NCBI GenBank assembly: GCA_017533915.1
Contig: JAFWHX010000020.1
Span: 124,001-188,000 of the forward strand
Direction: 5' to 3'
Length of the DNA: 64,000 bases
From: Eubacterium sp.
Lineage (GTDB): Bacteria; Bacillota; Clostridia; Peptostreptococcales; Anaerovoracaceae
A program made the translations under genes and the position numbers. Of this stretch, positions 1 to 64,000 are shown piece by piece. The first letter of the stretch is position 1; each line of letters starts with the position of its first letter. The notes beneath the pieces were generated by a model. That model ran no database searches. It worked only from the letters and a program-made list of their open reading frames with translations, and was not told the DNA's origin.

Positions 1-9
1 ATACCGGAG

Positions 10-867
10 TTATTTTTCCATGCCTTTAACCGGCTCTACTACGAGTTCGTCTTCGTAGTCTGCTCCGTATGTTCCGATCAGTGTCTTCTCATAGTCATCA
101 TGGAAGAAGTTGAGTGCTCCGAGTGATGTGAGCTCATCGTCGAGCCATTCAAGGAGTGTATCGTTTCCTTTGCTTACTGCAGGAGCGATCGTGTCCTGGC
201 TGCCGAGCTCAGGGATGCCAACCGTATAGCCTTTGTTGTCGTTTGCGAATGCGATGACCTCTGTGTTATCGTTTGCCCAGCAGCATGCGTTTCCGTTCTC
301 GAGCGCATTCTTGGCGTTTGCATATGTGTCGTACTTCTGCAGCTTGACGTCTGGAAGATTTTCTGTGAAGTATGTCTCTGCAGTTGTTCCCGAGATAACG
401 ATAACTTCGTCGTCAGCTGTGAGTTCAGATACGTCCTTGATCACGCGGCTGTCAGGGGAGACTACTCCGAGAGATACGTTCATGTACGGATAAGCAAAAT
501 CTACTTTTTCAGCTCTTTCGTCAGTGACGGTGAAATTCGCCAGAATGATGTCGACTTTTCCGGTCTCGAGGTATTCGACACGGTTTGCAGCTTCTGTTGA
601 GACGAAGTTCACTTCGACTCCGAGGTCTTCTCCGATCTTCTTTGCGAGCTCGATGTCATAACCCTGATACTCACCGTTCTCATCTACATAGCCGAACGGG
701 CTCTTGTCTGAGAAGACTCCGAGGTTGATGGTTCCTGATTCTTTTATCTCGTCAAGTGTGCGGTAAACGACTTTATCATTTCCGCCTTTGTTTCCGCAGG
801 CTGCGAGCGACAATGCCATTACAAGTGCCGCGATAAGTGCTATAACTTTTACTACATTCTTTTTCAT
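10..867 (-). CDS. Amino-acid ABC transporter substrate-binding lipoprotein
   Basis: This is an extracellular solute-binding protein (SBP_bac_3, GlnH/HisJ-like family) that captures a polar amino acid and hands it to the membrane permeases encoded upstream. The start is taken at the ATG ending at 867, which has AGGAGT seven bases upstream; an in-frame ATG at 894 overlaps the ATPase gene and adds nine non-signal residues. The 285-residue product starts MKKN, followed by a hydrophobic segment and the lipobox LAAC near residue 23, so it should be lipid-anchored outside the membrane. Family-typical stretches GYDIELAKKIG and VDIILANFTVTDER follow. It is the last gene of a four-gene operon, 13 bases after the ATPase. 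The actual substrate cannot be read from sequence. Confidence 0.93.
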   Translation of the reverse strand: MKKNVVKVIALIAALVMALSLAACGNKGGNDKVVYRTLDEIKESGTINLGVFSDKSPFGYVDENGEYQGYDIELAKKIGEDLGVEVNFVSTEAANRVEYLETGKVDIILANFTVTDERAEKVDFAYPYMNVSLGVVSPDSRVIKDVSELTADDEVIVISGTTAETYFTENLPDVKLQKYDTYANAKNALENGNACCWANDNTEVIAFANDNKGYTVGIPELGSQDTIAPAVSKGNDTLLEWLDDELTSLGALNFFHDDYEKTLIGTYGADYEDELVVEPVKGMEK

Positions 868-880
868 TTCCTGTACTCCT

Positions 881-1657
881 TTATAATACTTCATCAGTGT
901 CTTCCAGTTTCCTGACGTGTTCGAATTCGAATGTCTTCAGGAACTGTTTCGCACGTTCTGTCTGTGGGTGGTCGAAGAATGTCTCGGGATCGTTTTCTTC
1001 TACTATATGCTTATTGTCGATAAAGATAACGCGATCTGCGATAGCTTTGGCGAAGTTCATCTCGTGCGTTACGATTATCATCGTCCTGTCGTGTCTCGCA
1101 AGATCTACTATGACGTCCAGCACCTCACGGACCATCTCAGGATCCAGCGCTGCTGTCACTTCATCAAAGAGCATTATCTCGGGGTGCATACAGAGTGCGC
1201 GCACTATGGCGACTCGCTGTTTCTGTCCTCCGGAAAGCTGTCTCGGATAGCTGTCTGCTCTATCCTTGAGGCCGACTCTGTCAAGAAGATCAAGTGCTTC
1301 CTTTTCAGCTTCAGCCTTTGATTTCTTAAGCACCTTAGTCGGCGCAAGCGTTATGTTATCGATCACAGTCATATGCGGGAAAAGATCATAGCTCTGGAAT
1401 ACCATGCCGATCTTTCTTCTGACCTGCGTGAGGTTTTTGCTGCCCTGGCTCACGCTTTCACCGTGGAGCGTTATGCTCCCGCCCTGGATAGGCTCCAGAG
1501 CATTGATACATCGCAGGAGTGTGCTCTTGCCGCATCCGGAAGGGCCGACGATAACGATTACCTCGCCTTTGTGGACTGTCATGCTGAAGTCATCAAGGAT
1601 CACGTTTCCGTCGAATTCTTTTCTGAGATGCGAGATCGTAAGCAATTCTTCCTTCAT
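881..1657 (-). CDS. Amino-acid ABC transporter ATP-binding protein
   Basis: Cytoplasmic ATPase of the GlnQ/HisP type that powers uptake by the neighbouring permeases. The 258-residue protein has Walker A GPSGCGKST near residue 38, a Q-loop in MVFQSYDLFPHMTV, the signature LSGGQKQRVAIVRAL, and Walker B IMLFDEVTAALDPE. In the usual family motif the Walker B end reads DEPTSALDPE, so this one carries a P-to-V change just after the catalytic Glu, a minor difference. The H-loop His lies in IIVTHEMNF. Length is normal for the family. It lies 4 bases after the preceding permease gene and 13 bases before the lipoprotein gene, as expected for one transcript. Confidence 0.95.
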   Translation of the reverse strand: MKEELLTISHLRKEFDGNVILDDFSMTVHKGEVIVIVGPSGCGKSTLLRCINALEPIQGGSITLHGESVSQGSKNLTQVRRKIGMVFQSYDLFPHMTVIDNITLAPTKVLKKSKAEAEKEALDLLDRVGLKDRADSYPRQLSGGQKQRVAIVRALCMHPEIMLFDEVTAALDPEMVREVLDVIVDLARHDRTMIIVTHEMNFAKAIADRVIFIDNKHIVEENDPETFFDHPQTERAKQFLKTFEFEHVRKLEDTDEVL

Positions 1658-1661
1658 GACT

Positions 1662-2336
1662 TTACGCCCACCTCCTTTCGAGCCAGCCGGCCAGCATACT
1701 TATTGGCCAGCATACGATGAAATATAAGAAAAATATAGTCAGATATACGCCAAATGCTGCGTTTGGACTTGTCATTCTGTTAGCTTCGATTATCTGCTGT
1801 CCGACCTTCAGGACTTCTACAACGCCGATCATAAGCACCAGGCTGGTGGTTTTGATCATCCTGGTGATCAGATTGATCGACAGCGGCACGAGTCTGCGCA
1901 CGACCTGCGGAATGATGATGTACCGGTACGTCTGGCCTGAATCAAGACCCAGTGCGGCTGCACTTTCATATTGATGCTTCGGTATGCTCGTGAGTGCGCC
2001 GCGGACGAGGTCGCTCATCTCAGCTGTGCCCCAGAGCGTGAACACGATCACTGCGGATAGCTCACCGGAAATGTCGAGTCCGAGTGCACGTGTCGATCCG
2101 AAGAATACGATGAACAAAAGCACCAGCTGCGGCATGATCCTCATGACCTCAAGGAAGATGCGGGTGAGCACTTTTGTCACGGGGTTCTTCCACGTCATTA
2201 CGATACCGATCAGGATCCCTAGAGGTATGCTGATCAGGACTGCGATCATACTTATCTCAAGCGCGACACCGAGACCACCCAGCAGACGCGCGAAGTTGCT
2301 TCCCTTAAACAGGACCTCAAGCCCCAAATTCGGCAT
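1662..2336 (-). CDS. Amino-acid ABC transporter permease (second)
   Basis: Inner-membrane permease of the HisM/GlnP family (BPD_transp_1 fold). The start at 2336 (MPNLGLEV) has AAAGGAGG eight bases upstream; a longer frame opening at 2366 only adds residues inside the previous gene. The 224-residue product has several hydrophobic helices and the cytoplasmic EAA loop in ESAAALGLDSGQTYRYIIIPQ, where the ATPase docks. It overlaps the upstream permease gene by 20 bases, suggesting translational coupling. Two different permeases imply a heterodimeric channel. This copy has an AALGL loop while the partner has SFSLGL, so they are diverged paralogues and not a recent duplication. Confidence 0.93.
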   Translation of the reverse strand: MPNLGLEVLFKGSNFARLLGGLGVALEISMIAVLISIPLGILIGIVMTWKNPVTKVLTRIFLEVMRIMPQLVLLFIVFFGSTRALGLDISGELSAVIVFTLWGTAEMSDLVRGALTSIPKHQYESAAALGLDSGQTYRYIIIPQVVRRLVPLSINLITRMIKTTSLVLMIGVVEVLKVGQQIIEANRMTSPNAAFGVYLTIFFLYFIVCWPISMLAGWLERRWA

Positions 2337-2979
2337 AGCGCAGCCTCCTTTCGAGCAGGGTCCCAAGTATCGATACCGGGAGCAGTATTATCAGGTAGAA
2401 GAACACGAGCAGGGCAAGGCTCTCTACCGTATCGTAGTAAAGGCCGATGAGGTCTTTCGAAACGAACATCAGGTCCATCAGGCTGATGGCACTGAATACG
2501 CTGGTCTCTTTCAGAAGGAATATCACGTTCGCGACGAATGCAGGTACGCTGACGGATATCGCCTGCGGCATTATCACATATCTGAATGTCTGTGCCTCTG
2601 TAAGCCCAAGAGAAAATGCACTTTCCCTCTGAACAGGCTGTACTGCGTCGAGGCCGCTTCTGAAAGCTTCAGCCATGTAGCTGCCGCCGAGGAACGTCAG
2701 GCCGACGATCCCGCAGACCTCTGCAGACATTGAAATACCGACCTTCGGAAGGCCGTAATATATGAAGAACAATTGTATCAGCAGGGGAGTGTTCCTGCTG
2801 ATCTCTATGTATACTCTCGCTATCTGGCTCAGTACGGGCACTCTGTAGTAGCGGACGGCAGCGCAGATAACGCCGACGATGATCGAGAAAACGATCCCGA
2901 TCACACCAATCCTTACAGTCAGAACCGCAGCTTCCTGGAACAGCGGCAGATAACGTTGTATTACTTCCCAATCAAGCAT
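2317..2979 (-). CDS. Amino-acid ABC transporter permease (first)
   Basis: First gene of the importer operon: a 220-residue integral membrane protein of the HisQ/GlnP type. It has an N-terminal helix (AAVLTVRIGVIGIVFSIIVG), the family segment RNTPLLIQLFFIYYGLP, and the EAA-type loop ESAFSLGLTEAQTFRYVIMPQ that contacts the ATPase. The ATG at 2979 has only a modest purine stretch upstream (AAAGGGAT, about 10 bases away). It pairs with the permease encoded next. The leader upstream holds a possible promoter (TTGCTG, 16-base spacer, TATTAT, minus strand 3103-3130) and a GC-rich stem with arms near 3047 and 3082; both are weak calls. Confidence 0.93.
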   Translation of the reverse strand: MLDWEVIQRYLPLFQEAAVLTVRIGVIGIVFSIIVGVICAAVRYYRVPVLSQIARVYIEISRNTPLLIQLFFIYYGLPKVGISMSAEVCGIVGLTFLGGSYMAEAFRSGLDAVQPVQRESAFSLGLTEAQTFRYVIMPQAISVSVPAFVANVIFLLKETSVFSAISLMDLMFVSKDLIGLYYDTVESLALLVFFYLIILLPVSILGTLLERRLRYAEFGA

Positions 2980-3153
2980 AGGGGAGATGATCCCTTTCTA
3001 TTACATGTCAAAATACTGTGTATAAACTAACTTTAATACGATGTAGTGCACCGGGTATCGGCAAAAAAGCTATCTGAAATGCCCGGATGCATACAATATC
3101 GCATAATAATACTTATACATAATACAGCAAAATGTACGTTATAGCAAGGGAAA

Positions 3154-3969
3154 ATGCTGTTAATGGCTGTTATGGTAGATCCTGACTGTATTATTAATAT
3201 GATGTTATTATCGGCGCATAGAGTAAACGGTATTATTACAGACGGTAAACTGTCTGTACACGATGCAGTCGTGGATGTCAACCTGACGACACTTTCCAGA
3301 GATGAGGCAGTCAGAGCTTTGACGACAGGTATCAACTGCAGCGAGGCTGATTTTGATCTGTCCGGAGAAAAAGGATATATACGAAGCTGGGCTGATATAG
3401 ACGGGACTGCGATCATAGTAGGAGGAACAGAGAAAGTAGATGATCCGATAGGATATCAAAAAGGTTATAGACCAGAGTACATCAGACGGGACAGTCAGGC
3501 TAAAGTCACCTCGCCGAAGTCTGGTGAGGTAAGCAGTTACAGCTACAGCCTTGGCGGTGAGAACTGGAAAGCGGAGACAGTATATGATCTGGCAGATACA
3601 TCAAAACCTGCGAGCGCTGTATGTTTCGGAGAGGTGGTCAGAAAGAAAGCCAACCCTCTCACAGTAAAGAGAAAGAGCAAAACGATCAAGATAAGAAAAG
3701 CGAAACTCAACAGGGAAAAGCAGACGATAAGCCGTAAAAAAATCATGTCTGTGAGTAAAAGCGAGGGAGCTGTCAGATATTAAATAGGCAGCGTGAGCAA
3801 TAATAAATACAAGAAGTATTTCACAATAAGCAAAAAGACCGGAAAAGTCACAGTCAAAAAGGGACTCAAAAAGGGAAAATACAGACTGACGATCAGAGTT
3901 ACGGCTGCAGGAAACGATGAATACAAAAAGAAGACTGTGAGCGTAAAGACTACCGTCAGGGTATACTGA
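3154..3969 (+). pseudogene. Surface-protein remnant with in-frame stop (Ig-like/3-strand C-terminal repeat)
   Basis: An open frame of 209 codons ends at TAA 3781-3783, yet the same frame continues for another 61 codons to TGA 3967-3969 and encodes the natural second half of the domain. Before the stop: NPLTVKRKSKTIKIRKAKL and ISRKKIMSVSKSEGAVRY; after it: NKYKKYFTISKKTGKVTVKKGLKKGKYRLTI (read in two pieces). This is the lysine-rich repeat seen at the C-terminus of many clostridial secreted proteins. There is no signal peptide at the N-terminus; the ATG at 3154 has AAGGG close upstream. Residues 1-150 are not recognised. It looks like a 5'-truncated cell-surface gene disabled by one substitution (a Lys AAA codon to TAA is the simplest explanation), though the short form may still be made. 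Confidence 0.7.
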
Positions 3970-4010
3970 TCCAGAGAAAGATGTACACAGAGTATACTGA
4001 TCCAGAGAAA
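3961..4010. repeat. 19-bp direct repeat at the end of the surface-protein remnant
   Basis: The sequence GTATACTGATCCAGAGAAA occurs at 3961-3979 and again at 3992-4010, 31 bases apart. The first copy contains the terminal TAC TGA of the remnant frame. It is a small local duplication next to a decaying gene and carries no recognisable function. Confidence 0.85.
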
Positions 4011-4058
4011 TAATCGATGCCGAGTTAAAACCGGGACGATTCATTTACCTCTGTGCTA

Positions 4059-4087
4059 TTGAATGGCGCGGCTGCTTCGTGTATAAT
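4059..4087 (+). promoter_or_regulatory. Sigma-A-type promoter for the P-loop gene
   Basis: TTGAAT (4059-4064), 17-base spacer, perfect TATAAT (4082-4087). The start codon of the P-loop gene is 37 bases downstream. Confidence 0.7.
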
Positions 4088-4123
4088 AAATGTACCGAAT
4101 AAAGAAAGAGAGGCATTTTAATC

Positions 4124-4546
4124 ATGGTCAAATTACTGATTGGACATAAAGGTTCCGGCAAAACGAAGCAGATGATCGATCTTGCAAATAACCAGGCACA
4201 GGACAGTAACGGCAGCGTGATCTATATCAACAAGAATTCACGCCTTATGCTCGACCTGTCGTATAAGATCAGAGTGATATGTATGGAGGATTTTCCGGAG
4301 ATCACCAATTCAGATGAGTACATCGGCTTCCTCTACGGGATCATAAGTCTGGACAGCGATATCGAGACCATCTATATAGACAGCATACTTAAGCATGCGA
4401 ACTTCCAGCTTGAAGATATCCCCGGATTCCTCACAAGGCTCAAGGACATCTCTGAGCACTATGATATCGAGTTCATCGTAAGTCTGTCTGCTGATAAGGA
4501 AGAGATGATCGGAGTCGATTTCAGTAATTATGAAGTACTGAACTAG
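4124..4546 (+). CDS. Small P-loop NTPase of unknown role
   Basis: A 140-residue cytoplasmic protein with Walker A GHKGSGKT at residues 7-14 and a candidate Walker B strand IETIYIDSI around residue 85, followed by a strand FIVSLSADKEE that could end a compact nucleotide-binding fold. Similar short proteins are common in Clostridia and are sometimes labelled PilT-like, but nothing here supports a pilus role: there is no hexameric secretion-ATPase signature. The start has AGAGAGG about 11 bases upstream. It is transcribed from its own promoter and lies 93 bases before a Nudix gene. I recognise only the P-loop fold; ligand and function are unknown. Confidence 0.8.
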   Translation: MVKLLIGHKGSGKTKQMIDLANNQAQDSNGSVIYINKNSRLMLDLSYKIRVICMEDFPEITNSDEYIGFLYGIISLDSDIETIYIDSILKHANFQLEDIPGFLTRLKDISEHYDIEFIVSLSADKEEMIGVDFSNYEVLN

Positions 4547-4639
4547 CAGCGCTCGTTCAGGATATCGTTTCAGAAAGGATAGTTGCGCCGTGTGCCGAAA
4601 GGTCCACGGCGCTGTTGCGTTCATGAGAGGGAAACAGTG

Positions 4640-5326
4640 ATGAGGATCAAAGATATTGAGGATGCTTTTCGGGGCAGGGAAACGGTAACGATCGGGCATC
4701 ATAAAGAATATGCTGTACTTGTACCGTTTGTCGAGGATAAGGAAATGTCGCTTAATGCCGATGAGCCTGAGGTATCTCTTTTGTACGAGGTAAGAGCGGC
4801 GGGAATAATGCAGCCGGGTGAAGTCTGCTTCCCCGGAGGACATGTCGAAGACGGCGAAACGCCAGAAGAATGTGCTGTGAGAGAGACATGTGAGGAGCTT
4901 GGCATCACAGGTGATGACATCAGGATCATTGCGCGGTGTGATACTCTTTACGGGAGCGGAAGCTTCACACTGTATACTTTTATAGGTGAGCTGATCTCTG
5001 ATAATGAAAGCACCGACACGGAGAATGCAGGTGCAGATCTGCCGGGCATTATAGAACGCTTAAAACCCGATCCGGAAGAAGTTTCAGATGTTTTCACAGT
5101 GCCGATGAAGGATTTGATCGAGAAAGAACCGGAGCATTATACTGAGCACCTGAGGCCTGATATAGATCCGGATTTTCCATATGATAAAGTAGGCATCAGC
5201 CGTGACTACCCGTGGCGAACGTCGGACTATGAGATACCGGTATATGAGATAGACGGACACATCATCTGGGGCATGACAGCACGCATAACAGAGCGCGTAG
5301 TGAAGATACTGCATGAACATGACTGA
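4640..5326 (+). CDS. Nudix hydrolase, CoA pyrophosphatase-like
   Basis: A complete Nudix box is present: GGHVEDGETPEE followed by CAVRETCEELGI fits GX5EX7REUXEEXGU, which binds the catalytic Mg2+. Just before it, LLYEVRAAGIMQPGEVCFPGG resembles the UPF0035 motif LLTxR...HxGexxFPGG of CoA pyrophosphatases (NudL/Pcd1), which split CoA into 3',5'-ADP and phosphopantetheine. The start at 4640 follows GAGAGGG by nine bases; a TTG start at 4583 would add 19 basic residues of no evident meaning. The product is 228 residues. A hairpin terminator follows directly. CoA specificity is inferred from the motif; another nucleotide substrate is possible. Confidence 0.85.
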   Translation: MRIKDIEDAFRGRETVTIGHHKEYAVLVPFVEDKEMSLNADEPEVSLLYEVRAAGIMQPGEVCFPGGHVEDGETPEECAVRETCEELGITGDDIRIIARCDTLYGSGSFTLYTFIGELISDNESTDTENAGADLPGIIERLKPDPEEVSDVFTVPMKDLIEKEPEHYTEHLRPDIDPDFPYDKVGISRDYPWRTSDYEIPVYEIDGHIIWGMTARITERVVKILHEHD

Positions 5327-5335
5327 CATAAACTG

Positions 5336-5366
5336 AAAAAGCTGCATCATTCGAGATGCAGCTTTT
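5336..5366. terminator. Bidirectional hairpin terminator between Nudix gene and trpS
   Basis: AAAAA, stem GCTGCATC (5341-5348) / GATGCAGC (5355-5362) with a six-base loop, then TTTT. With A-tract and T-tract on either side it can stop transcription from both converging genes. Confidence 0.85.
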
Positions 5367-5444
5367 ACTATCTTTGCTTGTATCATACAGCTGCCTTTAT
5401 TTCAGGATCTGATTTAGGATCTGTTCTACGATCTGCTGTGTTGT

Positions 5445-6524
5445 CTACTTTACGATTTTTGATGGGACGCCGAGTCCGAATGTGTCATATACACGCTTCA
5501 TCGTACGCTCTGCGATAGCATTTGCTTTTTCCGCACCGTCATGGAGTGTTGTGAGAAGCTCTTCGGAATAACGTATGTCATTATATCTTTCCTGGATAGG
5601 AGCAAGTGATTCCTGTACCACTCCGACAAGATCCTTCTTGAAGTCGCCATATCCTTTTCCTGCATACATTTCTTCGATGCTCGCAAGGGACTCGCCTGAC
5701 AGAACGCTGTATATATTCATAAGGTTGCTGACGCCAGGCTTTTCCTCCGGGTCGAACCTTACGATTCCCTCAGAGTCGGTAACGGACTTCATAATAGACT
5801 TTTTGATCTTGTTCGCGTCATCGAGAAGGGCGATAGAACTATGGATGTTCTTGTTGGATTTGCTCATCTTCTGCGTTGGATCGTCCAGCGCCATAATGCG
5901 GGCGCCTTCCTTCATGAACCTTCCGTCAGGAACGACGAACGTTTTTTTGATCGTATTGTTGACTCTGATCGCGATGTCGCGGCAGAGCTCAATGTGCTGC
6001 TTCTGATCGCTACCTACCGGTACGATATCTGTATCATAGAGCAGAATGTCGGCTGCCATCAGGACAGGGTAGACGAGAAGTCCGGTGCCCACAGATTCTT
6101 TGCCGCCGCTCTTAGCCTTGAACTGAGTCATCCTGAAAAGCTCGCCCGTATATGAATTGCATGCGAGCACCCATCCGAGCTGCGCATGTCCCGGCACCTC
6201 AGACTGCACGAAGATGATCGATTTCTTGGGATCTACTCCTACAGCCATATAGAGAGCGGCCAGATCGAGTATGTGCTTCTTCAGCTCTTTCGGATCCTGC
6301 GGTACTGTGATGGCATGTTCATCTACTATGCAGTAGATGCAGTCGTTGTCGTTCTGAAGATCGACGAACTGTTTGATCGCGCCGAGGTAATTACCAAGAT
6401 GGAGACTTCCGGAAGGCTGTACACCGGAGAATACTCTCTTTCTTCTTTCAGGTTTTGCGTCAGCACCCTCAGCTTTGTTCTCAATATTGTCTGCTGCTGT
6501 GTTTTCTATATTTTTTTCAGGCAT
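5445..6524 (-). CDS. trpS: Tryptophanyl-tRNA synthetase
   Basis: Charges tRNA-Trp with tryptophan (class Ic synthetase, cytoplasmic dimer). The signature motifs are clear: GSLHLGNYLGAI (HIGH-type) and KMSKSNKN (KMSKS loop). GTGLLVYPVLMAADILLY and PVGSDQKQH are further conserved blocks. The start at 6524 (MPEKNIEN) follows AAAGGA by eight bases; an ATG at 6533 sits too close to that site. The N-terminus has about 25 extra acidic residues before the catalytic core (VFSGVQPSG), slightly longer than most bacterial TrpRS. The 359-residue length otherwise fits. It has its own promoter and no T-box leader is visible. Confidence 0.97.
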   Translation of the reverse strand: MPEKNIENTAADNIENKAEGADAKPERRKRVFSGVQPSGSLHLGNYLGAIKQFVDLQNDNDCIYCIVDEHAITVPQDPKELKKHILDLAALYMAVGVDPKKSIIFVQSEVPGHAQLGWVLACNSYTGELFRMTQFKAKSGGKESVGTGLLVYPVLMAADILLYDTDIVPVGSDQKQHIELCRDIAIRVNNTIKKTFVVPDGRFMKEGARIMALDDPTQKMSKSNKNIHSSIALLDDANKIKKSIMKSVTDSEGIVRFDPEEKPGVSNLMNIYSVLSGESLASIEEMYAGKGYGDFKKDLVGVVQESLAPIQERYNDIRYSEELLTTLHDGAEKANAIAERTMKRVYDTFGLGVPSKIVK

Positions 6525-6570
6525 TTCTGTCATTCCTTTCAAGTTTGTATCAAGTTGATATAACGTCAGA

Positions 6571-6600
6571 ATTATAACATTTATATACACTGGCGGTCAA
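6571..6600 (-). promoter_or_regulatory. Promoter for trpS
   Basis: On the minus strand TTGACC (6595-6600), 18-base spacer, perfect TATAAT (6571-6576). It lies about 47 bases before the trpS start. Confidence 0.75.
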
Positions 6601-6680
6601 GCATGGGAGGATGCAGGGGTAATGGACGGTGAGATACAGGGGTAATGGATCGGCAGAATCTCTCCATGCGGGTTGATTCC

Positions 6681-7216
6681 GTCTACAGAATGAGCAAAAC
6701 TATGCAAAGTGAGATCACTTCCGCTGGTTTTCAGGCTTTTGTAGACGGAATCATGGGTTTTGGGGCCATATCGTCTACAGAACGATCAAAAATGCGCAAA
6801 GTGAGATCACTTTTGCTGGTTTTTTGGTTTTTGTAGACAGAATCATGGGCTTTGGGGCTGTTTTCGTCTACAGAATGATCAAAAATGTGCAAAGTGAGAT
6901 CACTTTCGCTGGTTTTCAGGCTTTTGTAGACGGAATCATGGGCTTTGGGGCTGTTTTCGTCTACAGAATGATCAAAAATGTGCAAAGTGAGATCACTTTC
7001 GCTGATTTTCAGGTTTTTGTAGACGGGATCATGGGCTTTGAGGCTGTTTCCGTCTACAGAACGAGCAAAATTGTGAAAAATGATATCATTTTCGCTGATT
7101 TTTTGGTTTTTGTAGACGGGATCACGGGCTTTTGGGTCGTTTCTGTCTACAGAACGAGCAAAATTGTGAAAAATGATACCACTTTCGCTGATTATTTGGT
7201 TTTTGTAGACGAGTGA
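6681..7216. repeat. Six tandem copies of a 93-bp palindromic repeat
   Basis: Units begin with GTCTACAGAA at 6681, 6773, 6866, 6959, 7052 and 7145; spacing is 92, 93, 93, 93 and 93, and the last unit is cut after its hairpin half. Within each unit GTCTACA pairs with TGTAGAC about 53 bases later, and inside that an inner dyad AAAGTGA-GA-TCACTTT sits in the middle. The remaining 27 bases (GGAATCATGGGCTTTGGGG and following) form the linker. Unit 5 has a changed inner dyad, AAAATGATATCATTTT, in which both arms changed together. Because 93 is a multiple of three, long frames open on both strands, but none has a ribosome site. I do not recognise the element. Confidence 0.95.
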
Positions 7217-7406
7217 TGGATCATATGTAATGGCTGACTGTAGATCACTATAAAATCTGATGGAGATTATCTTCTGAAGCGATATTCAGTTTTATGAGCA
7301 CCATTCATGAAAATCGCAACATCAGGTTATTGATAGCTTTTGCTCTATTGATAACTGCTGCTTTATTGATAGAATTTCGCATTATCGTGTATAAACAAAA
7401 TTAAAG
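7217..7406. other. AT-rich intergenic region with three TATTGATA boxes
   Basis: No gene is visible between the repeat array and argC. The stretch holds TATTGATA at 7328-7335, 7346-7353 and 7364-7371, each exactly 18 bases apart on the same strand, followed 36 bases later by the argC promoter region. Regular spacing of less than two helical turns suggests, but does not prove, binding sites for a regulator. Confidence 0.6.
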
Positions 7407-7435
7407 TTGTATTATTATACATAATGTGTTATGAT
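7407..7435 (+). promoter_or_regulatory. Candidate argC promoter overlapped by an ARG-box-like operator
   Basis: TTGTAT (7407-7412), 17-base spacer, TATGAT (7430-7435). The dyad TGTATTATTATACA (7408-7421) matches the ArgR/AhrC operator core TGAATWWWWATTCA at 12 of 14 positions and covers the -35 and spacer, a good place for arginine repression. The -35 itself is poor. ArgR is not encoded in this window. Confidence 0.5.
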
Positions 7436-7540
7436 TTAATATATTGTACATACGGTGCGAAAATCGATAAAATCATGAGTTTTGTTCGGTGTTCTTGCTT
7501 GGATAGCCATTAAAGACAGGCAGGGCACCATGATCAGAAA

Positions 7541-8635
7541 ATGGTAAAAGATACAATGTATAAAGTATTCATAGACGGTGGACACGGCACGACCGGTCTG
7601 GAGATCGGTGAGAGACTTCTTAAACGTGATGATATTCAGCTTCTTGAGATCGAGGAGCGTTACAGAAAGGACCTGGCTGCCAGAGTAGAGATGGCCGGGA
7701 AGGCCGATGTTACGATCATGTGCCTTCCGGATGCGGCATCAAAGGAGCTTGCAGAAGTGCTTCCTGATGATGTCAGAGTGATCGATACTTCGACCGCTCA
7801 TCGAGTGGATCCTGGCTGGGTATACGGCATGGCGGAGCTTTGTCCCGGATGGCGCGAGAAGATAAGGAACGCCGCAAGAGTGGCTAATCCGGGGTGCCAT
7901 GCGACAGGTTTCATCCTGCTGGCCAGGCCGCTGGTCGATGCAAGACTCATATCATCAAAATCTCCACTGTCATGCTTCTGTATGACCGGGTACTCCGGCG
8001 GTGGGAAAAAAATGATCGAGGATTACGACAGGAGACATAAGGAAGCTGCTGAAGCGGTCAGCCCTTCGCAGTATGCTCTTGGCCAGTGCCACAAACATCT
8101 TCCGGAAATGAAGATTATGTCCGGCCTTGAAAAGGAGCCTGTTTTCTGCCCTGTAGTAGGTGATTTTTACAGGGGGATGGTGATGACGATAGAGCTTCCA
8201 GCGGAAATGATCTGCGGTTATGATGGAACCGTTGATTCTGAGGTGGTCCAAAGTTCGATGGCTGATTCTGGGGTGGTTCAAACTCCGACAGCTGATCCCG
8301 GGATGGTCCAAAGCTCTGGAGATATCGATTTGACACGGATGGATAGAGATTGCGGGGATAATAAAAACGACATATTGCAGATAATAAAAGATACATATAG
8401 AAAGCGATACAAAGATGAGCCGCTCATCAGGCTGGCAGACACACCTGAAGATGGATTTTTATACAGCGACACAATGGCGGGGAGCGACGGATTCGAGATA
8501 ATGGTTTCCGGAAACAGCGACAGGATACTGCTTGTGTCCAGGTTCGATAATCTCGGCAAAGGAGCATCCGGCGCAGCGGTGCAGAATCTGAATATAATGC
8601 TCGGAACTGATGAGTGGAAAGGGCTCAGGTTCTGA
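7541..8635 (+). CDS. argC: N-acetyl-gamma-glutamyl-phosphate reductase
   Basis: Third step of arginine synthesis: NADPH reduction of N-acetylglutamyl phosphate to the semialdehyde. The N-terminus VFIDGGHGTTGLEIGERL is the nucleotide-binding loop of the short (type 2) ArgC class. The catalytic Cys lies in ANPGCHATG near residue 118. The start is uncertain: ATG 7541 or ATG 7556 (MYKVFIDGG), neither with a strong ribosome site; the second gives the usual N-terminus. At 364 residues it is about 50 longer than type 2 ArgC proteins because of an insert near residues 228-275 that contains three 10-residue repeats of DSEVVQSSMA type. The insert interrupts the C-terminal part between PAEMICGY and the final LIRLADTPEDG block. 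Confidence 0.93.
   Translation: MVKDTMYKVFIDGGHGTTGLEIGERLLKRDDIQLLEIEERYRKDLAARVEMAGKADVTIMCLPDAASKELAEVLPDDVRVIDTSTAHRVDPGWVYGMAELCPGWREKIRNAARVANPGCHATGFILLARPLVDARLISSKSPLSCFCMTGYSGGGKKMIEDYDRRHKEAAEAVSPSQYALGQCHKHLPEMKIMSGLEKEPVFCPVVGDFYRGMVMTIELPAEMICGYDGTVDSEVVQSSMADSGVVQTPTADPGMVQSSGDIDLTRMDRDCGDNKNDILQIIKDTYRKRYKDEPLIRLADTPEDGFLYSDTMAGSDGFEIMVSGNSDRILLVSRFDNLGKGASGAAVQNLNIMLGTDEWKGLRF
8234..8320 (+). repeat. Three in-frame 30-bp repeats inside argC
   Basis: Copies start at 8234, 8264 and 8294, each beginning GATYCYGRGRTGGTYCAAA. They encode DSEVVQSSMA, DSGVVQTPTA and DPGMVQSSG. The unit is a multiple of three so the frame is kept. Third-position and other silent differences between copies show that the expansion is not brand new. 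Confidence 0.9.
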
Positions 8636-8710
8636 TTTCAGGTACGTTCTGATTCCAGGTACATCAGAATAAAGATCTTACGCAATGTATTATAGTCACA
8701 GGGAGAAGAT

Positions 8711-9928
8711 ATGATGTTTATAGAGAATGGCGGAGTGACATCTCCGAAAGGGTTCAGAGCTTCGGCGGGATATGCCGGTATAGGCGATGACAAGCAAAAA
8801 GGTGATATAGCTCTGATCGCGAGCACAGTAGTAGGAAATGCCGCCGCGGTATATACGAAGAATAAAGTAAAGGCTGCTCACATAGGGGTAATGAAGAACC
8901 ATCTGGTGGGCGGAATGGCTCAGGCAATAATCTGCAACAGCGGGAATGCGAATACATGCACCATGAATGGGACGGAGATAGCACAGAGGACGTGTGAGAT
9001 CGTCGGGCGCGAGCTTGATATAGATCCGGTTTTCGTGCTCCCCGCTTCTACAGGAGTGATCGGGGTCGAGATGCGTATCGCGCCTTTTGAGAATACGATA
9101 CCTGAGCTATGCGAAAACCTGTCGAAAGAGAATGGCACAGCGGCGGCAAAAGCCATAATGACGACTGATACCAAGCCGAAGGAAGCGGCGGTAAGCTTCA
9201 TATGCGGCGGACGGGAATGTGTGCTCGGCGCTGTTACAAAAGGGAGCGGGATGATCCACATTAATATGGGTACCATGCTCTCGTTCATGACGACAGACGC
9301 TGCCATAAGCGCAGAGCTTCTGCAGAAAGCTCTGGATGAAGAGATACCTGACAGCTACAATCAGGTCACTATCGATGGAGATACATCTACTAACGACACA
9401 CTTGTGATAATCGCGAATGGCGAAGCCGGAAACGTTATAGTAGACAGAGAAGGTGCAGACTATGACAGCTTCAGAGTGGCTCTTCATGAGATGAGCGTCT
9501 TCATGGCAAGAGAAATAGCCGGTGACGGTGAAGGATGCACCAAGCTGATACAGGCTCATGTAAAGAATGCGCCTGGGAAAGAGCAGGCACGAGTGATCTC
9601 CAGAAGCATAATAAGCTCAGACCTTGTCAAGACAGCGATCTTCGGCGAAGATGCAAACTGGGGAAGAGTGCTTTGCGCAATAGGATATGCTCCATGTGAT
9701 TTCTCTGTGATCAACGTCGATGTTGACCTGTCGTCAAAGGCAGGGAGCATACCGGTCTGCAGGGGATCCATGGCAGTGGGATTTGACGAAGAGCTGGCGG
9801 CAGAGATCCTTAAGGAAGAAGAGGTGGACATTGAAGTCGACCTTCACAATGGTGATGAAGAGGCGTTCGCGTGGGGCTGCGACCTGACGTATGATTATGT
9901 GAAGATCAACGGTGAATACCGGACCTGA
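8711..9928 (+). CDS. argJ: Bifunctional ornithine acetyltransferase / N-acetylglutamate synthase
   Basis: Transfers the acetyl group from N-acetylornithine to glutamate, closing the acetyl cycle of arginine synthesis; many ArgJ proteins also make acetylglutamate from acetyl-CoA. The precursor cleaves itself before the nucleophilic Thr in KGSGMIHINMGTMLSFMTTDA-like context (Thr near residue 187), giving alpha and beta chains. The usual NMATML is NMGTML here. Other conserved blocks are ICNSGNANTCT, GEDANWGR and the C-terminal KINGEYRT. The start ATG-ATG at 8711/8714 follows AGGGAGAAG. It is 405 residues, normal. The last 41 bases of coding sequence are tandemly repeated after the stop. Confidence 0.96.
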   Translation: MMFIENGGVTSPKGFRASAGYAGIGDDKQKGDIALIASTVVGNAAAVYTKNKVKAAHIGVMKNHLVGGMAQAIICNSGNANTCTMNGTEIAQRTCEIVGRELDIDPVFVLPASTGVIGVEMRIAPFENTIPELCENLSKENGTAAAKAIMTTDTKPKEAAVSFICGGRECVLGAVTKGSGMIHINMGTMLSFMTTDAAISAELLQKALDEEIPDSYNQVTIDGDTSTNDTLVIIANGEAGNVIVDREGADYDSFRVALHEMSVFMAREIAGDGEGCTKLIQAHVKNAPGKEQARVISRSIISSDLVKTAIFGEDANWGRVLCAIGYAPCDFSVINVDVDLSSKAGSIPVCRGSMAVGFDEELAAEILKEEEVDIEVDLHNGDEEAFAWGCDLTYDYVKINGEYRT

Positions 9929-10003
9929 CGTATGATTATGTGAAGGTCAACGGTGAATACCGGACCTGATATATGATTATGTGAAGATCAACGGTGAATA
10001 CCG
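9881..10003 (+). repeat. Three 41-bp tandem copies of the argJ 3' end
   Basis: Unit starting GACCTGACGTATGATTATGT at 9881, 9922 and 9963 (ends 10003). Copy 1 is the last coding stretch of argJ; the stop TGA at 9926-9928 is made by the first bases of copy 2. Copies differ at only a few bases, so the duplication is fairly recent. Because 41 is not a multiple of three, copies 2 and 3 are not in frame with argJ. Confidence 0.95.
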
Positions 10004-10133
10004 GACATGATACTGATCTAAGAAGATCAGATATGTGGTCTTGTATGGAGCAGAAGACACGTGGAAACGGCGCTGAACAGTATGGATTTATGCAGACTGC
10101 GTAAAGCAGACCGTACGACCGGAGAAAAGACTT

Positions 10134-11036
10134 ATGAGTAATAATATGATAAAACAGGAATATATAGATAAGGCAAGTGTTCTGATAGAGGCTTTGCCAT
10201 ATATCCAGAGATTCAACAGGCAGATAATAGTAGTGAAGTACGGCGGAAGTGCGATGGTAGACGAGCAGCTGAGGCAGAGCGTGATCGAGGACGTAGTACT
10301 GCTGAAGCTGGTCGGTTTCAAGCCGGTCATAGTTCACGGAGGCGGCAAGGAGATCAGCAGGTGGCTCACGAGGAGCGGCGTGGAGACAAAGTTCTACGAC
10401 GGTCTGAGAATAACGGACAGCGATACGCTTGACGTAGCTGAGATGGTGCTCGGGAAGGTGAACAACGAGCTTGTGTCCCGTGCTGAGTCTCTGGGCATCA
10501 AAGCAGTCGGTATAAGCGGCAAGGACGGCAACCTGATGACGTGTGAAAAGAATACGCCTGACGGAAAAGACATCGGATATGTCGGCAAAGTCACAAAAGT
10601 AGATCCTAAGATAGTATACGATCTTCTTGATAATGATTTTCTGCCGGTGATCTACCCGATAGGTAAGGATGAGAACGGACAGGGATACAATATAAACGGA
10701 GACCATGCCGCGACGGCGATAGCAAAGGCATTGAAAGCGAACAAGCTTGCATATCTGACTGACATCGTAGGCGTATGTACCGATCCGAAAGATCCGTCCA
10801 CGCTGATATCTGAGCTGTACAGCGACGACGCGGGAAAGCTCATAGAAGATGGTACTGTGAAAGGCGGTATGATCCCGAAGCTCACGAACTGCATAGACGC
10901 GATAAATGCCGGAGTCAATAGAGTTCATATACTTGACGGACGCATACCACACTGTCTTCTCCTTGAGATATTTACAGATAAAGGTATCGGGACAGCGATC
11001 CTGAGCCGGACAGAAGGAAAATACTACAAAGGATGA
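10134..11036 (+). CDS. argB: Acetylglutamate kinase
   Basis: Phosphorylates N-acetylglutamate with ATP, usually the controlled step of arginine synthesis. Conserved blocks are VVKYGGSAM (phosphate-binding Lys), [29 protein letters not shown] and VKGGMIPKL. The 300-residue length is normal. GGAGAA lies about 11 bases before the ATG. The N-terminus carries an extra helix (residues 1-25: [21 protein letters not shown]), the kind found in hexameric, arginine-inhibited NAGK enzymes, so feedback inhibition by arginine is plausible but inferred. The gene follows the 41-bp repeats by 130 bases and its stop is 80 bases before argD. Confidence 0.96.
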
Positions 11037-11039
11037 CCG

Positions 11040-11075
11040 TTGCTGCAGATGTTGGAATTGCAATATCTGCAGCAA
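11040..11075 (+). promoter_or_regulatory. Perfect 11-bp stem-loop between argB and argD
   Basis: TTGCTGCAGAT (11040-11050) and ATCTGCAGCAA (11065-11075) with a 14-base loop. It begins four bases after the argB stop. No T-run follows, so it is not a standard terminator; it overlaps the -35 of the argD promoter and may act as an RNA end/processing structure or as an operator. Confidence 0.8.
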
Positions 11076-11086
11076 AATTGTATAAT
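11058..11086 (+). promoter_or_regulatory. Internal promoter for argD
   Basis: TTGCAA (11058-11063), 17-base spacer, perfect TATAAT (11081-11086), 30 bases before the argD ATG. The -35 falls in the loop of the 11-bp dyad. Confidence 0.65.
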
Positions 11087-11116
11087 GGGGTCATGCTACT
11101 GGACGGAGTAAAGAAA

Positions 11117-12361
11117 ATGGATTTTGAAAGTATCAAAGAAAACGATAAAAAATATATAGTAAACATGTACGGGCGGTTCGACATGGCAGTGGACCATGCC
11201 TCCGGTGTCGAGGTTTTTGATCTGGACGGGAAAAGATACATCGACATGACGTCTGGCATCGGCGTGATATCACTTGGATATGCAGATCCGGGGTGGGTAG
11301 ATGCCGTAACATCACAGCTCGGAAAGTATCAGCATGTGTCGAATCTGTATTATACAGAGCCGGGGATCGATCTTGCAGAGAAGCTGGTAAAGCGTACAGG
11401 TATGAGCAAAGCACTGTTCGTCAATTCAGGCTCGGAAGCTAATGAATCAGCATTCAAGATCGCCAGAAAATACGGGAACACTATTGCCAGAGGCACAGGA
11501 AAGCCTGGCAAGCAGGAGTTCGAGTACGGAGTGTTCACCGGGAAGGCGCCTGTATGCTTTGATGTCGGAAGGAACGCGATAATATCGCTTAAAGAGTCGT
11601 TCCATGGAAGGACGATAGCCGCGATAACAGCAACGGGACAGGAAAAATACCATAAGGATTTTGATCCGTTCGCACCTGAATTCTACTATGCGAAGCCTGA
11701 TGATTTCAGTGGTCTTAAAGAGCTTGCCGATAAAGTACTGCCGTGTGCCGTTATAATGGAGCTCGTGCAGGGCGAAGGCGGCGTCAACGTGCTCGACAGG
11801 GAATTCGTGCACAGTGTCGCGGATCTCTGCAGAGAACATGACATAGCTCTTATCATAGACGAGGTACAGACAGGGATAGGCAGGACAGGGACACTTTTTG
11901 CTTTTCAGCAGTACGGGATAAAGCCTGACATGGTAACGTTCGCCAAGGGAATAGGGAACGGGCTTCCGATCGGCGGCGTGCTGTGTAATGAGAAATATGC
12001 AGATGTTCTGAAGCCGGGTGACCACGGATGCACGTTCGGCATGAACCCTGTGTGCTCTGCTGGAGCGAATTACGTACTGGACAGGATAGATGATGATTTT
12101 CTTGCCGAAGTCCGCGAGAAAGGTGATTATCTCAGGAGCAGGCTGGAGGAACTGGACGGTGTGGAACGAACTACAGGTCTTGGACTCATGACGGGTATCG
12201 TGCTGAAGTCGATGGCTCCGATCGATGCGGCAAAGAAGCTGCTTAAGGCAGGGCTGATGGTGCTTACAGCCGCGGATAAGCTGAGACTTCTTCCGCCGCT
12301 CACTATCTCATATGAGCAGATTGACGAGGCGCTGGCGATAATTGCGGATAATATAGATTGA
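11117..12361 (+). CDS. argD: Acetylornithine aminotransferase
   Basis: PLP enzyme (class III aminotransferase) that converts N-acetylglutamate semialdehyde to N-acetylornithine using glutamate. The PLP Lys lies in TFAKGIGNGLPIGG near residue 276; other motifs are NSGSEANESAFKIARKYG, SFHGRTIAAITATGQ and LIIDEVQTGIGRTG. The start at 11117 (MDFESIKEN) follows GGAG by eight bases; a frame opening at the ATGA overlap with argB (11033) would place the promoter and hairpin inside the coding region, so it is rejected. The product is 414 residues. A 20-residue loop near residues 120-150 (after KIARKYG) is longer than usual. Related 4-aminobutyrate or ornithine aminotransferases are excluded mainly by context. 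Confidence 0.95.
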   Translation: MDFESIKENDKKYIVNMYGRFDMAVDHASGVEVFDLDGKRYIDMTSGIGVISLGYADPGWVDAVTSQLGKYQHVSNLYYTEPGIDLAEKLVKRTGMSKALFVNSGSEANESAFKIARKYGNTIARGTGKPGKQEFEYGVFTGKAPVCFDVGRNAIISLKESFHGRTIAAITATGQEKYHKDFDPFAPEFYYAKPDDFSGLKELADKVLPCAVIMELVQGEGGVNVLDREFVHSVADLCREHDIALIIDEVQTGIGRTGTLFAFQQYGIKPDMVTFAKGIGNGLPIGGVLCNEKYADVLKPGDHGCTFGMNPVCSAGANYVLDRIDDDFLAEVREKGDYLRSRLEELDGVERTTGLGLMTGIVLKSMAPIDAAKKLLKAGLMVLTAADKLRLLPPLTISYEQIDEALAIIADNID

Positions 12362-12445
12362 TCAGATCACAGGAGCAGTTTACTGAAGAATGCAGACAGC
12401 AGGGGATCGATCCCGGCAAATGCGTATGTGCCATGGAAAGGCTGA

Positions 12446-14257
12446 ATGATGAATGGGTATAAAAATGACTACGGGCTGGAAAAAAAGTTCTTTGAATTCA
12501 CGGATATGCGTGAGCTGATGGAACATTCAGCCAAAAGGTATAAAGATCATGTTGCCTTTATTACAAAGACAAAGAGAGCGCCGGAGCCTGAATACAAGAA
12601 CACGACGTACAGCGAGATGTTCCGAGAGATGGGATATCTGGGCACTGCGCTTGTGAACCGCGGCCTTAAGGGCGCTGCTGTAGCGGTCGTAGGTGAGAAC
12701 AGCTACCAATGGGTGCTTGCCGACATGGCTATAGCGTGCGGAACAGGTATAGTGGTCCCGCTGGATAAGGCGCTGCAGAAAGACGAGCTTTTGAGCTGCT
12801 TTCGAAGGAGCCATGCAAAAGCAGTATTTTATGACAAGAAGCATACAAAAATGCTTACGGAGATCTTCGAAGAAGGGTCGACTGAGCTTGAGCAGGCATT
12901 TGCCATGGATGGAGCTGAAGTGATAACACCGGATATTCCAGCTGAAAGCATGCCGGGTGAAGCGGCATCTGGTCCAAAAACGAGATTCTGCCCGGTCGAA
13001 TGGCTGCTGCAGGAGGGAAAGGAAGCTGTAGGAGCAGGAGACAGGTCGTACCTTGATGCGGAGATAGACAGAGATAAGATGTCATATCTGCTTTTTACAT
13101 CGGGCACGACAGAGAGATCAAAAGCTGTCATGCTGTCGCATGCCAACCTGATGAGCTGCAACTACGGCATGAACTGTGAAGAACTGTTTTTCCCGGACGA
13201 TGTGGATATGATGATCCTCCCGCTCCATCACATTTACGGCTTCATGGGACTGGTGACTTTCCTTTCACAGGGGCTGACGACATGCTTTACCGACGGTCTC
13301 AAGTATATCGCGAAGAATATGCAGGAATACCACGTTTCGGTAATGATGAGCGTTCCTCTTCTCCTTGAGAACATGTACAAGAAGATCTGCAAGGGAATAG
13401 AGAAGCAGGGTAAGACCAGGCAGGTCGCAGCGGCAATGAAGGTATGCAATGCAGCCGATAAAGCCGGGATAAACTTAAGGAAGATCGCGTTCAAGAAGAT
13501 CATCGACGAGATGGGAGGGCGGATGCGCTTCTTCATCAACGGAGCCGCTGCTCTTGACCCGGTCGTTCAGGAAGGGCTTAACAGCCTCGGGATACTGACA
13601 GTCCAGGGCTACGGCCTTACTGAGACTTCACCGACTATCGCAAGCGAGACATACAGATATATCAGAAAAGGCTCCTGCGGCCATGTCATGCCGAATGTGG
13701 AAGCCAGGATAGACGATCCTGATGAAGACGGGATCGGTGAGCTAGTCGTCCGCGGAAACAACGTGATGCTCGGCTACTACGACGATCCTGAAGCTACTGA
13801 AGAAGTGATGGAAGACGGCTGGTTCCACACAGGAGATCTGGCTTACTTCGATAAAGACAGATACCTTTTCATTACAGGACGCAAAAAGAATGTGATCGTC
13901 ATGAAGAACGGGAAGAACGTGTTCCCTGAAGAGATAGAGAACCTGATCAACTTCCTGCCGTATGTCTCGGAAAGCATGGTGTTCACTCAGAGCAGGGGGA
14001 GCGACTACGTGCTGTGGGTCAAAGTCGTATGCGATCAGGAGTATCTTCGCGAGCATGCTCTTTCGGAAGGTGACATCAAAGCTAAATTCGAGTCTGATCT
14101 GGACGCGATCAATGAGACGATGCCGGCATATAAGATGGTGAAGAGGTTCTTCATTTCCGACAGGCCGACGATCAAAACCACTACCATGAAGACAAAGAGG
14201 CGTGAAGAGATCAAGCAGATAGAAGAGGAGCTCGAAGAGCGCGGTCTCAAAGAATAG
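12446..14257 (+). CDS. AMP-forming acyl-CoA synthetase (long-chain type)
   Basis: Activates a carboxylic acid as acyl-AMP and passes it to CoA. The P-loop LLFTSGTTERSKAVMLSH lies near residue 217; the core motif YGLTETSP near 395, the hinge and ATP-binding TGDLAYFDKDRYLFITGRKKN near 455, and the C-terminal catalytic Lys in IKTTTMKTKRRE near 580. The 603-residue length and order fit the FadD15/long-chain acyl-CoA ligase branch. It starts at ATG 12446 after GGAAAGG. The gene follows argD by 84 bases on the same strand but has no obvious link to arginine synthesis. The acid substrate cannot be told from sequence. A hairpin terminator follows. Confidence 0.9.
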   Translation: MMNGYKNDYGLEKKFFEFTDMRELMEHSAKRYKDHVAFITKTKRAPEPEYKNTTYSEMFREMGYLGTALVNRGLKGAAVAVVGENSYQWVLADMAIACGTGIVVPLDKALQKDELLSCFRRSHAKAVFYDKKHTKMLTEIFEEGSTELEQAFAMDGAEVITPDIPAESMPGEAASGPKTRFCPVEWLLQEGKEAVGAGDRSYLDAEIDRDKMSYLLFTSGTTERSKAVMLSHANLMSCNYGMNCEELFFPDDVDMMILPLHHIYGFMGLVTFLSQGLTTCFTDGLKYIAKNMQEYHVSVMMSVPLLLENMYKKICKGIEKQGKTRQVAAAMKVCNAADKAGINLRKIAFKKIIDEMGGRMRFFINGAAALDPVVQEGLNSLGILTVQGYGLTETSPTIASETYRYIRKGSCGHVMPNVEARIDDPDEDGIGELVVRGNNVMLGYYDDPEATEEVMEDGWFHTGDLAYFDKDRYLFITGRKKNVIVMKNGKNVFPEEIENLINFLPYVSESMVFTQSRGSDYVLWVKVVCDQEYLREHALSEGDIKAKFESDLDAINETMPAYKMVKRFFISDRPTIKTTTMKTKRREEIKQIEEELEERGLKE

Positions 14258-14330
14258 CAGGCAGAGGCACATATATTGCGAAGCATCAACGTCTGAGCGG
14301 CATTCCACAGCGGCTCACATAAAAATGAAC

Positions 14331-14367
14331 AAAGCGCCCGAAGGCTTCAAGCCTGCAGGCGCTTTTT
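14331..14367. terminator. Bidirectional terminator between acyl-CoA synthetase and ribH
   Basis: AAAGCGCC (14331-14338) pairs with GGCGCTTT (14358-14365) and an inner AGGC/GCCT stem; TTTTT follows on the plus strand. It can close both converging transcripts. Confidence 0.85.
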
Positions 14368-14394
14368 GATGCGGTCACTGTTTTGATGATATGT

Positions 14395-14862
14395 CTATTT
14401 TTCTATCTCTTTCAGCACGTTTATCATCTCGATAGCGCCGAGCGCACAGTCGTAGCCCTTGTTTCCGCCCTTGGATCCTGCGCGGAGCAGCGCCTGCTCA
14501 ACGTTTTCTGTAGTAAGTACGCCGAACATGACAGGCATGCCGTACTTAAGTGACAGCTGTGCAACTCCTTTGGATACTTCAGCGCAGACATAGTCGAAGT
14601 GAGGAGTATCTCCGCGGATGACTGTTCCGAGGCAGATTACAGCATCATACTTTCCTGATTCGCACATCTTCTGCGCTACGAGCGGGATCTCAAAAGCTCC
14701 CGGGCACCATGCGACATCGATGTTCTCCTGTTTTACTTCATGACGCTTAAGTCCGTCAAGCGCTCCTCCCAGAAGCTTGTTGACTACAAGCTCATTGAAC
14801 CTGGAACATACGATACCGACTTTCACATCTTCTGCTACGAGATTACCTTCAAATACGTTCAT
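14395..14862 (-). CDS. ribH: 6,7-Dimethyl-8-ribityllumazine synthase
   Basis: Condenses 5-amino-6-ribitylaminouracil with 3,4-dihydroxybutanone phosphate to the lumazine precursor of riboflavin. The 155-residue product has [48 protein letters not shown] and [19 protein letters not shown], all typical. The start at 14862 (MNVFEGN) follows AGGAGG by seven bases; an ATG eight codons earlier lacks a site. It is the last gene of the rib operon, 96 bases after ribBA; that gap contains a TATAAT on the minus strand with a poor -35, so separate transcription is possible. Confidence 0.97.
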
Positions 14863-14958
14863 TTCTGATCCTCCTGAATAACTCATTGATTATACTATAT
14901 CGAGATATTGTTTAACTTTATCTGTATGTGATCTATACAATATGACAAGTTCATGTCA

Positions 14959-16230
14959 TTACTTGTCTTCATCTTTTCCGGCTCTGTCTTCCGCCGGACC
15001 ATCGTTCCCATTGTCCTCGTCGTCATAGTTCAGAAGATGGCCCATCTTCTTCTGCTTTGTCTTGAGATAGAAGAGATCCTGGGTAGTGGCAGGCATCTGG
15101 ATAGGCACACGCTCAACGATCTCAAGACCGAACTCGCCAAGCTCGTAGACTTTCTGAGGGTTGTTTGTGAGAAGCCTCATCGTGTGGACTCCGAGTTCTC
15201 TCAGGATCTGAGCGCCTATGTAGTATTCACGGGCATCCCCCGGGAATCCGAGCGCCAGATTAGCCTCAAGTGTATCCATGCCGTTGTCCTGAAGCTCGTA
15301 TGCGCGGAGCTTGTTTATCAGGCCGATGCCTCGGCCTTCCTGGCGCATGTATAGGATGATCCCGCGTCCTTCGGATTCTATATGCTGCATGGCTGACTGG
15401 AGCTGCTGTCCGCAGTCACAGCGGATGGACCCGAAAGCATCTCCTGTAAGGCATTCTGAATGCACGCGTACGAGAACGTTCTCGCCGTCTCCTATGTCGC
15501 CCTTGACGAGAGCTATATGATGCTCGCCATTAAGCTTGTTGACGAATGCCTTGGCGCGGAAGTTCCCGTAGCGGGTAGGGAGCTTTGTATCTGCTACCTG
15601 TTCCACCAGGTGGTCATGCTTCTTGCGGTAGTCCTGAAGGTCTTTGATCGTGATGAATTTGAGACCGTATTTCTGCGCCATTCTGATCAGGCCGGGCGTC
15701 CTGAGCATGTGGCCGTCGTCAGCCATGACCTCGCAGCAGATGCCGCATTCGCGGAGGCCTGCGATGCGCATGAGATCGATCGTCGCCTCGGTGTGGCCGT
15801 TACGCTCGAGTACGCCGCCGCGCCTTGCAAGAAGAGGGAACATGTGCCCGGGGCGTCTGAAATCGGTCGGCCTGCTGTCAGGGTCAGAACACATCCTTGC
15901 TGTGATCCCGCGCTCTTCAGCAGAGATCCCGGTCGTCGTCGTATAGTGATCGATCGAGACAGTAAAAGCCGTCTCGTGGTTGTCGGTATTCTCGGTCACC
16001 ATCTGAGCGAGATTGAGCCTTTTTGCTATTTCCTCTCCGATAGGCGTGCATATAAGGCCGCGGCCGTGCACAGCCATGAAATTTATGTTATCAGTCGTCG
16101 CGAACTGGCCGGCGCAGATAAGGTCGCCTTCATTCTCGCGCCCGGGATCGTCAGAGCAGAGTATGATCTTTCCTGCCTTCAGGTCCTCGACCGCTTCCTC
16201 GATGGTGCTGTACTTGAATTCTTCTTCCAT
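14959..16230 (-). CDS. ribBA: 3,4-Dihydroxy-2-butanone-4-phosphate synthase / GTP cyclohydrolase II
   Basis: Bifunctional enzyme supplying both branches of riboflavin synthesis. Residues 1-200 are RibB ([13 protein letters not shown] acidic loop, [17 protein letters not shown]). Residues about 205-400 are RibA ([20 protein letters not shown] with the zinc Cys residues, [17 protein letters not shown]). A charged C-terminal tail after residue 400 ([21 protein letters not shown], last residues) is unusual in its acidity. The start ATG follows GGAGG by six bases. The gene is 21 bases after ribE and is controlled by the FMN riboswitch of the operon. Confidence 0.97.
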
Positions 16231-16251
16231 GTCCGTCCTCCAAAGTCATTA

Positions 16252-16950
16252 TTATAAAAGATCCAAAAGTCTTTTATCGGATGCCGTATCATCATGTTCT
16301 TCCGCGTTATCCTGGGTCATTAGCTTCTTTACATATTTACCGACGATATCTGTTTCAAGGTTCACAGGCGATCCGATCTTCTTGTCCGGCAGAATCGTCT
16401 CTTCTATAGTGTGCGGGATGATAGATACGCTGAACGACCCACCGGATACTTTTGCGACAGTAAGGCTTATTCCGTCGATCGCGACTGACCCTTTCTCAAC
16501 GATAAGGCTCATGATCTCATCTCCTGCTGATATCGTGTACCAGACAGCGTTACCGTCTTTATGTATATCTGTGATCTTACCGGTCCCGTCGATATGTCCG
16601 GAGACGATGTGGCCTCCGAATCTTCCGTACGCCGGCATCGCGCGCTCGAGGTTCACTCTGGTCCCGGGCTTTGCGCCGGACAGGGAAGTGCGGCTGAGAG
16701 TCTCAGGCATGACGTCGGCAGTGAACGAGCTGTCCGTAATGTCTGTTACCGTGAGACAGATCCCGTTTACAGCGATGCTGTCGCCGATCCTTGTCGGTGC
16801 TTCGAATGCATCAAAACCTTCACGGTCATTATCATAAGCTCCAGCGCTGTTCCCAAGAACTCTGCTGCATTTTATAGTAAGCCTGAACGCGCCGCTTCCT
16901 TTGCGTATGGATCCGACTGTGCCGGTCTCTTCGACTATTCCTGTGAACAT
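16252..16950 (-). CDS. ribE: Riboflavin synthase alpha chain
   Basis: Dismutates two lumazine molecules to riboflavin plus the pyrimidine. The N-terminus MFTGIVEETGTV is diagnostic. Two lumazine-binding repeats are present, each with an SIAVNGICLTV- or SVAIDGISLTV-type block and a GHIVSGHIDGTG-type block in the first. At 232 residues it is slightly longer than average, with a small insert near residues 30-45 and a tail NAEEHDDTASDKRLLDLL. AAGGAGGG lies nine bases before the ATG. The start lies inside the end of ribD (16-base overlap), indicating coupled translation. Confidence 0.96.
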   Translation of the reverse strand: MFTGIVEETGTVGSIRKGSGAFRLTIKCSRVLGNSAGAYDNDREGFDAFEAPTRIGDSIAVNGICLTVTDITDSSFTADVMPETLSRTSLSGAKPGTRVNLERAMPAYGRFGGHIVSGHIDGTGKITDIHKDGNAVWYTISAGDEIMSLIVEKGSVAIDGISLTVAKVSGGSFSVSIIPHTIEETILPDKKIGSPVNLETDIVGKYVKKLMTQDNAEEHDDTASDKRLLDLL

Positions 16951-18086
16951 CTGCTATATCCCTCCTTGAGATCGCCTTCTGCAGCGATATCCTGACCTAT
17001 CATGCGGAATGACATATTCTCCAGCCTGAATGCGGTATCAGGAGAATCGCATCCTGTACCTGCGACAGGGGACTTTGCACCTTCTCCGCCCATTATCATC
17101 GGAGCGATGAAACAGACTGCGTGGGTTGCCATGCCGGATGCGAGCACGGACCAGTTGATAGATGCTCCGCCTTCCACGAGGATTGAATCTATCTTCATGC
17201 TGCCTAGCTCTTTCATAAGATCCTGCATGCTCAATCTGCCATCGTCTCCACGGCTTACGCTAAGAATGAACACACCGCGGTCCTGATATGGCTTCAGCCG
17301 TTCCGGATCCGTTACGGAAGTCGCTATTATCGTATGTGGCAGCCAGCTCCTGTAGTTTCCTCCGTCAGCAGCGCCTGTGACTACTTTAGCACTGAGCGGG
17401 GTCCTGAGGTCGGTATCGCAGATCACCCTTACAGGATCCAGACCTTCTGCGTCTCTTACGTTCAGCATCGGGTCATCTGCGAGGACTGTTCCGATGCCTG
17501 CCAGTATAGCCATATGCTCCGCACGCATCTTATGTACATGGCGGCGTGATTCCTCGCAGCTTATCCATTTTGACTTTCCGGTAACTGATGCGATCTTTCC
17601 GTCAAGTGTCATGGCGTATTTGACCGTCACATACGGAAGGCCTGTGGTTATATAGTGGAAAAAGACTTTGTTGATAGAGTCGCACTCATCGCGGAGAAGA
17701 TCCGTGACGACGCGGATACCGGCATTTCTGAGGATCGATATGCCTTTTCCTGCGACAAGTGGGTTCGGGTCAGGTGATCCAACGAAGACTTCTGATATTC
17801 CGGCTTCGATAAGTGCGTCGGTGCATGGGGGCTGCTTGCCGTGATGGCAGCATGGCTCGAGCGTCACGTAGATTGAAGAACCTTTCGGGTCTTCAGTACA
17901 GTGCGCAAGGGCATTCCTCTCAGCATGGAGCTCGCCGTACCTTTCATGATATCCTTCTCCGATGATGCGGCCGTCTTTCACTATGACAGCTCCGACGAGC
18001 GGATTAGGTCCGGTATATCCTGCGCCCTTAAGCGCGAGCTCTATTGCGCGCCGCATGTATTTTCTGCTGTTTTCGTCGTTACACAT
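16935..18086 (-). CDS. ribD: Diaminohydroxyphosphoribosylaminopyrimidine deaminase / 5-amino-6-ribosylaminouracil reductase
   Basis: First gene of the rib operon, carrying out deamination and then NADPH reduction of the pyrimidine intermediate. The N-terminal deaminase has the zinc motifs HAERNAL and PCCHHGKQPPC; the C-terminal reductase starts near residue 150 (PYVTVKYAMTLDGKIA) and has ILVEGGASINWS. The chosen start at 18086 (MCNDENSRKYMRRAIELAL) has a poor ribosome site, but the frame upstream of it runs backwards through the riboswitch and terminator and cannot be coding. The product is 383 residues. The weak site may itself be part of expression control. Confidence 0.95.
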   Translation of the reverse strand: MCNDENSRKYMRRAIELALKGAGYTGPNPLVGAVIVKDGRIIGEGYHERYGELHAERNALAHCTEDPKGSSIYVTLEPCCHHGKQPPCTDALIEAGISEVFVGSPDPNPLVAGKGISILRNAGIRVVTDLLRDECDSINKVFFHYITTGLPYVTVKYAMTLDGKIASVTGKSKWISCEESRRHVHKMRAEHMAILAGIGTVLADDPMLNVRDAEGLDPVRVICDTDLRTPLSAKVVTGAADGGNYRSWLPHTIIATSVTDPERLKPYQDRGVFILSVSRGDDGRLSMQDLMKELGSMKIDSILVEGGASINWSVLASGMATHAVCFIAPMIMGGEGAKSPVAGTGCDSPDTAFRLENMSFRMIGQDIAAEGDLKEGYSRCSQE

Positions 18087-18189
18087 ATTTATCTGTTGTC
18101 TGATCTTTCTGTTAGTATTTTGTCGGTGCTCTGCGGAGTGTATTCTGACGACCTGCAGACACGGCTTTGTCTGGTGCCTGCCGGGTATC

Positions 18190-18217
18190 AAAAAAGCTCC
18201 GGGAAAGATCCCAGAGC
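18190..18217 (-). terminator. Terminator in the rib leader (riboswitch expression platform)
   Basis: Minus strand: GCTCTGGGA, loop TCTT, TCCCGGAGC, then TTTTTT. It lies between the FMN aptamer and ribD and should form when FMN is bound, ending transcription early. Confidence 0.88.
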
Positions 18218-18235
18218 ACATGAAAAAGCGATTTT

Positions 18236-18347
18236 CTCTCTTCTTCCATCCAGACTTTACTGTCGGTACCGGAATCACACCGGTTCATGCCGTTCGGCTC
18301 GCGGACTTTACCGCCGGTCGGGAATCACACCCTGCCCTGAAGATTCT
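18236..18347 (-). promoter_or_regulatory. FMN riboswitch (RFN element)
   Basis: The minus strand shows the conserved RFN blocks in order: TCTTCAGGGCAGGGTG, then ATTCCCGACCGGCGGTAAA, GTCCGCGAGC, GAACCGGTGTGATTCCGGT, ACCGACAGTAAAGTCTGGAT and GGAAGAAGA closing stem P1. This aptamer binds FMN and controls riboflavin genes. It starts about five bases after the predicted transcription start and is followed 18 bases later by a terminator, so the operon is regulated by transcription attenuation. Confidence 0.96.
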
Positions 18348-18357
18348 TTTCGATTTG

Positions 18358-18386
18358 AGTATATAGCACAGCAAAATGGCTGTCAA
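18358..18386 (-). promoter_or_regulatory. Promoter of the riboflavin operon
   Basis: Minus strand: perfect TTGACA (18381-18386), 17-base spacer, TATACT (18358-18363), directly upstream of the RFN element. Confidence 0.85.
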
Positions 18387-18420
18387 TAGCGAATTACAAG
18401 AAGAACGTGACTGTCTGCCG

Positions 18421-18449
18421 TTGAGTTTTACCGTCTTATGATATATAAT
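18421..18449 (+). promoter_or_regulatory. Promoter of the pgk-tpi fusion gene
   Basis: TTGAGT (18421-18426), 17-base spacer, perfect TATAAT (18444-18449). It leaves a leader of about 150 bases before the start codon. It diverges from the rib promoter 35 bases away. Confidence 0.75.
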
Positions 18450-18602
18450 GTAAATATAGTAAGCTGCAATGCGTAGTATTATATCGATACGCGCATCGCT
18501 TTATTGTTTGTTTTGATCAATTATGAGAAATGGCTGACCCGTGACCAGACGGGAGAAAGGAAAAGTCCGGAAGGATCGGAAAGCCGGACGTTATGTGAAG
18601 AA

Positions 18603-20555
18603 ATGAAAAAGACAATAAGAGACATCGATCTTAATAATAAGAAAGTGATCGTGAGATGTGACTTCAATGTACCTCTGGATGACGCAGGCGAGATCACAGA
18701 TGACACCAGAATAAGAGCCGCGCTGCCGACGATCCAGTATCTGCTTGACCACGGCGCGGGGATCATCCTCATGTCACACCTTGGAAGACCTAAAGGGGAG
18801 CCTGATCCAAAGTATTCACTCAAGGTAGTTGCAGAATATCTGGAAGAACTGCTTGGACATGAAGTTGAGTTCATGGATGTTGACTCAGTAGTAGATGAAT
18901 CGGTAAAGGAGAGGGCTGCCGCGCTCATCCCGGGCGAGATCATTCTGCTCCAGAATGTAAGATACCGCAAGGAAGAGACTGATAACGATCCTGAGTTCGC
19001 CAAAGAGCTCGCGGGACTCGCAGATATATTCGTCCAGGAAGCATTTGGTACTGCCCACAGAGCACATGCAAGCACAGCAGGGATCGCGGACTATATTCCT
19101 GCAGTTTCAGGATTCCTTATCGAGAAGGAAGTAAAGTTCCTGGATGCTGCTGTAAATAATCCGGAAAGACCGTTCGTCGCTATCATGGGCGGAGCAAAGG
19201 TCGTAGATAAGATCCAGGTGATCGAGAACCTGCTTGAAAAAGTGGACACTTTGATCATAGGCGGAGGAATGTCATACACATTCTTCAAGGCAATGGGATA
19301 TGAGATCGGGAAGTCTCTTCTCGATGCTGAGAATATCGGGCTTGCAAAAGAACTGATGGATAAGGCGAAAGCAAAGGGCGTGAAGTTTTTGCTCCCTGTA
19401 GATACTGTCTGCGCGGACGAGTTCAGCAACGATGCAAGGCGTGAGACATATCCGGTCGACAAGATCCCGGCTGGCATGATGGGAATGGATATCGGAGAGA
19501 AAACGCGTGAGCTGTTCGCTGAGGAGATCAAGAAAGCGAAGACGGTCGTATGGAACGGACCTATGGGAGTGTTCGAGATGCCGAACTTCGCTCTCGGTAC
19601 AAAGGCCGTAGCTGAAGCAATGGCTGAGAGCGATGCTATCACAGTTATCGGCGGCGGCGACTCTGCTGCGGCAGTCGAGGGATTCGGCCTCGGCTCAAAG
19701 ATGACTCACATCTCGACAGGCGGCGGCGCATCGCTCGAGTTCCTTGAGGGCAAAATCCTTCCGGGGATCGCGGTGATCGAAGATATGCCTGAAGGATCAG
19801 GTTCAAGGATCCCGTTCATCTGCGGGAACTGGAAGATGTTCAAGACGCCTGATGAGACGAGGGCATTTGCGGAAGCATTCAACCAGAAGCAGTTCAGGAC
19901 AGGAAGAAGGATCGGTATCTGCGCGCCTTATGTAGATCTTGATGCACTGAGAGAAGGATTCGAAGGAACATGGGTAGACTTCGGAGCAGAGAACGTCCAC
20001 TTCATGGATGAGGGCGCGTATACCGGAGAAGTTTCGCTTCCGATGCTCAAGGCTATCGGAATGAAGCTCGTTATAATCGGCCACTCCGAGAGAAGACAGT
20101 ATTTCGCGGAGACAGATGAGACATGTAATCTGAAGCTCAGGAAGGTGCTTGCTGAAAGCGACATCACACCGATCCTCTGCGTAGGAGAGAACATAGATAT
20201 CAGAAAAGCCGGCGGCGCGCTTGAGCACGTCGAAGGTCAGGTAAGGGCTGACTTTGAGGGAGTTACTGCAGAAGAAGCAGCAAAAGTCGTGGTCGCTTAC
20301 GAGCCTATCTGGGCGATCGGAACAGGTGAGACTGCTACACCTGAGCAGGCTGAAGAGATGTGCGCTCACATCAGAAGCGTCCTTGCTGAAATGTACGGAA
20401 AAGACACTGCAGAGAAAGTGATCATCCAGTACGGTGGCAGCGTTAAGCCGGAAAACGCGAGCGAGCTCATGGCAAAGCCTGACATCGACGGAGCTCTGGT
20501 AGGAGGAGCGAGCCTGGATCCGGACAAATTCGAGAAAATCGTGAATTTTGAATAG
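18603..20555 (+). CDS. pgk-tpiA: Phosphoglycerate kinase-triosephosphate isomerase fusion
   Basis: One uninterrupted frame joins two glycolytic enzymes. Residues 1-395 are [42 protein letters not shown] and [11 protein letters not shown], ending [17 protein letters not shown]. After a short linker ([12 protein letters not shown]) TIM begins at about residue 401: GNWKMFKT with catalytic Lys near 410, IIGHSERRQ with His near 493, [11 protein letters not shown] with Glu near 566 and the phosphate loop [14 protein letters not shown]. All key residues of both enzymes are intact. The start at 18603 ([10 protein letters not shown]) has only GTGAAG upstream; a longer frame from 18504 adds a non-conserved stretch. 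A similar fusion is known in Thermotoga maritima. No gapdh gene is adjacent. Confidence 0.96.
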
Positions 20556-20616
20556 TTTTTCTTGATTTTAAACATCCTGTATGCTAAACTAACTTAGTTG
20601 TAATGGAGGAATTATT

Positions 20617-20853
20617 ATGTATACAGTTTTAATGGTAATTATGGCGATCGTCAGCGTAGTGCTGATCCTGAGCGTACTGCTTCAGGAAGGCAACAGTGAC
20701 GGTCTTTCAGGTTCGATCGCTGGTGGTGCTGAGCAGCTTTTCGGTGAGAAGAGAGGCCGTGGATATCAGGGCATCCTTGAGAAGATCACAGCGGTATCAT
20801 CCGTGATCTTCATGGTTCTTGCGCTCGTACTCGTGGTGCTGGCAGGTAAGTAA
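20617..20853 (+). CDS. secG: Protein translocase subunit SecG
   Basis: Small membrane subunit of the SecYEG channel. The 78-residue product has two hydrophobic helices (residues 2-22 and 55-76) joined by the loop NSDGLSGSIAGGAEQLFG, the typical SecG sequence. TGGAGGAATTATT gives a clear ribosome site. It follows the pgk-tpi gene by 61 bases; a weak promoter-like pair (TTGATT, 16-base spacer, TAAACT) lies in between. The gene often sits near glycolytic genes and rnr/smpB in Firmicutes; the latter are absent here. Confidence 0.95.
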   Translation: MYTVLMVIMAIVSVVLILSVLLQEGNSDGLSGSIAGGAEQLFGEKRGRGYQGILEKITAVSSVIFMVLALVLVVLAGK

Positions 20854-20890
20854 TAAGACCTGGCAGGTACATCTTGATATGTTATCATCG

Positions 20891-20921
20891 GTAAGAGGCG
20901 CTTTTACAGGCGGCCTCTTAC
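20891..20921 (+). other. Hairpin between secG and the pyrophosphatase gene
   Basis: GTAAGAGGC (20891-20899) pairs perfectly with GCCTCTTAC (20913-20921). No T-run follows, so it may stabilise the secG mRNA end or act as a weak terminator. Confidence 0.55.
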
Positions 20922-20982
20922 TGACGTATATAACGCAATCATACTAATTTAACAGAATGACAAGAATGAGGAGGTTGATCGT

Positions 20983-22992
20983 ATGGAGTTTATTGCGCCT
21001 GTGTGTGCAGCTGTTGCTCTGGTAGTAGCATTTGCTCTTGCCAGCTGGGTCAAAGGCTGCGAAGATGGAACAGACAGGATGAAGGAGATCGCTGGACACA
21101 TCAGAGAAGGTGCGTTCGCGTTCCTCAAGAGTGAGTACAAATTCATGGTCATCGTTGTAGCGATCGTATTCGTACTTCTCTTTTTCTTTGTGAATCAGAT
21201 CACAGCAGGGCTGTATCTGATTGGAGCAGGACTGTCAGTACTCGCCGGATTCTTCGGTATGTACGTGGCTACGCTTGGTAATGTCAGAACAGCTAATGCG
21301 GCTAGAGAGTCTGGAATGTCAAGGGCTCTTAAGGTCGCTTTCAGAAGCGGCGCTGTCATGGGACTGTGCGTTGCCGGCCTCGGCCTGCTCGGTCTTTCAG
21401 TAATATTCGTTGCACTTGACTATGCGACAGTAGTACAGTGCGTAACAGGATTCGGCTTTGGAGCTTCCAGCATGGCTCTCTTCGGAAGGGTAGGCGGAGG
21501 CATCTACACCAAGGCGGCAGACGTAGGCGCTGACCTTGTTGGTAAAGTAGAAGCCGGTATTCCTGAAGATGACCCTAGAAACCCAGCGGTAATCGCCGAT
21601 AACGTTGGAGACAACGTAGGAGACGTTGCCGGAATGGGTTCTGACCTCTTTGAGTCATATGTTGGATCGATCATTTCCGCGATCACTCTTGCGGCGGTAG
21701 CTGCACAGGACGCGGAGGTATCAGGCGCATTCAGTGAGCAGACAGCAGCTCTGTTCCCGCTGATCCTTTCAGCGATCGGCCTTGCTGCATCAGTTATCGC
21801 TGTTCTGTTCGTCCGCGGCGGAAACAATGCGGATCCTGCAAAGCAGCTCGACCTTGCAACATATGTAAGCGCAATTATCGTGATCATCGCATCAATCGTT
21901 CTCTGCAACAAGATGCTCGGATCATACAATTATGCGTTTGCTATCATCGCCGGTCTTATCGTCGGAGTAGCGATTGGAAAGATCACAGAGGTCTACACTT
22001 CTGCAGACTACAAGTTCGTAAAGCATATCGCTGAGGAATCCCAGACAGGAGCAGCAACAACGATCATCAGCGGCCTTGGTGTCGGCATGATGTCAACGAT
22101 GCTCCCGATCATCTGCATCGCACTGGGAATCTATGTAGCTTATACATTTGCCGGTGTCTATGGTATCGCTCTTTCAGCTGTAGGTATGCTGTCGATCACA
22201 GGTATCACAGTAGCTGTAGACGCTTATGGCCCTGTATCAGACAATGCCGGCGGTATCGCTGAGATGTCTGAGCTTCCTGAGGAAGTAAGGAACATCACTG
22301 ATAAGCTCGACGCAGTTGGAAATACTACAGCAGCTATCGGTAAAGGATTTGCGATCTGCTCAGCTGCTCTTACTTCACTGGCTCTGTTCGTATCATATGC
22401 CAAGGTAGTACAGCTCGACAGCATCGACCTTCTGCACCCGATCGTTATCATCGGACTGTTCATCGGAGCTATGCTTCCGTTCGTATTCTCAGCCCTCACA
22501 ATGAACTCAGTTGGTAAGGCTGCAAATGAGATGGTTCAGGAAGTACGCCGTCAGTTCAAGGAAGATCCTGGTATCATGAAGGGAACATCAAAGCCTGATT
22601 ATACAAGATGCGTAAACATCTCAACACAGGCTGCTCTTAAGGAAATGATCGCTCCTGGACTCATGGCTATCATCGTTCCTGTAGTAGTCGGTAAAGTATT
22701 CGGAGCTCAGTGCCTGGCAGGACTTCTTGCTGGTGCGCTTGCATCCGGAGTAATGATGGCTATCATGATGAGTAACGCGGGCGGAGCCTGGGATAACGCC
22801 AAGAAGTACGTCGAGGAAGGGAACTTCGGCGGAAAGGGTTCTGAGACTCATAAGGCTGCAGTAGTAGGTGATACCGTAGGTGACCCGTTCAAAGATACAT
22901 CAGGCCCATCTATCAACATCCTCATCAAGCTTATGACGATCGTTTCACTCGTATGTGCTCCTCTGTTCGCAGAAGCACTGCTGACGATCTAA
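20983..22992 (+). CDS. hppA: Membrane-bound K+-dependent pyrophosphatase
   Basis: Couples hydrolysis of pyrophosphate to ion export across the cell membrane. The catalytic block [18 protein letters not shown] and [20 protein letters not shown] near residues 165-215 is intact, with the matching C-terminal block [17 protein letters not shown]. About 15-16 hydrophobic helices are present over 669 residues. In [10 protein letters not shown] (near residue 447) the position that is Lys in K+-independent enzymes is Ala, and Gly stands where these have Thr, so the enzyme should need K+. Whether it pumps Na+ or H+ cannot be decided by eye. GAGGAGG lies eight bases before the ATG. A strong terminator follows. 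Confidence 0.96.
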
Positions 22993-23045
22993 GTCAGATA
23001 GCGCGTCATGGGGCCGCAGGCCGCAGGACGGCATAATATAGTATC

Positions 23046-23078
23046 AAAACCGCGTGCCGGAAGGCACGCGGTTTTTTT
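23046..23078 (+). terminator. Terminator after the pyrophosphatase gene
   Basis: AAAACCGCGTGCC, loop GGAA, GGCACGCGGTTTTTTT: a ten-base GC-rich stem followed by seven T. Confidence 0.95.
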
Positions 23079-23269
23079 GTATAAAGAGCATGCTCATGGT
23101 TGATGTGAATGAGTCAGGACGATCAAAGTCGATGTACTTTCTGGTCTGGATCATATAGGTGACCGATAGCTGTAATTCGGTAATAGACTGACTGTTTTCA
23201 AGGCTTCGGAACTTTACCATTCAGTGTGTAAGGAAGGAGTCTGAATATAGAAGAAAATGGAAAAAATGG
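23079..23269. other. Intergenic region upstream of the Tad locus
   Basis: No gene, RNA family or repeat is recognised here. It separates the pyrophosphatase terminator from the Tad promoter. Confidence 0.6.
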
Positions 23270-23298
23270 TTGACGTTGTATGGGGAAGTTGTTATGCT
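23270..23298 (+). promoter_or_regulatory. Promoter of the Tad pilus locus
   Basis: TTGACG (23270-23275), 17-base spacer, TATGCT (23293-23298). The leader to the first start codon is about 125 bases. Confidence 0.75.
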
Positions 23299-23352
23299 CT
23301 GTGTCACCAGAAAGGGTCAGGTCAAGTGTGAGCATGAATGCGAGCATGATAT

Positions 23353-23393
23353 GCGCAGAAGGTTTTGATCATGATATGGATCAAAAGATGCGC
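23353..23393 (+). promoter_or_regulatory. Stem-loop in the Tad leader
   Basis: TTTTGATC (23363-23370) pairs with GATCAAAA (23379-23386) around the loop ATGATATG; outside a small internal loop GCGCA (23353-23357) pairs with TGCGC (23389-23393). No T-run follows. It matches no riboswitch class I know. Confidence 0.6.
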
Positions 23394-23431
23394 CGCGGTG
23401 TGCTGTTTATCGGATCAGGAGGGGACTTGGG

Positions 23432-24445
23432 ATGGAAACGGTAAGGATAGGAGTAAGGATCAAGGACAGGGACTATAGGAACGCGCTTTTGAGAGGCCTT
23501 TCACATGAAAGCAGGGATTTTCAGTTCGCGGTGATAGATGGGGGTGATAATGGGATCACTGAAGATGAATGCCAGATCGTTCTGACAGATGAACAGGAGC
23601 CTCATCACGTGCCGGTTATAACCCTTACTTACCATGAAATGTACGATCTTGGATATCGTAAAGACAGGATGGAGATATTCAGGTATGAAGACGCCAGAGT
23701 CTTTGTGAACAAGATCATCTACTATTACGCCGAAATGAATGGTATAGATCTGTATTTCCATGGAAAAAGAAAGTGCAGGAAGATCGTGTTTTCGTCAATG
23801 AGGGGAGGATGCGGTACGACTGCGGCGGCGATGACTGCTGCAAGGTTCCTGAAATTCAGGTTTGACAGAAAGTCTCTTTTCATTAGTCTCTGCCCGATCG
23901 ACGGCTCCAGGGAATACACAGGGGCATGCGACGGCGGGAACATGCTGTCACTTCTTTATCACCTGAGTACAGGCGATGACGTACCTCTCTGCAAATTCAT
24001 ATCTTCACAGGACGGCGTGGATCATATTAGAGGGCAGAGAGACAACAGAGCGGCTTCGGAGATGACGATAAAAGAGATGAAGCAGCTGATAAAGCTGATA
24101 GACAGTATGGGACAATATGACTTCATTTTCATCGACGTCGGATCGCATTTAAGCTCTCTTGCAAGATTCCTTATGGACGGAGCGGACGTAAGAGTCGTGA
24201 TGAGGCAGAGAGGCGACAGCACAGACGAAAGAGGCTTTGATGATGGAAGCAGCGGAGCCGTGAGAGTGATAAACGTCATGGCTTTTGACGACGGGAGCGC
24301 CGCGGCAAGCACAGATGAAGTGGCTCTCTCATACGACCCGGGATCGTTCGTGGCGGGGGACAAAAGGACATACATCGATATAAGAGGCCGGTATGGAAAG
24401 GATATAGGTGTACTCGCGGAGAAGATAATGGGGTGCGCGGATTAG
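23432..24445 (+). CDS. TadZ/CpaE-like P-loop protein of the pilus locus
   Basis: A 337-residue cytoplasmic protein, probably the MinD-like localisation factor of the Tad machine. A deviant Walker A, SSMRGGCGTTAAAM, begins near residue 121; the usual KGGxGKST Lys residues are replaced by Arg and Thr, so ATP hydrolysis is doubtful, as in other TadZ proteins. FIFIDVGSHLSS near residue 230 occupies the place of the MinD Walker B/switch. The N-terminal 110 residues resemble a receiver-like domain only loosely (QIVLTDE). The ATG follows GGAGGGG by seven bases. It is the first gene of the Tad cluster and overlaps, or nearly touches, the ATPase gene. Confidence 0.75.
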   Translation: METVRIGVRIKDRDYRNALLRGLSHESRDFQFAVIDGGDNGITEDECQIVLTDEQEPHHVPVITLTYHEMYDLGYRKDRMEIFRYEDARVFVNKIIYYYAEMNGIDLYFHGKRKCRKIVFSSMRGGCGTTAAAMTAARFLKFRFDRKSLFISLCPIDGSREYTGACDGGNMLSLLYHLSTGDDVPLCKFISSQDGVDHIRGQRDNRAASEMTIKEMKQLIKLIDSMGQYDFIFIDVGSHLSSLARFLMDGADVRVVMRQRGDSTDERGFDDGSSGAVRVINVMAFDDGSAAASTDEVALSYDPGSFVAGDKRTYIDIRGRYGKDIGVLAEKIMGCAD

Positions 24446-24447
24446 AG

Positions 24448-25662
24448 ATGAACGGAAAGCTGAGGGATATTTACAGAGAAGACCTTAAGAGAGTGCGGAC
24501 GATCTTTGCGGGGCTGTCGGGATTCGAGCGGGAGACATTCACAGAGCAGTCATACAGGAGAGTCATCGAAGAAGAGGTCATGACAGACTGCAGTCTTACA
24601 GTGCCGGAGATAACGGAGCTCGTCGATCAGATATACGCAAGGACGAGGAGCAGGCTGGGAATACTCAAGTCTCTGGTAGATGACGACAGTATAAACGAGA
24701 TAATGGTGAATGGGACAGACAGCGTTTTTATCGAGGGGAAAGACGGGCTCAGGAAGGTGAACATCGAATTCGACTCGAGAGAAGAGCTGGAAGAGATAAT
24801 AAGAAACATAGCCGCGTCTGTGCGGAGAGAGATAAACGAGATGAACCCGATCCTGGACGCAAGACTGGAGAACGGCTCCAGAGTGAATGCCGTATTCAAA
24901 AACGTCGCCGCGGAAGGGCCGGTGCTGACGATAAGGAAATTCGCGAAAGAGAGGATCACAATAGCAAGGATGATACAAGAGGGGACGCTTACAGAAGAGG
25001 CTGCTGAAGCGCTGAAAACACTTGTGCGCTCAGGATATAACATTCTGATAAGCGGCGGCACTTCTTCAGGCAAGACGACATTCCTTAATGCTCTTACCGA
25101 CTATATCCCGCAAAGTGAAAGGGTGATCGTTATCGAGGACTCCAGAGAGCTGACGTTCAGGAATCTTCCGGATCTTGTTCAAATGGAATGTCACACTGCA
25201 AACTCTCAGGGAAACGGCGAAGTCACCATGGAGATGCTGATACGGACGAGCCTGCGTATGAGGCCTGACAGGATAATCGTCGGCGAAGTAAGAGGACAGG
25301 AAGTGGCGATGATGCTTCAGGCGATGAATACAGGGCATGACGGCAGCCTTACGACAGGACACGGAAACTCCGCAGCCGGAATGCTAAGACGGCTGGAGGC
25401 GATGTATCTTATGTCCGAGGAGATACCTCTTGAAGCAATAAGAGCGCAGATACTTGAAGGTATCGATATATGCGTACATCTTACCCGCACTGGCGACGGG
25501 AAGCGCAGTGTTACAGAGATAAGTGAGCTTACAGGATATAAAGATGGCGAATATGTCCTGAACAAACTGTTTGAGGCAGGAGAGAGCATGGAGCTCGTGA
25601 GTACAGGAATGAAAATCAGGAACAGGGGGAAGCTAGAGCTCAGCAGGCTTAAAGGGAGATAG
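24448..25662 (+). CDS. cpaF: Tad pilus assembly/secretion ATPase (CpaF/TadA)
   Basis: Hexameric ATPase of the type II/IV secretion superfamily that drives pilus extension (and in some systems retraction). Walker A ILISGGTSSGKTTFLNAL lies near residue 200 and the Walker B region MRPDRIIVGEVRGQE near 275, with the Asp box VIEDSRELTF between and His-box LTTGHGNS after. LVDDDSINEIMVNG near residue 78 is a CpaF hallmark. ATG 24448 gives 404 residues; a GTG at 24433, with GGAG 11 bases upstream, is an alternative that overlaps the tadZ-like gene. Four bases separate it from the tadB-like gene. Confidence 0.95.
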   Translation: MNGKLRDIYREDLKRVRTIFAGLSGFERETFTEQSYRRVIEEEVMTDCSLTVPEITELVDQIYARTRSRLGILKSLVDDDSINEIMVNGTDSVFIEGKDGLRKVNIEFDSREELEEIIRNIAASVRREINEMNPILDARLENGSRVNAVFKNVAAEGPVLTIRKFAKERITIARMIQEGTLTEEAAEALKTLVRSGYNILISGGTSSGKTTFLNALTDYIPQSERVIVIEDSRELTFRNLPDLVQMECHTANSQGNGEVTMEMLIRTSLRMRPDRIIVGEVRGQEVAMMLQAMNTGHDGSLTTGHGNSAAGMLRRLEAMYLMSEEIPLEAIRAQILEGIDICVHLTRTGDGKRSVTEISELTGYKDGEYVLNKLFEAGESMELVSTGMKIRNRGKLELSRLKGR

Positions 25663-25665
25663 TCG

Positions 25666-26403
25666 ATGGATTACAGGTCATACAAGGCAGGGAATGCTGA
25701 AAAGATCATGATCATGTTCGCGCTTGCAGTATCACTTTCAGCTGTCGGTGTGCTGTTCTATGACACGCCGCTTGCTGTTCTGGCAGCGCCACTGGTTTTT
25801 TTGCCGGCTGTCAAAGCCTATTCATACGAAATGGCTGGGAAGAGGCGGAACCGCCTCAGGAATCAGTTCAGAGATCTTCTGGACTCACTGGCGTCATCAT
25901 TTGCAGGAGGAAGACATCTCTATGAAGCTCTTGAAGAGGCACGGAAAGAGCTTTCGACAATATATGATGGGGATGACGAGATCTTAGCTGAGATCAGCGG
26001 TATGCTTAAAAAAATGGACGATGGGGACACTGATACGGCTGTCATGTCTGATTTTGCCGCCAGATCCGGAATAGAGGATATAGAGGTGTTCGCCAGGGTG
26101 TTCAGCGTATGCAGAGAGACGGGCGGAGACATGATCACTGCAATGACGGATGCATCAGGCATGCTGGCGGACAAGATAAAGATAGAGAACGGGATCAGGG
26201 CGCTCACTTCTCAAAAGAAGACAGAGGGTATGGTGATAAGCGTGATGCCGGTCGTGGTGATTTTGTTTCTGCGGGCTGTCGCGCCTGATTACATAGATGT
26301 GATGTATGGAAGCACAACAGGTATATGTCTTATGACTCTTGCTCTGGCAGCTGCTGTTTACTCGTATTACCTCATAAGGAAGATCACGGAGATAGAAGTA
26401 TGA
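25666..26403 (+). CDS. tadB: Tad pilus membrane platform protein (TadB-like)
   Basis: Type II secretion system F-domain protein. Two N-terminal helices (residues 14-50) are followed by the cytoplasmic bundle (QFRDLLDSLASSFAGGRHLYEALEEA, FARVFSVCRETGGDM) and two C-terminal helices (190-240). The SSFAGGRHLYEALEEA block is the usual core of the family. At 245 residues it is a little shorter than many TadB proteins. GGGAGA lies seven bases before the ATG. Its stop overlaps the start of the next gene (ATGA). It should form the membrane platform with the TadC-like partner. Confidence 0.9.
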   Translation: MDYRSYKAGNAEKIMIMFALAVSLSAVGVLFYDTPLAVLAAPLVFLPAVKAYSYEMAGKRRNRLRNQFRDLLDSLASSFAGGRHLYEALEEARKELSTIYDGDDEILAEISGMLKKMDDGDTDTAVMSDFAARSGIEDIEVFARVFSVCRETGGDMITAMTDASGMLADKIKIENGIRALTSQKKTEGMVISVMPVVVILFLRAVAPDYIDVMYGSTTGICLMTLALAAAVYSYYLIRKITEIEV

Positions 26404-27404
26404 AGATCATTCAAAAAGAATTAGGCTCATTCAGGAGCTTTATGTCAGATAGATGGAACAGAAAAACGGCAGTGCTGATAGTTATTGCAGTTATTGCTCT
26501 TTCCGTGATCAGTATAGCAAAGGATGCTTTGGGGAAAGCCGTGTACATAGAGGACAGCAGCGGAAAAGTGAGCGGCGTGGTAAGAGATGATGAGAATGCA
26601 GCCGCTGTATTTCCATTGAGGATAGAAGCGGATGTAGACGGAAAGAAGCAGAAAAGAGACGTCACGCTGACGATAGACGGAAAGAATAGTGAGAAAAAGG
26701 AAGCCGATGAAGAGATGTCAGCAGAATCTTTATTCGATTCAGAACTGTCAGAGATGCTGATGAAGCTATCGAGGAGTGGGGGTAAAAAGATAATGCTGCC
26801 GAAGTCACTACCTGGCGGTACGGGTCTTATCTGGCGCAGGGGGAAGAGCAGCAGCTGGCCTGCGCTTATCCTGCTTGCTCCGATACTCATCTGGCTTCTT
26901 TATCTTGATGGGGAAAAGAAGAAACGAGATAGATCAAGGGAGAAGACAGACAGCGTGGAGCGCGAGCTTCCTGCATTCAACGATCAGCTCCTGCTTCTGC
27001 TTGGATCAGGACTGATATTCAGAGATGCCTTCCGGAGGATCGCTGACGGATACAGGAGCAGAACCAGGAAAAGCTTTTTCCAGCAGGAGATAATCGGAAT
27101 AGAAGACGAGACAGAACAAGGAGTATCTGACATAGTGAACGTTATAACCAGGCAGTCTGAAGCGATGGGAGTGAGCCAGTTCTCAAGACTTGCTGGAGTC
27201 ATAAGGGACAATCAGCTCAGAGGGACGGATATAAGCGGGAAGCTGAAGACTGAAAGTGAGATCCTCTGGGATCTCAGAAAACGAAATGCGGAAGAGAAAG
27301 GAAGGCTCGCTGAGACAAAGCTTACACTTCCTCTCGCGATATTATTGCTCGTGCTGGTGCTGGTAACTGCAGCACCGGCGATGATACAGGTACAAGGAGG
27401 GTAA
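26400..27404 (+). CDS. tadC: Tad pilus membrane platform protein (TadC-like) with extra exported segment
   Basis: A 334-residue F-domain protein. The start overlaps the tadB stop and follows GGAG by eight bases. Helix one is at residues 23-42. Residues 45-150 form a charged segment (YIEDSSGKVSGVV, EADVDGKKQKRDVTLTIDG) that, given the helices on both sides, should lie outside the cell. Helix two is at 155-172, then the cytoplasmic bundle (LPAFNDQLLLLLGSGLIFRDAF, GVSQFSRLAGVIRDNQ) and a last helix at 307-328. Typical TadC proteins have only short loops before the bundle, so the roughly 100-residue outer segment is unusual. Assignment as TadC rests on the bundle and on gene order. Confidence 0.8.
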   Translation: MKIIQKELGSFRSFMSDRWNRKTAVLIVIAVIALSVISIAKDALGKAVYIEDSSGKVSGVVRDDENAAAVFPLRIEADVDGKKQKRDVTLTIDGKNSEKKEADEEMSAESLFDSELSEMLMKLSRSGGKKIMLPKSLPGGTGLIWRRGKSSSWPALILLAPILIWLLYLDGEKKKRDRSREKTDSVERELPAFNDQLLLLLGSGLIFRDAFRRIADGYRSRTRKSFFQQEIIGIEDETEQGVSDIVNVITRQSEAMGVSQFSRLAGVIRDNQLRGTDISGKLKTESEILWDLRKRNAEEKGRLAETKLTLPLAILLLVLVLVTAAPAMIQVQGG

Positions 27405-27409
27405 TAGAG

Positions 27410-27667
27410 ATGATGAGATGTTATGGGAGAAAAGGAACTGGATATCATTCAGAAAGAATGGATCAGAATAAACTGAAAAGGATAAGCGGCGATGGATCGT
27501 TAAAACAGAAAGCAGCCGGCGTGATAACGAGCATGCTCACAAATAAAAAAGGAATGGAGATGGTACAGGTAGCTATTCTTATAGCTTTAGCGGTAGCTCT
27601 CGGAATAATCTTCAGAACAGAGATAACCAAATTCGTCAATAACACGTTCAGCACGCTGAACAGCTGA
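27410..27667 (+). CDS. Flp-type pilin (Flp1-like)
   Basis: An 85-residue prepilin, probably the main pilus subunit. A long basic leader ends in NKKG; the next residues MEMVQVAILIALAVALGIIF form the hydrophobic helix, with Glu as the second residue after the predicted cleavage at Gly-Met. It ends TEITKFVNNTFSTLNS, like the Flp1 family of Firmicutes. AAGGAGGG lies eight bases before the first ATG. The leader of about 47 residues is long; an internal ATG at 27458 would shorten it by 16. No prepilin peptidase gene (TadV/CpaA) is present in the window, so processing must be supplied from elsewhere. Confidence 0.85.
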   Translation: MMRCYGRKGTGYHSERMDQNKLKRISGDGSLKQKAAGVITSMLTNKKGMEMVQVAILIALAVALGIIFRTEITKFVNNTFSTLNS

Positions 27668-27691
27668 ACCATGCCGGAAGGGAGCTCAGAG

Positions 27692-28009
27692 ATGCAGTGT
27701 GTGAACAAGAAAGGGGAAGAATTCGTAGAAGCTGCAATAGTCCTGCCTCTGGTCATTCTGACGATGCTCAGCATGATAACAGTAGCGGTATATCTGTTCA
27801 GGTATGAGATCATCCAATCCAAAGCGCATACGGAACTGGCACGAAAGGCTGCGGGATCTGAACAGGTATTTGGGATCAAGACGGAAAATGCATCTTATTC
27901 GATCAGGTCCAGAGGACTGTTCAGTAAAGCTTTGAGTAAAGAAAAGACGCTCAAGATGTACGTTATCAATCAGTCAGAAGCAGTCATGCTGGGAGAGCTT
28001 GCAGAATGA
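27692..28009 (+). CDS. TadE-like pseudopilin
   Basis: A 105-residue protein with a prepilin-like N-terminus: NKKGEEFVEAAIVLPLVILTM, where cleavage after Gly leaves EEFVEAA with the conserved Glu, the TadE pattern. A single hydrophobic helix (residues 14-38) is followed by a small extracellular domain without cysteines. The ATG at 27692 follows GGGAG by seven bases; an in-frame ATG at 27671 has no site. Its stop overlaps the next start (ATGA). It is likely a minor pilin that starts or caps the pilus. Confidence 0.85.
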   Translation: MQCVNKKGEEFVEAAIVLPLVILTMLSMITVAVYLFRYEIIQSKAHTELARKAAGSEQVFGIKTENASYSIRSRGLFSKALSKEKTLKMYVINQSEAVMLGELAE

Positions 28010-29253
28010 TCAGGAACAAAAAAGGATCTGTAACTGTGTTCATAATGCTTTTCATGGTCAGCCTTATGATGATGTTCCTTGTCTTTATCAGAGAGTCAAA
28101 AAACGCAGCGGTCAAAGGATCATTCGGCGCTCTTGGGGTTATGTGGTGCGACTCGATCCTGGCAGAGTATGACCTCAATCTTCAGGATAGGTATGATATA
28201 TTCGCGTTTTACGGACTCCAGCCGGAGATAGAAGGAAAGCTCAGATATTACGCGGGCAAGTCCGTTCTGAAAAAGAAATATGTCAGTATGTCCGGAATAG
28301 AGAGCTCTTTGTCAGAATACTCTCTTATAGATATAGATAATTTCCGGGATCAGGTAACAAGAGCATCAAAGATGAGGCTTGCGGGGAAGCTCCTTGGTAA
28401 GGCAAATGAATTCGAGAGTCACGGTCCGGAGCAGCCCAGGACTGAATCTGCAGGGGACATTATGTCAGATCTTCCATCGGGCGGCTCAACATCAGGCTTA
28501 TCAGCATCCGCGTTCAACAGTGCAGTAGAGAGCGCCGGGTCGATCACTGACGTGGTCAGGAAAGCAGGTGACAGGTTTCTGGAGAATGAATACGCATTCA
28601 TGTATTTCAAAGACAGATCAGATGATAAGGACATAGGAAAGACGTTTCTGAATTATGAGATCGAGTATCTTCTTTGCGGACGGAAAAGTGATGAAGCTAA
28701 TGAAGCTGAGATGAGGCTTAAGATAGTTGCGATAAGGCTCATTTTCAATACTCTGTTTGCTTTGAAGGATCCTGAGATCAATTCAGAGACGCTTGCTGCG
28801 GCAGAAGTGATAACGCCTGGTCCTGCAGTTCCTGTGACGCAGAAGATACTGCAGGCAGGCTGGGCAGCATGTGAGAGTGTAAATGATTATAACCTTCTTG
28901 TAAACGGTAAGAAAGTGCCAATGTATAAGGATAAAGTGTCATGGGCGCTTGATCTGGAATCCGTTATAAAAGGAGGCATCAGAGAGCACGAAGAAGGCGA
29001 TGAGCCGGAGATGAAGGAAGAGGTGCCGTGCGTTGATCCGGGAAACGAGCATGGTGAGGAATACGGCGATTACATACGGGCGATGCTTTATCTTATGGAT
29101 GAGAATCTGATGCTGCTAAGGATGATGGATCTGATGCAGATAAACATGAGATACTGCCATTATGCCGATTTCAGGATAAAAGAGTATAATACAGGACTCA
29201 GGGCTGTGTTCCATGTTAATGGTGGAGACTATGAGATCGAGAGAAAATACTAG
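28006..29253 (+). CDS. TadG-like large pseudopilin (DUF5702-type)
   Basis: A 415-residue exported protein. The N-terminus MIRNKKGSVTVFIMLFMVSLMMMFLVF is a short basic leader, Gly-Ser and a long helix, as in TadF/TadG-type minor pilins, but the Glu-5 residue is replaced (SVTVF). The rest is a large outer domain, with SLSEYSLIDIDNF, a Ser/Gly-rich linker (residues 150-170) and a C-terminal region AMLYLMDENLMLLRMMDLMQINMRYC. This resembles the DUF5702 proteins of clostridial Tad loci. It has no metal- or von Willebrand-type motif that I can see. It overlaps the TadE-like gene by four bases and precedes the Cys-rich pseudopilin gene. Confidence 0.75.
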   Translation: MIRNKKGSVTVFIMLFMVSLMMMFLVFIRESKNAAVKGSFGALGVMWCDSILAEYDLNLQDRYDIFAFYGLQPEIEGKLRYYAGKSVLKKKYVSMSGIESSLSEYSLIDIDNFRDQVTRASKMRLAGKLLGKANEFESHGPEQPRTESAGDIMSDLPSGGSTSGLSASAFNSAVESAGSITDVVRKAGDRFLENEYAFMYFKDRSDDKDIGKTFLNYEIEYLLCGRKSDEANEAEMRLKIVAIRLIFNTLFALKDPEINSETLAAAEVITPGPAVPVTQKILQAGWAACESVNDYNLLVNGKKVPMYKDKVSWALDLESVIKGGIREHEEGDEPEMKEEVPCVDPGNEHGEEYGDYIRAMLYLMDENLMLLRMMDLMQINMRYCHYADFRIKEYNTGLRAVFHVNGGDYEIERKY

Positions 29254-29254
29254 A

Positions 29255-30022
29255 ATGAATCCAATAGAGTGTGTAAAAAAAGCAGCTGGTGCAGCACTGA
29301 ACAGGCGAGGCATGTACATAGTTGAGGCTTCTGTCATACTGCCGCTGTTCATAGCTTCCATGGTCATGGTTATAAGCACGATACCTGTTATATCGACATG
29401 TGAGAAGATCGTCTTCTCGTGTGCTGATGAGCTTAGACTTGATGCCGCAAGGTCGGGATTTGCAGAGAGCCACATCTTATTCCCGGCATCAGCAATGGCT
29501 AGAGTTATATCCGAAAATGATGGAATATCAATGTTTGTAGTCACTTCTTACAGGACTGGAGTAAGTGAAGAAGGAATAGATGATCTGATAGAAACAAGCT
29601 TTTCTGCCGTATTCAAAAACAGCGTTTCGCTGATTCAGGTTAACGGTATAAAGTTTACTGGTAATATGGCCTCGAGGGCTTTTACCGGCTCATATCACAA
29701 GGTCGGAGATGAATACGATGGAGAAAAAGTGTTTGTTTACCCCAGCCGCGGGACCAGATATCACCATGAAGGGTGCAGGTATCTGGAAGCACACTGTCAC
29801 ATGACTATACTTACCGAAAGCATATTGAGCAGATTTCACGCATGTCCGCTTTGCGGTGCGAAAGATGCGCATATTGGTCAGAGCATTCTGGTATTTGAAA
29901 GAAGCGGCGAGGCATATCATCTGCCTGACTGCAGGCAGGTGGAGAAAGAGAAGTATTACACAGAGACAACAAAGTCGAGTGCAGAGCGCGCAGGATATAC
30001 AGCATGCTCAGTATGTGGTTGA
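29255..30022 (+). CDS. TadE-like pseudopilin with two C-terminal Cys/His repeats
   Basis: The N-terminus LNRRGMYIVEASVILPLFI is a prepilin-type signal with Glu five residues into the mature chain. The middle (residues 60-165) is an ordinary outer domain. The last 90 residues hold two similar blocks: YHHEGCRYLEAHCHMT...FHACPLCG and YHLPDCRQVEKEKYY...AGYTACSVCG. Each has YH-x2-3-C followed about 25 residues later by C-x2-C, a set able to bind zinc; the same YH..C...A...GY..C..C pattern is attached to secreted nucleases of the ComEC/MBL group. ATG 29255 gives 255 residues but lacks a strong ribosome site; ATG 29231 is an alternative. I do not know of this pairing in TadE proteins. Confidence 0.8.
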   Translation: MNPIECVKKAAGAALNRRGMYIVEASVILPLFIASMVMVISTIPVISTCEKIVFSCADELRLDAARSGFAESHILFPASAMARVISENDGISMFVVTSYRTGVSEEGIDDLIETSFSAVFKNSVSLIQVNGIKFTGNMASRAFTGSYHKVGDEYDGEKVFVYPSRGTRYHHEGCRYLEAHCHMTILTESILSRFHACPLCGAKDAHIGQSILVFERSGEAYHLPDCRQVEKEKYYTETTKSSAERAGYTACSVCG

Positions 30023-30069
30023 TCACCCATAGAAAACGGATACATTGATCTATCAAACGGGGAGTTGAA

Positions 30070-30597
30070 ATGAACGATGAGAAGATAGAGATCATATATC
30101 ACGATTCAGAGCTTGAACCATTCCGTCAGGATATACTTGCAAGTAATCTTTGCGATATATTCCTGCCGGTGTCTTTCATTCAATCTGACGGATACGTCGG
30201 TGCTGTGTATGACATGCATGGATATGACTATTATCCGAGCATCAGGAACTTCAGGGCAAGCACGCTGATCGCAATAGTTACATCGATAATGGAGAAGAGC
30301 AGACAGGCTGACAGAAGATATTTTTTTACATCGGAATACAGCCTTGATCCCAACCTTGTGTTCGTGAATACCAGGATACCCGACGCGGCTTTGATATATA
30401 AGAAGACAAGGCCGTCGAACAATGCGGCAGTACTGGAAGACCTGAAGCGTCTGCTACAGCCGGAGAACGCAGAGATCAGGGGAGTGGATTATGTACGCAA
30501 AGCGAAGTTCATACTGACAGATTACTCACGAAGCTTTGAGATCATAAGGCACGATCTGATGGCAATAGGAACGGAGGCATATAGAGCAGAATGCTGA
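30070..30597 (+). CDS. DUF6382-like protein lacking an FHA domain
   Basis: A 175-residue soluble protein at the end of the Tad cluster. GAVYDMHGYDYYPS near residue 45 and RRYFFTSEYSLDPNLVFVN near residue 80 resemble the DUF6382 domain, which in clostridial Tad loci usually precedes an FHA domain. No FHA motif (GR, SR.HA) is present and the protein ends after a helical region (FILTDYSRSFEIIRHDLMA). GGGGAG lies five bases before the ATG. It is separated by 47 bases from the Cys-rich pseudopilin and shares its strand. Function unknown; a regulatory adaptor is one possibility. Confidence 0.6.
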   Translation: MNDEKIEIIYHDSELEPFRQDILASNLCDIFLPVSFIQSDGYVGAVYDMHGYDYYPSIRNFRASTLIAIVTSIMEKSRQADRRYFFTSEYSLDPNLVFVNTRIPDAALIYKKTRPSNNAAVLEDLKRLLQPENAEIRGVDYVRKAKFILTDYSRSFEIIRHDLMAIGTEAYRAEC

Positions 30598-30649
30598 GAC
30601 CAGGCTGAAATATCCAGAATAGAAAGAATTGGACTCCATAAGAACAATA

Positions 30650-30678
30650 TTGCCTGTGATATTCTTTGATGATAAAAT
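30650..30678 (+). promoter_or_regulatory. Promoter for the small lipoprotein gene
   Basis: TTGCCT (30650-30655), 17-base spacer, TAAAAT (30673-30678), 51 bases before the ATG. Confidence 0.6.
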
Positions 30679-30729
30679 AAACAGGCAAAGTGCTGATAGT
30701 GATTTTTATACATTACTGGAGGTCCAGCT

Positions 30730-30960
30730 ATGAAAAAAAGCACAGCTATTATTCTTGCACTGGTATTAACGCTGTCGATGGTACTTCTTCCAGGATGTAC
30801 GACTTCTGCAAAAGCGACGACATGGTACGTAAAATATTGTGAGTACTGGAAAATTGCTAAAAAATCAGCTAAGATCAAAGGCGATAAACTGTACTTAAAA
30901 GGGAAATGGGAAAAAGTCTCCAAAAGGTTTGATTCAGCAAAGGAAAAGAAGATCAGGTGA
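30730..30960 (+). CDS. Small lipoprotein of unknown function
   Basis: A 76-residue product with a classical lipoprotein signal: basic MKKS, a hydrophobic stretch and the lipobox LLPGC with Cys at 23. The mature 54 residues are Lys-rich (YCEYWKIAKKSAKIKGDKLYLKGKWEKVSKRF), with no Cys or known motif. TGGAGG lies seven bases before the ATG and the gene has its own promoter and terminator, so it is likely expressed. The abrupt KEKKIR end may mean a shortened relative of a longer protein, but no downstream in-frame continuation that I recognise supports this. Confidence 0.8.
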   Translation: MKKSTAIILALVLTLSMVLLPGCTTSAKATTWYVKYCEYWKIAKKSAKIKGDKLYLKGKWEKVSKRFDSAKEKKIR

Positions 30961-31006
30961 AGTCGTTGAAGCAATAGTCTCATTGAACTGAAATTTATGA
31001 GAGAAA

Positions 31007-31038
31007 TAAAGCCCTGCAGCATCAGCTGCAGGGCTTTT
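31007..31038. terminator. Bidirectional terminator
   Basis: AAAGCCCTGCAGC-type stem: GCCCTGCAGC (31011-31020), loop ATCA, GCTGCAGGGC (31025-31034), TTTT. It lies between converging genes and can serve both. Confidence 0.9.
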
Positions 31039-31058
31039 CAGTTTAATGATACTTTATG

Positions 31059-31874
31059 TTATTTCCACTTGATCGTGTAGTATCCGGAAGACTTGCCCTC
31101 TGGAGTTACTTTGATATAGTATGTATGCTTGGCTTTTCTGTTCAATGTACCTGTAAAAGTATCTTTACTGTAATCAGTCTGCCATGTCAGCATAGACGTT
31201 GCATCGTACCATTTACCTGCTGATTTGTAATAGACTTTGAAATTAAGAGCATAATTGATCTTGTTAGCCTTTACATAGATCTTGGTCTTCTTCTGCTTGT
31301 TTGTGATCTTGAACCACTGTGCTTTCTTGTTTCCTCCAACAAAAAGACCTTTTACAGTCTTGTTCTTCTTTATTGTTTTAGCTTTCTTCTTGCTGGAGCC
31401 ACATTTTGAAGCAGCGACTTTTGAGTTCGTGTATTTCACTACACCAACATAATTGCCGTCAGCATCCTGTACCTTAGGCATGAGATAGACTCTCAGGAAA
31501 TATGTTTTTCCTTTTTTCACGCCATAGTGTACTTTGTTCATAAAAGAATTAGTGTTATCAGGATCGATATAATCTCCTGAACTATAATATCCTATAGATA
31601 GCACTTTCTTGTTTGCATCACAAAGGGTAACATAACACATGAAATCTGCCGTAAATGTGATCGTTCCTGTTTTTGATGGCTTGATCTTGATGTGGGTGAC
31701 AGCTTCTGAATCGTAAGTGCCTCTCCATCTGATCGTTGTCTTAGTGTTTTCATCAATACTGACGTCATTAAATTCACCGGCATATGTCTGTACTGTAGTT
31801 GCTGCCATAATAATGATCAGCACAGCTGCTGCCAGTATTACAGCTATTCCCGTCTTAATGCAATATTTGTTCAT
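31059..31874 (-). CDS. Secreted protein with two pre-peptidase-C-terminal-like domains
   Basis: A 271-residue exported protein. The signal peptide runs from MNKYCIKTG through a long hydrophobic core to a likely cut after TYA near residue 33. Two beta-rich segments follow: one ending KKGKTYFLRVYLMPKVQ, the other ending NRKAKHTYYIKVTPEGKSSGYYTIKWK; each looks like the PPC fold (hydrophobic strands and a final YYI.V.. strand), joined by a Lys-rich linker (KKKAKTIKKNKTVKG). ATG 31874 is preferred for the signal peptide; ATG 31886 is four codons upstream. No enzyme domain is attached, so it may be a cell-surface binding protein. Role unknown. Confidence 0.8.
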   Translation of the reverse strand: MNKYCIKTGIAVILAAAVLIIIMAATTVQTYAGEFNDVSIDENTKTTIRWRGTYDSEAVTHIKIKPSKTGTITFTADFMCYVTLCDANKKVLSIGYYSSGDYIDPDNTNSFMNKVHYGVKKGKTYFLRVYLMPKVQDADGNYVGVVKYTNSKVAASKCGSSKKKAKTIKKNKTVKGLFVGGNKKAQWFKITNKQKKTKIYVKANKINYALNFKVYYKSAGKWYDATSMLTWQTDYSKDTFTGTLNRKAKHTYYIKVTPEGKSSGYYTIKWK

Positions 31875-31918
31875 GACTTCTCTCATCCTTTCCTCAAACA
31901 GTTATAGCCTGTATCTTC

Positions 31919-31947
31919 ATTATATGTCCTGGTATAATAAAAGACAA
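31919..31947 (-). promoter_or_regulatory. Promoter for the secreted PPC-domain gene
   Basis: Minus strand: TTGTCT (31942-31947), 17-base spacer, TATAAT (31919-31924). Confidence 0.65.
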
Positions 31948-32023
31948 TCAAATTTCGCACTTTGATCTGTCATCACGATGAAATTACGATCAGCATGCAG
32001 ATCTCATAGAAAACAAAAAGAAA

Positions 32024-32047
32024 CAGGCATGAGCCTGCTTCCTTTTA
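32024..32047. terminator. Weak hairpin, possible terminator
   Basis: CAGGC, loop ATGA, GCCTG, flanked by AAAAAGAAA on one side and CTTCCTTTT on the other. The stem is short; it lies in the AT-rich gap before the oxidoreductase gene. Confidence 0.4.
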
Positions 32048-32203
32048 GTGATAAATCTGATTTGGAGGATTGATTGATGTTTGATTCTCTTTAACTATTG
32101 TTTTCTGTAGTATAATGATTTTATATTAAAGTATAATTAAGAATAAAATTTAAGAAATAAAAAAATTATATTTGTATAAAACATTAAAAGAAAGAGTGGG
32201 TAC

Positions 32204-33274
32204 ATGAGCAGAAACGCAGCGATCATAGGCGGCGGGAACGCGGCTGAGCTGCATGCAGCAGCACTAAAAGCCTGTGGAGCGGAGATAGCGGCAGTCGTGA
32301 CTGAGAATCAGAAGACCGCAGAAGATTTTGCTGATAAATGGGGAATTCCTGAGTGGGGGACTGATCTTGAGCTGGCGCTGGACGACCGGATAGATTCAGT
32401 CCATATCTGCACGCCTCCGCCGTTCCATGGCAGCTATATGAAAGCCGCTCTCGATGCGGGCAAAGATGTGATCTGTGAAAAGCCGCTCTGTTTCAGCTCT
32501 GATGAAGGTCACGAACTGGCTGAGCTTGCTGAAAGATCCGGTCGTGTATGTGCAGTCGATTTTAACGTCCGCTATCAGAAAGCGGTAAAAAGAGCCAGGG
32601 AACTTGTACGGGGAGGAGCGTTCGGAAGGCCTCTTGTGATCCACGGCTGTTATCTGCAGGAATTCCATATTCTCCCGGCTCCATATCACTGGAGGTACGA
32701 TCCCGAGCTTGCGGGCGACATGAGGGCAGTAACAGAGATAGGGAGCCACTGGATAGATGCCGTGCAGTATATATCAGGTGATAAGATAACCGCAGTATCA
32801 GCCAGTTTCGCCGATTTCTTCCCGGATCGTATCATTCGTGACGGTGTGATGGAAAAGGCGGATGATGCGGGCAAAGATGATACCGGGCATCTGATCCATG
32901 TGAAGAGCGAAGACGCCGCCTGCCTTGTGTTCCGGTTTGAAGACGGAGCCATCGGAAATCTGACGCTTTCAGAGATATCGCACGGAAGAGCTAATCGTCT
33001 GGCGCTTGAGATAACCTGTGAGAATGGAAGCCTGTGGTGGAACGAGGATGATTACGATGTGCTCTATACTGCTGTAAAAGGCGAAGGAATAAAGGCAGAG
33101 CGATTTGAGTGCGAGGATGGATTCCAATACACATTTGCGTCTCTTATGAGGGATTTCTTTAATAAAAAGAATTATCCGACTATATGTGAAGGCGCGCAGG
33201 TAGTAGACGTATGCAACGCAGCGAAGATCAGCGCTGCGCATGGTTCTGCATGGACGGAGGTCAGGACAAGATGA
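32204..33274 (+). CDS. Gfo/Idh/MocA-family oxidoreductase
   Basis: A 356-residue NAD(P)-dependent dehydrogenase of sugars or related polyols. The Rossmann domain starts IIGGGNAAELHAAALKACGA, with HICTPPPFHGSY and the family-defining EKPLCFSSDEG (EKP motif, catalytic Lys) near residue 98. The C-terminal half carries VTEIGSHWIDAVQYISGD, with the His that acts as the catalytic base in relatives. GGGTAC is a weak ribosome site before the ATG. The gene overlaps the following cupin gene by four bases (ATGA), so the two are probably co-expressed. Substrate unknown. Confidence 0.9.
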   Translation: MSRNAAIIGGGNAAELHAAALKACGAEIAAVVTENQKTAEDFADKWGIPEWGTDLELALDDRIDSVHICTPPPFHGSYMKAALDAGKDVICEKPLCFSSDEGHELAELAERSGRVCAVDFNVRYQKAVKRARELVRGGAFGRPLVIHGCYLQEFHILPAPYHWRYDPELAGDMRAVTEIGSHWIDAVQYISGDKITAVSASFADFFPDRIIRDGVMEKADDAGKDDTGHLIHVKSEDAACLVFRFEDGAIGNLTLSEISHGRANRLALEITCENGSLWWNEDDYDVLYTAVKGEGIKAERFECEDGFQYTFASLMRDFFNKKNYPTICEGAQVVDVCNAAKISAAHGSAWTEVRTR

Positions 33275-33771
33275 GACGCGAAGACATCACAGCAGAGCAG
33301 ATAATAGAAAAACTGGGGATGGTTCCGCTTACTCAGGAAGGCGGCATGGTACTCGAGGCATATAAAAGCAAGGCCAGAACTGATGCAGGGAAGATGGCCG
33401 GCAGTGCTATTTACTTTCTTCTGAGAGATCAGGCTTTTTCGTCATTGCACAGGCTTGCAGGCGATGAGATGTATCATTTCTATCTGGGCGATCCTGTGGA
33501 ACTCACTGAGCTTCTTCCGGACGGATCTGTGAAGACAACTGTACTCGGAAGCGGCATTCTAGATGGGGAATGCGTTCAGCACCTCGTTCCGGCAGGGAAC
33601 TGGCAGGGTTCGCGTCTTAAAGATGGCGGAAGCTGGGCGCTTCTAGGTACAACGATGTGCCCCGGATATACTGATGACATCTATGAGCATGGAGATCGTG
33701 ACTCACTGATCAGAGAATATCCATCTGCTGCTGATGAGATACTCAGACTGACAGGCGACCCGGTGTACTGA
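33271..33771 (+). CDS. Cupin-5 (DUF985) family protein
   Basis: A 166-residue cupin of the YML079w/DUF985 type: IEKLGMVPLTQEGGMVLEAYKS, SAIYFLLRD, SSLHRLAGDEMYHFYLGDP and the C-terminal GSWALLGTTMCPGYTDDIYEHGDRDSLI are the usual blocks. Relatives bind a sugar or nucleotide-like ligand in the barrel; the reaction is not established. The start at 33271 overlaps the preceding stop and follows GGAGG by ten bases; the frame from 33211 lies within the oxidoreductase gene and is rejected. Confidence 0.9.
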   Translation: MRREDITAEQIIEKLGMVPLTQEGGMVLEAYKSKARTDAGKMAGSAIYFLLRDQAFSSLHRLAGDEMYHFYLGDPVELTELLPDGSVKTTVLGSGILDGECVQHLVPAGNWQGSRLKDGGSWALLGTTMCPGYTDDIYEHGDRDSLIREYPSAADEILRLTGDPVY

Positions 33772-33796
33772 TAAGACACAGTCAAGTGGTGCTGAT

Positions 33797-34483
33797 ATGA
33801 TAACTGATGAGATAAGAGAAGAGCTGTTTAAGCTGCAGGACTTGAAATATCGGGATTTTCAAGTAAAGCTGATCCCCGGCATGGATTCCGATCACATGAT
33901 AGGAGTGCGGACGCCAGATCTTCGCAGGCTGGCCAAGCAGATGTCAGGCAGGGCGGATATATCAGAATTCCTGAACGACCTTCCTCATACGTTTTTTGAG
34001 GAGGATCAGCTGCATGCTTTCATTGTTTCCGGAATGAAAGACTATGATGAATGCATGAACAGGCTGGAGATCTTTCTGCCTTATGTCGATAACTGGGCGA
34101 CATGCGATCAGATGTCTCCTAAAATATTCCGAAAACATAAAGCCGAGCTGCTCGTTCATATCCGTGTGTGGATCAGGAGTACAAAAGTCTACACGTTACG
34201 GTTCGGTGTGAGCATGCTCATGCAGCACTTTCTCGATGAGGATTTTGATCGCATATATCCCGAGATGGTCGCACATGTCCGGTCGGATGAGTATTACGTC
34301 AGAATGATGATCGCATGGTATTTTGCGACCGCAATCGCCAAACAGTACGATGAAGCGATAACGTACCTCGAGCATCAAAGTCTCGATACATGGACTCACA
34401 ACAAAACTATCCAGAAGGCTGTAGAAAGCTTTCGTGTGACCCCGGAGCATAAAGCATATCTGAAAACGCTCAGGATCAGGTGA
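33797..34483 (+). CDS. AlkD-like HEAT-repeat protein (DNA alkylation repair family)
   Basis: A 228-residue all-helical protein of the AlkD/AlkC group. VRTPDLRRLAKQM, DNWATCDQMSP and FGVSMLMQHFL are typical. AlkD proteins remove alkylated bases from DNA using a Trp/Asp pair; WATCD contains the Trp and Asp expected, but many relatives have lost glycosylase activity, so the role is inferred. AAGTGGTG five bases before the ATG serves as ribosome site. It follows the cupin gene by 25 bases and may belong to the same transcript. No terminator is seen between it and the next gene. Confidence 0.85.
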   Translation: MITDEIREELFKLQDLKYRDFQVKLIPGMDSDHMIGVRTPDLRRLAKQMSGRADISEFLNDLPHTFFEEDQLHAFIVSGMKDYDECMNRLEIFLPYVDNWATCDQMSPKIFRKHKAELLVHIRVWIRSTKVYTLRFGVSMLMQHFLDEDFDRIYPEMVAHVRSDEYYVRMMIAWYFATAIAKQYDEAITYLEHQSLDTWTHNKTIQKAVESFRVTPEHKAYLKTLRIR

Positions 34484-34529
34484 TTCTTTTTTCATAGTGC
34501 AGATTGCACACCAGTTCGGTCAGGTTATA

Positions 34530-34538
34530 TGGTATACT
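34530..34538 (+). promoter_or_regulatory. Extended -10 element before the DUF805 gene
   Basis: TGGTATACT matches the extended -10 form TGnTATACT. No good -35 is seen. An ATACTT/AAGTAT dyad overlaps it (34534-34551) and could be an operator. Confidence 0.4.
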
Positions 34539-34585
34539 TATAAAAAAGTATGATCCTCACGGTAAGATATAGAAAGGGGATAGAT

Positions 34586-35659
34586 ATGGATAATATTATG
34601 AATGCTTTTAAGGAGTTCTGGACAGGATCCGGGAACTTTGAAGGAAAGATGAGCAAGGAGGAGTTCTGGCAGCAGATATGGCCGAACGCGGTCCCGGGCC
34701 TGATACTCTATATACTCTCGATGACTCTGGGACGAGATCATCATTTTATCATGATAGTATTCAGCATATACTATCTGGTGTTCCTGATCCCGCTTTTCTC
34801 GGCAATGTCAAGAAGACTGAATGACGCCGGATGTTCACGCTGGAATATGATCTGGTTCTTCGTGTCTTGCATAGGCTGGATCATTCTGGCGTACAAGCTG
34901 TCAAAGCCAAGCGTGATGCCTCAGTTCTCATCTGGCGCAGCAGGCCCTGCAGTATATCCTGTACAGACTTCGGATAAACCATCAGATGCTGCGCCTGCTC
35001 CAGTTCAGCAGGCAGCGCAGGTGAACTCCGAGCCGGCAGCAGAGCAGACAGAGAACGTACAGGATGCCTATCTTGAAAAGTATAATGTAGGAACCAGGCA
35101 TGATACACTTTCGAAGGCGAGCGCATACTGGATGATCGAACGCCCGGGGATGACAGTAAAGCCGCAGTTCACTATGTACAGACTGGCATCTGCCGATGAT
35201 GCTGAAGCGGCGCTGCTGGAGATGCCGTTCATACATAAAGCCGAGGATTCCGGGAATCTTATCTGCGACCGGCTGATGACATACGGCTATTATGATACCG
35301 GAGACGGATCTGATCTGCCGTATGAGGCTCTTATCGCAGGTACTGACTTCACGCTAGATGAATATAAAAAAGCGGAGCAATCGTTTGAGGATCATGGCGG
35401 AAAGCTTAAAAATCATCTTGAGCCTTCAGCTTCGGTCAAGGCGCCTGCAGCTGACGGAGACGCTTCTAAAGTAGTGTATAGCACTACGGAGAAGGGCAAT
35501 GACGGAGTGAGCGTATATGAAGTATACAAGGCTCCGGACAAGGCATGTGCAATAGCGTTCCTGAAAAAGAGGCCTGTTACACAGAAAATGTATTACATCG
35601 TTGTTGATACGCCGGAAGGAAGCTTTGGGAGAGATATAAACGGACTGTATCAGGAGTAA
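34586..35659 (+). CDS. DUF805 membrane protein with a C-terminal domain of unknown function
   Basis: The first 115 residues are a DUF805 (YhaH-type) membrane domain with three hydrophobic helices, including RRLNDAGCSRWNMIWFF. Residues 120-165 are an Ala/Pro/Gln-rich linker (SDAAPAPVQQAAQVNS). Residues 170-357 form a soluble domain with WMIERPGMTVKPQFTMYRLA and repeated alpha-beta elements that I do not recognise. The start at 34586 follows AGGGG by six bases; the frame from 34550 is rejected. DUF805 is usually a stand-alone protein, so the added domain is notable. A terminator follows. Confidence 0.8.
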   Translation: MDNIMNAFKEFWTGSGNFEGKMSKEEFWQQIWPNAVPGLILYILSMTLGRDHHFIMIVFSIYYLVFLIPLFSAMSRRLNDAGCSRWNMIWFFVSCIGWIILAYKLSKPSVMPQFSSGAAGPAVYPVQTSDKPSDAAPAPVQQAAQVNSEPAAEQTENVQDAYLEKYNVGTRHDTLSKASAYWMIERPGMTVKPQFTMYRLASADDAEAALLEMPFIHKAEDSGNLICDRLMTYGYYDTGDGSDLPYEALIAGTDFTLDEYKKAEQSFEDHGGKLKNHLEPSASVKAPAADGDASKVVYSTTEKGNDGVSVYEVYKAPDKACAIAFLKKRPVTQKMYYIVVDTPEGSFGRDINGLYQE

Positions 35660-35705
35660 GACAGGGCACTGCATTCACTGCAGCCACAATAGATAAGAAG
35701 TAAAA

Positions 35706-35737
35706 ATCCGGCAGACACGTATGTCTGCCGGATCTTT
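35706..35737. terminator. Bidirectional terminator
   Basis: ATCCGGCAGACA (35706-35717), loop CGTA region, TGTCTGCCGGAT, then CTTTTCTT. A run of A precedes it. It separates the DUF805 gene from the converging ispH-rpsA gene. Confidence 0.85.
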
Positions 35738-35772
35738 TCTTGAAGTATTCCCTATATGAAAGGGGAGCCGAG

Positions 35773-35955
35773 CTATTCTTCCTCAGCAGGTGCTTCTTCA
35801 GCAGGAGCTTCTTCAGCAGGAGCAGCTTCCTCTGCAGGTGCTTCTTCAACAGGAGCCGGTGCAGCTTCCTCAACAGGAGCAGCTTCCTCTGCAGGTGCTT
35901 CCTCAGCTGGTGCAGCTTCTTCAGCAGGTGCTTCCTCAGCAGCCTCAGCCTTTTC
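35773..35955 (-). repeat. Short tandem repeat encoding the AEEAP tail of S1
   Basis: Minus-strand 15-bp-type units (GCTCCTGCTGAAGAA and variants) encode alternating AEEAP / AEEAA blocks. The reverse strand opens spurious long frames here. The tract may vary in length between strains. Confidence 0.9.
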
Positions 35956-37869
35956 AGCATCAAGATCCATAGCATCCTTGATGGAGAGGCTGATCCTCTT
36001 CTTCTCTGAGTTGATCTCAAGGATCTTCGCCTGTACGACCTGACCCGGAGTAAGCTCGTCGTTTATGTTCTCGACACGCTTGTTGGCGACTTCAGAGATG
36101 TGGCAGAGTCCGTCAAGACCAGGCTCGACCTCTACGAATGCGCCGTATTCCTTAAGCTGTACGACCTTACCGGTTACGGTATCACCGACATGATATTTCT
36201 CATCGATGACAGTCCATGGCTCAGGTGTGATCTGCTTAAGTCCAAGCGAGATTCTTTCTTTATCTCTGTTCTTGTCCAGGATCTTAAGATCAAGCTTCTG
36301 GCCGATCTCCAGAGCTTCACTTGGGTGATTGATCTTTCCCCATGAGATCTCTGAGATGTGCAGCAGTCCGTCGATCCCGCCGAGATCTACGAATGCGCCG
36401 TAGTTAGCGAAACGCATTACTGTACCTTCAACGACGTCGCCGACGTTCAGGGTATCCCAGATCTCATCGATCTTCTTCTGCTTCTCCTCCTGCAGAACTG
36501 CTCTATGTGAGAATACAGCTCTGTTTCCTCTGCGCTCATCAACTCTTGTTACCTTGACGGTAAGAGTCTGGCCGAGGAACTCCTCAGGATTTGTAACAAA
36601 TCTGTTTGAAAGCTGTGAAACAGGGATGAATCCGGATGCTTCCTTGTAGTAAGCAACCACTCCGCCCTTGACCACTCTTGAGACCTTGACTTCGATAGTT
36701 GACTTATTCTCGAGAGCCTCCTTGATCTCATTCCAGTGCTCGCTGATCTCCAGCTTTTTCTTTGACAGCAGCAGTCCGCCGTCATTGTCATCTGTCTTGA
36801 TGACCTTTGCTTCGATCTCATCGCCGACTTTGAACAGATCTGAAAGTGTCTGTCCTTCTTCGAGAGAAACCTCGTTAGGATAGAGGATGCCGTCTTTCTT
36901 GCATCCGAGGTTCACGATCACTTCAGAGTCATTGACCTGATCGACCTTGCCCTTTACGATGTCGCCGCTTCTCGGAAGTCTCAGAGATGCCTCAACATCT
37001 TCCATAACGTCTTCCATACTTGTAACTTCTTTTGTGTTGTCACTCATTGCAGTAGTAACCTCCTTAATTTCACGTTCAGGCGTCGATGCACCTGCCGCAA
37101 CCCCTATTTTATAATATTTTCTTAATTCTTTCAACGGTAAATCGCTTAAATTTTCAATAAAATATGTATGTTCGCATTCTTTTTCACATATCTCGGCAAG
37201 CTTTCTTGAATTTGACGAATTGCTGCCGCCTATTACGATCATACAGTCTGATTCTTTCGCAAGCCTGGCTGCAGCTTCCTGCCGCTCCCTTGTGGCATTG
37301 CAGATCGTGTTGTTGATCTCACAGTCCACACCTTTGCTTTCGAGCATGCTCACTATCTGCTCCAGTGTCTCACGCTTGCTCGTCGTCTGACAGACTATGA
37401 ATGCAGAGCCTTGATCAAAATCTTCGGCGTCGTCACTGCTCCCGCAGATGAATGCGCTGTCGCCGCACCAGCCGTTTATCCCCTTGACCTCCGGATGAGT
37501 GCTGTTTCCGACGATGATTATATTCTTTTCTTCTTTGTAGGCATTGCTTACGAGTTTATGTATTCTTGTGACAAAAGGGCAGGTCGCGTCGATGACATTA
37601 AATCTTCTCTTCTCAGCTTCTTTATAGAAAGACTCAGGCTCGCCGTGCGACCGTACGATCACGGTAGAGCCGTCAGGGATCTCATTAAGATCGTCGGTGA
37701 TGATGAGGCCTTTCTTCATAAGATCCTCATTCACCGATCTGTTATGAATTATCTGCCCGAAAGAATAGACTGCTTCATCCGGCGCAGAATCTTCTATGAC
37801 CTTTTCAGCAGTCTCGATAGCCTGCTTTACTCCAAAGCAGAATCCCGAGTGCTCAGCAATTCTGACCAT
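35773..37869 (-). CDS. ispH-rpsA: IspH (HMBPP reductase)-ribosomal protein S1 fusion
   Basis: Residues 1-275 are IspH, the [4Fe-4S] enzyme that ends the MEP isoprenoid pathway: Cys in SGFCFGVKQAIE (12), DATCPFV (about 96) and NTICNATRERQ (about 193), plus HPEVKGI. Residues 300-630 hold four S1 RNA-binding domains, each starting near GDIVKGKV, NKSTIEVKV, GDVVEGTV and GDTVTGKV. Residues about 640-698 are a very acidic tail of EEAPAEEAAPAEEA repeats. This fusion is known from Clostridia. The ATG at 37869 follows AGGAG by five bases; the GTG two codons earlier is rejected. A strong internal ribosome site lies in front of Met near residue 275. It is the last gene after trkA-trkH-trkH, 33 bases from trkH. 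Confidence 0.96.
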   Translation of the reverse strand: MVRIAEHSGFCFGVKQAIETAEKVIEDSAPDEAVYSFGQIIHNRSVNEDLMKKGLIITDDLNEIPDGSTVIVRSHGEPESFYKEAEKRRFNVIDATCPFVTRIHKLVSNAYKEEKNIIIVGNSTHPEVKGINGWCGDSAFICGSSDDAEDFDQGSAFIVCQTTSKRETLEQIVSMLESKGVDCEINNTICNATRERQEAAARLAKESDCMIVIGGSNSSNSRKLAEICEKECEHTYFIENLSDLPLKELRKYYKIGVAAGASTPEREIKEVTTAMSDNTKEVTSMEDVMEDVEASLRLPRSGDIVKGKVDQVNDSEVIVNLGCKKDGILYPNEVSLEEGQTLSDLFKVGDEIEAKVIKTDDNDGGLLLSKKKLEISEHWNEIKEALENKSTIEVKVSRVVKGGVVAYYKEASGFIPVSQLSNRFVTNPEEFLGQTLTVKVTRVDERRGNRAVFSHRAVLQEEKQKKIDEIWDTLNVGDVVEGTVMRFANYGAFVDLGGIDGLLHISEISWGKINHPSEALEIGQKLDLKILDKNRDKERISLGLKQITPEPWTVIDEKYHVGDTVTGKVVQLKEYGAFVEVEPGLDGLCHISEVANKRVENINDELTPGQVVQAKILEINSEKKRISLSIKDAMDLDAEKAEAAEEAPAEEAAPAEEAPAEEAAPVEEAAPAPVEEAPAEEAAPAEEAPAEEAPAEEE
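37045..37066 (-). promoter_or_regulatory. Internal ribosome binding site within ispH-rpsA
   Basis: Minus strand TAAGGAGGT (37058-37066) matches the 16S rRNA 3' end over nine bases, 11 bases before an in-frame ATG (37045-37047) that would start a free S1 protein (MSDNTKEV). In the fusion it encodes the linker. Confidence 0.6.
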
Positions 37870-37902
37870 AATCACTCCTGAACAATATACTTGATATTCT
37901 GG

Positions 37903-39390
37903 TTAGCTGGTAACGCGGTTAGTATCCCAGAAAGATCTTGAGAACAGAACGAAGAAGCCAAACAACTCCAGCTTTCCTGCTATCATGACAAAAGTGGCGA
38001 ACCATCTGAGCGGCGGTGAGAACAGCGCGAAGCTGCCGCTTTTGACGAGTCCGAAGCCTGTACCGTTGTTCGTAAGACATGCAAGTGAAGCTGTGAATGA
38101 TGTTTCGATACCAAGATCCTGAAGTGAGAATACAACTGCAGCTACCACAAGAACAGCGAAGTAGAGCAGCGTAAGTACTGTGATAGAGGCTACACGGTCT
38201 GCCGGAATTGCCTTTCCATTCACGATAACAGCTCTCATCGATTTAGGATGGATACGCTTATAGAAACCGCGGACAACGACCTTGAAGAGAATTACTGCTC
38301 TGTGGACCCTGAGACCACTTGCCGTTGAGAACCCGCATCCTCCGATCAGCGGCAGGAATATAAGGATAGTTCTCGAGAATGTCGGCCAGCTGTTGATATC
38401 GGAGAGGGTAAATCCAGATGTTGACGCGTATGAGACAGTCTGTACGAACGCATTACCGATAGAAGATACTGCAGTATATCTGCCGTCGATCCACAGCGGC
38501 AGCGCGATAGCGATGGTACAGGCAGCTATTTCAATGAGATAAAGCTTTATCTCATAGTTATGAAATGCAAGCCTGAACTTTCTTGTATATATCAGATAGT
38601 AGACAACGAAATTAAGCGACGCCAGAATGGTGAATATAGTCATGATGAATTTCATGCGTGCTGTCAGATCGAAGCTCCCGCTTGCAGCTGAAAGGTCGAT
38701 TATTCCTGACGTACTCATAGTTGAAAGAGAATTCACCAGAGCATAGTAAGGCGTCATTCCCTGGCTTATCAGCAGTGTCAGCTCCACCAGGGCAAGAGCG
38801 ATATAGACAGTCAGAAGGATCCTGGCTGTATCACTCACCTTGTTTCCGAGCTTCTCGAAATTAGCACCCGGAAGGTCCTGCGCAACGCTCTTCTGGCTGC
38901 CTATGCCAAGCTTCTGGAAAATAGATACAGTAAGGAATATCATGACGAAGCCGCCCATGAAATTCATCTCTGATTTCCAGAGTATCAGTGAGAACGGAAG
39001 CTCGCGCTTATTAAGGACAAAAGCGCCTGTGGTAGTCCATCCTGACGCGGATTCGAACCACGCGTCAGTGAAAGAATAGCCGTATCCTGCCGCCAGATAG
39101 GGGATCGCCCCGATAAGTATCGCGCAGAACATGCTGACTATCACGAACAGAAAACCGTCTCTTGACCTGAGCCTGCTGTCGATGCTGGGTACGAATCTTC
39201 TGATAAGGAGTCCGGCAGCGACAATGACAGAACCTGTTACCGCAAAAGCTATCATGCACTTATGTTCGTTATGAAGAGCAGCACTGACCAGAGGCAGGAT
39301 CATGGTCGAGCCTTCGATCATGAAGATGATGCCAAGCAGCCTTACGAGCTGATTCTTATTTACAAGATATAGATTCTGTGTAAATCTCAT
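37903..39390 (-). CDS. trkH: TrkH-type potassium uptake membrane subunit (second paralogue)
   Basis: A 495-residue ion-translocating subunit. Four pore loops with the filter Gly are visible: SGWTTTGAFV, STMSTSGIID, YASTSGFTLS and NNGTGFGLV. About ten hydrophobic helices surround them. The start at 39390 (MRFTQNLYLV) follows AAAGAGG; the frame from 39462 lies inside the other trkH gene. The sequence is clearly different from the first paralogue. It is 10 bases after that gene and 33 bases before ispH-rpsA. K+ or Na+ selectivity, and whether it pairs with the other copy, are open. Confidence 0.92.
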   Translation of the reverse strand: MRFTQNLYLVNKNQLVRLLGIIFMIEGSTMILPLVSAALHNEHKCMIAFAVTGSVIVAAGLLIRRFVPSIDSRLRSRDGFLFVIVSMFCAILIGAIPYLAAGYGYSFTDAWFESASGWTTTGAFVLNKRELPFSLILWKSEMNFMGGFVMIFLTVSIFQKLGIGSQKSVAQDLPGANFEKLGNKVSDTARILLTVYIALALVELTLLISQGMTPYYALVNSLSTMSTSGIIDLSAASGSFDLTARMKFIMTIFTILASLNFVVYYLIYTRKFRLAFHNYEIKLYLIEIAACTIAIALPLWIDGRYTAVSSIGNAFVQTVSYASTSGFTLSDINSWPTFSRTILIFLPLIGGCGFSTASGLRVHRAVILFKVVVRGFYKRIHPKSMRAVIVNGKAIPADRVASITVLTLLYFAVLVVAAVVFSLQDLGIETSFTASLACLTNNGTGFGLVKSGSFALFSPPLRWFATFVMIAGKLELFGFFVLFSRSFWDTNRVTS

Positions 39391-39400
39391 ATGCACCTCT

Positions 39401-40867
39401 TTATGCCTTGTCAGGATTCCAGTAATGCGGCGAGAACAGCATGAAGAATGTGAACAGTTCAAGCCTTCCTGCGATCATCAGCAGCGCCAGGATTATCTTG
39501 GAGAAATCCGAGAACATCGAGAAATTGTCTGCAGGCCCGATCATGCCGAATCCAGGCCCTACGTTGCCGATGCATGTAAGGACTGACGTCAGCGTCGTGA
39601 CCAGATCAAAGCCATTGAGCGATATCAGGAGCATGCTCACCGCTACTACGAGTATGTAGAAGAAAATGAAATTTGCTATGTTGGTAACAACTTCCTGCTG
39701 AACAGGACGGTTGTTGACTTTGATCGTATAGATCCTGTTGGGATGTATCTTAAGAGCTACGCCCCTGCGTATCAGCTTGAGGCAGATCATGATCCTGAGG
39801 ACTTTGATGCCGCCTCCGGTAGATGATGTAGACGCTCCTATGAAATACAGGAAGAAAAGCACCATCTGAGTGAAAGTAGGCCACAGTGTGAAATCATCAG
39901 TGCCGTATCCGGTAGTGGTTATCATGCCGAGTACGTTGAATACAGATGAAGTGATGCATTTGAACAGGTCTGTGAAAGTTCCTGTAACCATCAGAGATAC
40001 TGTTACGAGGACGCTTGGGACCGCTATGAAGGCAAGATACCAGCGGAGTTCCTCGTCTTTCAGCATAGCGCGGATGCCGGAACGGAACATTACGAAATAC
40101 AGGTTAAAGTTAACCCCGCACATCATCATGAAAACGATGATGACCCAGCGTACATAGGGGCTGGTAAAGTGCCCGATATTATCACCATAGCTGGAGAATC
40201 CGCCTGTTCCTACAGTTCCGAATGAGTGGACGAGCGCATCGTATAGATTCAAACCGCCAAAAAGAAGCAGTATTACTTCAACGACCGTGATGCCGAAATA
40301 GAGCAGATATAGGTTTCTTGCTGTATCTGAATACTTCGGAGTAAGCTTGTCCATGGTTGGACCCGGAGTCTCTGCGCTGGCGATGAGCTGACCTTCGATC
40401 CCGATGTTCGGGAGCACTGCAGTAACGAAAACGATGATCCCCATGCCGCCCAGCCAATGGCTGAATGAGCGCCAGAAGAGCATCGATTTAGGTAGTGATT
40501 CTATATCTGTAAGAATTGAGGATCCTGTGGTGGAGAATCCTGAACACATCTCAAAGAATGCGTCTACGTAACTGGGTATCGCACCGGATATCGTAAGAGG
40601 CAGAGCACCGCCCAGAGAAAACAGCAGCCACGCTAAAGTAACGATAAGAAAGCCGTATCGCATCTTGATACTGATCTTAAGGTCTCTGGTAGACATGGTG
40701 AGTATTCCGCCGATAGCAGCAAAAACGAATATGACTCCGGCGAAGCTTGCCATGGATGTAGGCTCTTTGTAAAGGACGGCCACTATGAAAGAGGGGATCA
40801 TGCTCACACCAAGCAGGAGGAACAGGAGCCCCGTAAGTCTCATCGCGGTTCTGGCACGCTGGTTCAT
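39401..40867 (-). CDS. trkH: TrkH-type potassium uptake membrane subunit (first paralogue)
   Basis: A 488-residue TrkH/KtrB-superfamily channel with pore loops SGFSTTGSSI, GTVGTGGFSSYG, TTTGYGTDDF and GNVGPGFGMI. HWLGGMGIIVFVTAVLP is the usual TrkH block. AGAGGAA lies seven bases before the ATG. It begins two bases after the trkA stop, so it is translated right behind its regulator. Like other Trk systems it should let K+ flow in, gated by the TrkA ring on the cytoplasmic side. Confidence 0.95.
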   Translation of the reverse strand: MNQRARTAMRLTGLLFLLLGVSMIPSFIVAVLYKEPTSMASFAGVIFVFAAIGGILTMSTRDLKISIKMRYGFLIVTLAWLLFSLGGALPLTISGAIPSYVDAFFEMCSGFSTTGSSILTDIESLPKSMLFWRSFSHWLGGMGIIVFVTAVLPNIGIEGQLIASAETPGPTMDKLTPKYSDTARNLYLLYFGITVVEVILLLFGGLNLYDALVHSFGTVGTGGFSSYGDNIGHFTSPYVRWVIIVFMMMCGVNFNLYFVMFRSGIRAMLKDEELRWYLAFIAVPSVLVTVSLMVTGTFTDLFKCITSSVFNVLGMITTTGYGTDDFTLWPTFTQMVLFFLYFIGASTSSTGGGIKVLRIMICLKLIRRGVALKIHPNRIYTIKVNNRPVQQEVVTNIANFIFFYILVVAVSMLLISLNGFDLVTTLTSVLTCIGNVGPGFGMIGPADNFSMFSDFSKIILALLMIAGRLELFTFFMLFSPHYWNPDKA

Positions 40868-40868
40868 A

Positions 40869-42224
40869 TCAGTTCCTCTTAGGCTTCATGAGCTTCTCGA
40901 TGTCACCTATTCCGGATAGCAGATTGAGCAGGATGACCCTGTCGTTCAGCCTGATCACTGTATCGTCATCCGGTATTATGACCTTGTTTCCCCTGTGGAT
41001 AGCTGCGATCAGCACGTCATCAGGGACGTCGAGGGATCTGATAGGAACACCAACGATCTGCATCTTGGAATTGACGATGATCTCCATTATCTCAGCCTGT
41101 CCCTGGATAAGCACTGAAGAAATGATCTTGTTGGATCCCTGAATATATCTCAGGATGTTGCTTGTCGTGATATCAAGTGGATTGAGGACCATATCGACAC
41201 CCATCTGAGAGATGAGGTCCTGATAGTTCTCATGGCTCACTTTGCTTATTACGTCATTTATGCCATGCTTCTTTGCTGTCAGAGCAAGAAGCAGGTTCTC
41301 TTCATCGTAGCCTGTGGCGGTTATGAATGCATCCATGCTGTCCATGTTTTCTTCTTCGAGCAGATCGATGTCTGTTCCTTCGCCATGGAGCACCATAACG
41401 TTATTGAGATTCGTCGCAAGATATCTGCAGCGGTCAAGATCGCGCTCTACGATCTTCACAGATGATCCGTATTCCTCAAGCTTCTGTGCAAGATAGAATC
41501 CGGTCTTTCCGCCGCCGATGATCATGACGTTGTTGAGACGTATAGTCTCATCCTCTTCGTGGATTTTCTTGTGCAGCTGAGAGATCATCTTCTTGTCGCC
41601 GATCGCGTAAAGAATGTCGTTTTCTTTGATCTCATCATTTTTATGCGGCAGTATGACTTTACCGGCACGTGAGATCGCTGCGATAAGAATGTCAGGCATA
41701 GCCTCACGGATATCCGACATCGTAAGCCCTATCAGCGAAGGATATTTCTCGGCGGGGAACTCTGTCAGAGCGATCCTGCCGCTTGTGAAGATACCATTGC
41801 TCAGAGCATATTTTTCAACAAGATATTTGTATATCTCAACCGTGATAGCCATGTCAGGGTTCACGATAGAGTCGATGTCCATCGCTTCTCTTATGAAGTC
41901 GAACTGATTCATGTGCTCAGGATCACAGACTCTTGCGATAACATGTTTGCATCCGAGCTTCTTTGCGAAAGAAGCGATGACGATGTTGGTCTCGTCACTT
42001 CCTGTAGAAGCGAGCAAAAACTCAAAGTTTTCGATCCCCAGTTCTTCGAACACTGAGATCCTTCTTGCGTCTTCATTTACGGTCATGACGTCGAGCTGTT
42101 GGGCAAGATGCTCCAGAGCTGCGTCGTTCTTATCGATAAGGGTGACAGCGTAATCTCCGTCCGCAAGCGCTTCAGCGACCTTGCTCCCGAGTTTGCCGCA
42201 CCCTACTATTGCTACATCCATCAT
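40869..42224 (-). CDS. trkA: Trk potassium transport regulatory subunit TrkA
   Basis: Cytoplasmic NAD(H)/nucleotide-binding gating subunit. Two tandem RCK units are present in 451 residues: a first Rossmann fold MDVAIVGCGKLGSKVAEAL, with TrkA_C near 140-220, and a second NNVMIIGGGKTGFYLAQKL near 230 with its TrkA_C at the end. Both glycine-rich loops are intact. The ATG-ATG start at 42224 follows GAGG at about 11 bases. It is first in a run of four minus-strand genes and is transcribed from a promoter whose -35 is shared with the divergent HAD gene. Confidence 0.95.
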   Translation of the reverse strand: MMDVAIVGCGKLGSKVAEALADGDYAVTLIDKNDAALEHLAQQLDVMTVNEDARRISVFEELGIENFEFLLASTGSDETNIVIASFAKKLGCKHVIARVCDPEHMNQFDFIREAMDIDSIVNPDMAITVEIYKYLVEKYALSNGIFTSGRIALTEFPAEKYPSLIGLTMSDIREAMPDILIAAISRAGKVILPHKNDEIKENDILYAIGDKKMISQLHKKIHEEDETIRLNNVMIIGGGKTGFYLAQKLEEYGSSVKIVERDLDRCRYLATNLNNVMVLHGEGTDIDLLEEENMDSMDAFITATGYDEENLLLALTAKKHGINDVISKVSHENYQDLISQMGVDMVLNPLDITTSNILRYIQGSNKIISSVLIQGQAEIMEIIVNSKMQIVGVPIRSLDVPDDVLIAAIHRGNKVIIPDDDTVIRLNDRVILLNLLSGIGDIEKLMKPKRN

Positions 42225-42265
42225 TTTGGATCGAACCTCTTTTCTGTCAGATACTACAAAATCTT

Positions 42266-42294
42266 ATTGTATCCCTGAATGAGCTTTTTTGCAA
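42266..42294 (-). promoter_or_regulatory. Promoter of trkA operon
   Basis: Minus strand: TTGCAA (42289-42294), 17-base spacer, TACAAT (42266-42271). Confidence 0.65.
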
Positions 42295-42317
42295 TATCAA
42301 AATCTGTCTGTTATTAT
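42289..42317 (+). promoter_or_regulatory. Promoter of the HAD phosphatase gene, sharing its -35 with trkA
   Basis: TTGCAA (42289-42294), 17-base spacer, TATTAT (42312-42317). TTGCAA is a palindrome, so the same six bases can serve as -35 in both directions, each with a 17-base spacer. Confidence 0.6.
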
Positions 42318-42350
42318 ATGATCAGATGAATAAAGAGATGGGCAGTATAT

Positions 42351-43223
42351 ATGAATGAAGAAAAACAGATAATGAATAAAGCAAAACATATTAAGATGAT
42401 CGCGCTTGACCTTGACAGGACGACGCTGAGAGAGGACGGAACCATTCCGATGAGAACAGCTGACGCGCTGAACCGTGCCGGGGAGCAGGGCATACAGACA
42501 GTGATCGCGACAGGGAGGGTGCTTGATGCTCTTCCTGAGTCCCTTTCTATGCTTAAGTATGTGAAATACTATATATGCTCTAATGGAGCAGCAGTGTTCA
42601 GGCTGAATGGAAGAGGAAGCTGTCCGGAGCTTCTTCATGAAAAGTGTCTGGAACCTGAAGCCGTTGAAACAATGACGGATCTCGTAAAAGATGCAGGACT
42701 GATGTTCGAGTCTTTCACAGGCGGACAGGCATATATAGGAAAAGATTATTATGAAAAGGTAGAAAAAGGTCTCATCATGTATAGAGGCAGAGATTATGTG
42801 TTGAAGACAAGGAGACCTGTGGATGACATTTTCGGCTTTACGATCAAGCACAGAGACAAGATAGAGAACCTGAATGTGTTCTTTCCGAACCAGGAAGAGA
42901 AGAATAGATTCCAGCCGCTCCTCGCTGCGATACCTGATGCGACTCTTACATCTTCTGTTCCATCTAATTATGAGCTTGGAGGAAAAGGTGTCAGCAAAGG
43001 CGCGGCGCTGCGCTTTCTGATGGATCTTGAGGGAATATCATCAGAGGAGCTGATGGCTGCAGGAGACAGCCCTAACGATATAACTATGCTTGAACTGGCA
43101 GGTGTCTCTGTAGCAGTCGATAATGCGGAAGAATCTGTAAAACAGGTATGCAGCTATATCGTCTCTTCGAATGAAGATGCGGGTGTGGGAGAAGCGGTAG
43201 AGAAGTTCGTGCTGGGAGAATAA
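42351..43223 (+). CDS. HAD-superfamily hydrolase, Cof type
   Basis: A 290-residue phosphatase of the Cof/YidA subgroup. Motif I is LDLDRTTLRED, where the usual second Asp position is preserved as DLDRT; motif II is VIATGR; motif III/IV is SKGAALRFL followed by MAAGDSPNDITML with the Mg2+-binding Asp residues. A C2-type cap lies between residues 85 and 200. The catalytic set is complete. Such enzymes dephosphorylate sugar phosphates, FMN or similar; the substrate is not predictable. ATG 42351 is chosen (AGATGGG upstream); ATG 42372 is an alternative. A structured terminator follows. Confidence 0.9.
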   Translation: MNEEKQIMNKAKHIKMIALDLDRTTLREDGTIPMRTADALNRAGEQGIQTVIATGRVLDALPESLSMLKYVKYYICSNGAAVFRLNGRGSCPELLHEKCLEPEAVETMTDLVKDAGLMFESFTGGQAYIGKDYYEKVEKGLIMYRGRDYVLKTRRPVDDIFGFTIKHRDKIENLNVFFPNQEEKNRFQPLLAAIPDATLTSSVPSNYELGGKGVSKGAALRFLMDLEGISSEELMAAGDSPNDITMLELAGVSVAVDNAEESVKQVCSYIVSSNEDAGVGEAVEKFVLGE

Positions 43224-43280
43224 CTGTGATGATTTTGATATAACGGTAAGACCTTTCATAAATGTTTTGATGAAGTAAGA

Positions 43281-43334
43281 AAGGGCTGTTGCTTAAAGTG
43301 CCTGTACCGGCGCTTTTGCAGCAGTCCTTTTTTT
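43281..43334 (+). terminator. Branched hairpin terminator after the HAD gene
   Basis: AAGGGCTGTTGC (43281-43292) pairs imperfectly with GCAGCAGTCCTT (43318-43329); between them AAAGTGCC pairs with CGGCGCTTT. A T-run follows. Confidence 0.7.
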
Positions 43335-43471
43335 GTTGTCGGCGGGTCACAGACAGGGTCGAATTAAGTCGTTTTTTATACACGCTTTTTTTATAGACAC
43401 TCTATGGGGAAAATGTTAGTAATGAAGCAGGGTAGAGCGGGGATACTGATCCTGGGGGAGAAGGGAGAGAT

Positions 43472-43804
43472 ATGAATGACAGAAAACTACTTGGAAAGAT
43501 AGGTGAGGATCTCGCTGTTTCATTACTTTTTGCCGAAGGATATACGATAATGGACAGGAATTTCAGGTCTCATTTCGGGGAGATAGATATCGTATGTGAG
43601 AAGGATGGAACAGTATATTTTGTCGAGGTGAAGACGAGAACGAGTGATATCTTTGGTGAACCGGACGAGGCCGTGAATAGTGTCAAGCAGTACAGGATGA
43701 AAAAGACTGCAGAATTCTACATGGTCAGAAAGAAGATAGATGCGGAAGTCACTTTTAAGATCATAGAAGTAATGATACGTGAGACTGATGATGCTCTCAT
43801 GTGA
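43472..43804 (+). CDS. yraN: YraN/UPF0102 family endonuclease-like protein
   Basis: A 110-residue protein with the Holliday-junction-resolvase-like core: LGKIGEDLAVSLL, YTIMDRNFRSHFGEIDIVCEKDGTVYFVEVKTRT. The Glu/Asp/Glu-x-Lys set (GEIDIV ... VEVK) is the PD-(D/E)XK metal site. The function in bacteria is unproven. GGGAGAGAT lies just before the ATG. It starts a run of co-directional genes (yraN, comM, dprA, topA) that is common in Firmicutes and linked to DNA processing. Confidence 0.92.
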   Translation: MNDRKLLGKIGEDLAVSLLFAEGYTIMDRNFRSHFGEIDIVCEKDGTVYFVEVKTRTSDIFGEPDEAVNSVKQYRMKKTAEFYMVRKKIDAEVTFKIIEVMIRETDDALM

Positions 43805-43836
43805 GTGTGATAAAAGAACGTCAGAAGGGGGGGTAT

Positions 43837-45375
43837 ATGATATCCAAGGTTTTTTCAGCTGTGATCAAGGGAATAGAAGCAGTACCGGTCACGATCGAAA
43901 CTGACATAGGACGCGGTCTTCCGGGTTTCATAATAACAGGTCTGGCTGATGCGACGGTTAAAGAAGCTGCAGTCAGAGTGAGAGCAGCGATAATGAATTC
44001 GGGCTTCAGGTTTCCAAATGGAAAGATAAGCATAAACATCGCGCCGGCAGGTATAAGAAAAAGAGGAAGCGCTCTTGATCTCGGGATAGCGATAGGCATA
44101 TTGACTGCATCGGGTCAGATCCTGGGATCCAGACTCAGCAGGTACATAATAGCCGGAGAGCTGTCTCTGGACGGCTCCGTTTGCCCGACTCCAGGCATAC
44201 TCAACATAGCAGATGAGGCGGCAAAGTGCGGGAGATCGGCAGCAGTGCCTGCTGCAAACCTTAAAGAGGCTGCTATCATCCGCGGTCTTGAAGTGTATCC
44301 TGTGAATAATCTGAGAGAGATGGCTGATCATCTTAATTTGTCATATGAGATCGCCCCTGTTACGAGCGCTGACGTTGAAAATGCAGGCCTGGAATATACC
44401 AGGAATAATGATGCTGTGGATTTCAGCGATGTAAAAGGGCAGGAGCAGGCGAAAAGAGCTCTGATGATAGCCGCTGCAGGCGGCCATGGTGTCCTGATGA
44501 CAGGAAGTCCATCTACCGGGAAGACCATGCTCGCAGAGCGGATACCGGGTATAATGCCGCCGATGTCATATAAAGAGATAATAAAGACTACAGAAGTATA
44601 CTCTGCAGCAGGGCTTCTTTCAGAAGAGATGCCATTTATAAATGAAAGGCCATTCAGAAGGCCTCATCATTCAGTTACTGAAGCCGGGCTGATCGGAGGC
44701 GGTAATTATCCGAAGCCGGGAGAGATAACTCTTGCGAGCAGCGGCATCCTTTTCCTCGATGAGCTGGCTGAGATGGATCCGAAGGTCGTTGATGCTCTGA
44801 GAGAACCGCTCGAACGAAAGACAGTGTCCTTTATAAGAGGTGGAGAGACTTATACTTTCCCGGCGGACTTCCTTTTCATCGCAGCTTCCAATCCATGCAG
44901 GTGCGGATATTACGGCGATCCGGATCACAGATGCATCTGTTCACCGGGTGATATAGAGAGATACAGACAGAAGATATCCGGACCTATTATGGACAGGATA
45001 GATATCCACCTTGATCTCAGAGGAGTTGCATATAGTGATCTTGAGAAGAAAGACGGAATGTCTACGGCTGAGATGCAGGAGATGGTACTCCGGGCGAGGA
45101 GTACGCAGCTCAACAGATTCCGCGATGCAGGGATCGAGCTGAACAGTCAGATGACAGATAAGATGATCAAAAAGTATGTAAGGATGGAAACCGACGGGGA
45201 GACCCTGATGAAGAGCGCGTATGAATCGCTCAAGCTCAGTCCAAGGACGATGATGAGGACCATTAAGGTCGCGCAGACGATATCAGATCTGTACGGCAAA
45301 GAATGCGTCGGCGCGGATGAGATAAGTGAAGCCCTTCAATACAGCAGATATGGCAAGGAAAACGGGGTGAAGTGA
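43837..45375 (+). CDS. comM: ComM/YifB-type Mg-chelatase-like AAA+ ATPase
   Basis: A 512-residue AAA+ helicase-like protein. The N-terminal Lon-protease-like domain (GLPGFIITGLADATVKEAAVRVRAA) is followed by the ATPase core: Walker A MTGSPSTGKTMLAERIPGI, Walker B GILFLDELAEMD, sensor FIAASNPCRCG with a four-Cys zinc cluster (NPCRCGYYGDPDHRCIC). The C-terminal Mg_chelatase_C domain ends near SDLYG. ComM promotes branch migration during natural transformation. Start 43837 follows AAGGGGGG; the earlier GTG at 43801 is rejected. The stop overlaps the dprA start. Confidence 0.95.
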   Translation: MISKVFSAVIKGIEAVPVTIETDIGRGLPGFIITGLADATVKEAAVRVRAAIMNSGFRFPNGKISINIAPAGIRKRGSALDLGIAIGILTASGQILGSRLSRYIIAGELSLDGSVCPTPGILNIADEAAKCGRSAAVPAANLKEAAIIRGLEVYPVNNLREMADHLNLSYEIAPVTSADVENAGLEYTRNNDAVDFSDVKGQEQAKRALMIAAAGGHGVLMTGSPSTGKTMLAERIPGIMPPMSYKEIIKTTEVYSAAGLLSEEMPFINERPFRRPHHSVTEAGLIGGGNYPKPGEITLASSGILFLDELAEMDPKVVDALREPLERKTVSFIRGGETYTFPADFLFIAASNPCRCGYYGDPDHRCICSPGDIERYRQKISGPIMDRIDIHLDLRGVAYSDLEKKDGMSTAEMQEMVLRARSTQLNRFRDAGIELNSQMTDKMIKKYVRMETDGETLMKSAYESLKLSPRTMMRTIKVAQTISDLYGKECVGADEISEALQYSRYGKENGVK

Positions 45376-46235
45376 TGGAAACGTCGTTTATCGAAAAAGA
45401 TGATGCGGCATATCCGGAACTGCTAAAAGAAATAACAGATCCGCCTGAAAGACTCTACTACAGAGGTGATGTCAGTCTGCTTCGCACTAGATGCTTTGCT
45501 GTAGTAGGGAGCAGGAAGGCGACCAGACCGGGGCTTCTTGCTGCAGAAATGATCGGCAGAAGACTCGCGCAGTGCGGGATTACAGTTGTGAGCGGTCTTG
45601 CGGAGGGCGTAGATTCAGCTGCGCATAAAGGTGCTCTTTCTGCAGGCGGAAGGACTATAGCCGTGCTGGCCAATGGGCTGGATCAGTATTATCCTGCTGT
45701 TAACAGAGATGTACAGAAAGAGATAGAACGGAAAGGCCTGCTGATCTCTGAATACCCTGACGGTACTGTATCTAAAAGGTATTATTTCCCTTTAAGGAAC
45801 AGGATAATATCCGGGATCTCAGAGGTCGTCACGGTCGCTGAAGCTGCGCTAAGGTCAGGATCTCTCATAACTGCAGAAGCTGCGGCAGAGCAGGGACGGA
45901 GAGTGTTCGCTGTACCCGGAAATTTCATGATAGATCGCTGCGCCGGGACGAACCATCTCATAGCTGACGGCGCTGAAGAGCTGATAGACATAAATCTGTT
46001 TCTTGAGGAGACAGGACTGTCGATGAGGACAGATGAAAACCTGCCGGCATTATCTGCCGATGAACAGGAAGTACTCAGAACGATCAGGGATCTTGGAGAG
46101 ACTACGACAGATGAGATAGTCATGAAGACTCTGAAGCCGGCAGGTATGGTGAACTCCATCATAACAGTACTTGAGATCAAAGGGCTGGTATCAATGGAAA
46201 TGGGAAAGGTGTTTCCATCAACAAGCGCTTTTTAG
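45375..46235 (+). CDS. dprA: DNA processing protein DprA
   Basis: A 286-residue protein that loads RecA on incoming single-stranded DNA. Rossmann motifs are clear: VVGSRKATRPGLLAAEMIGRRLA, VSGLAEGVDSAAHKGAL, TIAVLANGLDQYYPAVN, FPLRNRIISGIS and AVPGN. A small winged-helix-like DprA C-terminal domain (VLRTIRDLGETTTDEIV) follows. The ATG at 45375 overlaps the comM stop; GGGG precedes it. A GTG one codon earlier is possible. Close linkage with comM and the downstream topA suggests one DNA-uptake and processing unit. Confidence 0.96.
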   Translation: METSFIEKDDAAYPELLKEITDPPERLYYRGDVSLLRTRCFAVVGSRKATRPGLLAAEMIGRRLAQCGITVVSGLAEGVDSAAHKGALSAGGRTIAVLANGLDQYYPAVNRDVQKEIERKGLLISEYPDGTVSKRYYFPLRNRIISGISEVVTVAEAALRSGSLITAEAAAEQGRRVFAVPGNFMIDRCAGTNHLIADGAEELIDINLFLEETGLSMRTDENLPALSADEQEVLRTIRDLGETTTDEIVMKTLKPAGMVNSIITVLEIKGLVSMEMGKVFPSTSAF

Positions 46236-46316
46236 AGCGGAAAGACTGAGCTGTTATACCATATAAACAGTTTCATGCAGCCTCTGTGAAGATATTGTGT
46301 TTATTTATATAATTGT

Positions 46317-46344
46317 TTGACTATTCAGAATCGTGTGGTATAAT
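46317..46344 (+). promoter_or_regulatory. Promoter of topA
   Basis: TTGACT (46317-46322), 16-base spacer ending TGG, perfect TATAAT (46339-46344); TGGTATAAT is also an extended -10. Confidence 0.8.
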
Positions 46345-46380
46345 CACGTACCAGATATTAGTTTTGATGCAGGAGGAATT

Positions 46381-48537
46381 ATGGCACAGACCGGAACAGT
46401 TTCAAAAACAAAGGCAAAGACTGGGACAAGAAAGGCTAAGACATCCGGCTCATCATCAGAGCCGAAGAAAAAGCTTGTCATAGTAGAGTCTCCGTCAAAG
46501 GCCAAAACTATAGGTAAATACCTTGGTTCCACATATAAAGTAGTAGCATCTGTAGGACATGTAAGGGACCTTCCGAACAGTAAGCTCGGCATAGATACAG
46601 AAAACGGCTTCGAGCCGCAGTATATTTCGATAAGAGGAAAAGGACCGCTCATCAAGGAACTCAAGACGGAAGCAAAGAAGGCATCTAAAGTATACCTTGC
46701 TACCGACCCGGACCGCGAAGGTGAAGCGATCTCCTGGCATCTCGCATATCTTCTCGGTATCGATCCGTCCAGCAAATGCAGGATAGCCTTCAATGAGATA
46801 ACCAAGGATACGATCAAAGAAGCTGTCAAGCATCCAAGGGAGATAGACCTTGATCTTGTTGATGCACAGCAGGCAAGACGTGTTCTTGACAGGCTCGTTG
46901 GCTATCAGATAAGTCCGCTCCTCTGGAGAAAGATAAGGAGAGGTCTTTCAGCGGGGCGCGTTCAATCCGCGGCGCTGAAGATCATATGTGACCGCGAAAG
47001 AGAGATACAGGATTTTGATCCACAGGAATTCTGGACGATAGACGCTGAATTCAGAAAAGGAAGAAAATTCACCGCGCGGTTTGAGAAGCGTGACGGAAAG
47101 GATTACAGACCGTTGAACGAGGCGGAGAAGGACAACGTTCTTGCGGAGCTGGAAGGAAAAGGTGCAGACTGCGGAAATGGCGCCGGCGTCTATAGTGTCG
47201 CCGGAGTTACAGAGAAAGAGCTTCATCCTAGGTCATATGCTCCGTTTACTACGAGCAGCATGCAGCAGGAAGCATCGACCCGTCTCAACTTCGGCACGAG
47301 CAAGACCATGAAAGTGGCTCAGCAGCTTTACGAAGGCGTAGAGATAAAAGGAAGAGGCATGCTCGGACTTATCACTTATCTGAGGACCGACTCCGTAAGA
47401 ATATCAGATACCGCCAAGGCTGCCGCGGCGAAGTTCATTGAACAGACATATGGCAAAGAGTATGTCGGAAAGAATTATTTCTCAAACAAAAAGAAAGAGA
47501 TACAGGATGCGCACGAAGCAATAAGGCCTACTAACGTAGACATAGTTCCTGACGAGGTGAGAGGAGAGCTTACTCCCGATCAGTATAAATTGTACAAACT
47601 CGTATGGACCAGATTCGTCGCAAGTCAGATGAGTCCTGCTACGGTAAAGAGCGTTACAGCTGACATAGTAAATGGAAGGTACACGTTCATCGCCAAGGGG
47701 TCCAAGGTACTTTTTGACGGATATCAGAAAGTATATAAGTACAAGAAGGATGATGAAGAGGACAGGATGATCCCAGAGCTGGAAAAGGGCGAGGCATTGG
47801 TCCCTCTGTCACTTGACTGTGAGCAGAATTTCACCAAGCCGCCTTCGAGATATACAGAAGCAAGTCTCGTAAAAGAGCTCGAGGAGAAGAATATAGGGCG
47901 TCCAAGCACGTACGCTCCGATCATCTCGACCCTTTCTGATCGTAAATATGTAAAAAAAGAAAAGAAATCTCTTGTACCGACTGACCTCGGCTTTACAGTG
48001 AATGACATAATGAACGAATACTTTACAGATATCGTCGACGTTAAATTCACTGCTGCGATGGAAGACAGGCTCGATGATGTGGAAAGCAAAGGCGCTGACT
48101 GGAAAAACCTGATAAGTGAGTTCTACGGCCCGTTCTCTGAGGAACTGAGTAAAGCCGATAAGGCTATCGAAAAAGTGGAGATCCAGGACAGACCTACAGA
48201 TGAGGTGTGTGAGCTCTGCGGAAGACCGATGGTCATCAAGACAGGCCGCTTCGGCGAGTTCATGGCATGCAGCGGCTATCCTGAGTGCAAGAACACCAGA
48301 CCAATAGTCAAGCCGACAGGCGTCAAGTGTCCTGAATGCGGTAAGGAGATAGTGGAAAGACGGTCGAGAAAAGGAAAGATATTTTATGGTTGCAGCGGTT
48401 ATCCTGACTGCAAAGTGTCATTCTGGTACAGGCCTGTAGATAAGAAATGCCCTAAATGCGGCAGCCTGCTCATAGAGAGAAAGGGACGCGGCACAACGCT
48501 TGCATGCTCGAGCGATAGCTGCGATTATAAAGAATAG
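46381..48537 (+). CDS. topA: DNA topoisomerase I
   Basis: Relaxes negative supercoils by nicking one strand. Toprim motifs KLVIVESPSKAKTIGKYLG and YLATDPDREGEAISWHL are present; the active-site Tyr lies in GLITYLRTDSVRIS. Three C-terminal four-Cys zinc fingers follow residue 610 (CELCGRPM, CPECGKEI, CPKCGSLL), the last with a slightly altered spacing (CSSDSC). The start at 46381 follows GGAGGAATT; a longer frame from 46333 includes the promoter region and is rejected. An extra 30-residue Thr/Lys/Ser-rich N-terminal tail precedes the Toprim domain. The product is 718 residues. Confidence 0.97.
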   Translation: MAQTGTVSKTKAKTGTRKAKTSGSSSEPKKKLVIVESPSKAKTIGKYLGSTYKVVASVGHVRDLPNSKLGIDTENGFEPQYISIRGKGPLIKELKTEAKKASKVYLATDPDREGEAISWHLAYLLGIDPSSKCRIAFNEITKDTIKEAVKHPREIDLDLVDAQQARRVLDRLVGYQISPLLWRKIRRGLSAGRVQSAALKIICDREREIQDFDPQEFWTIDAEFRKGRKFTARFEKRDGKDYRPLNEAEKDNVLAELEGKGADCGNGAGVYSVAGVTEKELHPRSYAPFTTSSMQQEASTRLNFGTSKTMKVAQQLYEGVEIKGRGMLGLITYLRTDSVRISDTAKAAAAKFIEQTYGKEYVGKNYFSNKKKEIQDAHEAIRPTNVDIVPDEVRGELTPDQYKLYKLVWTRFVASQMSPATVKSVTADIVNGRYTFIAKGSKVLFDGYQKVYKYKKDDEEDRMIPELEKGEALVPLSLDCEQNFTKPPSRYTEASLVKELEEKNIGRPSTYAPIISTLSDRKYVKKEKKSLVPTDLGFTVNDIMNEYFTDIVDVKFTAAMEDRLDDVESKGADWKNLISEFYGPFSEELSKADKAIEKVEIQDRPTDEVCELCGRPMVIKTGRFGEFMACSGYPECKNTRPIVKPTGVKCPECGKEIVERRSRKGKIFYGCSGYPDCKVSFWYRPVDKKCPKCGSLLIERKGRGTTLACSSDSCDYKE

Positions 48538-48544
48538 TATACAG

Positions 48545-48582
48545 GAGCACCGGTGCGTCATATGATCGTCAGCCCGGTGCTC
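48545..48582 (+). other. Hairpin between topA and hslV
   Basis: GAGCACCGG (48545-48553) pairs perfectly with CCGGTGCTC (48574-48582). No T-run follows, so read-through into hslV is expected; it may be an mRNA end or processing signal. Confidence 0.6.
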
Positions 48583-48605
48583 GCGTTGAAAAGGAGAGAT
48601 AAATA

Positions 48606-49166
48606 ATGATAGAATTCCATGCCACGACTATATGCGCTGTAAGGAGAAGCGCTGACGACGTTGCTATCGGAGGGGACGGACAGGTCACGATGGGTGAGTC
48701 TGCGATCATGAAGAATGGAGCGGTAAAGGTCAAGAAGATCTTTCACGATTCAGTTCTTACAGGATTTGCGGGTTCAGTAGCGGACGCGTTCTCTCTTACG
48801 GAGAAGTTTGAGAAGAAACTTGAGGAGAACGGCGGAAATCTGAAAAGAGCAGCTGTTGACCTGGCAGAGATATGGAGATCAGATAAAGGTATGAGAAGTC
48901 TGGAAGCCCTTATGATAGTAGCAGACAGAGACGATCTCCTCGTGCTTTCCGGAAACGGCGAGATAATCGCACCGGATCAGAGCTTCGTTGCAATAGGGTC
49001 AGGCGGTAATTATGCATATTCAGCAGCGAATGCCCTGTATAACCATACAGATATGGACGCTGAGCAGATCGTCAGGGAATCACTTAAGATCGCCTCTTCG
49101 ATCTGTGTTTATACAAATGACCACATAACAGTAGAGAAGCTTGGAGGGGATAAGGATAATGAGTGA
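48606..49166 (+). CDS. hslV: ATP-dependent protease subunit HslV
   Basis: Proteasome-like peptidase that works with HslU. The mature N-terminus should begin at Thr in HATTICAVRR; the precursor keeps six residues (MIEFHA) before it, so removal of a short propeptide is required. GGDGQVTMG, KVKKIFHDSVLTGFAGSVADAF and GSGGNYAYSAANAL are typical. The product is 186 residues. AAGGAGAG lies about six bases before the ATG region. The stop overlaps the hslU start by eight bases. Confidence 0.95.
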   Translation: MIEFHATTICAVRRSADDVAIGGDGQVTMGESAIMKNGAVKVKKIFHDSVLTGFAGSVADAFSLTEKFEKKLEENGGNLKRAAVDLAEIWRSDKGMRSLEALMIVADRDDLLVLSGNGEIIAPDQSFVAIGSGGNYAYSAANALYNHTDMDAEQIVRESLKIASSICVYTNDHITVEKLGGDKDNE

Positions 49167-50634
49167 GAATAACAAAGCTGATAAGGCTCTTGTGAGCACC
49201 GGCAGCCCTGAAGAAAGCAAAAAAAGTATCCAGAGCCTTACTCCGAAGGAGATCGTTGCAGAGCTCGATAAATACATAATAGGACAGGATTCCGCAAAGA
49301 AGTCTGTTGCTGTCGCTCTTAGGAACAGGTATAGAAGAAGCCTGGTCTCGGAAAAGATGCGTGAGGAGATAACGCCTAAGAATATCCTCATGATGGGACC
49401 TACAGGATGCGGAAAAACTGAGATCGCGAGAAGGCTCGCAAAACTCATGAACGCACCTTTTGTGAAAGTAGAAGCTACCAAGTTCACAGAGGTCGGATAT
49501 GTAGGAAGAGACGTTGATTCCATGATAAGGGATCTGGTAGAGACGTCGCTCAGGCTTACAAAGAACGCTCATATGCAGGAAAAGTACGACATCGCCGACA
49601 TGCTCGCAGAGCAGAAGATCCTGGAAGCGATAATCCCGGGGGCAAAGCAGAGCGAAACAAAAGTACAGAAGACCCCATATGAGATGATCATGAACGCGTA
49701 CATGGGTCAGCAGAACCAGCAGACACAGCCTCAGGAGAACGTGCAGCAGACACAGGAGACAGAGCTTGCAAGAGAGCAGGTAAAGCAGCAGCTTAGAGCA
49801 GGCCTACTGGAGGATCAGCTCATCGAGATACAGATCGACGATAAGCCGATGTCTAACCAGCTTGATGTCGGCAACGAAGGCATGAGCATAGCGATCGGGA
49901 ACATTTTCGACGGCATGATGCCTAAGAAGACCAAGACAAAGAAGGTAAGGGTAAAGGACGCCAGAAGGATACTGCGCGAGCAGGAAGCCCAGAATCTTCT
50001 GGATATGGACCAGATCACGGATGAAGCGCTGAATAATGCTGAACAGAACGGTATAGTCTTCATAGATGAGATAGACAAGATAGCAAACGCGAACAACTAT
50101 TCAGGAGCGGACGTTTCCAGAGAAGGTGTACAGAGGGATATTCTTCCTATAGTTGAGGGGAGTGTAGTCAATACAAAGTACGGCCCTGTTAAGACAGACC
50201 ATATCCTGTTCATAGGGGCAGGAGCCTTCCATACTGCAAAGCCGACAGACCTCATCCCTGAGCTTCAGGGAAGGTTCCCGATAAGGGTGGAGCTTAAGAG
50301 CCTTGATAAAGAAGATTTTGTCAAGATCCTTACAGTTCCTGAGAATGCGCAGGTCAAACAGCATCAGGCACTGCTTGCGACAGAAGGTATCGACCTTGAA
50401 TTCACGGACGACGCTATAGACGAGATCGCTGATCTTTCCTGCAAGATGAACGAGCAGAATGAGAACATCGGCGCAAGAAGGCTTGCGACAGTGCTCGAGA
50501 AGCTGCTAGAAGATATTTCATATGAAATCCCGGAGCCGGATGAGAGCGGGAAGATAACGATCGACAGAGATTTTGTCAGAAGTAAGTTTGCCGACACGAT
50601 AAGACGTGACGACATGGATAGATATATCATATAG
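49159..50634 (+). CDS. hslU: ATP-dependent protease ATPase subunit HslU
   Basis: AAA+ unfoldase that feeds substrates into HslV. Walker A MMGPTGCGKTEIARRLA, KFTEVGYVGRDVDSMIRDL (HslU pore region), Walker B IVFIDEIDKIA and sensor RFPIRVEL are present over 491 residues. The I-domain (residues 150-250) contains a Gln-rich tract (GQQNQQTQPQENVQQTQ) not seen in most HslU proteins. The start at 49159 overlaps hslV and follows AAGGATA. Neighbour order hslV-hslU-codY is the same as in Bacillus. Confidence 0.96.
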   Translation: MSENNKADKALVSTGSPEESKKSIQSLTPKEIVAELDKYIIGQDSAKKSVAVALRNRYRRSLVSEKMREEITPKNILMMGPTGCGKTEIARRLAKLMNAPFVKVEATKFTEVGYVGRDVDSMIRDLVETSLRLTKNAHMQEKYDIADMLAEQKILEAIIPGAKQSETKVQKTPYEMIMNAYMGQQNQQTQPQENVQQTQETELAREQVKQQLRAGLLEDQLIEIQIDDKPMSNQLDVGNEGMSIAIGNIFDGMMPKKTKTKKVRVKDARRILREQEAQNLLDMDQITDEALNNAEQNGIVFIDEIDKIANANNYSGADVSREGVQRDILPIVEGSVVNTKYGPVKTDHILFIGAGAFHTAKPTDLIPELQGRFPIRVELKSLDKEDFVKILTVPENAQVKQHQALLATEGIDLEFTDDAIDEIADLSCKMNEQNENIGARRLATVLEKLLEDISYEIPEPDESGKITIDRDFVRSKFADTIRRDDMDRYII

Positions 50635-50640
50635 AAAGCT

Positions 50641-50673
50641 GGCTTGACCGGATCTCTGGCAGGTCCGGAAGCC
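50641..50673 (+). other. Hairpin between hslU and codY
   Basis: GGCTT plus CCGGA (50641-50652) pair with TCCGG plus AAGCC (50664-50673) with a two-base bulge. It sits in the 55-base gap; no T-run follows. Confidence 0.5.
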
Positions 50674-50689
50674 TTCTACCGAGGGTGAT

Positions 50690-51469
50690 ATGAGTGATAA
50701 CAAAGAGCTTCTTGCAAGAATAAGGAAGCTGAACTGGCTTTTGTCGGAGTCCACTAAGGGCTACGTTTCTTTTGATGAGCTTTGCCGGGTGCTGGCGGAG
50801 ATGATGGAGGCTAATGTTTATGTCGTCAGTATGAGAGGCAAGGTGCTTGCTTCAGTTCTTGAAGCCGGCGGAAGCTCGGTGATCGAAGAAAAAGACGATA
50901 GAGCAGTAGTCCCGAGAAAGATAAACGACAGACTTATGAGGTTGTCAAAGCCTCTGGTAAATGCTTCTTATGAAGATATAGTTAAGCTATACGGAGAAAA
51001 ATATGAAGATGATGAAAAATATCATCTTATCGAGCCGGTCGTAAGCTGCGGAGACAGGATAGCTACCATGCTGGTAGCTCGTCCTGACCGCAAGTTCAGC
51101 GATGAGGATATAGTCATCTGTGAGCTTGGCGCAACGATAGTTGGAATGGAAGTCGCTAAAGGCCTTCATGAGGAAGAACAGGAGAATACGAGAGGACGGA
51201 TAGCGGTATCCATGGCTATCGTCAAGCTCTCATATTCTGAGCTTGCTGCTGTGAAAGATGTTTTTGCTGAACTGGAAGGGGATGAAGCTCTTCTCGTAGC
51301 AAGCAAGGTGGCAGATAAATATGGGATCACCAGGTCAGTTATAGTAAACGCTCTCAGAAAGCTCGAGTCAGCTGGAGTCATAGAGTCCAGATCGCTGGGA
51401 AGAAAAGGGACAAGAATAAAGATCCTCAATCAGTATCTGAGGGAAGAGCTGGATTCTTATGAAGTGTAG
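50690..51469 (+). CDS. codY: GTP-sensing transcriptional repressor CodY
   Basis: A 259-residue global regulator that in Firmicutes binds GTP and branched-chain amino acids and represses nutrient-uptake and amino-acid synthesis genes. The N-terminal GAF domain (LLARIRKLNWLLSESTKGYVSFDELCRVLA) and the C-terminal winged helix with recognition helix TRSVIVNALRKLESAGVIESRSLGRKGT are both present. GAGGGTGAT is the ribosome site. It could regulate the arginine, amino-acid importer and symporter genes of this window, but no CodY box (AATTTTCWGAAAATT) was found by eye. Confidence 0.97.
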   Translation: MSDNKELLARIRKLNWLLSESTKGYVSFDELCRVLAEMMEANVYVVSMRGKVLASVLEAGGSSVIEEKDDRAVVPRKINDRLMRLSKPLVNASYEDIVKLYGEKYEDDEKYHLIEPVVSCGDRIATMLVARPDRKFSDEDIVICELGATIVGMEVAKGLHEEEQENTRGRIAVSMAIVKLSYSELAAVKDVFAELEGDEALLVASKVADKYGITRSVIVNALRKLESAGVIESRSLGRKGTRIKILNQYLREELDSYEV

Positions 51470-51481
51470 ATAGATCAGGTC

Positions 51482-52114
51482 ATGAGCTGTTCATATATAA
51501 CTCCGGCGAAGAGTGCGTCGGCAGAAGTTACAATCGAAAAATCCAGATTCATTGCCTATGTGAAGCCTGTATCATCCAGAGATGAGGCGGAGGCATTCAT
51601 AAGTACCATAAGAGAGTTGGATCATGATGCGACACATAATGTTCCTGTCTATGTGATTGGAAAAGGTCAGGATGAGATGTGGTCGAGCGAGGATGGTGAG
51701 CCGCAGGGCACTGCCGGGGCACCGGTGCTTAAGATGCTTCTTCAGGAGGGATTGTCTGACGTATGTATCGTGATAACGAGATACTTTGGAGGGATCAAGC
51801 TCGGGACCGGCGGTCTGGTGAGGGCATACACGCAGGTCGCAAAAGCCGCTCTTCAGAAAGCCGGAAGATCAGAAGTAAAAGACATGCTGCTAATGCAGAT
51901 GAGCTGCGGGTACAAGACGTATAACCGTATCGAGAAATATGATTTCAGCGGAAGAGCGATCGTAAGAAACCCGAGGTATCTCGACACAGTGCAGTTTGAA
52001 TTCGTGACTGATCCAGACGATGAAGAGGAGATGATCGCACTGCTGCGGGATGTTTCAGGAGACACTGTCAGGCTATTGGAAAAAATGATAACACAGATTA
52101 AAATTATGTGTTGA
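51482..52114 (+). CDS. YigZ/IMPACT family protein (UPF0029)
   Basis: A 210-residue protein of the IMPACT family. KSRFIAYVKPVSSRDEAEAFI, DHDATHNVPVYVIG, SSEDGEPQGTAGAPVL and ITRYFGGIKLGTGGLVRAYTQ are the hallmark blocks. Eukaryotic IMPACT modulates eIF2-alpha kinases; in bacteria the role is unknown. The ATG at 51482 has only CAGG close upstream. It follows codY by 12 bases. Its last codons and stop overlap the -35 box of the tRNA cluster promoter. Confidence 0.92.
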   Translation: MSCSYITPAKSASAEVTIEKSRFIAYVKPVSSRDEAEAFISTIRELDHDATHNVPVYVIGKGQDEMWSSEDGEPQGTAGAPVLKMLLQEGLSDVCIVITRYFGGIKLGTGGLVRAYTQVAKAALQKAGRSEVKDMLLMQMSCGYKTYNRIEKYDFSGRAIVRNPRYLDTVQFEFVTDPDDEEEMIALLRDVSGDTVRLLEKMITQIKIMC

Positions 52115-52139
52115 CAAATAGTTTGCAGTACTGTATTAT
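52111..52139 (+). promoter_or_regulatory. Promoter of the tRNA cluster
   Basis: Perfect TTGACA (52111-52116), 17-base spacer, TATTAT (52134-52139), 33 bases before the first tRNA. The -35 contains the TGA stop of the preceding gene. Confidence 0.85.
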
Positions 52140-52171
52140 TTATAAATGTGTCAGGAACAAAAGCTTAACGC

Positions 52172-52247
52172 GGGCGTTTAGCTCAGCTGGGAGAGCATCT
52201 GCCTTACAAGCAGGAGGTCACAGGTTCGAGCCCTGTAACGCCCACCA
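52172..52247 (+). tRNA. tRNA-Val (TAC)
   Basis: Acceptor GGGCGTT/AACGCCC, anticodon TAC, TTCGAG T-loop, encoded CCA. First of fifteen tRNA genes. Confidence 0.97.
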
Positions 52248-52279
52248 GTCTGAAGTAAGCAGAAGTTCAGAAAGCATAA

Positions 52280-52356
52280 GGCCAAGTAGTTCAGTTGGTT
52301 AGAATGCCAGCCTGTCACGCTGGAGGTCACGAGTTCGAGCCTCGTCTTGGTCGCCA
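52280..52356 (+). tRNA. tRNA-Asp (GTC)
   Basis: Acceptor GGCCAAG/CTTGGTC with one G-T pair, anticodon GTC in CCTGTCACG, encoded CCA. Confidence 0.96.
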
Positions 52357-52363
52357 ATAACAA

Positions 52364-52439
52364 GCTGGCGTAGCACAGTCGGTAGTGCATCTGATTTGTA
52401 ATCAGAGGGTCGGGGGTTCAAATCCCTCCGCCAGCTCCA
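52364..52439 (+). tRNA. tRNA-Thr (TGT)
   Basis: Acceptor GCTGGCG/CGCCAGC, anticodon TGT, encoded CCA. A 62-base spacer without a tRNA follows. Confidence 0.97.
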
Positions 52440-52501
52440 AACAGATCACAAGTAAACATGCCGTTGGGAGATTAGTCCAGGCATCAGATCTTACACAATA
52501 T

Positions 52502-52586
52502 CGAGGGATGCCCGAGTGGCTAAAGGGGGCGGACTGTAAATCCGTTGGCTCAGCCTACGATGGTTCGAATCCATCTCCCTCGACCA
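52502..52586 (+). tRNA. tRNA-Tyr (GTA)
   Basis: Acceptor CGAGGGA/TCCCTCG, anticodon GTA in GACTGTAAATCC, long variable arm (class II), encoded CCA. The 5' base C is unusual for tRNA-Tyr, where G1 is common. Confidence 0.95.
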
Positions 52587-52591
52587 ATTAT

Positions 52592-52666
52592 GCGGAAGTG
52601 GCTCAGGGGTAGAGCATCGCCTTGCCAAGGCGAGGGTCGCGAGTTCGAATCTCGTCTTCCGCTCCA
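52592..52666 (+). tRNA. tRNA-Gly (GCC)
   Basis: Acceptor GCGGAAG/CTTCCGC, anticodon GCC, encoded CCA. Confidence 0.97.
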
Positions 52667-52671
52667 GTTCT

Positions 52672-52745
<74 letters not shown>

Positions 52746-52781
52746 TTTTTTTGTAAAGGTCAATTTATTGGCCCTTTGCTT

Positions 52782-52858
52782 GGGCTCGTAGCTCAGCTGG
52801 ATAGAGCAACGGCCTTCTAAGCCGTGTGTCCGGAGTTCGAATCTCCGCGGGCTCACCA
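52782..52858 (+). tRNA. tRNA-Arg (TCT)
   Basis: Acceptor GGGCTCG/CGGGCTC with G-T pairs, anticodon TCT, encoded CCA. Confidence 0.95.
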
Positions 52859-52877
52859 ATTTACAATTTTGGGATAG

Positions 52878-52953
52878 TGGGGTATTGCCAAGTGGTTAAG
52901 GCAACAGACTTTGACTCTGTTATTCGCAGGTTCGACTCCCGCTACCCCAGCCA
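52878..52953 (+). tRNA. tRNA-Gln (TTG)
   Basis: Acceptor TGGGGTA/TACCCCA, anticodon TTG, encoded CCA. Confidence 0.96.
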
Positions 52954-52958
52954 GCTAT

Positions 52959-53034
52959 GACCCATTAGCTCAGGTGGCAGAGCACTTGACTTTTAATCAA
53001 GGTGTCCGGAGTTCGAATCTCCGATGGGTCACCA
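52959..53034 (+). tRNA. tRNA-Lys (TTT)
   Basis: Acceptor GACCCAT/ATGGGTC, anticodon TTT, encoded CCA. Confidence 0.97.
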
Positions 53035-53092
53035 TCTGGATATATATTATGCCTTTGGGCATTTGATATATAAGGTCGATTTAAGCCAGCAT

Positions 53093-53180
53093 GGAGAGGT
53101 GTCCGAGCGGTTTAAGGTGACGGTCTTGAAAACCGTTGAGGTCAATTCCTCCGTGGGTTCGAATCCCACCCTCTCCGCCA
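53093..53180 (+). tRNA. tRNA-Ser (TGA)
   Basis: Acceptor GGAGAGG/CCTCTCC, anticodon TGA, long variable arm, encoded CCA. Confidence 0.97.
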
Positions 53181-53215
53181 CTTTATTCGCGGCAAGGTGG
53201 GCTGACCTGTGATCT

Positions 53216-53308
53216 GGAGAAGTACTCAAGAGGCTGAAGAGGACGGTTTGCTAAACCGTTAGGGTTCGTATCAGGGCCGCGCGAGTTCGAATCTCGCCTT
53301 CTCCGCCA
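53216..53308 (+). tRNA. tRNA-Ser (GCT)
   Basis: Acceptor GGAGAAG/CTTCTCC, anticodon GCT, long variable arm, encoded CCA. Confidence 0.96.
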
Positions 53309-53314
53309 TATCGT

Positions 53315-53390
53315 AGGGGTATAGCTCAGTTGGTAGAGCAGCGGTCTCCAAAACCGCGTGTCGAGGGTTCGAATCCTTCTGCCCCTGCCA
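53315..53390 (+). tRNA. tRNA-Trp (CCA)
   Basis: Acceptor AGGGGTA/TGCCCCT with one T-G pair, anticodon CCA, encoded 3' CCA. Partner of the trpS product in this window. Confidence 0.97.
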
Positions 53391-53405
53391 ATTTGACAAT
53401 TATAT

Positions 53406-53482
53406 CGGGGTGTAGCGCAGTTTGGTAGCGCAACTGGTTTGGGACCAGTGGGCCGCGGGTTCAAATCCTGCCACCCCGACCA
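53406..53482 (+). tRNA. tRNA-Pro (TGG)
   Basis: Acceptor CGGGGTG/CACCCCG, anticodon TGG, encoded CCA. Confidence 0.97.
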
Positions 53483-53496
53483 TTTTTATTAAATAT

Positions 53497-53572
53497 GGGC
53501 CTCTAGCTCAGCGGTCAGAGCATCCGGCTCATAACCGGCAGGTCCTTGGTTCAAACCCTAGGAGGCCCACCA
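53497..53572 (+). tRNA. tRNA with CAT anticodon (probably elongator Met)
   Basis: Acceptor GGGCCTC/GAGGCCC, anticodon CAT, encoded CCA. It is not the initiator because the G1-C72 pair is intact and the three G-C pairs flanking the initiator anticodon loop are absent. An Ile tRNA with lysidine-modified CAT cannot be fully excluded. Confidence 0.9.
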
Positions 53573-53579
53573 TTTTTCA

Positions 53580-53655
53580 GCTCAGATAGCTCAGTAGGTA
53601 GAGCAGGGGACTGAAAATCCCCGTGTCCGTGGTTCAATTCCGCGTCTGAGCACCA
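53580..53655 (+). tRNA. tRNA-Phe (GAA)
   Basis: Acceptor GCTCAGA/TCTGAGC, anticodon GAA, encoded CCA. Last gene of the cluster. Confidence 0.97.
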
Positions 53656-53660
53656 CTCAA

Positions 53661-53698
53661 GCAGTCTCCCGTGCTTTGCGCCGGGGGGTTGTTTTTTA
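53661..53698 (+). terminator. Terminator of the tRNA cluster
   Basis: Stem around CTCCCGTGC / GCGCCGGGGG with loop TTT, followed by GTTTTTT. Confidence 0.8.
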
Positions 53699-53733
53699 TT
53701 CATTTGCTTTTAACGCTATATAGTGATAAAGTG

Positions 53734-53762
53734 TTGCATTGCAGCATAAAGAATGATAAAAT
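53734..53762 (+). promoter_or_regulatory. Promoter of the alanine symporter gene
   Basis: TTGCAT (53734-53739), 17-base spacer, TAAAAT (53757-53762), 52 bases before the ATG. Confidence 0.6.
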
Positions 53763-53814
53763 ATACTCCGTTAGTTATAATTATTATACGTATGTTTTTT
53801 GAAAGAGGTTTCTT

Positions 53815-55188
53815 ATGGGTGCATTAAACAATTTGGTCGTTACGATCAACGGGTACATGTCAGACTATGTTCTGATCATTCTGCTGGTCGGCGGCGGCAT
53901 CTGGTTTACTATCAACCTTGGCTTCGTGCAGGTAAAGGGGTTTGGTACCGCGATGAAGAAGACTTTCGGCGGTCTGCTGCACAGAAAAGGGGATGCCGAC
54001 GCAAGTGGTATGTCATCTTTCCAGGCACTGGCGACAGCTATTGCTGCTCAGGTCGGTACAGGCAATATCGCCGGTGTAGCTACTGCTTTGGCTGTAGGCG
54101 GACCTGGAGCCATATTCTGGATGTGGATAGCCGCGTTCCTGGGTATGGCTACGATCTTCTGCGAGGCGACACTTGCTCAGAAATATAAGGTCACTGGTGA
54201 TGACGGACAGGTCACAGGAGGACCTGTGTACTACATCAAGGCTGCGTTTGAAGGCCCTGTCGGAAAGACTCTTGCTGCTATATTCTCGGTTCTCATTATT
54301 TTTGCTCTGGGATTCATGGGTAATGCAGTTCAGTCGAACTCGATCGCGAGCTCATTCAACACTGCATTTGGTATCCCTGTGTATATTACTGGAGCGATAG
54401 TAGCTATGATCGCTCTGTGGATATTTGCAGGCGGAATGACCAGGATCGCTAAAATTACTGAGAACGTCGTACCTTTCATGGCTATTCTGTACATCATAGG
54501 GTCATTGATCGTGATAGTACTCAACGCAAAGAATATTCCTTATGCTATCCAGTCGATATTCGTAGGAGCATTCTCCCCGTCAGCCGTTGTCGGAGGCGCT
54601 GCGGGCGCGACCATGAAACTCGCTATTTCAAAGGGTGTAGCCAGAGGCCTGTTCTCCAATGAAGCAGGTATGGGTTCTACTCCTCATGCTCACGCTGTAG
54701 CAAAGGTAGATCATCCGTGCCAGCAGGGATTTGTCGCCATGGCAGGTGTATTCATCGATACATTTATCGTACTCGATATGACAGCTCTTGTAATCATCAC
54801 TTCAAAGGTGATCCCATCAGGGGAGACTGGAGCGGCATTGAGCCAGCTCGCTTTCTCGACTAAGTTCGGCTCGTTTGGTAATGTCTTCATCGCTGTATGC
54901 ATGTTCTTCTTCGCATTCTCGACGATCGTAGGCTGGTACTTCTTCGGTCAGGCAAATGTGAAATACCTGTTCGGAGCCAAGGCTGTAAAGCCATATGCTC
55001 TGATCGTGGCGATCTGCGTATTCCTTGGATCTCTGGCAGAAGTAGAGCTCGTATGGAACATGGCAGATATGTTCAATTCACTTATGGTAATCCCGAACAT
55101 CCTCGCAATACTGTTCCTGACAAAGAAGGTAAAGCAGCTGCTGCATGAATACAATCATGACTTCCTGCCGAAACATCCGGAAGAGTAG
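53815..55188 (+). CDS. Sodium:alanine/glycine symporter (AGCS family)
   Basis: A 457-residue membrane protein with about ten helices that imports alanine or glycine with Na+. Family blocks are GGGIWFTINLGFVQVKGF, AAQVGTGNIAGVATALAVGGPGAIFWMW (the AGCS signature), KGVARGLFSNEAGMGSTPHAHA and IVGWYFFGQANVKYLFG. AAAGAGG lies six bases before the ATG. It has its own promoter and terminator. If the pyrophosphatase pumps Na+, it could supply the gradient used here, which is an inference only. Confidence 0.95.
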   Translation: MGALNNLVVTINGYMSDYVLIILLVGGGIWFTINLGFVQVKGFGTAMKKTFGGLLHRKGDADASGMSSFQALATAIAAQVGTGNIAGVATALAVGGPGAIFWMWIAAFLGMATIFCEATLAQKYKVTGDDGQVTGGPVYYIKAAFEGPVGKTLAAIFSVLIIFALGFMGNAVQSNSIASSFNTAFGIPVYITGAIVAMIALWIFAGGMTRIAKITENVVPFMAILYIIGSLIVIVLNAKNIPYAIQSIFVGAFSPSAVVGGAAGATMKLAISKGVARGLFSNEAGMGSTPHAHAVAKVDHPCQQGFVAMAGVFIDTFIVLDMTALVIITSKVIPSGETGAALSQLAFSTKFGSFGNVFIAVCMFFFAFSTIVGWYFFGQANVKYLFGAKAVKPYALIVAICVFLGSLAEVELVWNMADMFNSLMVIPNILAILFLTKKVKQLLHEYNHDFLPKHPEE

Positions 55189-55213
55189 TTCTTACATAAT
55201 TATATAAGTATAA

Positions 55214-55247
55214 AGCCGAGGCCTGAACAGACCCCGGCTGTTTTTTT
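55214..55247 (+). terminator. Terminator after the alanine symporter gene
   Basis: AGCCGAGG pairs with CCCCGGCT (imperfect, inner bases mismatched), then GTTTTTTT. Confidence 0.8.
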
Positions 55248-55279
55248 ATATCAGGCTGAAATACATGGCTTAAGTAACG

Positions 55280-55309
55280 TTGACACAAATAAGACAGCGA
55301 ATTTATAAT
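55280..55309 (+). promoter_or_regulatory. Promoter of the HdeD-like gene
   Basis: Perfect TTGACA (55280-55285), 18-base spacer, perfect TATAAT (55304-55309). Confidence 0.85.
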
Positions 55310-55348
55310 ATAAATAATAATACTTCAGTATAAACGGAGGATGTTTGT

Positions 55349-55996
55349 ATGGAAGATAAATATAATGATCAGGATAAACGTTATACAGAAGGTACTTATT
55401 CTGAGGTGGATCATGACAGAGTTACTAAAGCTGAGATAGCCGAGATCAAGAGGATGGACAGGATGAGCCAGCTGAAGAAGTCCAAGATCATTGCTGGAAT
55501 AATGTCTGCTGTGCTCGGCGCCGTGCTCCTGTTCTGGCCAGGACTTACGATGGCGCTTCTGTGCCAGTTCGTTGGAGCATTTCTGGGAATAACCGGTGTG
55601 CTGACAGCACTGGTGTACTTCACTCAGCCTAAAGACAGTCCTTTCAGGGCTGGCTCGCTGATCGCAGGTATACCGCTTGCGCTTATAGGTCTGTTCATAT
55701 TCCTCAATCCGACATTTCTTGGTGAATTCATTCCTGTATTCGCAGGAGTGATAATACTGATGGACGGTCTTGCTAATCTGATGGAGACATTAGGGCTGAT
55801 GAAACAGGGATACAGCAGATGGTGGCTCTCACTTATATTCGCAGTACTGACGATATTGCTCGGTGTCTTACTGATCATGCGGCCATTTAACGCGGTGAGT
55901 GTCATAATGCAGGCTATAGGCATCATCATGCTGTATAACGGCTTGTCAGACATCTTCATAGCATCGAGGATCAAAACAGAGATCAAAGACCTATAG
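55349..55996 (+). CDS. HdeD/DUF308-family membrane protein
   Basis: A 215-residue protein with a charged N-terminal tail of about 45 residues (DKRYTEGTYSEVDHDRVTKAEIAEIKRMD) and six hydrophobic helices in three pairs, e.g. IIAGIMSAVLGAVLLFWP and SLIAGIPLALIGLFIFLNP, the DUF308 repeat pattern. HdeD proteins in Enterobacteria are linked to acid resistance, but function in Firmicutes is unknown. GGAGG lies seven bases before the ATG. It is driven by a near-perfect promoter and the kinase gene follows after 9 bases, so both may be one transcript. Confidence 0.88.
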   Translation: MEDKYNDQDKRYTEGTYSEVDHDRVTKAEIAEIKRMDRMSQLKKSKIIAGIMSAVLGAVLLFWPGLTMALLCQFVGAFLGITGVLTALVYFTQPKDSPFRAGSLIAGIPLALIGLFIFLNPTFLGEFIPVFAGVIILMDGLANLMETLGLMKQGYSRWWLSLIFAVLTILLGVLLIMRPFNAVSVIMQAIGIIMLYNGLSDIFIASRIKTEIKDL

Positions 55997-56005
55997 GTAT
56001 CCTAA

Positions 56006-58054
56006 ATGGAAGAGAACATCGATATTAATGATATAGAGCTTTCGGTAGCTGAAGAGTTCGGCAGGCATATGCCGGGCGGGTTCTTTATATACAAAGCTGA
56101 TGAGCCTGGTGAGCTGATATATGCCAACAGGGCATGCTTTGAGATATTCGGGTGCAGCGATATATCAGAATTCAGAGAACTCACCGGATACACATTCAAG
56201 GGAATGGTATATCCGGAGGATTATGAAAATATAAATGCATCGATCGATGAGCAGATCAGCTCTGACATAGAGGATATGGACAGAGTTGAGTACCGGATCA
56301 TTCGTAAAGATGGAGAGATCAGGTGGGTGGACGATTATGGACACTACACAGATACTAAAGCTTATGGCGGCATCTACTATGTGTTCATATCAGATATAAC
56401 CCAGAAGCGTGCTCAAAGGGAGAAGGGCTATGCGTTCCGTGATGCTGTAATAGAAACACTGACCAACGCATATCATACAGTATGGCTTATTAACGATCTG
56501 GATACAGAAGAATGTCTCCTTTATCATACAGATACGGATTCAGTGCATTCCGAAGCAATCAGTAACGCTCTCACTCATACCAGATTTACCGACATGATAA
56601 CAGAGTATGTAGATACTATGGTAGCGGAAGAAGATCGTGAGATGATGCGTGAGCAGCTCTCTATCCAGTACATGCGTAAGCAGTTTGAGACGATGACGCA
56701 GTATTCGGTTACGTTCCTGCGCTACCTTGATACTGGCAGCAGATATTACCGTATCGATATAGACAAAGTGAACATGCCGGATGGTAAAACAGGCGCTACC
56801 GTGGGATTTAAGGACGTCGATCCGGAAGTGCGTGATTCCATGGCAAAGAATCAGACGCTGAGGGATGCTCTTCATGCAGCTGAACAGGCGAGCAAAGCCA
56901 AAACGGCATTTCTCTCAAGCATGAGCCATGAGATACGTACACCTATGAATGCGATCATAGGTTTGAACAATCTGGCTATGAACGAGAAAGATCTTCCTGA
57001 CAATATCAGAGACTATCTTGTCAAGATAGAGACTTCTGCAGATCATCTTCTTGGTATCATAAATGATATCCTGGATATGTCCAGAATAGAGTCGGGAACA
57101 GAAATAATCAACAATGAGGAGTTCTCACTTGAATTCTGTCTGGAACAGGTGAACACTATCATAAAAGAACAATGCGAAGACAAAGGCCTTGAGTACGATT
57201 TCAGGACTTCTGGAAAAATAGATGAGAGCTATATAGGCGACAGCATGAAGCTCAGGCAGATCCTCATCAATATTCTCGGCAATGCTGTTAAGTTCACGCC
57301 AGAAGGCGGAAAAGTGTCGCTTCTCGTCGAGGAGGGACAGAGATTTGAGCATAAAGCTGCTTTGCATTTTACGATTAGCGATACAGGCATAGGTATAAGT
57401 GAAGAATACCTTCCGCATATTTTTGATGCGTTTTCAAAAGAAGATTCGACGGTATCAAACAAGTACGGCAGTACCGGTCTTGGCATGTCTATCACAAAGC
57501 GGCTCGTCGATCTTATGGACGGTCATATAGAAGTAAAAAGCATAAAGGGCAAAGGAACGACATTCTTTGTTACGGTAACACTTGGAGAGCTCCGGCATGA
57601 AAACACTGAAACAGGTGAAGGCTTTGATGAGGATGAAGAAATTGGAGCTGCTCAGACAAGAGCTGATCTCAGAGGCCGCCGTATACTGCTCGCTGAAGAC
57701 ATGGAGATCAATTCAGAGATCATGGTGATGGTCCTCGACATGCAGGAGATGAAAACTGACGTAGCAGAAAATGGAAGAATAGCTGTAGAAAAGTTCTGTG
57801 AACATCCTGAGGGCTACTATGACGCGATCCTTATGGATATGAGGATGCCTGAGATGGACGGCCTGCAGGCTACGAGGGTGATACGCGCATCAGGAAAGAA
57901 AGATGCAAAGAGTATTCCTATCATAGCTCTTACGGCTAATGCCTTTGATGATGATGTGAGGCGAAGTATGCAGGCAGGCCTTAATGCTCACCTCAGCAAG
58001 CCTGTCGAGCCTGAGATCCTGTTTGACACACTGGAGAGACTGATACAGCCTTAA
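56006..58054 (+). CDS. Hybrid sensor histidine kinase with PAS and receiver domains
   Basis: A 682-residue cytoplasmic two-component protein. A PAS domain spans residues 15-130 (HMPGGFFIYKADEPGELIYANRACFEIFG), a second, less clear sensory region 140-270, then HisKA with His near 307 (SSMSHEIRTPMNAIIG), HATPase (NILGNAVKFTPEGG, DTGIGISEEYL, YGSTGLGMSI) and a receiver domain with phospho-Asp near 610 (ILMDMRMPEMDG). No membrane helix and no HPt domain are seen, so the partner phosphotransfer protein must be elsewhere, or the receiver acts alone. The start has a poor ribosome site (AGGT). Input signal unknown. Confidence 0.93.
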   Translation: MEENIDINDIELSVAEEFGRHMPGGFFIYKADEPGELIYANRACFEIFGCSDISEFRELTGYTFKGMVYPEDYENINASIDEQISSDIEDMDRVEYRIIRKDGEIRWVDDYGHYTDTKAYGGIYYVFISDITQKRAQREKGYAFRDAVIETLTNAYHTVWLINDLDTEECLLYHTDTDSVHSEAISNALTHTRFTDMITEYVDTMVAEEDREMMREQLSIQYMRKQFETMTQYSVTFLRYLDTGSRYYRIDIDKVNMPDGKTGATVGFKDVDPEVRDSMAKNQTLRDALHAAEQASKAKTAFLSSMSHEIRTPMNAIIGLNNLAMNEKDLPDNIRDYLVKIETSADHLLGIINDILDMSRIESGTEIINNEEFSLEFCLEQVNTIIKEQCEDKGLEYDFRTSGKIDESYIGDSMKLRQILINILGNAVKFTPEGGKVSLLVEEGQRFEHKAALHFTISDTGIGISEEYLPHIFDAFSKEDSTVSNKYGSTGLGMSITKRLVDLMDGHIEVKSIKGKGTTFFVTVTLGELRHENTETGEGFDEDEEIGAAQTRADLRGRRILLAEDMEINSEIMVMVLDMQEMKTDVAENGRIAVEKFCEHPEGYYDAILMDMRMPEMDGLQATRVIRASGKKDAKSIPIIALTANAFDDDVRRSMQAGLNAHLSKPVEPEILFDTLERLIQP

Positions 58055-58088
58055 CAACTGGAGAATATTTATTGAAAAAGGAGAAACA

Positions 58089-59366
58089 ATGAGAAAAGAA
58101 ACTAAATGTATTCAGGCGGGATACAGCCCGAAGAATGGTGAGTCGAGAATGATACCTATCATCCAGAGCACGACGTTCAAGTACGATACGAGCGAGGATA
58201 TGGGAAAACTGTTCGATCTGGAGGCGCCAGGCTATTTCTATACAAGGCTGCAGAATCCAACGAACGATATGGTCGCTGCAAAGATAGCGGCACTCGAGGG
58301 CGGTACTGCCGCGATGCTCACTTCTTCAGGGCAGGCGGCTTCGTTCTTTTCTGTTTTCAATATCGCCGGGCAGGGTGATCATATAGTCTCATCATCATCT
58401 ATATATGGCGGGACGTTCAACCTGTTCAATGTGACTATGAAGAGGATGGGGATAGACTTCACTTTCATAGATCCGGACTGTTCTGACGAGGAGCTAGAGG
58501 CAGCTTTCAGGCCGAATACCAAGGCAGTGTTTGGCGAGACGATAGCGAATCCTGCTCTGACAGTGTTCGACATCGAGCGTTTTGCTGACGCGGCGCACAG
58601 TCACGGTGTTCCTCTGATCATCGATAATACATTCGCGACTCCTATAAACTGCAGGCCTTTCGAATGGGGAGCTGATATCGTGGTACACTCTACGACCAAG
58701 TATATGGACGGTCATGACACGGGAGTGGGCGGATGTATAGTCGACTCGGGAAAGTTTGACTGGAATGCGCACGCTGACAAGTTTCCGGGACTTACAACAC
58801 CTGACGAATCATACCACGGCATCACATATACGGAGAGATTCGGACTGGAGGGGGCATATATAACAAAAGCCACAGCGCAGCTCATGCGCGATCTCGGGTC
58901 GATCCAGTCGCCGATGAATGCTTTCTTTCTGAACCTTGGACTTGAGTCACTTGCTGTAAGGATGAAGAGGCACTGTGAGAACGCTCAGAAAGTGGCAGAG
59001 TTCCTTCAGAAAAGGCCTGAAGTCAACTGGGTGAATTATCCGGGGCTACCAGACAACAAATACTATAAGCTGGCTCAGAAGTATATGCCTGAAGGGACAT
59101 GCGGAGTCATAAGCTTCGGAGTGAATGGCGGGCGCAAAGCCGCGGAGGAGTTCATGAAGCACCTTAAGGTGGCTATGATCGCGACACATGTTGCTGATGC
59201 GCATACATGTGTGCTCCACCCGGCGTCATCGACACACAGACAGCTCTCTGATGAAGAGCTGAAGGCAGCAGGAGTAGGGGCGGATCTCATCAGGCTGTCA
59301 GTAGGGATCGAGAATGTTGATGATATAATCGAGGATCTCTCTCAGGCACTCGAAAGTATAAGATAG
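58089..59366 (+). CDS. O-acetylhomoserine sulfhydrylase-type PLP enzyme (MetY family)
   Basis: A 425-residue Cys/Met-metabolism PLP enzyme. The PLP-binding Lys lies in [19 protein letters not shown] near residue 205; [17 protein letters not shown] and [12 protein letters not shown] are typical of MetY and its close relatives. MetY makes homocysteine from O-acetylhomoserine and sulfide, but methionine gamma-lyases share the same family, so specificity is uncertain. AAAGGAG lies six bases before the ATG. It starts 34 bases after the kinase gene. Confidence 0.9.
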
Positions 59367-59432
59367 GAAAGAAAGAACGGGCAGATCTGCATTGCCTGGG
59401 GAGAAATAATACCAGGTAGCGCTTGATTTGTG

Positions 59433-59497
59433 TTGAAATACCACAGTTGCAACCGCTGGTTGCGCAATTTCAAGGCTGGCTTTATAGCCTGCAACTG
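59433..59497 (+). other. Sequence with alternative pairing between MetY and XRE genes
   Basis: Fold A: TTGAAAT (59433-59439) with ATTTCAA (59467-59473) and inner GCAACC with GGTTGC. Fold B: CAGTTGCA (59445-59452) with TGCAACTG (59490-59497). The two exclude each other. No known RNA family was recognised. Confidence 0.5.
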
Positions 59498-59633
59498 CTC
59501 TCACATGTATTATAGCGGTGAAAGTTGAAGTGAGAAGGACGAAGGTCATGCGTGCTTAGTAATGTCGTATGACGATCATGACAGTCATGGAACGAATGGC
59601 CGGATCCGAAAAAAGCATTTGCAGGAGGACAGG

Positions 59634-60662
59634 ATGATGATACTTGCAGATAAGATAATAGAGCTCAGAAAGAAAAACGGATGGTCACAGGAGGATCTTG
59701 CAGAGAAACTGGACGTCAGCAGACAGGCCATATCCAAATGGGAGAGTGCCCAGTCGATACCCGATATGAACAAGATACTGAAGATGTCAGATGTCTTTGG
59801 CGTGAGTACAGACTTTCTTCTCAAGGATGAATATGAAGTCGAGCCGGATGCGGATGTGAAAGCATCTGTATCCGAGATGCCTGCAGCAGATGACGAGTGC
59901 GAACTCAGGAATGTATCTATGGAGGAAGCACAGGCTTTTATAGATGTAAGGGAAACAGCTTCAAGATGGATCTCGATAGGAGTCATGATGTGCATACTGT
60001 CTCCGATAGCACTGATACTTCTTGGCGGGCTGTCAGAGTACGGCAAGATCGCACTGGATGAAAGCATGGCTGCAGGTGCAGGGCTTATCACTCTGTTCCT
60101 TCTCGTGGGGCCGGCTGTAGCGCTGTTTATAAGATCGTATTTTATGCTGAATCCCTTCGAATATATGGAAAAACAGTTGATAGATACGGAATATGGCGTC
60201 GACGGCATGGTGAGAGCCAGGAGAGATCGCTTTCAGGACATATATGGAAAGATGATGATCATCGGTATCGTTCTGTGCGTTATATCTGCGCTTCCTATAT
60301 TCGTAACGATGATGATGATCGGTGATCCGGGAGATGGACCAGAATCAATCTATTTCGTATATGCGTTATGTGCGCTGCTCGTGCTCGTGGCAGTCGGCGT
60401 ATTCCTCATAGTAAGAGCGTCGATAATAAAAGACGGTTTTGACATGATCCTTGAGGAAGGGGATTATACCAGAAAAGCCAAGATAGAGACAAAGAAGAAT
60501 GAAGCGATAACAGCAGGATACTGGATGATAGTCACAGCTGTTTTTCTGGCATACAGCTTCATTACCAATGAATGGGCTAAAAGCTGGATCATATGGCCTG
60601 TCGCAGGGGTGACCTACGGCATCGTGATACTTGTAGCTAATGCTCTGCGTAAGAAGGGCTGA
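59634..60662 (+). CDS. XRE-family regulator with a membrane domain
   Basis: A 342-residue protein. The N-terminus is a Cro/C1-type helix-turn-helix (LRKKNGWSQEDLAEKLDVSRQAISKWES, residues 10-38), and about six hydrophobic helices follow from residue 110 to the end (VMMCILSPIALILLGG, IVLCVISALPIFVTMM and others). A DNA-binding domain fused to a membrane domain is common in Firmicutes; such proteins may sense the membrane or a ligand there, but the function is unknown. ATG 59634 follows GGAGG by five bases. The frame from 59562 is rejected. It precedes glpK by 56 bases. Confidence 0.88.
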   Translation: MMILADKIIELRKKNGWSQEDLAEKLDVSRQAISKWESAQSIPDMNKILKMSDVFGVSTDFLLKDEYEVEPDADVKASVSEMPAADDECELRNVSMEEAQAFIDVRETASRWISIGVMMCILSPIALILLGGLSEYGKIALDESMAAGAGLITLFLLVGPAVALFIRSYFMLNPFEYMEKQLIDTEYGVDGMVRARRDRFQDIYGKMMIIGIVLCVISALPIFVTMMMIGDPGDGPESIYFVYALCALLVLVAVGVFLIVRASIIKDGFDMILEEGDYTRKAKIETKKNEAITAGYWMIVTAVFLAYSFITNEWAKSWIIWPVAGVTYGIVILVANALRKKG

Positions 60663-60718
60663 TGATACGGGTATGGCCATATATAATATAATGTAATTGA
60701 ATGTTCAGGAGAATTGTC

Positions 60719-62266
60719 ATGGCGAAGTATGTTATGGCGCTTGACGCCGGCACTACAAGCAACAGGTGTATTCTGTTCGATCACAGCGGGAAGATGGTGA
60801 GTGTTGCTCAGAAAGAGTTCACTCAGATATTCCCTAAACCTGGCTGGGTGGAACATGATGCAAATGAGATCTGGGCTACACAGATAAGTGTGGCAGTCGA
60901 GGCTATGCAGCAGGTGAATGCATCAGCCAGGGATATCGCTGCTATCGGTATCACGAATCAGCGTGAGACCACGATAGTATGGGATAAGAATACTGGTGAG
61001 CCTGTATATAATGCGATAGTCTGGCAGTGCAGAAGAACATCTGAATACTGCGATAAGCTCAGGGAAGCCGGTCTCACAGATATGATAAGAGAGAAGACCG
61101 GGCTTGTTGTTGACGCATATTTCTCAGGGACAAAGCTTAAATGGATACTCGATAATGTTGAAGGCGCACGTGAAAGAGCTGAGAAAGGCGAGCTGCTCTT
61201 CGGTACTGTGGAGACATGGCTGATCTGGAAGCTCACAAAGGGACGTGTTCACGTGACGGATTACTCCAACGCATCACGTACGATGATGTTCAACATCAAT
61301 ACTCTCAGCTGGGACGATGACATACTGGATGTGCTCGGAATTCCAAGGAGCATGCTCCCAGAAGCAAAGCCTTCAAGCTGTGTGTATGGCATGTCTGATA
61401 TCGGCTGGTTCGGCGGTGAGATACCTATCTCAGGAGCAGCCGGGGATCAGCAGTGCGCTCTTTTCGGACAGACTTGTTTTGATGAAGGTGATGTCAAGAG
61501 CACGTATGGAACAGGCGGGTTCCTGCTCATGAACACCGGTGAGCATCCTGTGTTTTCAGAGCATGGGCTGGTTACTACGATCGCATGGGGATACGGCGGG
61601 AAGGTGTATTATGCACTTGAAGGCTCGATCTTCATCGCTGGAGCAGCAGTACAGTGGCTGCGTGACCAGCTGCATCTGATAGATGACGCTAAAGATACAG
61701 AATATATGGCCGGCAAGGTGAAAGACACAAACGGCTGTTATATTGTGCCTGCATTTACAGGGCTTGGGGCTCCGTACTGGGATCAGTATGCAAGAGGTGC
61801 GATCGTAGGACTTACACGAGGCGTGAATAAATGCCATGTCATAAGAGCTACGCTGGAATCGATGGCATATCAGGTCGGAGACGTTCTGGATTCTATGAGG
61901 GAAGATACGATAAGCGCGCATAAAGATAAAGATATCAATTGCGATCTTCCGGAAGACGTACGAGAAGCAGGTGTGATAAGTCATCTTAATGTGGATGGAG
62001 GTGCAAGCAGGAACGATCTCCTTATGCAGATGCAGGCAGATATCATCGATGCCGAAGTCAGACGACCTTCATGTGTAGAGACAACTGCAATGGGAGCGTC
62101 TTATCTGGCAGGGCTCGCAGTCGGATACTGGAAAGATTTTGAAGAGATAAGAGAAAATCATGAGATAGAGAAAGTGTTCACTCCATCGATAGATGAGGAT
62201 GAACGCAGCAGAAAAATAGAAGGGTGGCATAGAGCTGTCGCCTGCACGCGGGGATGGGCTAAATAG
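60719..62266 (+). CDS. glpK: Glycerol kinase
   Basis: Phosphorylates glycerol to glycerol-3-phosphate (FGGY kinase). [64 protein letters not shown] and SRNDLLMQ with the Asp-based active site are all present in 515 residues. The start at 60719 follows AGGAG by seven bases. A 15-residue insert ([15 protein letters not shown]) near residue 400 is not usual. No glpF or glpD is adjacent. The TATAATATAATG just upstream may be its -10. A terminator follows. Confidence 0.96.
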
Positions 62267-62295
62267 AAAGAAGTTCTATAAAGCAGACAGCTGAT

Positions 62296-62326
62296 GACAC
62301 GGCGGTCATTGACCGCTGTGTCTTTT
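62296..62326 (+). terminator. Terminator after glpK
   Basis: GACACGGCGGTC, loop ATT, GACCGCTGTGTC (one mismatch), TTTT. Confidence 0.88.
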
Positions 62327-62422
62327 GTATTTGCCGATATCGATACAGTCTGTAATTGCTGTGTGTAAGACTGAAAAAGAAGGGTATATACTACATAGCA
62401 GAATCAACAAGGAGAGATAAAT

Positions 62423-63178
62423 ATGCTTGAATTAAAGAACATCTCGTTTGCGGCACCGCAGGATGAGGGAGACAAGGAAATAATACGCGATATAAGCCTG
62501 ACATTGCCTGATGATAAACTGATAGTCGTGACTGGACCGAACGGAGGAGGAAAATCGACTCTGGCAAAGCTGATAATGGGAATAGAGAAACCGACGTCAG
62601 GAAGCATATGGCTCGATGGTGAGGATATAACTGATAAAAGCATAACAGAGCGTGCGAAGATGGGAATAGGCTTTGCGTTCCAGCAGCCGATAAGGTTCAA
62701 GGGGATACAGGTGCTTGATCTTATCAGGCTCGCAGAAGGCAGGAACATCAGCGTAAACGACGCCTGTAAATACCTGTCGGAAGTCGGGCTCTGTGCTCAG
62801 GAATATATAGACAGGGAAGTGAATTCCAGCCTTTCCGGAGGAGAACTGAAGAGGATAGAGATCGCTACTGTGCTAGCCAAAGCGCCAAGGCTGTCGGTGT
62901 TCGACGAGCCTGAAGCAGGCATAGATCTGTGGAGCTTCCAGAACCTTATCAAAGTCTTTGAGAGTATGCGTGAGCATATTGAAGGGAGTTCTATAATGGT
63001 CATATCTCATCAGGAGAGGATCCTCGAGATCGCTGATGAGATCGTCGTTATCCGTGACGGCAGGATATCAGGACAGGGATCAAAAGATGAGATACTTCCA
63101 AAACTCATAGGTACGACTTCAGCTGTACTCGGATGTGAAAAATTCGGAGCATGGAAAGGAGATGGGGCAGAATGCTAG
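62423..63178 (+). CDS. sufC: SufC-type ABC ATPase of Fe-S cluster assembly
   Basis: A 251-residue soluble ATPase. Walker A VTGPNGGGKSTLAKLI near residue 35, signature SLSGGELKRIEIATVL and Walker B RLSVFDEPEAGIDLWS, matching SufC rather than a membrane transporter ATPase; no permease gene is near. SufC works with SufB/SufD scaffolds. AAGGAGAG lies seven bases before the ATG. The stop overlaps the next start (ATG at 63172), and that next gene is SufB-like. With no sufS, sufU or sufD in view, this looks like the two-gene minimal (SMS-type) arrangement seen in many anaerobes and archaea. Confidence 0.9.
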   Translation: MLELKNISFAAPQDEGDKEIIRDISLTLPDDKLIVVTGPNGGGKSTLAKLIMGIEKPTSGSIWLDGEDITDKSITERAKMGIGFAFQQPIRFKGIQVLDLIRLAEGRNISVNDACKYLSEVGLCAQEYIDREVNSSLSGGELKRIEIATVLAKAPRLSVFDEPEAGIDLWSFQNLIKVFESMREHIEGSSIMVISHQERILEIADEIVVIRDGRISGQGSKDEILPKLIGTTSAVLGCEKFGAWKGDGAEC

Positions 63179-64000
63179 GGCTTGATGAAACTTCGAAAAG
63201 GCTGCTCCGTGAGGTAGCTGACCTGTATAAGGTGCCGGAAGGAGCGTTTAATATCAGAAAAGACGGCGAGGCAGCTGCTCGTGAGTCTACTGCACATATA
63301 CAGATAACAACTAAAGAAGATGTCAGCGGGATCGATATAGATATAGCGCCGGGGACTAAGAACGAAAGCGTTCATATTCCTGTGATCATGACCAAATCAG
63401 GGCTCTCAGAAGTGGTATATAATGACTTTCATATTGGTGAGGACTGTGATGTTGTGATAGTAGCAGGCTGCGGGATCGATAACTGCGGACCTAAGGATTC
63501 GGAACATGATGGAATTCACAGATTTTTTGTCGGTAAGAATTCCAAAGTGAAATATGTGGAAAAACATTTCGGATCAGGTGAGGGGACCGGAAAGAGGATT
63601 CTTAATCCAGGTACGGAAGTATACATGGAAGAAGGTAGCTACATGGAGATGGAGATGGTCCAGATCCGCGGTGTGGACAGCACTGAAAGAACAACTACCG
63701 CCGAGCTCGATAAAAATGCAAAGCTTGTGGTCAGAGAGCGCCTTATGACACATGGAAAGCAGACTGCGATAAGCAAGTACGTAGTATCGCTTAATGGTGA
63801 AGGCTCTACCGCAGACGTGGTTTCCAGGTCAGTTGCAAGAGATGATTCGTTCCAGAAATTCGATGCGAAGATCGTTGGAAACAACGCTTGTTCAGGACAT
63901 ACAGAATGCGACTCTATAATCATGGACAACGGACGTATCCTCGCTGTTCCTGGACTTGAAGCTAATAATGTCGATGCAGCTCTGGTCCATGAAGCCGCTA
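63172..64000 (+). CDS. sufB: SufB/SufD-like Fe-S assembly scaffold, cut by the window end
   Basis: The frame from ATG 63172 stays open to the last base (at least 276 residues). It starts MLGLDETSKRLLREVAD, and contains beta-helix segments such as VVIVAGCGIDNCGPKDSEHDGIHRF, TTTAELDKNAKLVV and the conserved GHTECDSIIMDNGRILAVP, VDAALVHEAA block of SufB/SufD. GGAG lies ten bases before the ATG, and the gene overlaps sufC. It is the likely partner of the SufC ATPase as scaffold. The family's cysteines and His positions after residue 276 are outside the window, so completeness is not known. Confidence 0.88.
   Translation, partial: MLGLDETSKRLLREVADLYKVPEGAFNIRKDGEAAARESTAHIQITTKEDVSGIDIDIAPGTKNESVHIPVIMTKSGLSEVVYNDFHIGEDCDVVIVAGCGIDNCGPKDSEHDGIHRFFVGKNSKVKYVEKHFGSGEGTGKRILNPGTEVYMEEGSYMEMEMVQIRGVDSTERTTTAELDKNAKLVVRERLMTHGKQTAISKYVVSLNGEGSTADVVSRSVARDDSFQKFDAKIVGNNACSGHTECDSIIMDNGRILAVPGLEANNVDAALVHEAA

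Follow-up and report, generated by a model that had tools for sequence, protein, structure and literature searches.

A dispersed mosaic repeat of tandem palindromes at a 93-bp pitch in a Eubacterium genome, possibly selected as double-stranded DNA

The trpS-argC locus and its six-unit array

Positions 6681-7210 of the window (the whole stretch of DNA analysed, 64,000 nucleotides of draft genome sequence) lie between trpS and argC and hold six tandem units, each a 66-bp imperfect palindrome, here called type A (Table 1). The unit-to-unit steps are 92, 93, 93, 93 and 93, and TRF returned a period of 93 with 5.7 copies, 89% matches and a score of 721, which confirmed the six-copy 93-bp tandem array described in an earlier note on this DNA. 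The description given there of outer arms (GTCTACA/TGTAGAC) and inner dyad also holds, and the core of unit 5 does read AAAATGATATCATTTT. Unit 6, to which the note had assigned a single mismatch, has two in its core AAAATGATACCACTTT, at unit positions 29/38 and 32/35.

Table 1. Coordinates of features at the trpS-argC locus (window positions)
Feature	Position	Strand	Comment
trpS	5445..6542	-	PF00579; start at 6542, 6533 or 6524; left neighbour, pointing away
Promoter-like site before trpS, beside the insert	6571..6600	-	TTGACC-18-TATAAT, 11/12, consensus match only
DNA present here, absent from the G005 trpS-argC spacer	~6615..7378	.	~760 bp; each end may be off by tens of bases
Type-A unit 1	6681..6746	+	66-bp imperfect palindrome
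First spacer	6747..6772	+	26 bp, the other four of the window being 27 bp; related to spacers of other arrays, consensus GGAATCAGGGGTTTTCTGGCTGTTTCT
Type-A unit 2	6773..6838	+	step 92, after the 26-bp spacer
Type-A unit 3	6866..6931	+	
Type-A unit 4	6959..7024	+	
Type-A unit 5	7052..7117	+	carries the double change of the earlier note
Type-A unit 6	7145..7210	+	two core-dyad mismatches
3' tail	7211..7295	+	GAGCAACTGATCAT..GGCTGACTGCAGATCACATT..; resembles tails of other arrays
argC	7541..8635	+	PF22698, PF01118; right neighbour, pointing away

The outer arms of the A unit are GTCTACAGAA/TTYTGTAGAC at positions 1-10/57-66, A/T tracts occupy positions 16-19/48-51, and the central dyad AAARTGATATCAYTTT spans positions 26-41; these motifs are set apart by 5- and 6-bp segments that are mostly unpaired. 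Each unit contains two half-sites TCTACAGAA facing inward, with the centres of the heptamers 57 bp apart, and is followed by a spacer of 26 or 27 bp. Of the six window units, four were folded as single + strands and three as single - strands, and their z-scores against shuffles ran from -2.3 to -4.6. A second inverted repeat arises from a spacer plus the ends of the two units beside it, as folded for the junction of units 3 and 4, which gives single strands a choice of two folds. Inside the window array, nothing resembling a promoter or terminator was found; in the region, promoter-like sites numbered 4, compared with 3.6 in shuffles.

The closest of 10 relatives compared was the sister species G005 (identities of 90% for TrpS, 88% for ArgB and 85% for ArgJ), in which trpS and argC are arranged as here and stand roughly 0.15-0.2 kb apart, the exact start codons being uncertain. 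Window segments 6514-6581 and 7386-7452 aligned to stretches of G005 only ~40 bp apart. By this alignment ~760 bp were gained here, or deleted in G005, and the sequence near both gene starts stayed in place. At a second locus (L013), the spacer between yicC and rqcH is ~1.5 kb here versus ~0.2 kb in the relatives G004 and G010, as measured between ORF or alignment ends; yicC was found in these two of the four relatives tried and not in G005 or G014. The acetyltransferase gene adjoining gltX was not found beside gltX in G005, and G014 had only a 44%-identical acetyltransferase ~120 bp downstream, so the gltX locus was not used for comparison.

Distribution and layout in the genome

A DNA search of the source genome (2.19-Mb draft) gave 61 matching stretches, with overlaps and both strands counted. 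Employing an iterated profile search after fetching the surroundings of these matches, we obtained the genome-wide count that the earlier note had proposed: 90 type-A units at 23 sites, one to six per site, spread over 11 contigs and both strands. Two of the sites, L025 and L027, adjoin contig ends and have an identical 26-bp spacer; they are therefore probably the two parts of a single array that the assembly split, which makes ~22 loci, not 23. The palindromy of the units exceeds chance, with Watson-Crick pairs at a mean of 22.4 of 33 dyad positions (minimum 19) in the 89 full-length units, against 9.2 +/- 2.5 (maximum 18) in base shuffles. The repeat consists of dispersed, extragenic, clustered palindromes in alternating orientation.

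At 15 sites, one or more units of a second type (B), or remnants of them, lie upstream of the A units. The B unit is 71 bp long, CTGTAGAAAAA...TTTTTCTACAG, with its core near GTTTTRYTACACTTTTCATCAAA; as read by eye, the half-site noted above is common to both types, inward-facing in A, outward-facing in B. The window array has no B unit. Used as a DNA query, the B stretch of L013 also gave two matches away from any A array. On the other side of the A units, a tail profile matched at E < 0.001 at 9 of the 23 sites, six of which, the window's included, had supplied the profile seeds. The composite B-A-tail layout recurs at many loci.

Spacing is nearly invariant. Steps from A to A are 93 bp (58) or 92 bp (9), and those from B to B are 93 bp (21) or 92 bp (1). 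Where B units precede A units, the last B and the first A start 95 bp apart in 14 of 15 cases; the exception, with a step of 63, is L026, where only a partial B is retained. The dyad is centred at 36 bp in B and at 33.5 bp in A, so the centres remain ~92.5-93 bp apart across the change of type. Only one of the 90 A units changed in length (an L012 unit, 1 bp shorter), and the spacer is 26 bp in 8 of 67 cases and otherwise 27 bp.

Based on mechanical ORFs with neighbours picked by hand (L011 and L012 uncertain), 5 of the 22 loci lie between divergent genes, 4 between convergent genes and 13 between co-directional genes (8 and 5 per sense). The orientation of the arrays relative to genes is free, so read-through RNA cannot be the factor common to them. 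Neighbours include hrcA, yicC/rqcH, xpt, addA, PBP1A, gltX, V-ATPase D, proC and trpS/argC. We listed 43 flanking proteins and scanned 40 with NCBIfam, the other three being one ORF from each of L011, L031 and L032. NCBIfam assigned no family to 15 of the 40, and Pfam, applied to 10 of these 15, again gave none for 4, which left 9 of 40 unassigned. The 31 of 40 proteins that could be named come mostly from ordinary genes and share no common theme, and a regulon defined by neighbour function was rejected on this account.

Other tandem repeats were encountered in the same DNA. In the window, a 30-bp tandem repeat lies inside argC (8233-8313), and the part of ArgC that holds it (~residues 229-281) has no counterpart in 10 aligned relatives; a tandem repeat with a 41-bp unit (3.2 copies) spans the end of argJ (9881-10010); and an 80-bp tandem pair reported by TRF (52592-52745) represents two tRNA-Gly genes (anticodons GCC and TCC) of a tRNA cluster. 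A third palindromic tandem family, with a period of 64 bp and arms like GTTAGTATAA/TTATACTAAC, stands beside two A arrays (L028, 3608-3831; L026, ~3348-3507, or 2795-2954 in array orientation). L086 carries a palindromic tandem array at 17577-17858, with a period of 86 bp and a ~20-bp palindrome around TTGTACAATATTGTACAA. Downstream of their A arrays (in array orientation), L016 has 35-bp repeats, CACCTCGGCAAATCACAATCTGACGAAATAACACG, L013 has related 35-bp repeats and L029 a 33-bp cousin. In total, whatever their kind, 18 tandem arrays were counted in 144 kb of this genome's own sampled DNA, window included, versus 15 in 265 kb from 15 same-genus stretches.

The units that the earlier note suggested looking for in relatives were not found: a DNA search of 60 relatives, 16 of which belong to its genus, gave no match at E <= 0.001, and a covariance model of the unit gave none in the 16 same-genus genomes among up to 150 candidates scored per genome, a limit that the source genome itself reached. 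As judged by these searches, the repeat appears so far in one genome only among the relatives searched. Phage and plasmid collections contained no match to the repeat, so an origin from either was rejected, and the unit pattern had 0 matches in viral contigs. A loose unit pattern gave 2 single matches (L041 and L042) in a genome-contig collection (records close to the source genome may be absent from all of these collections); neither had a 93-bp tandem array by TRF, and both were taken as chance rather than as family members. With Rfam, window 6000-8000 gave four weak miRNA matches far below gathering score, and membership in a known RNA family was rejected, no Rfam family coming near its threshold. 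No description of the repeat was found in the literature searched, which took in few subscription journals.

Constraint and covariation within the units

As a measure of constraint we took the differences between units of one array, that is, between copies that diverged after local duplication (140 pairs). Positions 2-6 and 61-65 showed 0 differences in the 140 pairs. Differences per site rose from 0.028 in the outer arms through 0.069 (A/T tracts) and 0.091 (core) to 0.205 between the motifs; for spacers the value was 0.171 (64 pairs of 27-bp spacers). Segments that vary freely in sequence keep a fixed length, from which we infer that helical phasing of double-stranded DNA is a likelier cause than RNA loops. 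A protein-coding repeat was rejected. One frame lacks stops at 9 of 23 sites, and in it the differences within arrays over the 66-bp unit were most frequent at the second codon position (464, versus 312 at the first and 261 at the third).

The double change in unit 5, at positions 29/38, had been read in the earlier note as a paired change that preserves the fold. Over the 89 full-length units these two positions vary independently. Their combinations (AT 29, GT 24, AC 23, GC 11, CT 1, TT 1) are those expected of two independent two-letter positions, with a slight lean to mismatched combinations and a Fisher p of 0.24 when array L031 is left out. In 66 steps between adjacent units, both positions changed in 8, the left only in 16, the right only in 7 and neither in 35; the 8 joint changes compare with ~5.5 of 66 under independence. 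At this pair, then, the arms of dispersed copies do change independently, which the note itself had named as telling against its structural explanation, and the apparent matched mutation looks like coincidence. A single seemingly compensatory change misleads when it is taken from one array.

All pairs were then considered together (21 pairs, 78 of the 90 units, 500 shuffles). Paired cells made up 94.6% versus 93.8% in shuffles, and the covariation score was 0.082 versus 0.067; none of the 500 shuffles equalled either value. Double-change cells numbered 22 versus 15.9 (12 of 500 shuffles reached this), pairs with a double change 5 (105 of 500) and further pair types 17 (89 of 500), the last two figures being unremarkable. 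This excess is due to one divergent array, L031. Nine of the 22 double-change cells represent one concerted swap in three L031 units, at pairs 17/50, 18/49 and 19/48 with pairing kept, and a tenth cell also belongs to L031. When the test was rerun without this array (75 rows, 200 shuffles), 143 of the shuffles attained the observed covariation score (0.062 versus 0.064 shuffled) and 182 the observed paired fraction.

Mismatches of the G-U kind outnumbered those of the A-C kind over the 21 pairs (79 versus 48 cells), with 34 G-U and 0 A-C at pair 8/59; leaving out that pair, the numbers were 45 and 48. Pair 8/59 (GC 52, GT 30, AT 3, AC 0 of 85) showed borderline coupling (Fisher p = 0.055). A junction hairpin kept through coupling of the first and last spacer bases was rejected, no coupling being apparent (GT 40, GC 16, AT 8, AC 3 of 67). 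Because covariation does not exceed shuffles without L031 and positions 29/38 are uncoupled, the units give no general sign that RNA pairing is the thing kept. A structured RNA family was rejected on the same grounds, compensatory changes rising above shuffles only with L031 and pair 8/59 remaining borderline. The earlier claim that the fold, not a protein, is under selection therefore stands in part: the palindrome is constrained and no coding pattern is present, but the argument from the paired change fails.

Interpretation and comparison with known systems

The reading that we favour, with about even confidence, is that of a BIME-like dispersed mosaic repeat under selection in its double-stranded form; its phased arrays would most likely be protein-bound and have a structural role. 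Dyad-symmetric DNA sites would be strung at the fixed 93-bp pitch, a putative sequence-specific dimeric or multimeric protein would bind the dyads, and the resulting array, dispersed through the genome as a repeat, may serve chromosome organisation or form a boundary between transcription units. We favour this reading because one 93-bp pitch runs across A and B with a length change in 1 of 90 units, because an RNA hairpin would tolerate indels in freely varying loops, and because outer positions 2-6 and 61-65 are unchanged after local duplication. Degeneracy at the core is symmetric (R at 29, Y at 38) yet uncoupled, like that of a dimer operator; orientation is free, the window array has no promoter- or terminator-like site, and the neighbours are functionally mixed, all of which argue in the same direction. 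Among the options listed in the earlier note, an array of protein-binding sites is now the best, although we infer the bound protein, its identity and its structural role. Against selection as double-stranded DNA stand the G-U excess, the borderline coupling at 8/59 and the all-pair test, which taken alone favours structure; the swap in L031 that keeps pairing is one event and would also be predicted by a structural reading. The short spacer of G005 could, moreover, be a deletion in that genome.

A more specific form of the double-stranded reading is tentative and, in our estimate, unlikely: the arrays might be the scaffold of an undescribed nucleoprotein structure, in which a lineage protein on two interchangeable unit types at a 93-bp pitch would organise or insulate the chromosome at ~22 places. 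If the double-stranded reading as such is right, BIME-like arrays would exist without RAYT, the transposase held responsible for BIMEs, with a pitch common to two unit types, in a bacterium with what appear to be Gram-positive-type genes, as judged from matches such as that to the Gram-positive AddA model; and the 90 mapped A units would be a set of sites for fishing out a new DNA-binding protein directly.

The main rival, possible and still rather improbable, would be a non-autonomous mobile repeat whose palindromes, as single-stranded hairpins or duplex ends, are acted on in trans by a transposase or recombinase, with tandem amplification after insertion and any effect on the host incidental. 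Mobility would fit the scatter of arrays over 11 contigs and both strands, the short spacers of relatives at trpS-argC and yicC-rqcH, the recurring B-A-tail composite and the lack of matches in the relatives searched, and conservation of the palindrome could also reflect a requirement of transposition or recombination. However, a genome-wide transposase search, which covered the Y1 type only (RAYT-type, IS200/IS605-like; PF01797), gave no match in the 97%-complete source genome, with a control search positive in 5 of 14 known genomes. No transposase was present among the named flanking proteins (31 of 40), no target-site duplication was seen by eye at trpS-argC, and past mobility alone would not hold positions 2-6 and 61-65 unchanged while their neighbours drift. 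Mobility in trans need not exclude selection as double-stranded DNA, since BIMEs, according to PMC2817692, have been proposed to be mobile, and BIMEs/REPs are reported there to bind gyrase, IHF and Pol I.

That the array acts as RNA, as in the reading of the earlier note, we consider quite unlikely: it would be transcribed, and its hairpins would be small RNAs, stabilisers of mRNA ends or attenuators. The window units folded score better than shuffles on both strands, the alternative junction hairpin also forms, and G-U exceeds A-C at the borderline pair 8/59, all in keeping with RNA, as is the all-pair test of 78 units when taken alone. Yet that signal vanishes without L031, pair 29/38 and the first and last spacer bases are uncoupled, and loop lengths are fixed. 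Moreover, 5 of 22 loci, trpS-argC included, lie between divergent genes, and neither a promoter- or terminator-like site in the window array nor an Rfam family near gathering score was found. Equally improbable, and already disfavoured, is a neutral, functionless tandem expansion of a palindromic seed in a duplication-prone genome. Tandem arrays are indeed denser in this genome's own sampled DNA than in the stretches of relatives, and repeats occur inside genes as well, for example in argC; but conservation within arrays is strongly uneven, indels are near-absent in units, and two different unit types keep the same pitch.

Several described systems resemble the repeat in part. CRISPR arrays have a regular repeat-spacer layout, with unique spacers between near-identical repeats; the layout is alike, and identity with CRISPR was rejected because the spacers here are related and share a consensus and the 66-bp repeats have diverged. 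MIRU-type minisatellites of mycobacteria are direct repeats with short ORFs. They too are tandem units of similar length at tens of intergenic loci, whereas the unit here is palindromic and without a coding pattern.

The REPs tagged with GTAG or CGTC, as presented in PMC3733652, are likewise palindromic extragenic repeats, sometimes species-specific. They lie mainly between co-directional or convergent genes, whereas 5 of the 22 loci here are divergent, and the units have no unpaired GTAG or CGTC end tag, GTAGAC lying within the paired outer arm. The nearest likeness is to BIME-2 and modular BIMEs built from REPs in enterobacteria, Stenotrophomonas and Xanthomonas. According to PMC2817692, these are extragenic and species-specific, with regular spacing and alternating orientation, and form mosaics of more than one unit type in tandem clusters of variable copy number. 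The units here are longer (66/71 bp versus 20-40 bp for REPs), their period is fixed at 93/92 bp, and they number 90 A units in ~22 clusters, compared with usually >100 copies for REPs. In Stenotrophomonas REPs selection for complementary mutations has been suggested (PMC2817692), in contrast to the lack of general compensatory change here; BIMEs are tied to RAYT transposases, and none of the Y1 type was detected. Membership among REPs or BIMEs with RAYT was thus rejected for a 66-bp palindrome with paired ends and no Y1 transposase, the units being extragenic and clustered as in that group. Given that no RAYT-type transposase was detected and GTAG/CGTC tags are missing, the repeat would work like a BIME and is not filed as one.
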